From Pseudomonadota bacterium (GTDB lineage: Bacteria; Desulfobacterota; Desulfobulbia; Desulfobulbales; Desulfocapsaceae), in the NCBI GenBank assembly GCA_018820855.1, contig JAHJNL010000016.1, positions 1-33,149 of the forward strand: a stretch of 33,149 nucleotides of DNA. Direction: 5' to 3'. Below are positions 1 to 33,149 of this stretch, one piece after another. Position 1 is the stretch's first letter. Every line of letters starts with the position of its first letter. The notes under the pieces were generated by a model. That model searched no databases. It was not told the DNA's origin and saw only the letters and a program-made list of their open reading frames with translations. A program made the position numbers and the translations under genes.

Positions 1-194
1 GTTGAACGGTTATGGAAATCGGTAAAATACGAGCGAGTCTATTTGCATGCCTATGACTCGGTCAACGAAGCTCGTAAATCGATCATGCAATATCTGGACT
101 GGTACAATCGATCCAGGCCACATTCAAAATTAGGTAAAAAACACCTGACGAGGCATACGCCGTGATGCTGCCCACGGTCGAACTGGCAGCATAA
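1..194 (+). pseudogene. IS3-family transposase OrfB, C-terminal remnant, frameshifted
   Basis: Frame 1 from the window edge encodes the end of an IS3-type DDE integrase: VERLWKSVKYERVYL, then YLDWYNRSRPHSKLG, the typical last block of OrfB. The frame then breaks at a run of six A's (134-139) and stops at 163-165. Shifting by one base restores the usual family ending TPDEAYAVMLPTVELAA with a stop at 192-194. One base has therefore probably been lost in the A-run, leaving the last 16 or so residues out of frame. The 5' part lies outside the window. What is seen is a degenerate or mis-sequenced copy, so I call it a pseudogene; a programmed shift this far into OrfB would be unusual for IS3 elements. 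Confidence 0.8.
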
Positions 195-395
195 AATCAA
201 GCAGAGATTCCACTTAACAAACGTGAAATGCTGTTCAAACGATCGGAGCCACCTCTTATGACCTTTCACTCAAGATAGTTAGGAAGAAGGGTAAGTTGCG
301 ATTTTGCTTAAATGCTTGAGCTTGCCAATGGATTCTTTAACTATGGCTAAAATTGGAAGTAATTAAGTATGGTGCTCAATGATCTGCCTTAATTA
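195..395. other. Non-coding stretch, probable IS3 right end
   Basis: No gene is recognisable. The first 65 or so bases run on from the transposase stop and include GATCGGAGCCACCTCT (about 241-256), which resembles the terminal inverted repeat of IS3-family elements, so the element probably ends near 256. The rest is A+T-rich intergenic DNA downstream of the minus-strand methyltransferase. The repeat assignment is from memory of the family; the matching left end is outside the window. Confidence 0.4.
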
Positions 396-1097
396 TCAGA
401 TAGTTACGGACTGATATGCTTCAATAATATGTTTTACACCAGCATTGTTGCCCAGTTGTATCCTCTGATAGTGATTAAGTGTTTTGGTAAGATAATTCAC
501 AGCGTTTTTTGCTTGTTCAACGGTATTAGTTTCCCAAATTAGGTTGCCAACGGTGCTAACTTTTGGTCGCTGCTTGTTCATGTCCGTAGCAACTGAGACT
601 ATTAAAATTTCATAAACGCGTTGATTTTCTTCAACTAACGCTTCAGCTTGAAGGCAGAAATCAAGTTGGATTAGTTGTTGTCGCAATGTAAATTGGTGGT
701 GAACAGGACACAAGAGGAAATCGATATTGGTTGTAGGGTGACTTTGATAAATAGCTTTGACAAACTGGGTCACTAAATCGCCGCCCACTCCGGTTATAAT
801 CACTAAATGCTTTCCCTCATATTGTCGTAATGGTAGTGCAGTTACATCAATACAATGTGTTTGCCATTGTGTACCTGTGGCTGACAACTCTTTGGGGTGA
901 AATCGCTGTAGTTTGTTTTCCAGTTCGCTCATAAGTTCAGGAACAATATCAACAAAATGAATGTATAATGCAGCTTGTCGAGATAATAAGGCAGCTCCCA
1001 ATAAGCCGTGGTCACAACAACAATCCCAAATGTGGGTATATTCAGATGTAACCATTGATTCGATTTTTTTTAATCTTTTACCGAGTTTCAAGGTCAA
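396..1097 (-). CDS. trmK: TrmK-like tRNA (adenine(22)-N1)-methyltransferase
   Basis: The 233-residue protein has a class I SAM-binding fold. Motif I is WDCCCDHGLLGA (about residues 24-35), the TrmK/COG2384 version in which DHG replaces the usual glycine-rich loop. FVDIVPELM follows as the acidic motif II, and GVGGDL forms a further conserved block. TrmK enzymes methylate N1 of A22 in the tRNA D-arm. The wording of the motifs (CCCDHGLLGAALLS, LLCPVHHQFTLRQQL) is what I associate with Shewanella/Vibrio-type homologues rather than Firmicutes ones, which suggests transfer from Gammaproteobacteria (inference). The gene sits alone beside an IS3 remnant and is A+T-richer than the core genes to its right. 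The methyltransferase fold is certain; the A22 specificity is by family only. Confidence 0.75.
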   Translation of the reverse strand: MTLKLGKRLKKIESMVTSEYTHIWDCCCDHGLLGAALLSRQAALYIHFVDIVPELMSELENKLQRFHPKELSATGTQWQTHCIDVTALPLRQYEGKHLVIITGVGGDLVTQFVKAIYQSHPTTNIDFLLCPVHHQFTLRQQLIQLDFCLQAEALVEENQRVYEILIVSVATDMNKQRPKVSTVGNLIWETNTVEQAKNAVNYLTKTLNHYQRIQLGNNAGVKHIIEAYQSVTI

Positions 1098-1464
1098 TGC
1101 CTATCCTATGAGGTGTAAATGTGGTTTACTAGTCAAAAGCTGGAGCATTATAATGGTTTCCTGCCTTGAATCTATGAATTTCTTACTATCGCCCAAACTG
1201 AAGGTGTCTACTGCATCGCTGGTATAATACAAGATTTCGAAAGTAAATATACCTCCCCTAAACTGGCACAGGGCAGATTTGAGAAGATGCAGGAACATCT
1301 TCGACGTCTGCTTTGTCTCAGCGTTTAATCTTGCCAATTGCAGCCCTAAAGGTAAGAACAGTCCACACAAAAATAGTATTTGAAGAGACAAAAAACATAG
1401 CCTAACGTTAACTTCTACCAACAAGCTTACCTCAGTCTCTGACTGACAAAATTAACTTCCGTTT

Positions 1465-2982
1465 ATGCCATCTCAATCAAGCCATGTTATCGATGCCTTA
1501 TTTAAAGCATTCACCGACGCTTCCTCTGACATCATCCACCTGAATGATGAGCAGGGAAATATTCTCTATGTCAACCAGGCCAGCGAGAAGTTGCTAGGCT
1601 ACCCGGAAAACGAGTTGCTACACACGCCTGCCTTCAACCTTATTCATGAGGAAGACCGACCTCTCATTAACGAGGATATGCGAATCATTGCGCCAAACAA
1701 CGCCCTTCCAGCCAGAGAAATTCGACTCAAAAAAAAGGATGGCAGCTATCTTGATGTGGAGGTACAAGGTTTCTTCGTGCTAATCGAGGAAAGAAGGCTT
1801 CTTGGGGCAGTTATCCGTGACATCAGTGTCCGTAAAGCTCGCGAAGAACAAACGCAACTCTTAACCAAGAAGAAGCTGGAATCAGTGGGTGTGTTAGCTG
1901 GAGGTATTGCTCATGATTTTAATAATCTCCTTGCAGCAATTCTAGGTAACATCGAATTAGCAGAAGCTTACACAGACTCCACTAGTAAAGCACATCCTCT
2001 TTTAAAAGAAGCCAAAAAAGCTTCAATCAGAGCAAAAGGGCTTAGTCAGCAGCTCCTTACTTTTGCAAAGGGTGGTGATCCCGTAAAACGTACTTCTTCA
2101 ATCGCTAAAATCATAACCGATTCTACTAATTTTGTTCTGCGTGGAAGTTCAGTAGTATGCGACTACGATATTCCAAACGATTTGTGGCCCGCTGAAGTTG
2201 ATACCGGCCAGATAAGCCAAGTAATTCACAATATAATTCTTAATGCCCGTTATGCTATGCCTAAAGGAGGCGTAGTTGAAATAAATTGCCAAAATATTCC
2301 AGATATCAGCAAGGAATTACCCTCATTACCTTTCGGGCAATATCTTAAAATTACTATAGTTGATTCCGGTTCTGGTATCCCGTCAAAATATATTGATAAA
2401 ATATTTGACCCTTATTTCACAACCAAACAGGAAGGAAGCGGTTTAGGTCTGGCAATTTGTCATTCAATTATTCGCAAGCATGGTGGAAATATTTCCGTGC
2501 AATCAGAAATAGACCAGGGAACTGCCTTTACTATATTTTTACCAGCTTCTTCTAAAATCCTCGAAGAGCCTACTTCATCGAAACCTGATATTGTCGAGGC
2601 TGTGCGTAAAGCCACCATTATGGTGATGGATGATGAATACATTGTGCGGTACATGTTAAAACAAATGCTTTCTCACTTAGGCCATGAAGTTCTTATGGCA
2701 AAAAACGGCCACGAAGCAATTGAAATATACAACGAGTATGTTAATAGCAATCGTACTATTGATATCGTCTTTATGGATTTAAGTATCCCAGGTGAGAAAG
2801 GTGGTAAAGAGACAGTGTTGGAAATATTGAAAATCAATCCAGATGCAAAAGTTGTCGTGGCAAGTGGTTATTCAAATGACCAAATTATGGCTAATTATCA
2901 AAAACATGGCTTCATAGCTTCCATTGCAAAACCGTTTCAATTGTCTGAAGTAAATAAGCTAATTAATGCTGTTTTGGAATAG
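1465..2982 (+). CDS. Hybrid sensor histidine kinase (PAS - HisKA - HATPase - REC)
   Basis: A 505-residue cytosolic two-component hybrid. A PAS domain (about 10-125) contains ILYVNQASEKLLGY and ends in GAVIRDIS. The dimerisation/phosphoacceptor box is GGIAHDFNNLL with His150. The HATPase domain shows an N-box (HNIILNARYAM), a G1 box (DSGSGIP), the F-box FDPYFTTK and the G2 box GSGLGLAI. The C-terminal receiver (382-505) has the DDE acid cluster, phosphoacceptor Asp438 in FMDLSIP and Lys489 in AKPF. There is no membrane segment, so the signal is presumably internal or reaches the PAS domain from a partner. In-frame stops lie just upstream, so 1465 is the first usable ATG, although no good Shine-Dalgarno is seen. 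No partner regulator or output gene is adjacent. The kinase class is clear; the signal is unknown. Confidence 0.93.
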   Translation: MPSQSSHVIDALFKAFTDASSDIIHLNDEQGNILYVNQASEKLLGYPENELLHTPAFNLIHEEDRPLINEDMRIIAPNNALPAREIRLKKKDGSYLDVEVQGFFVLIEERRLLGAVIRDISVRKAREEQTQLLTKKKLESVGVLAGGIAHDFNNLLAAILGNIELAEAYTDSTSKAHPLLKEAKKASIRAKGLSQQLLTFAKGGDPVKRTSSIAKIITDSTNFVLRGSSVVCDYDIPNDLWPAEVDTGQISQVIHNIILNARYAMPKGGVVEINCQNIPDISKELPSLPFGQYLKITIVDSGSGIPSKYIDKIFDPYFTTKQEGSGLGLAICHSIIRKHGGNISVQSEIDQGTAFTIFLPASSKILEEPTSSKPDIVEAVRKATIMVMDDEYIVRYMLKQMLSHLGHEVLMAKNGHEAIEIYNEYVNSNRTIDIVFMDLSIPGEKGGKETVLEILKINPDAKVVVASGYSNDQIMANYQKHGFIASIAKPFQLSEVNKLINAVLE

Positions 2983-3195
2983 CAAGTCTATCGATTTGAG
3001 ATTGCCCTATCGAAGGTATTAAGATCCCGACAATTCCAATACAGTGGATGCCTATTATGCACCTTTACATAGAAAATATTTCCAGAACATCACGGATGAG
3101 AATGATTTGTCGCTAACTGTTAGCTATGTTAAAATCTCGATGCGATATTTGTCAGCTCAGGTCATGACTTCTACACTTTTAAAACATGCAATGTT

Positions 3196-3234
3196 GGTTC
3201 CAAACCTCGCGTAAAATGGTTTCAAACCTCGTGT
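3196..3234. repeat. Tandem-like imperfect 17-bp direct repeat
   Basis: GGTTCCAAACCTCGCGT at 3196-3212 and GGTTTCAAACCTCGTGT at 3218-3234 agree at 15 of 17 positions, spaced two turns of the helix apart (22 bp centre to centre). They could be a protein-binding pair or part of a decayed mobile-element end. Confidence 0.6.
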
Positions 3235-3243
3235 GTGGCTACA

Positions 3244-3285
3244 GTGGACACCATTTTCGGCTGATGGACAACTATGTGGACACCA
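3244..3285. repeat. Repeated GTGGACACCA motif, possible IS21-like end
   Basis: GTGGACACCA occurs at 3244-3253 and 3276-3285, with a related GATGGACA between them at 3263-3270. Multiple short repeats of a TGTCCAC core are typical of IS21-family termini. Only one end is visible, so the assignment is tentative. Confidence 0.35.
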
Positions 3286-3289
3286 AACA

Positions 3290-3318
3290 AATCAAGGACT
3301 TAGAAGAATATCTCCTAA
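3290..3318 (-). terminator. Hairpin downstream of tRNA-fMet
   Basis: ATCAAGGACTTAG and CTAAGTCCTTGAT form a perfect 13-bp stem around a short loop, placed 14 bases beyond the CCA end of the tRNA on its strand. The following bases on that strand (TTGTTTG) are only moderately T-rich, so it is a plausible but not textbook terminator or processing hairpin. Confidence 0.55.
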
Positions 3319-3332
3319 GTCCTTGATATATT

Positions 3333-3409
<77 letters not shown>

Positions 3410-3489
3410 TTACGTCTCCAATTATAGACTAAGGCGAGGGGATTGTCAATAGTAAATCGATTGTAGTCGGGGGCAAAAGAGAATTATTT

Positions 3490-3924
3490 TCAGGCTGTTT
3501 CAGGAAGCAGGGCCTGCAGGAGGGGGATGATATTGGTCGGCAGGGGAGTCAATTTTCCTTTACGGTTGATGGAAGCATGGAGGGTATGGCCCTTGGCCAG
3601 AAGCAGCTCTTTGCCAGTTGCACTCTCCTTTCGCAGAATTTTGTATGTGAATTTGCAGGTGATTTTTTGGAGTTCACTGAGCCGGGTTTCTATGATGAGC
3701 AGGTCATCATAGCGGGCCGGGGCCTTAAAGCGGGTGTAGCATTCGATAACCGGGAAGAGTAAGCCGAGCTCTTCTATCTCTCGGTAGGAACAGACGTTTT
3801 CCCGCATGAGTTCGGTGCGTCCGATTTCAAAAAAACGGAGGTAGTTGGCATTATATACAACTGCTGCCGCATCGGTATCTCCATAGAGTACCCGGTAATG
3901 GCAACGATGGCTTTTATCTTCCAC
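3490..3924 (-). CDS. ybgC: YbgC/FadM-type acyl-CoA thioesterase (hotdog fold)
   Basis: At 144 residues it is the normal length for a single hotdog-domain thioesterase. The motif YGDTDAAAVVYNANYLRFFE (residues 14-33) is the active-site block of the 4-hydroxybenzoyl-CoA thioesterase/YbgC family, with catalytic Asp18 at the same position as in E. coli YbgC. The family His that follows VVY is Asn25 here, a substitution I believe is common among deltaproteobacterial members. The start is GTG (VEDKSH), with AAGG about ten bases upstream. It would hydrolyse small or medium acyl-CoAs in the cytoplasm; the real substrate cannot be read from sequence. It lies downstream of hom/apgM on the same strand but with a gap of about 140 bases. 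Confidence 0.85.
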   Translation of the reverse strand: MEDKSHRCHYRVLYGDTDAAAVVYNANYLRFFEIGRTELMRENVCSYREIEELGLLFPVIECYTRFKAPARYDDLLIIETRLSELQKITCKFTYKILRKESATGKELLLAKGHTLHASINRKGKLTPLPTNIIPLLQALLPETA

Positions 3925-4065
3925 TGACTGAGTGCCTTGTAGGTAGAGTTCTTATTTCTTGTGAGAGAAAACGAACAGTTATACTGCTAATCATTTGCGT
4001 TGTCAGCCAGATGTTCACAAGGTACTGACACCAGTTAAGAGACGGCTGAAAACGATTCTTAAGGG

Positions 4066-5289
4066 CTACGCCTGTCGTTGAAGAAGTTTCCACATCAGGG
4101 CCTCGCCATTGGGGAGAGTCCCTCCCTCTTCTTGACCTGCAATATCTCCGGTCTTCTCTGAAAAATTGAGGCCACTGCCTTTTTTGTCTTCCCGGGAGTC
4201 GTAGAGGAGAGTGGGAACGGGACTGTCTGTGTGGGTGCGCAGGGAAAGGGGGGTGTAATGGTCCATGGTGGCGATTATTCGAAAAGTCTCTTTCCTCTCC
4301 TCAAGACCTCGGAGAATAGGGGCCACAATTTTCCCGTCAAAATCTTCAATGGCCTGGATCTTGTCCTGGAGAAGGCCCTGATGTCCGGCCTCGTCTGGTG
4401 CTTCCACATGGACAAAGACATAATCTTGTGTTTTCAGGCAGTCCAGGGCGGCATCGGCCTTTCCCTTGTAGTTGGTGTCAATGTAGCCAGTGGCGCCTGG
4501 GACGTTGATGATATTCAGGCCGATGTTGACGCCAAGACCTTTGAGTAGATCCACCGCAGAGATCAGACTTCCGCGCAGGCCAAACCGATCAAACATGGAC
4601 GGTACTGCCGGGAGTTTCCCTTCGCCCCAGAGCCAGATACCATTGGCCGGATTCTTTCCGGCCTGTATCCTTTTCTGGTTCAGCGGATGATTCTCCAGGA
4701 CCGTGCTCGTCTTGAGAAGGAGTTCTTTCCACTCGGGCACGGCCATGTAGCGCTGCCAAGGCTCTGTTACGTCTTTTTCAATATAATCGTGAGGGGGTAC
4801 TGTATCCATGAAAGGATAATCGCCTCCCACTACCAAAATGTGTCGGTAACTGACTCCGGCCTTGAAGTGGAATCGATCTGTACTGCATGTCCTTTCCAAG
4901 GCTTCGATAAGCTGATGGGATTCGTCACTGGAGATGTGGCCGGCCGAATAGTCGATCATGCGGACTCTGCTTTTGGTTTCCCGGCTGAGAGTAACGAGGT
5001 TGCAGCGAAAGGCTGTTTCGTCTGCATCAAGTTTTACTCCCATGGCCGCAGCCTCCAGCGGGGCGCGGCCGGTGTAGTACTCTTCAGGCCTGTAACCCAG
5101 AAGGGAGAGGTTGGCCACGTCTGAGCCGGGTGGGTAGCCGGCAGGGATGGTGCGGGTGCGGAAAAGTTCTCCCCGCTGGCAGAGGCTGTCCAGCGTCGGG
5201 GTCTTTGCTGCTTCAAGCGGGGTGCGGCCGTCCAGCTCGGGCATGGGGAGGTCTCCCATGCCGTCACCTACAAGGATAAGGTATTTCAT
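4066..5289 (-). CDS. apgM: ApgM-family phosphoglycerate mutase-like protein, possible homoserine kinase
   Basis: A 407-residue alkaline-phosphatase-superfamily protein of the archaeal-type cofactor-independent phosphoglycerate mutase family. The N-terminal metal site VGDGMGD (7-13) and the nucleophile block PPGSDVANLSLLGY with Ser56 are intact. The HVEAPDEAGHQG and MDHYTP blocks supply the remaining metal ligands. The gene follows hom with a 15-base gap, so the two are almost certainly cotranscribed. In Desulfobacterota and other bacteria lacking ThrB, this subgroup beside hom has been proposed as an alternative homoserine kinase (TIGR02535). The context here favours that role, making O-phosphohomoserine for threonine synthesis, over glycolysis. 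The family is certain; the choice between the two functions is inference. Confidence 0.88.
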   Translation of the reverse strand: MKYLILVGDGMGDLPMPELDGRTPLEAAKTPTLDSLCQRGELFRTRTIPAGYPPGSDVANLSLLGYRPEEYYTGRAPLEAAAMGVKLDADETAFRCNLVTLSRETKSRVRMIDYSAGHISSDESHQLIEALERTCSTDRFHFKAGVSYRHILVVGGDYPFMDTVPPHDYIEKDVTEPWQRYMAVPEWKELLLKTSTVLENHPLNQKRIQAGKNPANGIWLWGEGKLPAVPSMFDRFGLRGSLISAVDLLKGLGVNIGLNIINVPGATGYIDTNYKGKADAALDCLKTQDYVFVHVEAPDEAGHQGLLQDKIQAIEDFDGKIVAPILRGLEERKETFRIIATMDHYTPLSLRTHTDSPVPTLLYDSREDKKGSGLNFSEKTGDIAGQEEGGTLPNGEALMWKLLQRQA

Positions 5290-5304
5290 CGGTTTTAAGT
5301 AGGA

Positions 5305-6612
5305 TTACTCGTCAGTTGTCAGGATTCGGATTTTTACCGTGGCCTCGGTGCATACATCCAGGGCATCGATTTCAGCGATTGCCTGTTGCACGGCCTCTTC
5401 ATTTGCCACATGGGTATGGATGACGATGTATACCGGTTCATATTCGTGACGGCTTTTCTGGATGACGGATTTGATGGAAATATTATGCGTTCCAAAGATT
5501 CCGGAAATGGTAGACAGGACTCCGGGCTTGTCCAGAGCCGTGATGCGGAAGTAATAGGCACAGGACAGCTCTTTCATGGGGGTGATTTTAGGGATGCCAA
5601 TATTCTCCGGCAGGTAAGAGAGTGCCGGAACCCTGTTGACAGAGCCGCAGAGGATGTTTCTTCCGATGTCCACAACATCAGCGGCGACCGCACTGCCTGT
5701 GGGCATCATTCCGGCACCCAAGCCGTAGAGAAGGACATTGCCAACGGTGTCCCCGGTAAAATGGATGGCATTATAAGCCCCATTGATATTGGCAAGCATA
5801 TGCGATTCAGGAACCATGGTGGGGTGCACCCTGGCTTCCACATGGGAACCGTGATTGCGGCTGATGGCCAAGAGTTTGATGCGACAGCCGAATTCCCGTG
5901 CAAAATCGATGTCAATGGGTTTGATATTGCTGATTCCCTCAGTGTGAATGTCATTGAGATGAACATATTTTCCGTAGGCGATGGTCATAAGAATGGCAAG
6001 CTTGTGAGCCGTATCAATTCCTTCTACATCATAGGTGGGGTCAGCCTCGGCAAATCCTTGTTCTTGAGCATCCTGCAGCACTTCAGCAAAGGGGACGCCA
6101 TGATCGGTCATCTTGGTGAGAATATAATTTGCGGTGCCGTTCATTATGCCCATGATGGACTCGATACGATTGGCAACCAGGCCTTCTTTCAAAGATTTAA
6201 TTACCGGGATGCCGCCTCCTACACTTGCTTCAAATCCCACTTCCACATTGTTGGCTACAGCTGCCTGAAAAATTTCCTTGCCATGGATAGAGAGCAGAGC
6301 CTTGTTGGCAGTGACAACGTGTTTTCCATGTTTAATCGCTTCAAGAAGAAAAGTTCGTGCCGGTTCCATACCGCCAATCAGTTCTACAACAATATCGATT
6401 TCAGGATCGGTGAAGATGTCGCCTGCATCTTTTGAGAGGATGGTCCCGCTGAATTGTTCAGGCAGGGCATCGATATTGATGTCAGCTACCCGGGAGAGGA
6501 CGACTTGAGCACCAACTTTGCGGAGTAGTCGGTCTTTCTGTTCGTGAAGGGTCTGTGCCAGTCCGCTACCTACGGTGCCGAACCCAATAAGGCCCACATG
6601 TATCTGTTTCAT
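5305..6612 (-). CDS. hom: Homoserine dehydrogenase with C-terminal ACT domain
   Basis: The 435-residue enzyme reduces aspartate semialdehyde to homoserine in threonine/methionine synthesis. The Rossmann fingerprint GFGTVGSG (10-17) opens the protein. TANKALL forms the cofactor/substrate region, and NGTANYILTKM and FAEADPTYDVEGIDTAHK form the catalytic block with the conserved acidic residues and lysine. The last 80 or so residues (YYFRITALDKPGVLSTISGI onward) are an ACT domain, which usually gives feedback inhibition by threonine. Length and order match the monofunctional bacterial enzyme. The ATG has a weak GAG upstream, and the start fits the usual first residues. It is the first gene of the hom-apgM pair. 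Confidence 0.96.
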   Translation of the reverse strand: MKQIHVGLIGFGTVGSGLAQTLHEQKDRLLRKVGAQVVLSRVADINIDALPEQFSGTILSKDAGDIFTDPEIDIVVELIGGMEPARTFLLEAIKHGKHVVTANKALLSIHGKEIFQAAVANNVEVGFEASVGGGIPVIKSLKEGLVANRIESIMGIMNGTANYILTKMTDHGVPFAEVLQDAQEQGFAEADPTYDVEGIDTAHKLAILMTIAYGKYVHLNDIHTEGISNIKPIDIDFAREFGCRIKLLAISRNHGSHVEARVHPTMVPESHMLANINGAYNAIHFTGDTVGNVLLYGLGAGMMPTGSAVAADVVDIGRNILCGSVNRVPALSYLPENIGIPKITPMKELSCAYYFRITALDKPGVLSTISGIFGTHNISIKSVIQKSRHEYEPVYIVIHTHVANEEAVQQAIAEIDALDVCTEATVKIRILTTDE

Positions 6613-7003
6613 AGCTCGTTGTTTGTGTCGTGTTATTGTTAAGCCACAAAATGGGGGAGTGGCCTTTGTTGAATGATGGAAGGAAACCTAATTTTCAGCA
6701 TGGAAAGTACTCTCTTTCCATGGGAAAGTCAAAAAGTAAGAGCGGATATTTTAGTGGCGAGGGTTTTGTTTTTGGATTATATTTTCAATTTGTTGTTTTT
6801 GAGTGAGTATTCATTCACAGACAAGTTCAGGCAGGTATTGATTGTATCCGTTTTTCCGGTTATCTGAAAAATCTCAGTCAGCTCCAGCGATTTCGGGATA
6901 TTTGTGCTTTTTCCCGTGCCTGCTGATGAGATTTTTCTTATAACCAATATTATCTTTTCGGGCTTGTGCTCAGGCCTATACAATTTGCTTAAAGGAGAAA
7001 AAC
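6613..7003. promoter_or_regulatory. Divergent hom/adk intergenic region
   Basis: About 390 bases between divergently transcribed hom and adk. No coding region is convincing: the minus-strand reading frame here overlaps the adk start and has no family resemblance. It must hold both promoters, but I see no consensus -35/-10 I would stand on. Its most distinctive content is the long inverted repeat in the presumed adk leader. Confidence 0.6.
6858..6945. repeat. Long imperfect inverted repeat in the adk 5' leader
   Basis: The 24-base arm at 6858-6881 (GGTTATCTGAAAAATCTCAG then TCAG) is nearly the reverse complement of the 23-base arm at 6923-6945. The differences are a 2-base mismatch after GGTTAT and one extra base near the inner end. 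The 41-base loop holds an inner CGGGA/TCCCG hairpin. The structure ends 58 bases before the adk ATG. It could be a structured leader RNA, a bidirectional terminator/attenuator or a small miniature repeat. Confidence 0.6.
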
Positions 7004-7681
7004 ATGGCTGTAAACATTCTTGCATTTGGACCAAACGGAAGTGGTAAAGGAACTCAAGGCGCCATTGTCAAAGATAAATACGGTATGGATCACATCGAAT
7101 CCGGTGCCATTTTCCGCGAGCATATCAAGGGTGGAACCGAGCTCGGTAAAAAGGCAAAAGAGTATATCGAGCGTGGTGATCTGGTCCCTGATGAAATAAC
7201 AATTCCCATGGTTCTTGAGACTCTGGCCAAATCCAAGGAAAAAGGTTGGCTGCTTGATGGCTTCCCTCGTTCACTTGCTCAAGCAGAGGCCCTGGACAAA
7301 GCCCTTAAAGAGGCAGGGATGGAACTCAACTACATCATGGAGATCGTTCTTGATCGTGAGATAGCCAAAGAGCGTATCATGGGACGTCGTCTCTGTGCCA
7401 ATGACAACAATCATCCCAATCACATAGCTTTTGAGGCCATCAAGCCTGTTGAAAAAGATGGAAAGCTGGTTTGTCGTGTCTGCGGAGGTGAATTGAGTGC
7501 CCGTGCTGATGATCAGGATGAGGATGCCATCAATAAACGTCATAATATCTATTATGATACCGAGACCGGAACCATGGCAGCAGTTAACTACTTCAAGGGT
7601 GGGAGTGCCAAGGTGATTTCTGTGGATGGCTCTAAATCCATCAAAGAGGTAACTAACGCTATCCTGGAAAATCTGGATTGA
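7004..7681 (+). CDS. adk: Adenylate kinase with zinc-type LID
   Basis: A 225-residue nucleoside monophosphate kinase that interconverts ATP + AMP and 2 ADP. The P-loop GPNGSGKGT is at 9-17, the AMP-binding block SGAIFREHIKGGTELGKK at 33-50, and DGFPRSLAQAE at 85-95 carries the conserved Arg89. The LID is extended and holds Cys131, His137/His140 and a CRVC pair (Cys157, Cys160), which looks like a structural zinc site, followed by the arginine-rich return. AAAGGAGAAAAAC gives a strong ribosome site at the ATG. A strong terminator follows, so it is probably monocistronic. Confidence 0.93.
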   Translation: MAVNILAFGPNGSGKGTQGAIVKDKYGMDHIESGAIFREHIKGGTELGKKAKEYIERGDLVPDEITIPMVLETLAKSKEKGWLLDGFPRSLAQAEALDKALKEAGMELNYIMEIVLDREIAKERIMGRRLCANDNNHPNHIAFEAIKPVEKDGKLVCRVCGGELSARADDQDEDAINKRHNIYYDTETGTMAAVNYFKGGSAKVISVDGSKSIKEVTNAILENLD

Positions 7682-7717
7682 TACTCTAATATCTGGATAA
7701 GATAGTCTTTTCAGTCT

Positions 7718-7758
7718 GGGCATGTCAGCGGCAACTGCTGATATGCCCGTTTTTTTTT
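7718..7758 (+). terminator. Rho-independent terminator of adk
   Basis: GGGCATGTCAGC pairs with GCTGATATGCCC (11 Watson-Crick pairs plus one G·T) around a 7-base loop, followed by G and nine T's. This is a classical intrinsic terminator 37 bases after the adk stop. Confidence 0.92.
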
Positions 7759-7911
7759 GCCTTTTTGATCAAGATCTTTTAGATTCCCATTCTGCTTGGG
7801 TTTTGTCTGGCGCTCAGGGGCAAAATTTGTAAGCACTTAATCGGAGGCAGGTTCATGACAACCTCTTCTCTGTTCTTGTTTGTCTGTCTTCTCCTATGGA
7901 GCTGAATTTGT

Positions 7912-8496
7912 ATGGAACATATTGTTGCCGATGCATTGATAAATTCCGTGATGGCCAAGGAGGCCTTTGTCAAGGAAAGTGGTAAGGCTATTGTGGAACT
8001 GGCCTGTCAGATGGTGGTGACCATCCGTCGCCAGGGTAAAATTCTTATTTTTGGCAACGGTGGCAGTGCGGCTGATGCCCAGCACATGGCCGCTGAATTT
8101 GTTAACCGTTTTCTCATTAACCGCAGGCCCATGGCAGCTATTGCCTTGACCACGGATACCTCGACGATCACTGCCATCGCCAATGATTTTTCTTTTGAAG
8201 AAATATTTTCCAAACAGGTGCAGGCACTGGGGAAACCGGAGGACCTGGCCCTGGGTATCTCCACCAGTGGCAGTTCTGCTAATGTCATCAAGGCGATAGA
8301 GGTAGCTAAAGAGATTGGCATGCGTACTGCCGTTCTCACCGGAGGACTGGCGGGAGACGGCGGTGAGCTGGGAAGGATCGCCGACTTCACCTTGAATGTC
8401 CCTGCGGCCAAGACGGCCCATATTCAGGAAGTCCATCTCTGGGTGGAACACTTGCTCTGTGAAATCGTGGAAAGGGAGATCTTTGGTGAAGATTGA
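7912..8496 (+). CDS. gmhA: Phosphoheptose (sedoheptulose-7-phosphate) isomerase, SIS domain
   Basis: The 194-residue single SIS-domain protein matches GmhA, which converts sedoheptulose 7-phosphate to D-glycero-D-manno-heptose 7-phosphate, the first step of ADP-heptose synthesis for LPS. The phosphate-binding motif FGNGGSAADAQHMAAEFVNR (47-66) is intact. LTTDTSTITAIANDFSFEEI and the second SIS loop GISTSGSSANV follow, and HIQEVHLWVEHLLCE near the end carries the catalytic/zinc-ligand histidines and glutamate. GGAG lies about ten bases before the ATG. The next gene starts inside its 3' end, so the pair is cotranscribed and probably translationally coupled. No other heptose genes are in the window. 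Confidence 0.93.
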   Translation: MEHIVADALINSVMAKEAFVKESGKAIVELACQMVVTIRRQGKILIFGNGGSAADAQHMAAEFVNRFLINRRPMAAIALTTDTSTITAIANDFSFEEIFSKQVQALGKPEDLALGISTSGSSANVIKAIEVAKEIGMRTAVLTGGLAGDGGELGRIADFTLNVPAAKTAHIQEVHLWVEHLLCEIVEREIFGED

Positions 8497-9436
8497 ACCT
8501 CTTGATTTCAGCGGCCTGAAGACATATTCCCTTCATGATCGTTATTCCAAGGTGACTGTGGAGCATTTCGGAACTCCGATCAAGGAGAATTCCAGCCTGC
8601 GTACCTTTCTTGCCTCCCTTCCCGACCAGCTCCTCGGGCATGATTTCCCCGAACTTGTCCGGTGCCTGGCCAAGGTCCATCGCAGTGGTAGGCCTATCCT
8701 GGTAGGAATGGGTGCCCATGTGATCAAGGTGGGACTCAATCCGGTGCTCATCGACCTGATGGAACGTTCCATCATTACCGGACTGGCAATGAATGGGGCC
8801 TGTATTATCCACGATGCCGAGATTGCCATGGCGGGGTCCACTTCAGAAGAGGTGGGGGATGTACTGGGTGACGGGGCTTTTGGAGCGGCTCGAGAAACCG
8901 GTGAGGTATTAAACGGTGCCATTTCTCTTGGGGCCAGAGAGGGCATAGGCATGGGCCAGGCCGTGGGGGAATATCTCCTCACCAGGGGATTTCCCCATAA
9001 CGACAAGAGCTTACTGGCAACTGCGGCCAGGCTTGGCATCCCGGTTACTGTTCATGTTGCCATTGGAACTGATATCATACATATCCATCCTTCTGCCTCA
9101 GGAGCAGATATCGGAACGACGTCGCATCATGACTTTCGCCTGTTCTGTCGTGAGGTCGCTGCTCTGCAAGGGGGCGCTTATCTTAATATCGGATCTGCCG
9201 TACTGCTGCCCGAAGTCTTTTTGAAGGCCCTGACTTTGGTGAGAAATCTCGGGTATCGAGTGGATGACTTCACCACAGCCAATTTTGATTTTATAAAACA
9301 ATATCGTTCTCTGACAAACGTGGTTCACAGGCCTACGGCCCAGGGAGGTCGGGGGTACAATGTTACCGGACACCATGAGTTGATGATTCCTCTTCTTGCC
9401 GCATCTTTGCTTGATGAATTGAGCGAAAGCTGTTAG
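8486..9436 (+). CDS. Conserved protein resembling the deoxyhypusine synthase superfamily
   Basis: I choose GTG 8486 (VKIEPLDFSGLKTYSL) because GGGAG sits seven bases before it and translation would be coupled to gmhA through an 11-base overlap; the upstream ATG at 8396 reads through gmhA in another frame. The 316-residue product has PILVGMGAHVIKVGLNPVLI and NGACIIHDAEIAMAGSTSEEV. These resemble the NAD-binding core of deoxyhypusine synthase-like proteins, with a downstream GTDIIHIHPSASGADIGTTS block. The lysine motif of true deoxyhypusine synthase (GGVPKH) is not seen, and bacteria lack eIF5A. I recall related uncharacterised proteins next to heptose genes in deltaproteobacteria, but cannot verify it. 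The activity is unknown; a sugar- or polyamine-related dehydrogenase step is possible. Confidence 0.7.
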   Translation: MKIEPLDFSGLKTYSLHDRYSKVTVEHFGTPIKENSSLRTFLASLPDQLLGHDFPELVRCLAKVHRSGRPILVGMGAHVIKVGLNPVLIDLMERSIITGLAMNGACIIHDAEIAMAGSTSEEVGDVLGDGAFGAARETGEVLNGAISLGAREGIGMGQAVGEYLLTRGFPHNDKSLLATAARLGIPVTVHVAIGTDIIHIHPSASGADIGTTSHHDFRLFCREVAALQGGAYLNIGSAVLLPEVFLKALTLVRNLGYRVDDFTTANFDFIKQYRSLTNVVHRPTAQGGRGYNVTGHHELMIPLLAASLLDELSESC

Positions 9437-9572
9437 AACACGCTGGATTGAATGGAATTGGTTGTGCTGTAATGCTTTGATATAGTATCGATTATTTGGA
9501 AGCCAGAGGCTGCACAGGCCCGAGTGATAACTGGTACGTTTTAAGTGTAAAACTAATCAGATTGACTTCTGT

Positions 9573-9601
9573 TTGACTCTTGAAACTGACTTCATTAATA
9601 T
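9573..9601 (+). promoter_or_regulatory. Sigma70-type promoter of cobA-hemD
   Basis: TTGACT (9573-9578) and TAATAT (9596-9601) are separated by exactly 17 bases and each matches consensus at five of six positions. Transcription would begin near 9608, downstream of the ATG at 9573 and 30 or so bases before the ATG at 9639, which supports the shorter protein. Confidence 0.65.
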
Positions 9602-9608
9602 TTTTTTC

Positions 9609-9624
9609 GGGGTCGTTGGACCCC
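9609..9624 (+). other. Stem-loop at the predicted 5' end of the cobA-hemD mRNA
   Basis: GGGGTC-GTTG-GACCCC is a perfect 6-bp GC-rich hairpin starting almost exactly at the predicted transcription start. It would leave a structured 5' end that protects the mRNA; it has only three T's after it, so it is a poor terminator. Confidence 0.45.
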
Positions 9625-9638
9625 TTTGCTGGATAATT

Positions 9639-11207
9639 ATGAGTGAACAGACAAGCACAAAACGGCCGGGTAAGGTTTATCTTGTGGGCGCAGGTCCCGG
9701 TGACCCTGGATTGATAACTGTGCGTGGAAAATATCTCCTCGGTAAGGCAGAGGTTGTGGTGTATGACTACCTGGCAAGTCCCAAACTTCTCAAGTATGTG
9801 CCCAAAAATGCAGAGTTGATCTATGCCGGAAAAAAAGGCGGGGTGAAGCATACTCATACTCAGGATGAGATCAACCAGATGCTTGTGGATTGGGCCTTGA
9901 CTGGAAAAACAGTTATTCGTCTCAAAGGTGGAGATCCTTTTATCTTTGGGCGTGGCGGAGAGGAGGTTGAGGTTCTGGCCAAGGCCGGTGTAGACTTTGA
10001 GGTGGTCCCTGGGGTGACCTCAGCCACTGCTGCTGCCACCTATGCCGGAATTCCCATCACCCACCGAGAGTACACTGCGTCGGTGGCCTTTCTTACTGGC
10101 CATGAGGATCCGACAAAGCCAGGCTCTAAGATAGATTGGGCCAAACTGGCGACAGGTGCCGGAACTCTGGTTGTGTATATGGGTATTAAAAACCTGCCGA
10201 CTATTGTCAAAAATCTCATTGACAACGGGCGCGACCCTAAAACCCCTGTGGCCGTCGTACGCTGGGCATCTACCCCAGAGCAGCGTTCAGTTGTGGGGAC
10301 TCTGGAGACCATTGCCGAGATAGTCCATGGGGCAGATATCAGGCCGCCTGCCCTGATTATAGTCGGCGAAGTCGTTACCCTGCGCGATACTATAAACTGG
10401 TTTGAAAAACGTCCTTTGTTTGGAAAACGGATTGTGGTCACCAGAACCAGGGAGCAGGCCTCAGAATTGGTGGCGGGACTGGAAGAATGCGGGGCCAATT
10501 GCTTGGAGTTCTCAACGATTCAGATCGAACCTGCGGAGTCGTATGAAGTCCTGGATGAGGAACTTGATCGTCTTGATGAATATCATTGGATACTCTTCAC
10601 TTCCCTCAATGCTGTGAACTATTTTTTTGAGCGCCTGTACAGCAAGGGGAAGGATGCCAGAGACATGAAGGGGCCTGGTGTTGCAGCTGTGGGAAAGGCA
10701 ACGGCAGATCTTCTTATGAATTATGGTGTCCGGGCAGACCTCTTACCCGCAGTTTTTACCGGAGAGGGGTTGGCGGAGAGTCTTCTTGATCAGGGCGTGG
10801 AGGGGCGAAATATTCTTATTCCAAGGGCGGTAAAGGCGCGGGAAATCCTTCCGGAGACCCTGCGTGGTGCGGGGGCACAGGTGACGGTTGCCCCAGTGTA
10901 CCGGAATGTGGCCCCGGAGGGTAAAAGGGAACAGCTTCGCGAGCAGCTCGAGTCCGGAGAGGTGGACATGGTAACTTTCACCAGTTCTTCCACCGTGCGC
11001 AATTTTCTGTCAATGGTCGGTACGACTGATCGTGCTGAACTTAATGCTCTTATGCGCGATGTGGTAATTGCAGCAATTGGTCCAATTACTGCAAAGACTG
11101 TCACGGATAATGGGCTGCAGGTCCATATTCAGCCAGAATCTCATACCATTCCTGATATGATACATGCTATCGTTGAGTTTTATAAGGCACAAAAAGCAGG
11201 GGTGTAA
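9639..11207 (+). CDS. cobA-hemD: CobA-HemD fusion: uroporphyrinogen-III C-methyltransferase / uroporphyrinogen-III synthase
   Basis: The 522-residue fusion makes uroporphyrinogen III (HemD half) and methylates it twice with SAM to precorrin-2 (CobA half). This feeds siroheme, cobalamin and the alternative heme pathway of sulfate reducers. CobA covers about 10-255, with VYLVGAGPGDPGLITV (13-28), VIRLKGGDPFIFGRGGEE and the VPGVTSATAAATYAGIPITH block, all intact. HemD covers about 265-520, beginning RIVVTRTREQASELVAGLEE, with the TFTSSSTVRNF and AIGPITAKT motifs. The start is ATG 9639 (MSEQTSTKRPGKVYL); a longer in-frame ATG at 9573 coincides with the -35 box and is rejected. In an organism with DsrC, siroheme for dissimilatory sulfite reductase is the obvious demand. 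The 3' end overlaps the next reading frame by 44 bases. Confidence 0.93.
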   Translation: MSEQTSTKRPGKVYLVGAGPGDPGLITVRGKYLLGKAEVVVYDYLASPKLLKYVPKNAELIYAGKKGGVKHTHTQDEINQMLVDWALTGKTVIRLKGGDPFIFGRGGEEVEVLAKAGVDFEVVPGVTSATAAATYAGIPITHREYTASVAFLTGHEDPTKPGSKIDWAKLATGAGTLVVYMGIKNLPTIVKNLIDNGRDPKTPVAVVRWASTPEQRSVVGTLETIAEIVHGADIRPPALIIVGEVVTLRDTINWFEKRPLFGKRIVVTRTREQASELVAGLEECGANCLEFSTIQIEPAESYEVLDEELDRLDEYHWILFTSLNAVNYFFERLYSKGKDARDMKGPGVAAVGKATADLLMNYGVRADLLPAVFTGEGLAESLLDQGVEGRNILIPRAVKAREILPETLRGAGAQVTVAPVYRNVAPEGKREQLREQLESGEVDMVTFTSSSTVRNFLSMVGTTDRAELNALMRDVVIAAIGPITAKTVTDNGLQVHIQPESHTIPDMIHAIVEFYKAQKAGV

Positions 11208-11655
11208 TATACACGACTTCACTCCTGTTACAGGGGGAATTCAATTCGACAGTAGCGAAGATACCTCTCTTCTTCTGCGTGGTGAAGGGGGGAATGAGTC
11301 CGCGACCCTGATCATAGAGCGTCCTCACCGGAAGAGGTCTCGGAAGGAGCAGAGACTGCTCTGTCTTCTCTGTCGTCTGGAGATAACAGATGAAATGCAG
11401 GCTCTGGAGGTAAACAGCCAGCATTTTCACACCTTCTTTAATCCGGCAGGCCTGGTGTTTGAGATTGCATGTTTTGCGGATGCCATCGGATGCAGGGTGG
11501 AAGGAGTGTCTTCCACCCATTTTTCATGGTTTGCAGGTACTAACTGGCAAGTGGCTGTCTGCCGCAATTGTCAGACTCACCTGGGCTGGTTTTTCCAGGG
11601 GCAGGGAATGAGTAGTTTTTACGGCCTTATCAGGAACCGCCTCATCAACGGATGA
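11164..11655 (+). CDS. CULT-domain protein (cereblon thalidomide-binding domain homologue)
   Basis: The C-terminal 100 residues match the CULT domain of human cereblon. A zinc site is formed by CLLC (Cys67/Cys70) and CRNC (Cys133/Cys136). The aromatic cage is Trp122, Trp128, Trp142 and Phe144, with the same 6-, 14- and 2-residue spacings as cereblon W380, W386, W400 and F402. The NP pair at 93-94 corresponds to cereblon Asn351, and THLGW matches SHIGW. Cereblon His378 is replaced by Phe120, with a His one place earlier. There is no Lon-like domain. Single-domain CULT proteins are known in some bacteria, but their natural ligand and role are not settled. The only in-frame ATG (11164) lies inside the cobA-hemD end and lacks a Shine-Dalgarno, so the true start is uncertain; TTG 11173 is an alternative. 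Confidence 0.85.
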   Translation: MLSLSFIRHKKQGCNIHDFTPVTGGIQFDSSEDTSLLLRGEGGNESATLIIERPHRKRSRKEQRLLCLLCRLEITDEMQALEVNSQHFHTFFNPAGLVFEIACFADAIGCRVEGVSSTHFSWFAGTNWQVAVCRNCQTHLGWFFQGQGMSSFYGLIRNRLING

Positions 11656-11664
11656 CTTGGTAGT

Positions 11665-14600
11665 TCAGCTTCCCCGGATCAAATCCAGTAGATCTTCACT
11701 GCTCATTTTGGCACTCATGTCAGATCCTTCCAGAAGGCTTCCAGCCAAGTCTCGTTTTTCCTGATGTAATTTGACAATTTTTTCTTCAATGGTGTTTTTG
11801 CAGACAAGCCTGTAGATAGTGACCGGTCGGGTCTGGCCGATACGATGGGCTCGATCCGAGGCCTGATCTTCAATGGCAGGGTTCCACCAGGGATCCATGT
11901 GCAGGACATAGTCGGCAGCAGTGAGATTGAGGCCGAGCCCTCCTGCTTTCAGACTGATGAGAAAGAGGTCTCCTTCGCCTGCCTGGAAAGCGTCGACTTC
12001 CTGCTTGCGTCGAACGGTGCTGGTGCTGCCGTCAAGATAACGATACTTGATGCCTTTCTTGTCAAGGTGTTCGCGGAGAATAGAAAGGTGGCCGATGAAC
12101 TGGCTAAAGACCAGGGCCTTATGGTTTCCACCGAGCAGCTCGTCTACCACTGAAGCAAAGACCTTGAGCTTGGAACTGGGAATATTCGTGTCCTGAGCAA
12201 TAAGTCTGGGATTACAGCAGGCCTGACGCAGTTTCATGATTTCGGTTAGGATCTGGAGATGCCGGGCCTTTTTTTCCCTGCTGTTTTCCAAAACCTCTAT
12301 GGCGTTCTGCCTCAGAGCTTCATAAAAGATGATCTCCTGTTCGCTCAATTCTACGTCGAGGGTGATCTCGGTGCGCGGTGGCAGTTCTTCCAGGACTTCG
12401 GACTTGATCCGGCGAAGGATAAAGGGGCGGATAAGTTTTTTCAGTTTGAGGCGCGCCTCACGGTTGTGGTAGCGCTCAATGGGAATAGCGAAACGCTCGT
12501 TGAAACGGTTAAGACTCCCAAGAAGACCCGGGTTTATGAAGTGGAAAAGATTCCACAGTTCTCCAAGGTGATTTTCCACAGGAGTGCCGGTGGTGAGCAG
12601 TTTGAAGTGGGCCTGGAGGGCCATGGCTGCTTTAGAACGTTTGGTCGCTGCATTCTTGATGGCCTGAGCTTCGTCCAGGATAACAGTTTGCCATTTGACA
12701 GCGGCGAGCAGGTCATTCTCTTGCTGGAGCAGGGTGTAAGTGGTGATCAGTAGATCGTATTTTCCCAGATCGCGGATAGTCTGCGCCCTGTCTTTTCCGG
12801 TAAGGGTAATGATGTTAAGTGTTGGGGTGAAGCGATTTGCTTCCGTCTGCCAGTTGTTCGAGACAGAGGTGGGGGCAACGACCAGCGAAGGCCCGTCAGA
12901 GGCCAGAGACAGGACGATGCCCAGAGACTGGATTGTCTTTCCCAATCCCATGTCATCGGCAAGGCAGCCGCCTACACCCCAGTAGGCAAGACGAGAGAGC
13001 CAGTTGTAGCCTTCGATCTGATAATCACGCAATTCGGCCTGGAGAGTTGACGGTAGCTGCGGAATAAAGGTTTGGCTTTCATGGATGTTTCGGATCTGAT
13101 TTTTCCAGCCATCGTCTACTGAGGACTGGGCTTGGTTAACCAGTTCTTCCAGGGGGATGGCTGCGAGACGATGGATGAGTAGTTCCTGGTCGTCTTCTCC
13201 TCCATACCCTTCAGCAAACAGGTTGATCTCCTCTAACTTCTTTTTGAATTCCTGAGTCAGAGCGAGAAACTGTCCTTCTCCTATCTGGATGAACCGTCCG
13301 TGGGCAGTCTTGACCTTGGTAAGAAGTTCCCTCAGTTCGATAACCGTGTCCTGGTCAACCCTGAGTTCACCTGAAAGTGCAAACCAGTTCTGCTGATTCG
13401 TTCGTACCTTCAGGTTGAGGTTTTTTAACGAAGCCTGATGGCTGATGGTCAGTTTCTCTCCCTCGGGCCATTCAATTATTACCTGATCTTGAATGTTCTG
13501 CAGTTCCTGCAGGGCATGGAGGCAATCATCAGGGTCTTGTAAGTGCCACTCTCTATCATTTTCCTGTTCGAGATCAATGGCCAAGTCTAGGATAGGGCAT
13601 GATTCTTCAATCTCCCGTGCCTTTTTCTCTTCCAGAGCCAGGTTGCGTCGGGTCTGCAGGCGGCGGCCACGTACCTCAGCCATGATGTTCTCGACTCCCT
13701 GGCCGGGTTTGAGGTAATGGCCTCCTTCGGCAAAAGGCTTGACAAACATCTCCAGTCTAAAGCCAGTGCCGTAAGGGAGCAGGTGCATATAGATGGATGG
13801 ATCGGCCTCTACAAATTCTATATTTCCTTCTGTTCCGGTTGAAGCATCGGCAGCGATGGCTGAGTGTACGGTCATAAAGGAAGAAATATTGCCGATGGCG
13901 GTCAGGACCTGATCACTGGCCTCAATGGGTACTATGAGACCATTTTCACCGGTGATTTGGGCAATTCTTCTATGATTGTCATTGATTTCAATAATTTTAT
14001 AACGGGTGGGTGTTTCGTGAAAAACCGTGATGTTGTCATCTGAAATCTGTTGGGAAAAACGGATCTGGAGGTGGGAACCCCTTTCTTCAACCAGTAGTTC
14101 CGGTTCTCCGCTGATAAATTCCACTGGGGTTACCGGGGATTTTGCCAGAAAGAGCAGAGGGTGGTTGATCATTGCCGGCAATGCCTTTTCCATATCAAAG
14201 GAATAACTGACACCGTGGGTCTCTGGGTTTATCTTTTTTTGAATGGCTGTAGCAATCTTTCTGTCCTGGATTGTCAGGTATGCAAGTTTACCGGAATAGA
14301 GGCGGGAAAGAGATATGGGTCTGCCTTTACTCCAGCTACCGGAGGGATTCCGTTTCTGCTCTTTAGGGCTGATTTGCATCTTTCCCTTTCTGTCATCCAC
14401 CATCCAGATAAGTCGTACACCCTGGGAAGGGTTATGTTCCTGTGGAGAAGATGTGACCTGGATCAGGGCCTGGAGGTTTCGTTTCCATGATTCTTCGGAT
14501 TTGAGAACATTGATAAGGGGGAAAAGTCCGGTTTGCTCCTGGAGACGAGAGACGATCTCATTATTTTTTTCTGTATCGTGACCGGTTCCGGCCAAGATAG

Positions 14601-15837
14601 CTGCAAGGTTGAGTGTAAAGAAGTGAAAATCATTGGAAAGGGATTGCTGATAAAGGGTTTCTACCCGTTCTTTGACATCTGGCTGGAGGCTGGAATTGAG
14701 CCAATACTGGCAAAGGGCCGTGACAAGGATGGTCAGACTGTGAGGTTCCTCATCTTTATGAAAGCCCATCTCTTCGCCGGGAAGAGAGTTGTTAGATCTA
14801 GCCTGCAGGAAGGCTGCGAATACCTGGTACCCTCTCTCTTCAATGCTTCCCGGGAACAGGGTCAAGGCAATGGCGATCTGCTGGGCAACCTGTTGTTCCT
14901 GGTCCACTCGGTCTGCCTGAAGGCTGGAAAGGGCATGAAGAAGACCTGTTGGACCGAAGAAAGCGGCGTTTCTGTTTCCGCTCAAGTCGCAAAGAAAATC
15001 AAGGTCTTTTTCAAATAAGTCTTGGGTGTCGTCACGGTTACCGGAGAGGAAGGCGAGAGAACCAAGAGCTCCGGTTCCGGAAAAAGCATCGCTGTTTTCG
15101 GCCACCAGTTTTTCTGCCTCTTCGAGTCTGCCTCTGAAAAGCAACTGGGTGAAAAGGAGGCGCTTGAAGGGGACTATCTCGTCGCTGTTCGGTCCCTCAA
15201 GGCCTGTTTCCTCCTGAAGATAGGTAAGGATCTCTGAATAACTGTGAAGTATGGACAGGCCATGGCGGAAAATAGTATCCAATAGGAAAAATTGAAAAGA
15301 TGGCGCCAGGCTTCTGAACCAGATTGGATCAAAGGGTGTTGTCGCTACCTGAACTGTAGGCGGTAAAGGGGATAGGATGTCGCGGCATTGGCCAGACAGG
15401 AATTCAAGGGCACTGTCAATGAGATCAAAGTCCTGGGTGTAAATGCCAATGCGCAACTCCCGCATGGCACGCCAGCAACGGGTAGTCCATTTGCCGTAGT
15501 AGTAGGAGACTGGGGCTTCATCTCGGATGACCTTGGCGAAAACGTCAAATTGTCCGTTCTGTACAGCCATGCGGCTCAGGGTTTCCACAAGATCCGGTGG
15601 GCACTGATGGTTGTCTGTAAGGAGGCCAATCTGCCGGAATTTAGAAAAATAATGATTCAGATTGGCGGCAGTTGGGCGATTCCCACGTGGGCTGCGGATA
15701 TCGAGATCTCGCAAGCAGTTGACGATAAGAGTATTGTGGGCAGGTTCGTAAATAACTGAGAGAAATTGGAGAAGTGTCTGCTCAAAGGGAGTGAGTTTAT
15801 CGTATTGCTGAAGTAACTTGTCGATCGAGTCTGGCAT
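11665..15837 (-). CDS. Large SNF2-family ATPase (Swi2/Snf2, superfamily 2) with a 900-residue N-terminal region
   Basis: A 1390-residue protein. Its last 460 or so residues form a complete SNF2 motor: LRDYQIEGYNWLSRL (Q-motif region), DDMGLGKT Walker A near residue 960, APTSVSNNW (Ia), DEAQAIKN Walker B near 1055, LTTGTPVENHLGELW (III), KALVFSQF (IV), ISLKAGGLGLNLTAADYVLHMD (V) and DRAHRIGQTRPV (VI). The first 900 residues are soluble. They begin with a winged-helix-like stretch, continue as helical-repeat-like sequence and then carry a beta-rich section before the motor; I recognise no named domain in them. Bacterial SNF2 proteins of this form (RapA/HepA relatives) are thought to remodel DNA-protein or transcription complexes. 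The gene ends ten bases from the convergent CULT gene. No methylase or nuclease partner is adjacent, so a phage-defence role is not supported by context. Confidence 0.92.
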   Translation of the reverse strand: MPDSIDKLLQQYDKLTPFEQTLLQFLSVIYEPAHNTLIVNCLRDLDIRSPRGNRPTAANLNHYFSKFRQIGLLTDNHQCPPDLVETLSRMAVQNGQFDVFAKVIRDEAPVSYYYGKWTTRCWRAMRELRIGIYTQDFDLIDSALEFLSGQCRDILSPLPPTVQVATTPFDPIWFRSLAPSFQFFLLDTIFRHGLSILHSYSEILTYLQEETGLEGPNSDEIVPFKRLLFTQLLFRGRLEEAEKLVAENSDAFSGTGALGSLAFLSGNRDDTQDLFEKDLDFLCDLSGNRNAAFFGPTGLLHALSSLQADRVDQEQQVAQQIAIALTLFPGSIEERGYQVFAAFLQARSNNSLPGEEMGFHKDEEPHSLTILVTALCQYWLNSSLQPDVKERVETLYQQSLSNDFHFFTLNLAAILAGTGHDTEKNNEIVSRLQEQTGLFPLINVLKSEESWKRNLQALIQVTSSPQEHNPSQGVRLIWMVDDRKGKMQISPKEQKRNPSGSWSKGRPISLSRLYSGKLAYLTIQDRKIATAIQKKINPETHGVSYSFDMEKALPAMINHPLLFLAKSPVTPVEFISGEPELLVEERGSHLQIRFSQQISDDNITVFHETPTRYKIIEINDNHRRIAQITGENGLIVPIEASDQVLTAIGNISSFMTVHSAIAADASTGTEGNIEFVEADPSIYMHLLPYGTGFRLEMFVKPFAEGGHYLKPGQGVENIMAEVRGRRLQTRRNLALEEKKAREIEESCPILDLAIDLEQENDREWHLQDPDDCLHALQELQNIQDQVIIEWPEGEKLTISHQASLKNLNLKVRTNQQNWFALSGELRVDQDTVIELRELLTKVKTAHGRFIQIGEGQFLALTQEFKKKLEEINLFAEGYGGEDDQELLIHRLAAIPLEELVNQAQSSVDDGWKNQIRNIHESQTFIPQLPSTLQAELRDYQIEGYNWLSRLAYWGVGGCLADDMGLGKTIQSLGIVLSLASDGPSLVVAPTSVSNNWQTEANRFTPTLNIITLTGKDRAQTIRDLGKYDLLITTYTLLQQENDLLAAVKWQTVILDEAQAIKNAATKRSKAAMALQAHFKLLTTGTPVENHLGELWNLFHFINPGLLGSLNRFNERFAIPIERYHNREARLKLKKLIRPFILRRIKSEVLEELPPRTEITLDVELSEQEIIFYEALRQNAIEVLENSREKKARHLQILTEIMKLRQACCNPRLIAQDTNIPSSKLKVFASVVDELLGGNHKALVFSQFIGHLSILREHLDKKGIKYRYLDGSTSTVRRKQEVDAFQAGEGDLFLISLKAGGLGLNLTAADYVLHMDPWWNPAIEDQASDRAHRIGQTRPVTIYRLVCKNTIEEKIVKLHQEKRDLAGSLLEGSDMSAKMSSEDLLDLIRGS

Positions 15838-16170
15838 AGTATCTACTTAGTTTTACACCTCTTAAAGGGGTACTGAAAAGAGTCCCGCTACGCTCGGTGC
15901 GGAATATAACGGGGCCAAAACGATCTATTATATCATGTCTGGCCAAGAAATGTATGAAAAAGAGCATACTATCCGGAAAAGAATTCATTGTCTCTGGCTA
16001 TGAGCCTCTGTCTAAAACAATAAAAGAGCATTGTTCGAGAAAAAGAATTTAATGTGTCAAATGTGAAAGTGTTGTTGCCATATTGTCTCAATTGCTTATA
16101 GAATGAATGGCATGATGACACAAATGGGAAAATAAATTGACATGTTTGGAATAACTATTGGAAGGGAATA
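15838..16170. promoter_or_regulatory. Divergent intergenic region, SNF2 / recombinase-like gene
   Basis: About 330 bases with no convincing reading frame. It must carry the divergent promoters. TTGACA at 16137-16142 is the only clear -35-like hexamer, but I see no good -10 at the right distance. No repeats stand out. Confidence 0.5.
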
Positions 16171-16869
16171 ATGACTACTATCGGCTATGTCTTTCTGGAT
16201 GTAACTCGTGATGCTCTGGTGCCGCTTATGCAACAGCGTCAGGTGATTGAGGAATATGCAGGAGGGCTGGGGTTGTCTTGTGATGAACTTCTTGTGGAGC
16301 AGTCATATTCATCGACAGTGCCACTGCTGGAAAGAGATGAAGGAAAAAGGCTGTTGAATAATGTTCAGGAAGGTGACACCATTTTGGTGATGAAGGCAGA
16401 ATGGGTCTTGGGAAGCCCAAAAGCGGCCCTTGGACTTCTGGATATTCTTAAAAGAAAAGGAGTGGCTCTTTTTTGTCTGGATCTTGATGGAAATATTTCC
16501 AGGCAGACTGAAAGAAAGCTGATTGTCTCAGAGGGAATAGCACCTCTGGTGTATAAGCTCTGTCAGGCCTTGTCACTTGGGGAAAGTGGAGATCATGGTG
16601 CTGCTATTCGTGCAGCTAAGGCACTCAAAAAAAAGGAAGGGAAATATATGGGTGGGCCTATTCCCTTTGGTTGGATAGTCAATGAAGAGGGCAGGTTGCA
16701 GAAGGACTCTGAACAGCAGGAGCTTATTGTCGAAATGATAAGGCTTAAGGAGGATCGCTGGTCATATCGTGATATCGCAAGGAAATTCCATGAGAAATAT
16801 GACCTGAAACTTTCACACGAGGGCATACGGCGTATTTTGCTGAAGACGCAGAAAAAAAAGAAAAAATAA
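16171..16869 (+). CDS. Serine-recombinase-like protein lacking all catalytic residues
   Basis: The 232-residue protein has a resolvase/invertase-like N-domain (1-125) and a Recombinase-type DNA-binding domain (about 144-222: AAKALKKKEGKYMGGPIPFGW and WSYRDIARKFHEKYDLKLSHEGIRRIL), ending in a lysine tail. Aligned to gamma-delta resolvase the start is MTTIGYVFLD. The nucleophile Ser10 is Asp10 and Arg8 is Phe8. The KLDRLGR block has become KAEWVLG, so Arg68 and Arg71 are lost as well. It cannot cut DNA by the known serine-recombinase chemistry. The frame is intact, begins with a strong GGAAGGGAATA ribosome site and has ordinary codon use, so it looks maintained rather than decaying. A DNA-binding regulator or architectural role is inferred. 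No recombination sites or mobile cargo are seen around it. Confidence 0.8.
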   Translation: MTTIGYVFLDVTRDALVPLMQQRQVIEEYAGGLGLSCDELLVEQSYSSTVPLLERDEGKRLLNNVQEGDTILVMKAEWVLGSPKAALGLLDILKRKGVALFCLDLDGNISRQTERKLIVSEGIAPLVYKLCQALSLGESGDHGAAIRAAKALKKKEGKYMGGPIPFGWIVNEEGRLQKDSEQQELIVEMIRLKEDRWSYRDIARKFHEKYDLKLSHEGIRRILLKTQKKKKK

Positions 16870-16991
16870 GCAGTGAGGCTGCGTTATGAGCTGCATAGCA
16901 GGATGCATAATGCTGAAGTTGAATTGTGAGCTGCTCACTAACCTGAAGAGGAAAATTTAGAATAGTTTCATATGTGAAGCCGGCAACTTTG

Positions 16992-17027
16992 AGAGACTGC
17001 GGTGTATAGGGGGACACCGCAGTCTCT
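16992..17027. terminator. Perfect hairpin between convergent genes
   Basis: AGAGACTGCGGTGT (16992-17005) pairs perfectly with ACACCGCAGTCTCT (17014-17027) around an 8-base loop. It lies between the 3' ends of the recombinase-like gene and ppiD. No T-run follows on either strand, so it may be a bidirectional terminator of weak type or an mRNA 3'-end stabiliser. Confidence 0.6.
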
Positions 17028-17072
17028 TGCAAAACTTAGCAACGAGCCTAATGAATACCTTTTCTGTTACGG

Positions 17073-18971
17073 TTATAGATTCTTGTTGCTGTATATCGAA
17101 GCATTTTTTTCCTGGTGCCGTAACCAGGCGATAAGGAGACGGTCCTGCTTGGTGCTGAGAATTTCGGTTCGGTATCGCTCCTTTTCTTCGGCTGTCAACG
17201 TTGCAGGATCCGGGAGGGTCCTTCCTTTAAATTGGTAGAGAAAGAGATCGGTTCCTACTGTTGCCGCTTCGTCAGGCAGTGGGCTGTCGCTGCTCAAGCT
17301 AAAGGTTTTCTGAAGTAAGGCGGAAGGGAAGCCGTTGGTTTCGGGCCCTGTGGAATTTCTGAGAAGGGTTGCCTCTTTGGTCTCAAGTCCGTGGGTCTTG
17401 CCAGCTTCGGAAAATGAGGTTCCTGATTTGAGTGCAGCCAGGAGTTCTTTACCCTTTTCAATAGCCAGACTTTTTGCTTGTTCAGTGATATAGTCTTCAG
17501 TTACTTTTGTTCGTACGCTCTCCAATTCAGGAATAGTGGGTTCCTCTATTGCCTCGGCATAAAGAATAGAGTAGCCATCAGGGGATTCGAGAAGTGAACT
17601 GAGTTCTCCGCTTTTCAATGAAAATGCAGTGTCTTGAATGATGGGCGACTTGTCCAGCTTCTCAGGCAGGGCTGAACGGGAGAAGTAATCCGTTTCGAGA
17701 ATGATGGCATCGGGGTTGAGTCGAGCATATTCCTGCAGGCTTCCTGCTGCAATAATCCCTTCATAGGCGGCATTGGCCTTTTGGAAGACAGCAGGCCGGG
17801 CCAGACTGCTTTTGATTTCTTTTAGAAGTGCTTCACGTACTTCTGCCAACGGTTGGGTCGTCGCCGGCAGGATCTTTTCCAGAAGAATTACATGGTAACC
17901 AAATCTGGTTTTGACGACTTCGCTGATCTCTCCCTCTTGCATTGAGAAAACTGCATCGTCAAAGGGTTTAACCATCTGACCTTTGCTGAAATTTCCAAGA
18001 TCGCCGCCGGTATCCTTTGTCGGTCCCTCGGAAAAGGTTCGTGCAAGTTCGGTGAAATCTTCTCCGGCAATTGCCTTAGCCCGTACTTCCTCTGCCTTTG
18101 CCAACTGAGTCGTAAGTGTCTCTGCTGAGCTGTTTTCATCGGCTTTCAGCAGAATATGTCTTGCATGACGTTTCTCAGGTATTTGGTAACGATCAAGGTT
18201 CTCTTGGTACCTGCTTTCTATCTGCTCGTCGCTGACAGTGAGATTTTCGGTCTCATTGTCATAGGAAAATGAGAGAAATTTGAGTTTGATGCGGGGGGCG
18301 GTTTTATAAGCCTCTTTGTTTTGGTCAAACCAGGCAAGAATCTTTTCTTCTTCAACATTCACCTTGGCCTGAAAATCGGATGGGCTGATTTTGGTAAAGA
18401 GGATCGAAATGCTTTCTTTGTCCTGCTGAAATCTGTCAAGGATTTCAGTGTCGGAAACTATGGCGGCGAATCCCCCTATTGAGGCGACAGCTTTGCCCGA
18501 GAGCATGTCGTACCGCATGTTTGCCTCAAATGTGTGAGGTGTGAGGCGGTTGTTTTTAAGTGTGGATTTGTATTTTTCTATATTGAAAAAGTTATTTTCC
18601 TGAAACTGAACCATTCCCTGGATGCGTCGCTGTACCTCATCGGCTGAGGCCATTAGTCCCATAGCAGTGGCCCCCTGGCGAAGTAATGATCCCTGAATTA
18701 GTTGATTCTTGACCTGTTGACTGAGGCCAAGGTTCTGCAACAGTTCCTCGGGAACTGACCCACCGAATTGCTGGCGATAATTAGAGAGGAGCTGGTCGTA
18801 GACCTTTTGATAGTCCTGAAAACTGATTTCTTCGTCATTGACGACAATGGCGGCTTCCCGGTTGCTCATCATATTGGTGCCGACTCCCCAGAAGATAAAA
18901 ACAAGAGCGATAACCAGGACAATTGCCTGGATGAAGGTTGACTGGGCTTTGTCACGAAAGATTTGCAGCAT
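17073..18971 (-). CDS. ppiD: PpiD-type membrane-anchored periplasmic chaperone / peptidyl-prolyl isomerase
   Basis: The 632-residue protein has a short cytoplasmic N-terminus and one transmembrane anchor (about 13-30, IQAIVLVIALVFIFWGVG). A SurA_N-like chaperone region follows (about 35-180), including the VNDEEISFQDYQKVYDQL start typical of PpiD/SurA. One parvulin domain lies at about 268-370 (RHARHILLKA, FTELARTFSEGPTKDTGGDLG, FDDAVFSMQEGEIS, FGYHVILLEKI). The C-terminal region resembles a second, degenerate rotamase-like module. PpiD helps secreted proteins fold as they leave SecYEG. It stands alone here. Length matches the family and the ATG is the natural start. Confidence 0.92.
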   Translation of the reverse strand: MLQIFRDKAQSTFIQAIVLVIALVFIFWGVGTNMMSNREAAIVVNDEEISFQDYQKVYDQLLSNYRQQFGGSVPEELLQNLGLSQQVKNQLIQGSLLRQGATAMGLMASADEVQRRIQGMVQFQENNFFNIEKYKSTLKNNRLTPHTFEANMRYDMLSGKAVASIGGFAAIVSDTEILDRFQQDKESISILFTKISPSDFQAKVNVEEEKILAWFDQNKEAYKTAPRIKLKFLSFSYDNETENLTVSDEQIESRYQENLDRYQIPEKRHARHILLKADENSSAETLTTQLAKAEEVRAKAIAGEDFTELARTFSEGPTKDTGGDLGNFSKGQMVKPFDDAVFSMQEGEISEVVKTRFGYHVILLEKILPATTQPLAEVREALLKEIKSSLARPAVFQKANAAYEGIIAAGSLQEYARLNPDAIILETDYFSRSALPEKLDKSPIIQDTAFSLKSGELSSLLESPDGYSILYAEAIEEPTIPELESVRTKVTEDYITEQAKSLAIEKGKELLAALKSGTSFSEAGKTHGLETKEATLLRNSTGPETNGFPSALLQKTFSLSSDSPLPDEAATVGTDLFLYQFKGRTLPDPATLTAEEKERYRTEILSTKQDRLLIAWLRHQEKNASIYSNKNL

Positions 18972-19713
18972 AGTTATATCTCTGTAGTTTTGGTTGAATT
19001 GTCATTCATTGGCCTACCCCTCTTCACAACATTATCATGTTTTACATCTTGAACAGGTGTGGATCAGGTTTCGACGATTTTTAACTGGGAAATCTTCCAG
19101 GATGTCAGCATACGGATCAACAAGGGATGCAGGATCTTTTAATTGTTTGGAAGTTTACAGAAAATTTACCTCTTCTCCAAGGCCAGTGCAAGAAAAAACG
19201 AGTGTAACTCCTGAACAGTTACAGCCAGATTTCTATCGATGTCTAAAAAAAATATTGCCGGGCAACGGGCTGGTGTAATTAATTTTTGTTGTCTGAAAAG
19301 AATTAGCCCTCTCGGAATATATTGGTTTGGCGGTCTCTCAGCTTCGTTCAGATGTGTGAGCTATTGAGAAACACTGCTCACAGGTTGACGACTATGCCCC
19401 TGCTATATGAGTAAAAGAGATTGGCTGAAGGTGAGATGTTACTGAATTGGATGGGGGTGATGAGCAGCTGGAAGGATTGCAAATAGCCGTGTTTTTTTCA
19501 GTTGAATATGCATTTTTTTGTATTGATCTTTGAGATTAAATATTGTAAAAAAGGTAAATTTTACGAAAAGTTATGGGAAATGTTCTGGGGCGATGGGAAA
19601 TGATGACCCATTCACTTGACAAACTTCTTCCTTTATAGTAATTAGGCGATCGATACTTTAGAAACGAAAACGGTGAAAGCCACAAAAAACAATATTTTTA
19701 AGGAGGATTTAAG
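18972..19713. other. Long gene-free region upstream of dsrC
   Basis: About 740 bases between the divergent ppiD and dsrC. A 94-codon plus-strand frame (18994-19278) has no ribosome site and no family resemblance, and I do not accept it. I see no tRNA, SRP or tmRNA signatures. The last 200 bases are A+T-rich and contain the presumed dsrC promoter. The length is unusual in an otherwise compact window and could hide a small RNA or a decayed gene. Confidence 0.55.
19611..19644 (+). promoter_or_regulatory. Probable dsrC promoter
   Basis: Two overlapping readings are possible. TTGACA (19616-19621) is a perfect -35 but its 17-base partner is only TAATTA. TTCACT (19611-19616) is followed after 17 bases by TATAGT (19634-19639). 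Either would start transcription about 60-70 bases before the ATG. Confidence 0.4.
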
Positions 19714-20034
19714 ATGCCTACAATAGAACACAATGGACATAGCTATAATTGTGATGAGGACGGATTTTTGCTCAACGGCATTGATGACATGGACGACACC
19801 TGGATTGACTACGTCAAAGGTGTAGAGGGTATTGCTGAGTTGACCGACGAGCATAATAAAGTAATCGATGCTCTTCGTGAGTACTACAAGAAAAATGGTA
19901 TCGCTCCTATGGTACGTATTCTCTCCAAGACTACCGGTTTCCCGCTGAAAAGAATCTATGAGCTCTTCCCATCAGGACCTGGTAAAGGTGCTTGTAAGAT
20001 GGCTGGTCTGCCGAAACCTACCGGTTGTGTATAA
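19714..20034 (+). CDS. dsrC: DsrC, trisulfide-carrying partner of dissimilatory sulfite reductase
   Basis: At 106 residues this is a full-length DsrC/TusE-family protein. The C-terminal arm GACKMAGLPKPTGCV has both redox cysteines, Cys94 and the penultimate Cys105, eleven residues apart. That is the signature of true DsrC rather than TusE or RspA homologues with one cysteine. It binds DsrAB, takes up the sulfite-derived sulfur as a trisulfide, and hands electrons and sulfur on to DsrMKJOP. AAGGAGGATTTAAG is a near-perfect ribosome site. The gene is monocistronic, with its own terminator and no dsr neighbours, as is common in sulfate reducers. High expression is expected from the ribosome site and known DsrC abundance. 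Confidence 0.97.
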   Translation: MPTIEHNGHSYNCDEDGFLLNGIDDMDDTWIDYVKGVEGIAELTDEHNKVIDALREYYKKNGIAPMVRILSKTTGFPLKRIYELFPSGPGKGACKMAGLPKPTGCV

Positions 20035-20060
20035 TTAGCAACTGAAGTTTCGATGAGCTG

Positions 20061-20098
20061 AAAAAGGGAGTTGCCGCAAGGTAACTCCCTTTTTTTTT
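20061..20098 (+). terminator. Rho-independent terminator of dsrC
   Basis: GGGAGTTGCC-GCAA-GGTAACTCCC forms a 10-bp stem with one G·T pair and a GCAA tetraloop, preceded by A's and followed by nine T's. It is a strong intrinsic terminator, and the A-run lets it act on the opposite strand as well, where the ATP-grasp operon converges. Confidence 0.95.
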
Positions 20099-20253
20099 AT
20101 TTTTTTTTATTACGCTGAGCATCTCAGTCAATGAGACTCAAATATCCATCAGTCTCTCCTCGGCAGCTGCCGATTTTTTTAGGAGTCAGTGTGGGGGGTC
20201 AGTCTCTGGGGAATGAGTCAGAGGAGTGCAGCTTCAACGCTCAGGGGATATTT

Positions 20254-21030
20254 TCAGGACAGTCCCTGAATTTTCCTCTGCAGAAGTTTTCTCTCTATTT
20301 CCTGCACCTTTTTACGATAATTGCCTGGATCTATAACGGCTCCACGAATTCCACCTCGGAGATTGATCTCCGCCAGATACGTTTTACCTTCTTTGGTGAT
20401 CATCAAATCAAGATGTCCGTAAGGAAATGAGCCTCGTTGCATTGCCTTCCGGCAGAGTTCTGTTTGCTGCTGAGTGAGGGCATAGGAAATGGCCTTGCCG
20501 CCGCAGTGCAGGTTATTTCGGAAATTGTCGGGATTACGACGTTCATAGGCTTCAACATAGTTATCAAGAAAGACCACCCGCACATCGATACTGTCTGCAA
20601 TAAAGGGTTGGAGTACAAACGGGTAGGGAAGGACGTTGTTTGCTGCCTGGGTGTATACGTCTTCAATGTTTTGAAAGAGATGAATGCCAAGACCGGCGTT
20701 TTTGCGATCGTGTTTGAGGACAACCTTTTCTATACAGTGTCTGCCGTAACGTGAAACAGTTTCCAGCAAACCGTGTATGTCGTAAATGACTACGGTGTCA
20801 GGGATCATCAATTCTCCAAGGAGACGGGCCTGAAATGTTTTGGAACGACTTGCCAGTTGGGAGGTTGCAGATGGGATAAGCTGTACTCCACGTTCCACCA
20901 AGTCAAGCAGGAGGTGTTCTTCTTCGTATTTCAGACGGAGCCGGCAGGCAATAATATCTCCTGCGCCAAGCTTGTGGAATAGTGAGGGCAATTCACTGTT
21001 TTCTGTGAGAATACGTGGCTGTCTGGTCAA
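20254..21030 (-). CDS. ATP-grasp ligase, RimK-like
   Basis: I take TTG 21030 as start because it overlaps the previous gene's TGA (TTGA) and yields RILTENSELPSLFHKLGAGD, a normal beginning for a RimK-type pre-ATP-grasp domain. An ATG at 21090 would add 20 residues and a 64-base overlap. The product has VVLKHDRKNAGLGIHLF (ATP-binding strand and glycine loop), FVLQPFIADSIDVRVVFLD (the RimK QxFi...DxRv pattern), the YGHLDLMI metal ligand and YLAEINLRGGIRGAV. RimK-like enzymes join amino acids or peptides to an amine or carboxylate acceptor using ATP. The substrate is unknown. It is the last gene of the operon with the zinc ribbon, bactofilin and M23 peptidase. Confidence 0.82.
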   Translation of the reverse strand: MTRQPRILTENSELPSLFHKLGAGDIIACRLRLKYEEEHLLLDLVERGVQLIPSATSQLASRSKTFQARLLGELMIPDTVVIYDIHGLLETVSRYGRHCIEKVVLKHDRKNAGLGIHLFQNIEDVYTQAANNVLPYPFVLQPFIADSIDVRVVFLDNYVEAYERRNPDNFRNNLHCGGKAISYALTQQQTELCRKAMQRGSFPYGHLDLMITKEGKTYLAEINLRGGIRGAVIDPGNYRKKVQEIERKLLQRKIQGLS

Positions 21031-21272
21031 AAGAGCATTTCTGAGAATCGTTGATAAAAGATGCTGAGGTCTGCCTGGCACTGACCGCAAATAAGTTTGA
21101 TATCACCATGTACCTGGGAGTCATCTTCTAGTGGGGTGAAGCTTCCATCCTGGTTTTGGATGTAGTGGGTGGTAATAACGGCATCTTCGGCGATTTCATA
21201 GAAATCATTATCATTGCCGCAGTTGGGACAGGATAGACGGTTGACGGGTGCAGGAAGATCTGTTGGTTGCAT
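21027..21272 (-). CDS. Small zinc-ribbon protein in the bactofilin operon
   Basis: An 81-residue protein with two Cys pairs, CPNC (15-18) and CGQC (62-65), making one treble-clef or rubredoxin-like zinc ribbon around an acidic middle segment. I know no named family for it. It lies 11 bases after bactofilin and overlaps the ATP-grasp start, so it is cotranscribed with both. A partner or carrier role for the ATP-grasp enzyme is conceivable: small acidic proteins next to RimK-like ligases can be substrates. This is inference only. Confidence 0.7.
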   Translation of the reverse strand: MQPTDLPAPVNRLSCPNCGNDNDFYEIAEDAVITTHYIQNQDGSFTPLEDDSQVHGDIKLICGQCQADLSIFYQRFSEMLF

Positions 21273-21283
21273 GAAACTCTGCT

Positions 21284-21721
21284 TCAGCCCTTGGCAGTTT
21301 TTTCCGAAGCGGATGTAGAGTTGATGCTGTCTTTATTGACCAGATGCAGTTCTCTGGAGGCGACTTTCAGCTCTCCGCTAAGCCCGGCGCCAGGTTCCAC
21401 GGTTAGGCTGTTGCTTTCAATGCGACCATGGATTTGACAACTTTTTCTGGCAGTTACCAGATTGGCCTTTATATTGCCCTCCATGATACCGTGACAGACA
21501 AAAGATGTGACTTGGATGTCACCGATTATTTTCCCGCTTTCGCTGAGAATAAGGTGCTCCCCGCTGATATTTCCTTCCACAGTTCCGTCGATTCTGGCTT
21601 TGCCTTCAAATGAGAGTTCTCCTTTGATCACCATCTTGATGTCGATGATAGAAGAGATAACCTCTTTCTCCGCCTTATGAGTTTCATGTGCGAAACTATC
21701 TTTTTTAGTGAAGAGGGACAT
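21284..21721 (-). CDS. Bactofilin (polymer-forming cytoskeletal protein)
   Basis: The 145-residue protein has a central right-handed beta-helix (about 28-120) with the repeating pattern of bactofilins: VIKGELSFEGKARIDGTVEGNI, then HLILSESGKIIGDI, FVCHGIMEGNI, and TVEPGAGLSGEL. Short polar tails flank it. Bactofilins self-assemble without nucleotide on the inner membrane face and direct peptidoglycan enzymes. GGAGAAGTAAC gives a good ribosome site, formed by the last codons of the upstream M23 gene, whose stop is one base away, so translation is probably coupled. Bactofilin next to an M23 endopeptidase is a known functional pairing in cell-shape control. Confidence 0.93.
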   Translation of the reverse strand: MSLFTKKDSFAHETHKAEKEVISSIIDIKMVIKGELSFEGKARIDGTVEGNISGEHLILSESGKIIGDIQVTSFVCHGIMEGNIKANLVTARKSCQIHGRIESNSLTVEPGAGLSGELKVASRELHLVNKDSINSTSASEKTAKG

Positions 21722-21722
21722 G

Positions 21723-22724
21723 TTACTTCTCCAAGGCAGCGGTCGTCGTAGTTCTCTTGTGAGCGACCTGGATGTTTTTCTGTATTTTTATCTTCTTGGC
21801 CACGAGCTGCGGGATAACGGGTGGCTGAATGAGCTTGTCAACTCTCATGAATTTGCTAGGGTTGATCGGCTTGTCAAAGAGGCATACTTCGTAGTGAAGA
21901 TGAGGTCCTGTGGATCGACCGCTGCTGCCAACCTTGCCAATGGCCTGTCCTCGTTTGACTTTGTCACCTTTTTTGACAAGAAATTTTTTCATATGTGCAA
22001 ATCTTGTGGTATAGCCATTGCCGTGATCAATTTCGATGTAGCGACCATAGCTGCCATTAAAGCGAGCCTGGCTTACAATCCCACTACCAGTCGAATGGAT
22101 CGTCTGGCCATTGCGGCCACGCATGTCAACACCCGAGTGGAACCCTTTTTTTCCGTTTACCGGGTCAGTTCGGTGACCAAAACGGGATGTGACCGGACCG
22201 GGAACTGGCCGACCAAGAGGTAGGTAATTGAAGGTGTCCAGGTAGCGATCGGAGCGATAAAGGAGGTCTTTGCCCAGGGTTTCGCGGGGGGCAAGATAGG
22301 GGCCGCCGGAGTTCTTCGTGTTTCCCTTGACTTCTTTAACGTCTATGCCGATATTGCACATGATCTGCTCTAGCAAGTTGCTTCGTTCTTCAAGCTCGGT
22401 GACAGCGGCGTTCAGTTTGGTTGTCTTTTCCTCCTGAAAGGCTGCTGCCTGACCGGTGTTCATTCGTCTTAGTTTATTGACCTGAGCAGCAAACTGTTCT
22501 CTACTGGCATTGCTCTCCTGCAACTGACTGGCAAGTTGAACTACCTGCTTGTCCAGGTCTGTCTTGATGCTGAAAAGGCGTAGTGTCTGGAAACTGGCAA
22601 TGCTTAAGGTAAGGAAGATGCAGAGAGAAATGAGGATGGTTAATTTTAGCTTGCGTCTGGATAGCAGCAAAGTACGGGCTTTTCCCGCATCTCCGGAGAT
22701 AATAATATGCAGGCGGTCACTCAT
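21723..22724 (-). CDS. M23 (LytM-type) peptidoglycan endopeptidase, membrane anchored
   Basis: I start at ATG 22724 (MSDRLHIIISGDAG, 333 residues); the longer frame begins with TTG 22790 and adds 22 residues with no family support. A basic cytoplasmic tail is followed by a membrane segment (about 28-48, LTILISLCIFLTLSIASFQTL). A coiled coil (about 55-120) comes next, and then the M23 domain with zinc ligands His196 and Asp200 (FHSGVDMRG), the FAHM block and HLH (275-277, PHLHYE). All metal and catalytic residues are present, so it should be an active cross-link-cleaving endopeptidase. It is the first gene of the four-gene operon and probably works with bactofilin. Confidence 0.92.
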   Translation of the reverse strand: MSDRLHIIISGDAGKARTLLLSRRKLKLTILISLCIFLTLSIASFQTLRLFSIKTDLDKQVVQLASQLQESNASREQFAAQVNKLRRMNTGQAAAFQEEKTTKLNAAVTELEERSNLLEQIMCNIGIDVKEVKGNTKNSGGPYLAPRETLGKDLLYRSDRYLDTFNYLPLGRPVPGPVTSRFGHRTDPVNGKKGFHSGVDMRGRNGQTIHSTGSGIVSQARFNGSYGRYIEIDHGNGYTTRFAHMKKFLVKKGDKVKRGQAIGKVGSSGRSTGPHLHYEVCLFDKPINPSKFMRVDKLIQPPVIPQLVAKKIKIQKNIQVAHKRTTTTAALEK

Positions 22725-22948
22725 TGCGGTTTGCTTGGTCCCGGTGTATATATATCGAATGTGTTCAGAAGGAATTGACAGGGCAAGCAAGCTTCACTGT
22801 CTGCTTCAGTACAGATTTTAATTTGTTATAATCGCGGTATGCAAAATTTTCAATAAAAAAGGAATTTCCTGCCATTTCTGTTCGGTCTGGACTCTTTTAA
22901 ACCATATCCGTCTCTCATTCTTATCTATCATCAACTGTAAACTTATTT

Positions 22949-24796
22949 ATGTCGCATCTTCTTACCTGCCAGGGCCTTGGTAAGTCATTCGGAGCCCAGC
23001 GTCTTTTTGTAAATATCAATCTTGTGATTAATGACGGTGACCGGATCGGTCTCATCGGACCAAACGGTAGCGGCAAATCCACTTTTCTCAATCTTGTCTG
23101 TAACCGCATGGATCCTGATGAGGGAAAGATTGTGAGAAGGCGGCATGTGAGGAGCGCCTACCTGGAACAGTCTGACGTCTTCGATGAGCAGGCAAGCGTG
23201 GTGGAGAATCTTCAGGCTGCACTTGATGGTTGTGCTCTTGATGAAACCGAGCGTTATAACAGGGTGCAAGCCTTGCTTTCCCGTGCCGAATTTCCAGATA
23301 CCTCCATCCCAGTGCAACTTCTTTCCGGTGGTTGGCGGAAGAGATTGGCCATTTGTCGCAGTCTGGTGGTGCAGCCGGATATCCTGGTGATGGATGAACC
23401 CACAAACCATCTTGATATCGAAGGCGTGATCTGGTTGGAGAAGATGCTGTCCGGGACTCTTCCGGAAAGCCCCAACGCCTTTCTTCTGGTCAGTCATGAC
23501 CGTCGATTTCTTGAAAACACAGTGAACCGAGTGGTGGAACTGTCTGCAGTCTATCCTGAAGGGTCTCTGCAGGTTGAGGGGGGATACTCTCATTTTCTTA
23601 AGGTCAGGGCTGAGTTTCTGCAACAGCAGCAGCAACTGGAGGAGCGGCTGGCCAACAAGATGCGCCGAGAGGCAGAGTGGCTTAGTCGTGGTCCCAAGGC
23701 CAGGGCCACCAAGGCACGTTATCGTATTGATGAGGCCCATAAGCTCAAAGGTCATCTCTCCGAGGTTAAGAACAGAAACCGGGCCCTGAAACAGGTACGT
23801 ATCGATTTTGATACTACCGGAAGAAAGACAAAAAAACTGTTTGAAGCAATTGGAATAAGTAAGGGCTATGAGGGACGGACGCTCTTTTCCGACCTCGATA
23901 TTGTACTCTCGCCAGGGACCAGGCTTGGACTCCTGGGTAGAAACGGTTGCGGCAAATCCACACTCATGCAGATTATTGCTGGAAGCATTGACGCAACTGG
24001 CCTTAAACCTGATCTTGGAGAGATCAAGCTGGCCCCGGATGTACGAATTGTAAGTTTTGATCAAAAAAGAGAACGCATCGATCCCAATATTACCCTGCGT
24101 CGAGCCCTGGCTCCGGGCGGTGATGCGGTGATGTTTCAGGACAGCTCCTTACATGTGGTTTCCTGGGCACAGCGTTTTCTTTTTCGAGCCGATCAGCTTG
24201 AGACTCCGGTCGGGCAGCTTTCTGGTGGGGAACAGGCACGTATTCTTATTGCTGATCTCATGCGGCAGCCAGCTGACATCCTGCTCTTGGATGAGCCCAC
24301 TAATGATCTTGACATCCCTTCTCTTGATGTCTTGGAAGAGAGCCTTCTCGATTTTCCCGGAGCATTGGTGCTAGTCAGTCATGACCGATTTCTTCTCGAT
24401 TCCGTCTGTGATCAGGTAATTGGCTTTGATGGAAATGGGGGAGTGAGTTACTATGCTGATTATGAACAGTGGCTGGCAGACCTCAAGGGCCTGAAAAATG
24501 AAGAAGCAGGGCGGGCAACGCCTGTTGAAGAGCGTACAAGTGAAAAAAAGAACAAGAGTCGGGTAGGAAAGCTTTCGTATATGGACCAACGGGAGTATGA
24601 GCAGATAGAGGAGAAGATCCAGAAGGCAGAGGAGGAACATGAGCATCTGCAGGTCCTCATGGATGCACCTGAAACCATTTCGGATCCGCAGAAGCTGAAA
24701 ACTGTATGGGAAGACCTGCAACAGGCCCAGCAGCGGGTTGAACAACTCTACGACCGCTGGCATGAGCTGGAAGAGAAAAAACAGAGCGATGGCTAA
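22949..24796 (+). CDS. uup: ABC-F ATPase, Uup-like
   Basis: A 615-residue soluble protein with two ABC domains and no membrane part. Domain 1 has Walker A GPNGSGKST (37-45), signature LLSGGWRKRL and Walker B ILVMDEPTNHLDIEG. A linker (about 220-300) is rich in Gln/Glu/Arg and includes SRGPKARATKARYR, as in ABC-F P-site tRNA-interacting linkers. Domain 2 has GRNGCGKST, QLSGGEQAR and LLLDEPTNDLDIP. The last 90 or so residues form a charged coiled coil (DQREYEQIEEKIQKAEEEHE), which points to Uup rather than EttA. ABC-F proteins act on the ribosome; Uup also affects transposon excision and branched DNA. It is divergent from the M23 operon and stands alone. Confidence 0.92.
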   Translation: MSHLLTCQGLGKSFGAQRLFVNINLVINDGDRIGLIGPNGSGKSTFLNLVCNRMDPDEGKIVRRRHVRSAYLEQSDVFDEQASVVENLQAALDGCALDETERYNRVQALLSRAEFPDTSIPVQLLSGGWRKRLAICRSLVVQPDILVMDEPTNHLDIEGVIWLEKMLSGTLPESPNAFLLVSHDRRFLENTVNRVVELSAVYPEGSLQVEGGYSHFLKVRAEFLQQQQQLEERLANKMRREAEWLSRGPKARATKARYRIDEAHKLKGHLSEVKNRNRALKQVRIDFDTTGRKTKKLFEAIGISKGYEGRTLFSDLDIVLSPGTRLGLLGRNGCGKSTLMQIIAGSIDATGLKPDLGEIKLAPDVRIVSFDQKRERIDPNITLRRALAPGGDAVMFQDSSLHVVSWAQRFLFRADQLETPVGQLSGGEQARILIADLMRQPADILLLDEPTNDLDIPSLDVLEESLLDFPGALVLVSHDRFLLDSVCDQVIGFDGNGGVSYYADYEQWLADLKGLKNEEAGRATPVEERTSEKKNKSRVGKLSYMDQREYEQIEEKIQKAEEEHEHLQVLMDAPETISDPQKLKTVWEDLQQAQQRVEQLYDRWHELEEKKQSDG

Positions 24797-24855
24797 GGAC
24801 TGATGGTGTGTCCCAGCGCAACGTTTTTCTCGATTGTTGGAAGCCCTGCTAAGGG

Positions 24856-25197
24856 TTAGTCGAAGGTATTATTCAGGACTTTACCCCTATTTGCATAGCA
24901 GAGTTTTTTTTGCAGAGGTTGTGATGGATACTTCTTGCAAATCCCGGGTCTAGCTTCATAAACACCGCAAGAATAATTGCCATTTTTCCCGTTCAAGAAA
25001 AAACAATCTCCATTTGCTTTAAATTGTAAAAAATATTCTTCAACTACTTTGCCTTTTGGGTTCGTAAAAAGAGCAAAATGCAGTGTTGTTAACTTTTCTA
25101 ACAAGCTGATATCATTTACAGATAATTCTACAAAAGGGTAATTCTTACAGCATTCGCCACATTTTTTACATATTTCTGGCGATATAGTATTCTTCAT
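24856..25197 (-). CDS. YkgJ-family cysteine-cluster protein
   Basis: A 113-residue protein with the N-terminal motif CKKCGECCKN (Cys10, 13, 16, 17) and later Cys residues in GDCFFLNGKNGNYSCGVYEARPGICKKYP. This is the YkgJ (UPF0153) pattern, thought to bind zinc or an Fe-S cluster; a molecular function has not been established. A+T-rich, and no recognisable ribosome site precedes the ATG. It follows the RluA-type gene on the same strand but probably has its own promoter. Confidence 0.85.
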   Translation of the reverse strand: MKNTISPEICKKCGECCKNYPFVELSVNDISLLEKLTTLHFALFTNPKGKVVEEYFLQFKANGDCFFLNGKNGNYSCGVYEARPGICKKYPSQPLQKKLCYANRGKVLNNTFD

Positions 25198-25252
25198 AGT
25201 TTGATAACTTTTGTTTATTTTATATGTGCTTTGGGGAAGATTTATTCCGTTA

Positions 25253-25990
25253 CTAAGTAGTTAGAAGTGAATTGAAATAGGCAGGGATTTTTGTTTCAAA
25301 GCTCATCTCTTCTTTTGTATGAGGATGCAGCAATGTTATAGAGAACGCATGGAGTGTAAGTCTCTTAATACCCTTTGCCTTTTCTTTTCCCCCATATGTT
25401 TTATCTCCGGCTACAGGGCACCCTTTCTCCGCAAAATGGACCCGGATCTGGTTTTTCCTCCCTGTCAGGAGGTCTATTTCAAGCAGACTGAAATTCCCTG
25501 CTTCCCTCAGAACTTTATAACCGGTTTTGGCCAGCTTACCTTTTTCTGGATCAGTAACAGAATACATTTTATGAATACTGTTTTCAGCAAGGTAAGAAGT
25601 TATTATTCCTTCCTTTTCTGGCAACGTTCCATGCACTACGGCATAGTATTTTTTCTTGAATTTCGGCCACTCTTCCTGAAGATAATGCTTGGCCTTTGCA
25701 TTTTTAGCAAAAACGAGAATCCCGGAAGTGTCTCTATCCAGACGATGCACAATAAATACCCGGTTTTTTGATTTCTGAATCCCTTTGCGCACGTAATCAG
25801 TTAAACGATAATATGCTGTATTTTCTTTGTCTTTCTCAGTTCCCACTGTCAAAAGACCGTTCACTTTCTCCACGACCAGGATATCACGATCTTCATAGAG
25901 GATAGTAAGTCCTCGGGGTTGGTATTTTTTGGGGGGGCTTTTAAATTGTTTCTGACTTTCACGCATAATAGTTGCTTTTTGCTCCTCCAC
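25253..25990 (-). CDS. RluA-family RNA pseudouridine synthase
   Basis: A 245-residue enzyme isomerising uridine to pseudouridine in rRNA or tRNA. The catalytic motif HRLDRDTSG (82-90, Asp85) is intact. The fold blocks GLTILYEDRDILVVEKVNGL, YYAVVHGTL, SLLEIDLLTGRKNQIRVHF and GDKTYGG follow in order. There is no S4 domain, so it belongs with the single-domain RluA/TruC-type proteins; the target base is not predictable. The longest frame starts with GTG; ATG 25966 (MRESQKQFKS) is an equally plausible start eight residues in. Confidence 0.9.
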   Translation of the reverse strand: MEEQKATIMRESQKQFKSPPKKYQPRGLTILYEDRDILVVEKVNGLLTVGTEKDKENTAYYRLTDYVRKGIQKSKNRVFIVHRLDRDTSGILVFAKNAKAKHYLQEEWPKFKKKYYAVVHGTLPEKEGIITSYLAENSIHKMYSVTDPEKGKLAKTGYKVLREAGNFSLLEIDLLTGRKNQIRVHFAEKGCPVAGDKTYGGKEKAKGIKRLTLHAFSITLLHPHTKEEMSFETKIPAYFNSLLTT

Positions 25991-26243
25991 TGTGAAACGG
26001 TTTTCCTGTATTTTTATTCAAAAACCTTCATATATACACTCTTGATGAGTCTTCTGCGATCTTTACATTGTCAAATCGCTTTAATTCTTATTTCCTACTT
26101 AATTCTGGTAATTGCATATCTGCTGCTGATATTGAATAAATAGGTCTGTGTGTATGTGTTGATGTGACCTTGGCAAAGGTAACGGGGTGAACTTCCTGTT
26201 GCGATTTCTCTAAGGCAGGGAGAGAAGGGGCGGTGACAAGCTC
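25991..26243. other. Intergenic region without recognisable features
   Basis: About 250 bases between two minus-strand genes. Only short palindromes are present (ACCTT-GGCA-AAGGT near 26167, TCTCT/AGAGA near 26206), the latter possibly part of the terminator of the DUF2293 gene. No gene is convincing. Confidence 0.5.
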
Positions 26244-26915
26244 TCAGGCCAATGCCTTTTTCAGGGGGCAATTTTCCGTGAGTTCCTGCCCCTGGCGATA
26301 GGTCTTCAGTATTTCGACAGATTTTGCGGCTAGCTTCCTGCGGACCTCTCTTCTTCTTCCCTTTATCCGTGCAATACTCATTGAGTCGTAGGCCGTAGTC
26401 TGGTGGCGCATCCAAGCGATAACCGCCGCCTCTGCACGTCTGGCAATGGGGATTCGTTCGGTTCTTGCCACCGTACCGCTCCCGACCGGGGTTGCATGTG
26501 CGGTGATTTTTTCCGCCAGAAGTGCGGCCTCATTCTGATATCTTGGATGAAAATCGAGGAATTCGACGACCTCTGTAAAAAATTCGCCGACATACGCCTT
26601 ATGTTTGGTCTCGCGTCTGCTAAGATCCATCTCTCGCCGTCTGCTGTATTCAGGAGTTGCGCGCTTGGCCTCGATCTCTTTTTGTGATGCCAGGATGTGT
26701 GCTTCTTTGGCCCATATCCCCTTTGAAATTAATCTCTTGCCTTTGCGCACCTGCACGACCCAGGTCTCGCCCTTGGCCTTTACATTTCTGGTTATTGCTG
26801 CGTCTCCTGCCGGAAGAAAAGCCCAGTCTTCCGGAGGGGTAAGCCGTTCGCCCGAATCCAAGAGGACGGTCCCTTGGATTCGACTAGGCAGTACTGTACG
26901 ATGGGTATGGGTCAT
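26244..26915 (-). CDS. DUF2293 domain protein
   Basis: A 223-residue soluble, basic protein. The block WVVQVRKGKRLISKGIWA is followed by a long charged region and a helical C-terminus, EFLDFHPRYQNEAALLAEKITAHAT then AEAAVIAWMRHQTTAYDSM. This matches what I remember of bacterial DUF2293 proteins, including the FHPxYP-like and AVIAWxRHQTTxYD motifs. The very C-terminus (RIKGRRREVRRKLAAKSVEIL) is highly basic, suggesting nucleic-acid binding. Function unknown. AAGGGG precedes the ATG by about 12 bases. Confidence 0.8.
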   Translation of the reverse strand: MTHTHRTVLPSRIQGTVLLDSGERLTPPEDWAFLPAGDAAITRNVKAKGETWVVQVRKGKRLISKGIWAKEAHILASQKEIEAKRATPEYSRRREMDLSRRETKHKAYVGEFFTEVVEFLDFHPRYQNEAALLAEKITAHATPVGSGTVARTERIPIARRAEAAVIAWMRHQTTAYDSMSIARIKGRRREVRRKLAAKSVEILKTYRQGQELTENCPLKKALA

Positions 26916-26996
26916 AATTGAGATAGCCCCTTATAACCGGGGCTGATTCCTTGTGTATTGTTGCAATTTAGGACAATATGATTATTTGAATCCTAA

Positions 26997-27395
26997 TCAT
27001 CCTCCGGCACGTTTGACTGTGTAGCCAAGTTTGCCTAATTCTCTTTCCAGTAGATCCCTGTGGTCCCCCTGAATTTCGATGATACCATTCTTCACACTGC
27101 CGCCACTTCCACACTTTTGTTTAAGGGCTTTTGCAATTTCTTTCAGTCCCTCATTCTTCAGAGAAACGCCAGTTATCAAGGTTACGCCTTTTCCTTTTCT
27201 CCCCTTTGTTTCTCTCATTAACCTGACAATACCGTCGTTTTCGGGAGTCGATTGCTTTTCCCGGCAAGTGCATTTTGCTGCAGGGTGATGACAGTCGGGA
27301 CACATCTTACCAAATTCGGTCGAATACACTGAGCCGGTACCCTTGTTGCGAGCATTTATTCCCATATTGTCAGTCTCGTTTTTTTTGCTTTTCAT
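26997..27395 (-). CDS. yciH: YciH / SUI1-domain translation factor homologue
   Basis: A 132-residue protein with a Cys-rich N-terminal knuckle (CPDCHHPAAKCTC, Cys32/35/42/44) and a C-terminal SUI1 (eIF1-like) domain. The domain includes GKGVTLITGV, LKEIAKALKQKCGSGGSVK and GIIEIQGDHRDLLERELGKLGY. Bacterial YciH is reported to influence initiation fidelity and leaderless-mRNA translation by binding the 30S subunit. The start could also be ATG 27365 (MGINARNKG), ten residues later; neither has a strong ribosome site. Confidence 0.92.
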   Translation of the reverse strand: MKSKKNETDNMGINARNKGTGSVYSTEFGKMCPDCHHPAAKCTCREKQSTPENDGIVRLMRETKGRKGKGVTLITGVSLKNEGLKEIAKALKQKCGSGGSVKNGIIEIQGDHRDLLERELGKLGYTVKRAGG

Positions 27396-27581
27396 TCGGT
27401 TGCGAATTCATCGTTGAGAAAGTAAACAATCTGCTTCAAGAGTATAGTGGCCTGGGTTGACAATCCGGCAAATAGAGCCGGATCTGGTTATTGGAGAGAG
27501 CACAACATGAAGATGACTAACGCGTTGCGCAAGCTATTGCCAAGGTAATCAATCCTCTTTCTCTTTAATGGGTCAGATAAT

Positions 27582-28421
27582 CTAATTTTTTACTGCAATG
27601 ACTGCGAACTCAGAGTTGTTTTTCGAATACCCGGAACCTGCCACGTCATCAAAAAAGGCCTGAGCCCTGAAGCCGGAATCCTGCAGTTCACTTATCAGCA
27701 TCGCTTCACTGAAATACTGTAACCAGTTATAAATAACTTTAGATCCTTCCTCTTCAATGATTGTGTATTTATCAAGGACTACTTTCTCGCGCTCATATTT
27801 GAAGGTGTTCAGGAATCCGTAGTAATCATTTTTTGACCAGAATCCCTGTAGTTGCTTCTGCTCATACAATGATATTTCAGTCCGTTCAGCAAAAGCCTTT
27901 AAGGAGTAGGTGTCCAGTAATACCTGCCCGTCCTTTTTCAGTATCCTGTGAAATTTTGTCAGCAGAGCTTTTCGTTGTACAGGGCTCAATGCGCAAAAAT
28001 CACACATAATCAGAGTAATGAGGTCATATTGTTCTTCAGGGTTGTACTCCAGGTAATTTTGATGGATATAATTGATGAGTAACTTTTCATTTATGGCGTA
28101 TATTCTCGCGTATTCAAGAGAGCGTTTTGAAAAGTCAACACCTGTTACCTTGGCGCCTTTACGCGCTAAACCGGATGTATAGAGACCTGGGCCGCACCCG
28201 AAATCACATATTTTGGTCTGCTCTCCAACGGAGAAATGAGTACTGATCCAATCTATTGATTTGTCAATAAATACCTTATTTCGTGAAGCCAAATCGACAT
28301 CTTCATTGAGATGATAAGAAAGCATTTGTTCTGAGGTGTGTGGGGTTGCCCACAATGAATCCGCCGTATAAAATTCAAAAGGCTTAGGTTTCTGATTAAT
28401 TTCTTTTAACTGTGCATACAT
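27582..28421 (-). CDS. Class I SAM-dependent methyltransferase
   Basis: The 279-residue protein has SAM motif I ICDFGCGPG (71-79), acidic motif II VTGVDFSKRSLEYA, and LITLIMCDFCALSP plus the ILKKDGQVLLDTYS beta-strand of the UbiE/Methyltransf_11/25 group. The N-terminal 55 residues (FYTADSLWATPHTSEQMLSYHLN) and C-terminal EAMLISELQDSGF, AFFDDVAG are family-specific. I recall similar proteins annotated only as methyltransferases, so the substrate (small molecule rather than RNA) is open. It follows a 22-codon ORF and a hairpin that together look like a regulatory leader. Confidence 0.85.
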   Translation of the reverse strand: MYAQLKEINQKPKPFEFYTADSLWATPHTSEQMLSYHLNEDVDLASRNKVFIDKSIDWISTHFSVGEQTKICDFGCGPGLYTSGLARKGAKVTGVDFSKRSLEYARIYAINEKLLINYIHQNYLEYNPEEQYDLITLIMCDFCALSPVQRKALLTKFHRILKKDGQVLLDTYSLKAFAERTEISLYEQKQLQGFWSKNDYYGFLNTFKYEREKVVLDKYTIIEEEGSKVIYNWLQYFSEAMLISELQDSGFRAQAFFDDVAGSGYSKNNSEFAVIAVKN

Positions 28422-28457
28422 GATATGGTGTCACCAAAAAAATCATTAAGGTCTATT

Positions 28458-28509
28458 CAGTGACAATTGATTTCTCAGCCCACAATGGCCTTGTTCTTAA
28501 TTGTCACTG
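28458..28509. repeat. 11-bp perfect inverted repeat between the short ORF and the methyltransferase
   Basis: CAGTGACAATT (28458-28468) is the exact reverse complement of AATTGTCACTG (28499-28509), with a G·T and an A-T pair continuing inward. On the minus-strand transcript the hairpin contains the last two-thirds of the 22-codon ORF, including its stop, and is followed about 15 nt later by seven U's just before the methyltransferase start. It could be an attenuator, a translation-coupled switch, or a DNA operator. Confidence 0.6.
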
Positions 28510-28543
28510 CCTCTGTCATGGTATTTTTGCAGTAAGATTTCAT
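28475..28543 (-). CDS. Short ORF (22 codons) with perfect Shine-Dalgarno, possible leader peptide
   Basis: AAGGAGGTGAT, the full complement of the 16S rRNA 3' end, lies four bases before ATG 28543. The peptide begins MKSYCKNTMTEAV and ends NKAIVG, with one Cys and no hydrophobic stretch. The ORF stops 53 bases before the methyltransferase ATG, and its 3' part lies inside an inverted repeat. The ribosome site is by far the strongest in this half of the window, which makes translation likely. It may be a regulatory leader peptide, a truncated gene or a small peptide substrate; the sequence matches nothing I know. Confidence 0.5.
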   Translation of the reverse strand: MKSYCKNTMTEAVTIKNKAIVG

Positions 28544-28636
28544 GAATATCACCTCCTTGTTGTCAATTAGTCTAAGAAAAATGCCTCAAACAACTTGCAT
28601 AAGAGTGCGCAAAGTGCGCACCCGTCGCATAGACTA

Positions 28637-30211
28637 TCATTGCAGGATCTGTTTTTCAACAGCTCTGATAGCATCTGCGGCAGAGCTGGTTATACCGCCT
28701 GTATAGCCGGAACCTTCGCCTATTGGATACAGATTTTTTGTAGTTACGGATTCATAATTTTCATCGCGTGTGATCCGTACCGGCGAGGAGGTTCTGGTCT
28801 CCGCACCGAGCAATAGCGCCTGGTTTGACACAAATAAGGGAACCTCTTTTTTCCATTTGTGAAAGGCGGCCCGTAACTCGTTGATCACAAATGCAGGAAA
28901 TATCTCTTGCATATCAGCAGAAACAGCCCCCATCTTATATGAGTTTACCGGAATGCCTGCAGAGCTATTCTCGCCTAAAAAATGCATCAAATTCTGGGCC
29001 GGGACTTTCCAGCTTCCGCCGCCGGCTTTGAAGGCCTTGCGCTCAATATCCATTTGAAAGTCTATCCCGGCAAGTGGACTGGCTGATTTATAATCATTGG
29101 CGTGACAACTTACCACCAGCGCTGCATTTGAAAATGGTGATGACCTGCGGGAGTAGCTCATCCCATTTAAAACCAGCATGTCTTGTTCGGATGAAGCATT
29201 CACTACTTCACCTCCAGGGCACATACAGAAGGTATACACCCCTCTGCGGATTTTTCGATCAGTATAATTGAGAGAATATGTGGCGGCCCCTAAGCCTGGG
29301 AAATTTAAATATTTATCGCCATATCGAATAAGGTTTATTGTTTCAACAGGATGCTCAATTCTCACGCCAACAGAAATCGGCCTCTGTTCAATGGCAATAC
29401 CTTTTTTATGCATCATCTCAACTGTATCGCGGGCAGAATGTCCTAATGCAATATAGATATTTGAAGAGAGATATTCTCTTTCACCATTTATTGTGATTCC
29501 AGATGCCTTACCCTCTGAGACCAGGATGTCTGTCATTTTTGAGCCATAATGTATTTCACCGCCTCTCTCAAGGATATAGAGCCTTATATTGCGGACTATC
29601 TTGCATAACACATCGGTTCCTAAATGGGGTTTGCTGATATATGCAATTTCTTCAGGTGCACCAAATTTAACAAAGCTTTGCAGCACGCGATTTACATAGC
29701 TTGTATTATTGTTTCTCCTGGAAAACAGCTTGCCGTCCGAGTATGAACCGGCACCACCTTCGCCAAATTGGATATTTGATTCAGGATTCAGCTCTCTTTC
29801 CCTTATAAATTTTTGCACATCAACGGAACGTTCCTCTAGCTTTTTCCCGCGTTCAAAGATTAAAGGTTTACACCCATAATCAATAAGTTCAAGAGCGGCA
29901 AACATTCCGGCAGGACCGAAACCTACTATCAGCGGTCTATCCTTGCTCTTTATCGTTTTTTTATCAGCTGGTATTTGGTTTATGTATATGGGGAAGTTTT
30001 TCTTGTTTGCAAAACTGTTGCGCGTGCTGACAACGAGCGAAATTTTGTAAAAAAACTGTTCTTGATTTCTCAGATCAAGTGATTTGCTGAGAATTTTGAC
30101 AATGGATATATTCCCTTTTCCGGTTTTTAGCTTTTCTGCAGCGGCTTTTACATATTCCTCCATTCCGTCTTTCTCAATGGGGATTTGTAAATTGCAAATT
30201 ATGAGATCCAA
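28637..30211 (-). CDS. COG2509-type FAD-dependent dehydrogenase
   Basis: I place the start at TTG 30211 because AAAGGAG lies seven bases before it and the family normally begins with a short strand like LDLIICNLQIPIE. The longer frame (TTG 30316) has no ribosome site and would add 35 residues. The 524-residue product has an N-terminal alpha/beta module, then the FAD site GFGPAGMFAALEL (97-109) and FERGKKLEER. FGEGGAGSYSDGKLF is the hallmark of COG2509, with a second flavin block YPIGEGSGYTGGITSSAADA near the end. These proteins are widespread flavoproteins of unproven reaction, distantly like HI0933/BaiN reductases. Cytosolic. No partner is adjacent. Confidence 0.88.
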   Translation of the reverse strand: MDLIICNLQIPIEKDGMEEYVKAAAEKLKTGKGNISIVKILSKSLDLRNQEQFFYKISLVVSTRNSFANKKNFPIYINQIPADKKTIKSKDRPLIVGFGPAGMFAALELIDYGCKPLIFERGKKLEERSVDVQKFIRERELNPESNIQFGEGGAGSYSDGKLFSRRNNNTSYVNRVLQSFVKFGAPEEIAYISKPHLGTDVLCKIVRNIRLYILERGGEIHYGSKMTDILVSEGKASGITINGEREYLSSNIYIALGHSARDTVEMMHKKGIAIEQRPISVGVRIEHPVETINLIRYGDKYLNFPGLGAATYSLNYTDRKIRRGVYTFCMCPGGEVVNASSEQDMLVLNGMSYSRRSSPFSNAALVVSCHANDYKSASPLAGIDFQMDIERKAFKAGGGSWKVPAQNLMHFLGENSSAGIPVNSYKMGAVSADMQEIFPAFVINELRAAFHKWKKEVPLFVSNQALLLGAETRTSSPVRITRDENYESVTTKNLYPIGEGSGYTGGITSSAADAIRAVEKQILQ

Positions 30212-30360
30212 AAGAACGCTCCTTTCTCTCTGTTTTATCGGCTCAGGGCAATAACGGTACATCCGAAGCTTATGGGAAATCAACTGATTCGTCTCAGCTT
30301 CGCCCAGGAAAGACAAAGAAGGTGCCTTTAGTGGGTGTCTTCACTGTTACGATGTGTCTA

Positions 30361-30792
30361 TTAGGAAACTTTTTCCCAATATTCTATATTTCCAGAAACT
30401 TGAACAAATACAGGGTGAAGTTTGATTGTTTGTATAGCTCTTAGCAGGTTGTGTCGGTTCGGATCTCTTTTTTGTAGTTTGCCCAATAGATGGTTGAACT
30501 CATATTCAACCTGTTTGTCTGTGACAGGAATTTTACTTTTGATATTTTTATTAATTATTTTACTTCGGTCGAAGTTGTAGCCTCTTCTCTTGGCCTCATC
30601 GCTCACATGTCTCAAATAACTGGCGATGGCTCCTGCGGGATTATTTGTATTTTTAAACCGTAACAATTGGGGATGGTTTTTATATCCCTTTGTGTCTCCG
30701 AGTAATACTTTTTGAGCAAGAAGGCCTTCTCGCCATAGTGCAACTAAACCTTTTGAGTCTAAATAAGAAGTATGTATAGACCAAAGTCTCAT
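30361..30792 (-). CDS. Pyrimidine-dimer DNA glycosylase, T4 endonuclease V family
   Basis: I start at ATG 30792 (MRLWSIHTSYLDSKG; 143 residues), where bacterial members begin; the longer frame adds 26 unsupported residues. The motif ALWREGLLAQKVL (18-30) aligns its RE with the YRE of T4 endonuclease V, so Glu22 corresponds to catalytic Glu23. KGYKNHPQLLRFK and EAKRRGYNFDRSKI follow. T4 endonuclease V incises cyclobutane dimers using its N-terminal Thr2 amine. Here residue 2 is Arg, after which the initiator Met is normally kept, so the mechanism may differ and the activity is by family only. Confidence 0.78.
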   Translation of the reverse strand: MRLWSIHTSYLDSKGLVALWREGLLAQKVLLGDTKGYKNHPQLLRFKNTNNPAGAIASYLRHVSDEAKRRGYNFDRSKIINKNIKSKIPVTDKQVEYEFNHLLGKLQKRDPNRHNLLRAIQTIKLHPVFVQVSGNIEYWEKVS

Positions 30793-30901
30793 GTCTGATC
30801 TTCTTGTAACATAATGATTTGTCTGGAGATGCTTGGACGCAGCGACAGCGTAAGAGAGGCTTCCCGCCAAATTGAAGTAGAGAGAGCCTTCTGCTTTTGA
30901 A

Positions 30902-31438
30902 TTAAAAGTTGTTCAATACCTGTTGAATAATTTGTTTTTGAAGGTCAAAATCTTTTGGACTTAAGACATCAATCACGACATCTCCCTTGATGGCAATCAT
31001 ACGTTCAAAACGATTGTCGCCCGCCCAAAAAGCCTCGTCACCGATATCTGCAAGAACATCAACTGTGGAGATGGATTCAAAGCCTTTTCTTATCTTGTTA
31101 AATTCTGTACGTGCTTTATCTGGATTGTTGTGAACATAAGTGACATAGTTGATAATTTTCAGGAAATTTGATTTTGACCTGACGGCGCAACTATATGGAT
31201 GGATCTTATAAATATTTTTCTTCAGATCATCGGGGGAAATCATTAGATCGCTGCTACTTATCTGGATATCATCAATGGATACACCCAAAATGATGGCAGC
31301 TTTTTCAAGCGTAATGCCGCTACAGCGGTTGGTGTCGGTATTCTCTGCTGCAAGGATGTTAGAGGTATTAGTCAGTAGGCCCAGAGTCAAAGAGAGTATT
31401 GAAATTATCGAGAGTTGCAGTAATCGTGTGAGTTGCAT
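30902..31438 (-). CDS. Exported protein of unknown function
   Basis: ATG 31438 (MQLTRLLQLSIISILS) is preferred because GAGGGA lies eight or so bases before it; the frame itself opens at TTG 31453. The 178-residue product has a Sec signal peptide (basic n-region, LLQLSIISILSLTLGLL core, cleavage near ILAAEN). The mature part is a single soluble domain with two Cys residues (RCSG, YSCAV) that could form a disulfide. A GDEAFWAGDNRFERMIAIKGDVVIDV segment near the end resembles the strand-rich part of small periplasmic lipoprotein-like domains. No family recognised. Confidence 0.75.
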   Translation of the reverse strand: MQLTRLLQLSIISILSLTLGLLTNTSNILAAENTDTNRCSGITLEKAAIILGVSIDDIQISSSDLMISPDDLKKNIYKIHPYSCAVRSKSNFLKIINYVTYVHNNPDKARTEFNKIRKGFESISTVDVLADIGDEAFWAGDNRFERMIAIKGDVVIDVLSPKDFDLQKQIIQQVLNNF

Positions 31439-31477
31439 CGTAATTTCCCTCAAATGGTGAATTCAAACTGTACAAAT

Positions 31478-31522
31478 AAAAAAGGAGGCAGAATTGTTAT
31501 GAAAAATTCCGCCTCCTTTTTT
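31478..31522 (-). terminator. Strong terminator of the 31568-31819 gene
   Basis: AAAAAAGGAGGCAGAATT (31478-31495) and AATTCCGCCTCCTTTTTT (31505-31522) pair at 17 of 18 positions. Read on the minus strand the hairpin ends in six T's from the stem itself, and it would work on both strands. It separates two small minus-strand genes. Confidence 0.85.
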
Positions 31523-31567
31523 CCTGTAATTAATCCTGTGTGGTCGACTGATGTTAGCAGTCGCTGG

Positions 31568-31819
31568 TTATTGGGGGGTGTTCTCTTTGATAGCCCCGTC
31601 AACCTGTCCGATTACATCGTTGATACCCGCAGCAATCAGGTCTGGTTTCAAAGCCAGTTCCAGTTTTTTGGCTCCCCGGGCATCAACAAAAGTATTCTCA
31701 TATTGAACAGTGGTTTTCTTGAGAACTTTTAGACTACTGTCTAAAAGCACAAAGTGATAACTCAACAATCCGTATCCGGCCGCTGCTGCAATAATAAGTA
31801 CTAAGATAGATTTTTTCAT
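31568..31819 (-). CDS. Small membrane-anchored or exported protein, unknown
   Basis: An 83-residue protein with a membrane segment or uncleaved signal (MKKSILVLIIAAAAGYGLLS) and a short polar periplasmic part ending DVIGQVDGAIKENTPQ. AAGGAAGAACG before the ATG is a good ribosome site and a strong terminator follows, so it is a genuine monocistronic gene. No family recognised. Confidence 0.72.
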   Translation of the reverse strand: MKKSILVLIIAAAAGYGLLSYHFVLLDSSLKVLKKTTVQYENTFVDARGAKKLELALKPDLIAAGINDVIGQVDGAIKENTPQ

Positions 31820-31987
31820 CGTTCTTCCTTTTTGAAAGGGTGATTAGCAATTGTTTTAATAATAAAAGGGGGGAGTAGGTGAATTTTGTGCGTCCGACCC
31901 CGTTTTCACTGTTGGCTTGTGCTGTTTCCGGTGCGTTGGCTGGTTGTCCGACTCTGGTTTTTCAAAAGTTAACAGGCTTTAATTACA

Positions 31988-32263
31988 TTACATTCCGACC
32001 TCAAACATTGCTTCAAGGTCATGGCGAGAAAATGCTTTAAAGGCGAGCATTGTTTCTGATTTTAAAATGTAATCAATGCTAAGCAATTTTTTAGTAACAA
32101 GAGTTGCAAGGTCATCATTTGATGGGACACGGGCAATTGCGACAAGGTCATAGTTGCCGCTAACGGAGTAAACTTCTGATATGCCATTAAGTTCTGCTAG
32201 TTGTTCAGCCACTTCGTTAATCTTTTTTCTTTTCGCTTTGATGAGAATAATTGAGGTGACCAT
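31988..32263 (-). CDS. Stand-alone Lrp/AsnC effector-binding (RAM) domain
   Basis: A 91-residue protein that consists only of the alpha-beta ligand-binding domain of Lrp/AsnC regulators: MVTSIILIKAKRKKINEVAEQ, ISEVYSVSGNYDLVAIARV, TLVTKKLLSIDYILKSETML. It has no helix-turn-helix. Such stand-alone RAM proteins form ring oligomers that bind amino acids and may modulate full-length Lrp proteins. AAGGAGCGAAT gives a strong ribosome site. Nothing nearby reveals its ligand. Confidence 0.9.
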   Translation of the reverse strand: MVTSIILIKAKRKKINEVAEQLAELNGISEVYSVSGNYDLVAIARVPSNDDLATLVTKKLLSIDYILKSETMLAFKAFSRHDLEAMFEVGM

Positions 32264-32453
32264 ATTCGCTCCTTATCAATATTTCGTTTTGTTTGATATT
32301 CAATTGTCTACCTGTATTCTGTCATACTACAATTGTTTAAATATACCATAACTTCATTAAGAGGTCTTGAGACGCCGAACGAATCTGTAACAAATTTCTG
32401 CATTCAGCCTGGTCAATGTCTTCTGACATATTTTTTTGAGATACTTAATAAGT

Positions 32454-33008
32454 TTAATGAGTTGTCTTGTTTCCCCAGATCTCTTGCAAGCGTTGATCGC
32501 GACCGCAATTCCAGCGATAGTATTTGTAGCGAATAGAGTTATTTTTATAATAATCTTGATGGTGACTTTCTGCGCCTTTGATGGGATAAAATGTCGATGC
32601 ATTTAAAATTGGGGTAATAACTTTTTTGTTCGGGAATCGATCAATAATCTTTTTTCGAGAAAACTCTGCCAGTTTTTTTTCTTTTTCATTTGTTACGAAA
32701 ATTGCACTTAAGTAACTCGAGCCTTTGTCACAAAACTGTCCTTTTGCATCAAATGGATCGATGTTAACCCAATAATATTCCAGAAGTTCCTGGAAACTCA
32801 CTTTTTCTGGGTCATAGGTGATTTCAACGGCTTCATAATGACCTTCATGGTTGCCGGAGTAGGTTGGGTTTTTCGTGATTCCACCTGTGAAGCCAGAGAT
32901 CACCTCAGTCACGCCTTCAAGCTTTTCAAAATCTGCCTCCATACACCAGAAACATCCTCCTGCGAATACGGCTTTATCCGCTGCAGCATTTGTAACATAG
33001 GAAAGTAA
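32454..33008 (-). pseudogene. msrA: Peptide-methionine (S)-S-oxide reductase, 5' end removed by an ISL3 insertion
   Basis: The frame, open from 33020, encodes LLSYVTNAAADKAVFAGG, then CFWCMEADFEKLEGV with the catalytic Cys at 32952-32954. It continues through GNHEGHYEAVEITYDP and ESHHQDYY to the end YYRWNCGRDQRLQEIWG. Everything from the catalytic motif on is intact. Upstream there is only a fragment of what looks like a signal peptide end (LLSYVTNAAA), and then ISL3 transposase sequence on the same strand. No ATG, GTG or TTG lies in frame before the catalytic Cys. The first ATG (32942) would make a 162-residue protein lacking GCFWC, hence inactive. It was therefore a secreted MsrA, now probably non-functional unless rescued by an unusual start. 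Confidence 0.8.
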
Positions 33009-33149
33009 GGGTTCATCCGACTAAAGCGTACTTTGTTTCATGAAGGGCATGGATTTTCAGTTTAAAAAATTCCATATCTCGAAAGCCATACGCCTGCCTT
33101 TGTAGTGTTTTGATTTTGTTGTTGGTTCCCTCTAAGGGACCTGTTGATA
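33009..33149 (-). mobile_element. ISL3-family insertion sequence, right-hand end (partial)
   Basis: The terminal 140 bases contain the 3' end of a transposase gene and, after it, GGGTTCATCCG (33009-33019), which I take as the element's terminal inverted repeat beginning with GGG as in many ISL3 members. The transposase stop codon lies inside this repeat. The other end is beyond the window, so neither the repeat pairing nor the 8-bp target duplication can be checked here. Confidence 0.6.
33013..33147 (-). CDS. ISL3-family transposase, C-terminal fragment
   Basis: The last 44 codons, STGPLEGTNNKIKTLQRQAY then GFRDMEFFKLKIHALHETKY, are the conserved C-terminus of the DDE_Tnp_ISL3 transposase (catalytic Glu in LEGTNNKIK). 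The rest runs off the window end. The intact final block and the clean junction with msrA suggest a fairly recent insertion. Confidence 0.85.
   Translation of the reverse strand, partial: STGPLEGTNNKIKTLQRQAYGFRDMEFFKLKIHALHETKYALVG

Follow-up and report, generated by a model that had tools for sequence, protein, structure and literature searches.

A predicted catalysis-deficient serine recombinase of the Desulfocapsaceae, probably kept as a DNA-binding autorepressor at a palindrome pair

What keeps a serine recombinase gene in a genome once the residues for recombination are gone? The question is raised by a gene, here called SR, in a stretch of 33,149 bp (contig JAHJNL010000016.1; the window) from a member of the Desulfocapsaceae. 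The initial annotation had described an intact but catalytically dead recombinase and suggested its reuse as a regulator or nucleoid protein; the analysis reported here confirms that observation in part and partly supports its interpretation. SR is probably a former small serine resolvase that has lost recombination and is kept as a DNA-binding autorepressor acting on a pair of palindromes.

The features of the locus are listed in Table 1. The claim of an uninterrupted frame holds: a single frame of 232 aa starts with ATG and is preceded by the purine-rich leader GGAAGGGAATA. The SNF2 and PpiD identities given for the neighbors, and the lack of mobile-element context, hold as well, with no mobile-element genes beside SR. 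A search of the window’s genome with the SR protein returned a single match, its own locus. The same genome carries a 493-aa large serine recombinase (G000:C7; L142:708-2189), and near it lies a truncated copy of the 5′ portion of that gene (3284-3730).

Table 1. Features of the SR locus (positions in the window).
Feature	Position	Strand	Evidence
SR, predicted catalytically dead serine recombinase, 232 aa	16171..16869	+	ORF, Pfam, family alignment
SR N-terminal resolvase-fold domain (~residues 1-105), without R8, S10, R68, R71; E43 and R55 kept	16171..16485	+	
SR C-terminal putative DNA-binding part (residues 146-232), Bxb1 recombinase-domain-like	16606..16866	+	predicted fold
SNF2-type helicase, divergent neighbor	11665..15837	-	
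PpiD-like peptidyl-prolyl isomerase, convergent neighbor	17073..18971	-	
Candidate operator palindrome 1 (TTGCCATATTGTCTC), overlaps -35 hexamer TTGCCA	16075..16089	.	
Candidate operator palindrome 2 (ATGGCATGATGACAC), 32 bp from palindrome 1, 49 nt before ATG	16107..16121	.	
Sigma-70-like SR promoter: TTGCCA, 18 nt, TAGAAT (10/12)	16075..16104	+	promoter scan

Both sequence and predicted structure place SR in the serine recombinase superfamily. Pfam Resolvase (PF00239) scores 34.1 bits, above its cut-off of 23.3, and HTH_32 on the C-terminal part scores 33.2 bits, slightly below its cut-off of 33.7. The AlphaFold model, made with 16 sequences in the alignment, has a mean pLDDT of 77.4 and a pTM of 0.49, the helix E region (parts of 112–143) being poorly modeled. 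It has the resolvase fold, as judged by its matches to 3bvp of TP901-1, with Z 14.9 and an rmsd of 2.8 over 117, to 3pkz of Sin, with Z 13.4 and an rmsd of 2.0 over 95, and to γδ resolvase 1gdt (Foldseek E 8e-7). Residues 146–232 resemble the Bxb1 recombinase domain, with Z 8.0 and an rmsd of 2.4 over 86. The initial annotation’s view that both domains are preserved therefore stands for the N-domain, by PF00239 and by fold; its “Recombinase” module is missing by sequence, PF07508 being absent among SR’s Pfam matches at E ≤ 1, and has its counterpart in a resemblance of predicted fold to Bxb1. Structural matches to HflX/GTPBP6 and other non-recombinase proteins were set aside as a common arrangement.

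Residue numbering was fixed by an intact plasmid relative aligned to γδ resolvase 1gdt. Alignment to intact plasmid resolvases agrees with the replacements first read from the window, namely F8 for R8, D10 for S10, W78 for R68 and G81 for R71; D67 is replaced by Glu (E77). The statement that every catalytic residue is lost proved too strong, because the equivalents of R45 (R55) and D36 (as Glu, E43) are kept, both invariant in the 41 rows of an alignment that counts duplicates. Among 39 distinct family sequences (L061 and L063 omitted as duplicates of G076 and G060; G033, G034 and three sister-family copies also outside the set), position 8 holds F, Y, L or V and never R (0/39); at position 10, 28 sequences have D or A and two have Ser. 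The place of R68 is aromatic throughout (39/39; W in 36, F in two, Y in one), and that of R71 holds G, S, A or C, with R in 0/39. This aromatic residue at 78 and H142 (36/39) are specific to the family. The residue set of an active serine recombinase (S10, R8, R68, R71) is thus lacking in the SR family, and as the best explanation of the missing residues SR is predicted to have no DNA cleavage or recombination activity. The three sister-family copies, read by eye, are also without R8, S10, R68 and R71 and keep the E and the R; in place of R68 they have M, F and A. Because these copies share the losses, the losses are ancestral to the sampled members and would predate the divergence of the sampled Desulfocapsaceae and a sister family of the same order.

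Profile searches found SR in 41 of 93 Desulfocapsaceae genomes (24 of the 54 good ones) and, among 257 genomes of the order, in three further genomes, all of one sister family. The 39 distinct family sequences are unbroken or cut by a contig end only (G013, G019 and G079). In a phylum sample of 345 genomes the remaining matches are remote (E no better than 2.6e-14), and the five that were translated all still have an RVS motif together with KLDR, RLDR or KRDR. A scan of genome contigs with the single SR protein gave no match; an alignment-based search of such contigs gave 15 named loci, labeled Desulfocapsa, Desulfopila or Desulfofustis, or as Desulfobulbaceae or Deltaproteobacteria bins. Desulfocapsa and Desulfofustis belong to the Desulfocapsaceae, order Desulfobulbales. 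The window itself probably comes from a Desulfocapsa, since genomes of its genus match named contigs. The dead family forms one clade against four intact homologues (support 100/100). Close homologues with an intact Ser, which the initial annotation had named as counter-evidence to reuse, were looked for; the nearest in the searched collections are at most 34% identical and lie on Pseudomonadota plasmids. Pairwise Nei–Gojobori dN/dS is 0.08–0.23 across the nine least diverged pairs (0.104 overall for G009/G010), indicating purifying selection, with 0.10–0.40 for the N-domain and 0.04–0.29 for the C-terminal part; dS exceeds 1.2 in three of the nine, and more distant pairs, whose dN/dS reaches 0.48, were given no weight because they approach saturation. 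The losses are fixed across the sampled orthologues, which are kept across genera, and this takes the observation beyond chance.

The gene order is conserved too, so that homologues with the same losses lie in syntenic positions, as the initial annotation had proposed to check. SR adjoins SNF2 and/or ppiD in 34 of the 39 family copies; in 33 it lies beside SNF2, the opposite flank being occupied by PpiD in 29 and cut off by the contig end in four, and the 34th (G056) has PpiD on one side and a contig end on the SNF2 side. The five copies located elsewhere form one clade (99/98) and occupy four different places. In this Desulfocapsa clade SR stands alone beside unrelated genes (L109, L050, L051/L049 and L052). 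In the sister family, the order SNF2–SR–PpiD is the same in G508 and in G465, where SR is truncated; in G522 neither neighbor is seen, and SR is full-length in G508 and G522. Eighteen SNF2-side regions were drawn from genomes without SR at that place, and in 14 of these SNF2 lies directly next to PpiD with no SR match (E 1e-4); since G008 and G015 carry SR elsewhere, 12 SR-less genomes remain. The other four comprise an SR remnant (G084), two regions that end too early and one without PpiD (G028). Frameshifts in sister genomes had been named as a sign of simple decay, and some of these genomes do show breakdown: SR survives as a remnant in G011 and G084, is interrupted by a stop in G034 and by a frame break in G033, and leaves a weak DNA trace (66% over 73 bp) in G006. 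The window’s closest relatives by SNF2 (G006, G018 and G011; 87–91%) have lost or broken SR. Yet 39 family copies are unbroken or cut by contig ends only. From the losses and breaks on the one hand and these copies on the other it follows that SR is under selection where retained, yet dispensable.

Upstream of many SR copies lies an operator-like array of two 15-bp palindromes TTGNCANNNTGNCAA, 32 bp apart, over the promoter. The promoter scan of the window found the -35 inside palindrome 1 and the -10 in the spacer independently of the palindromes; promoter-type sites occur in the region at chance frequency (3 against 2.4 in shuffles), so that the hit is weak taken alone. TTGACA is the sigma-70 -35 box, and half of the motif is inflated because of this coincidence. 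Motif and spacing were derived from the same data on which they were first scored. With an array called strong at 15/20 or more at spacing 32, 14 of 38 upstream regions (G016, with 2 nt upstream, omitted) are strong, the window included; each other spacing between 15 and 59 brings 9 regions or fewer to this score. The other 24 of the 38 score below 15, so that most upstream regions have no array, a diverged one or one that escaped the scan. In 13 of the 38, none of 300 dinucleotide shuffles reaches the pair score. The window’s own pair is degenerate: it reaches 16/20, and its score of 9.5 with the held-out matrix stays under the highest shuffle value (11.1).

For cross-validation, weight matrices were trained on one group of SR copies and scored on the other. 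The matrix from six other-genus copies gave 18.5 for G002, 17.1 for G012, 16.0 for G007, 14.9 for G010, 13.7 for G013 and 7.1 for G008 besides the window’s score, as well as 17.4 for G017 at an unusual distance. Simple shuffles (n = 190) reached 8.4 at the 99th percentile and 11.1 at most, and the 16 gap controls, longer on average than the 250-nt upstream regions, stayed at or below 4.8 except for G084 (10.2), the holder of an SR remnant. The reverse matrix gave 22.9 for G075, 22.2 for G056, 20.2 for G058, 19.9 for G057, 17.5 for G032, 13.9 for G074 and 7.0 for G073, with gaps at or below 9.0 and shuffles at or below 13.2. The median held-out region is low both ways (1.6 and 3.4), a clear array being limited to part of the family. 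A sequence-free test for palindrome pairs, run without the near copies G009, G061 and G062, again has its peak at 32 (z 2.9; 65 spacings, 35 sequences), with a score of 8.00, while none of 200 shuffles goes beyond 7.69. Of seven palindrome geometries, five put the peak at 32 or 33, and the other two at 24 and 47.

The sister-family copy of G508, found later, scores 14/20 at the preset spacing of 32 (p 0.023). At step 31, tried after the sequence was seen, it carries TTGACAAAAAGGCAA and TTGTCACAATGCCAA (19/20), a score reached by 0 of 2000 shuffles with steps 31–33 allowed. The pair was not found upstream of SR in the sister-family genomes G522 and G465. Three palindromes in step precede SR in G057. 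Upstream DNA is available for four relocated copies. Of these, G008 alone shows a fair pair where it normally lies (15/20, p 0.007), its matrix score being within the shuffle range; the best site of G017 is 175 nt upstream, and G004 and G015 show no pair.

Fifteen genomes were searched whole for the pair, allowing up to three mismatches. It was found at the SR promoter in nine, and four gave no match; the pairs of the window and G008 exceed this mismatch limit. Of six other places in the 15 genomes, five are covered by frames and one is a tandem repeat, judged by its sequence. Outside the SR promoter the pair is thus almost lacking, which ties it to the SR gene rather than to a general regulator. 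For the same reason the nucleoid-protein part of the suggested reuse was rejected as first choice, and the regulator part gains from the conserved orthologues, the purifying selection and the operator-like pair. Exact single palindromes outside SR promoters number eight in eight genomes; seven lie within frames of at least 70 aa and the eighth is a contig-end copy of another, and those of G057 and G000, covered only by short doubtful frames, may be intergenic. Single palindromes elsewhere occur at about chance frequency in most genomes searched and above control in G508 and G074. G508 has seven exact single sites against one for the reversed control: one at the SR promoter, five in frames of at least 80 aa (some probably spurious) and one CRISPR-spacer-like. 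One of these five (L149:1494-1508) lies 59 nt before a gene that by eye resembles that of the glutamate synthase small subunit, and the apparent CRISPR spacer (L150:1534-1548) contains its exact operator-type palindrome, TTGACATAGTGACAA, possibly by chance. A phage or plasmid origin of the operator was considered and set aside: one search of the operator region against plasmids and one against phages, both of low sensitivity with so short a query, gave no match, and four viral contigs with an exact pair look unrelated, with no resolvase seen around the pairs and two of them being tandem repeats. A search of phages found no SR relative, and none was confirmed in viral contigs.

These results are best accommodated if strand cleavage was lost before the sampled families diverged and sequence-specific DNA binding was kept. 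SR dimers would bind the two palindromes, about three helical turns apart on SR’s own promoter, and we infer that they cooperate and repress. Palindrome 1 would cover the -35 and palindrome 2 lie just past the -10, and with sites so placed SR binding would shut off SR transcription, leaving SR as the repressor half of the ancestral resolvase job. The model for this job is Tn3, whose res holds the resolvase promoter; at res, TnpR acts both as recombinase and as repressor of the gene that encodes it (PMC7157771). Since Tn3-type resolvases autorepress from res, the best reading is that recombination was lost and autorepression kept. A Tn3 domain with the S10A change still functions at accessory sites, according to another study (PMC9943657), which is consistent with DNA-bound roles without catalysis. 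Like Tn3 and γδ TnpR, SR has the resolvase fold, and in part of the family its gene stands beside a candidate palindromic array that would hold its promoter. It differs from them in being without R8, S10, R68 and R71 and in its candidate sites, compact palindromes of 15 bp set 32 bp apart, among which no crossover site was recognized. It also has SNF2 and PpiD rather than a transposase gene beside it.

Autorepression without other known targets does not by itself account for the purifying selection. The invariant E43 and R55 and the family aromatic at 78 allow putative ligand sensing. In an extended reading, which is possible rather than probable, a resolvase would have become a transcription factor: the res array would have shrunk to a two-site operator (three-site in G057) and the active site to a conserved E43/R55 pocket that, with the aromatic at 78, maybe senses a ligand, the gene and its operator forming a self-contained unit that persists in two families and has moved in one clade.

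Other readings of the locus deal with the same evidence less well. The linkage to the divergent SNF2 gene, seen in 33 of 39 family copies and two sister-family genomes, would follow if SR were a regulator or partner of the helicase, with autoregulation secondary. This is unlikely: 91 of the 93 family genomes have SNF2 (E ≤ 1e-200), whether SR is there or not, against 41 that have SR, and SR is located elsewhere in five genomes; the window’s pair (16075-16121) is near the SR start and ~240 bp from that of SNF2, and the SNF2-proximal sequence is ~75% conserved in G006 and G018 despite the missing SR. Somewhat less likely still is a dominant-negative or immunity protein directed at incoming elements with related resolvases or operators. 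The patchy presence and repeated loss are defense-like, the nearest intact homologues found are plasmid-borne, and the palindrome in the apparent CRISPR spacer of G508, if not there by chance, would fit; the phage and viral searches for related proteins, the insensitive operator searches and the exact-pair contigs described above, two of them tandem repeats, argue the other way.

A slowly decaying, functionless relic retained by chance is very improbable. The remnants (G011, G084), the stop (G034), the frame break (G033) and the truncated copy (G465), the 12 SR-less genomes with an inspected SNF2–PpiD gap, the position of the window’s closest SNF2 relatives among the losers and an N-domain dN/dS of up to 0.40 in one pair are what such a relic would leave, but the dN/dS in the nine least diverged pairs, the full-length frames across genera and in the sister family (G508, G522) and the retained family-specific residues (the aromatic at 78; H142 in 36 of 39) are not. 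Lowest in our ranking is that the palindromes serve another regulator of SR, whose own job differs, for example ligand binding at E43, R55 and W78. Binding of SR to the palindromes is something we infer, and the old active-site region does keep E43, R55 and the aromatic at 78, all of which suits this view; a regulator with further targets should leave other paired sites, whereas hardly any pair was found away from the SR promoter.

Other serine recombinases share parts of SR. Large serine integrases (Bxb1, phiC31) resemble it in the C-terminal fold, and the SR linker with GGPVPFG weakly matches phiC31-type integrases (E 0.001–0.003); they differ in that SR has lost catalysis and is short. They carry further C-terminal domains, for which the 232 aa of SR leave no room. 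The YneB family (NF049883) shows weak N-domain similarity, and SR, at 19.7 bits against a cut-off of 175, falls outside it. Regulators derived from mobile-element enzymes are known, such as FHY3/FAR1 in plants and TldR in bacteria. A literature search, with subscription papers mostly outside it, found no described case of a catalysis-dead serine recombinase serving as a chromosomal regulator, and none is named in the consulted part of a review on recruited mobile elements (PMC8987985). The SR family would reveal what is left of a resolvase once recombination is removed, and it offers a concrete candidate DNA site for testing.

Among small plasmid resolvases, those from Gluconobacter oxydans, from Methylobacterium bullatum and from a Vibrio plasmid are colinear with SR over its full length, the Gluconobacter protein being 34% identical to SR over 96% of the query. 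They differ from SR in their intact RVS and KLDRxFR motifs, their location on plasmids and ~9 fewer residues before helix E. The inspected plasmid resolvase genes are also preceded by candidate inverted repeats, unrelated in sequence to the SR palindromes. The catalytically intact Vibrio plasmid resolvase has two upstream palindromes of the type TTACACAAATTGTGT, 71 bp apart (L078:3816-3914).
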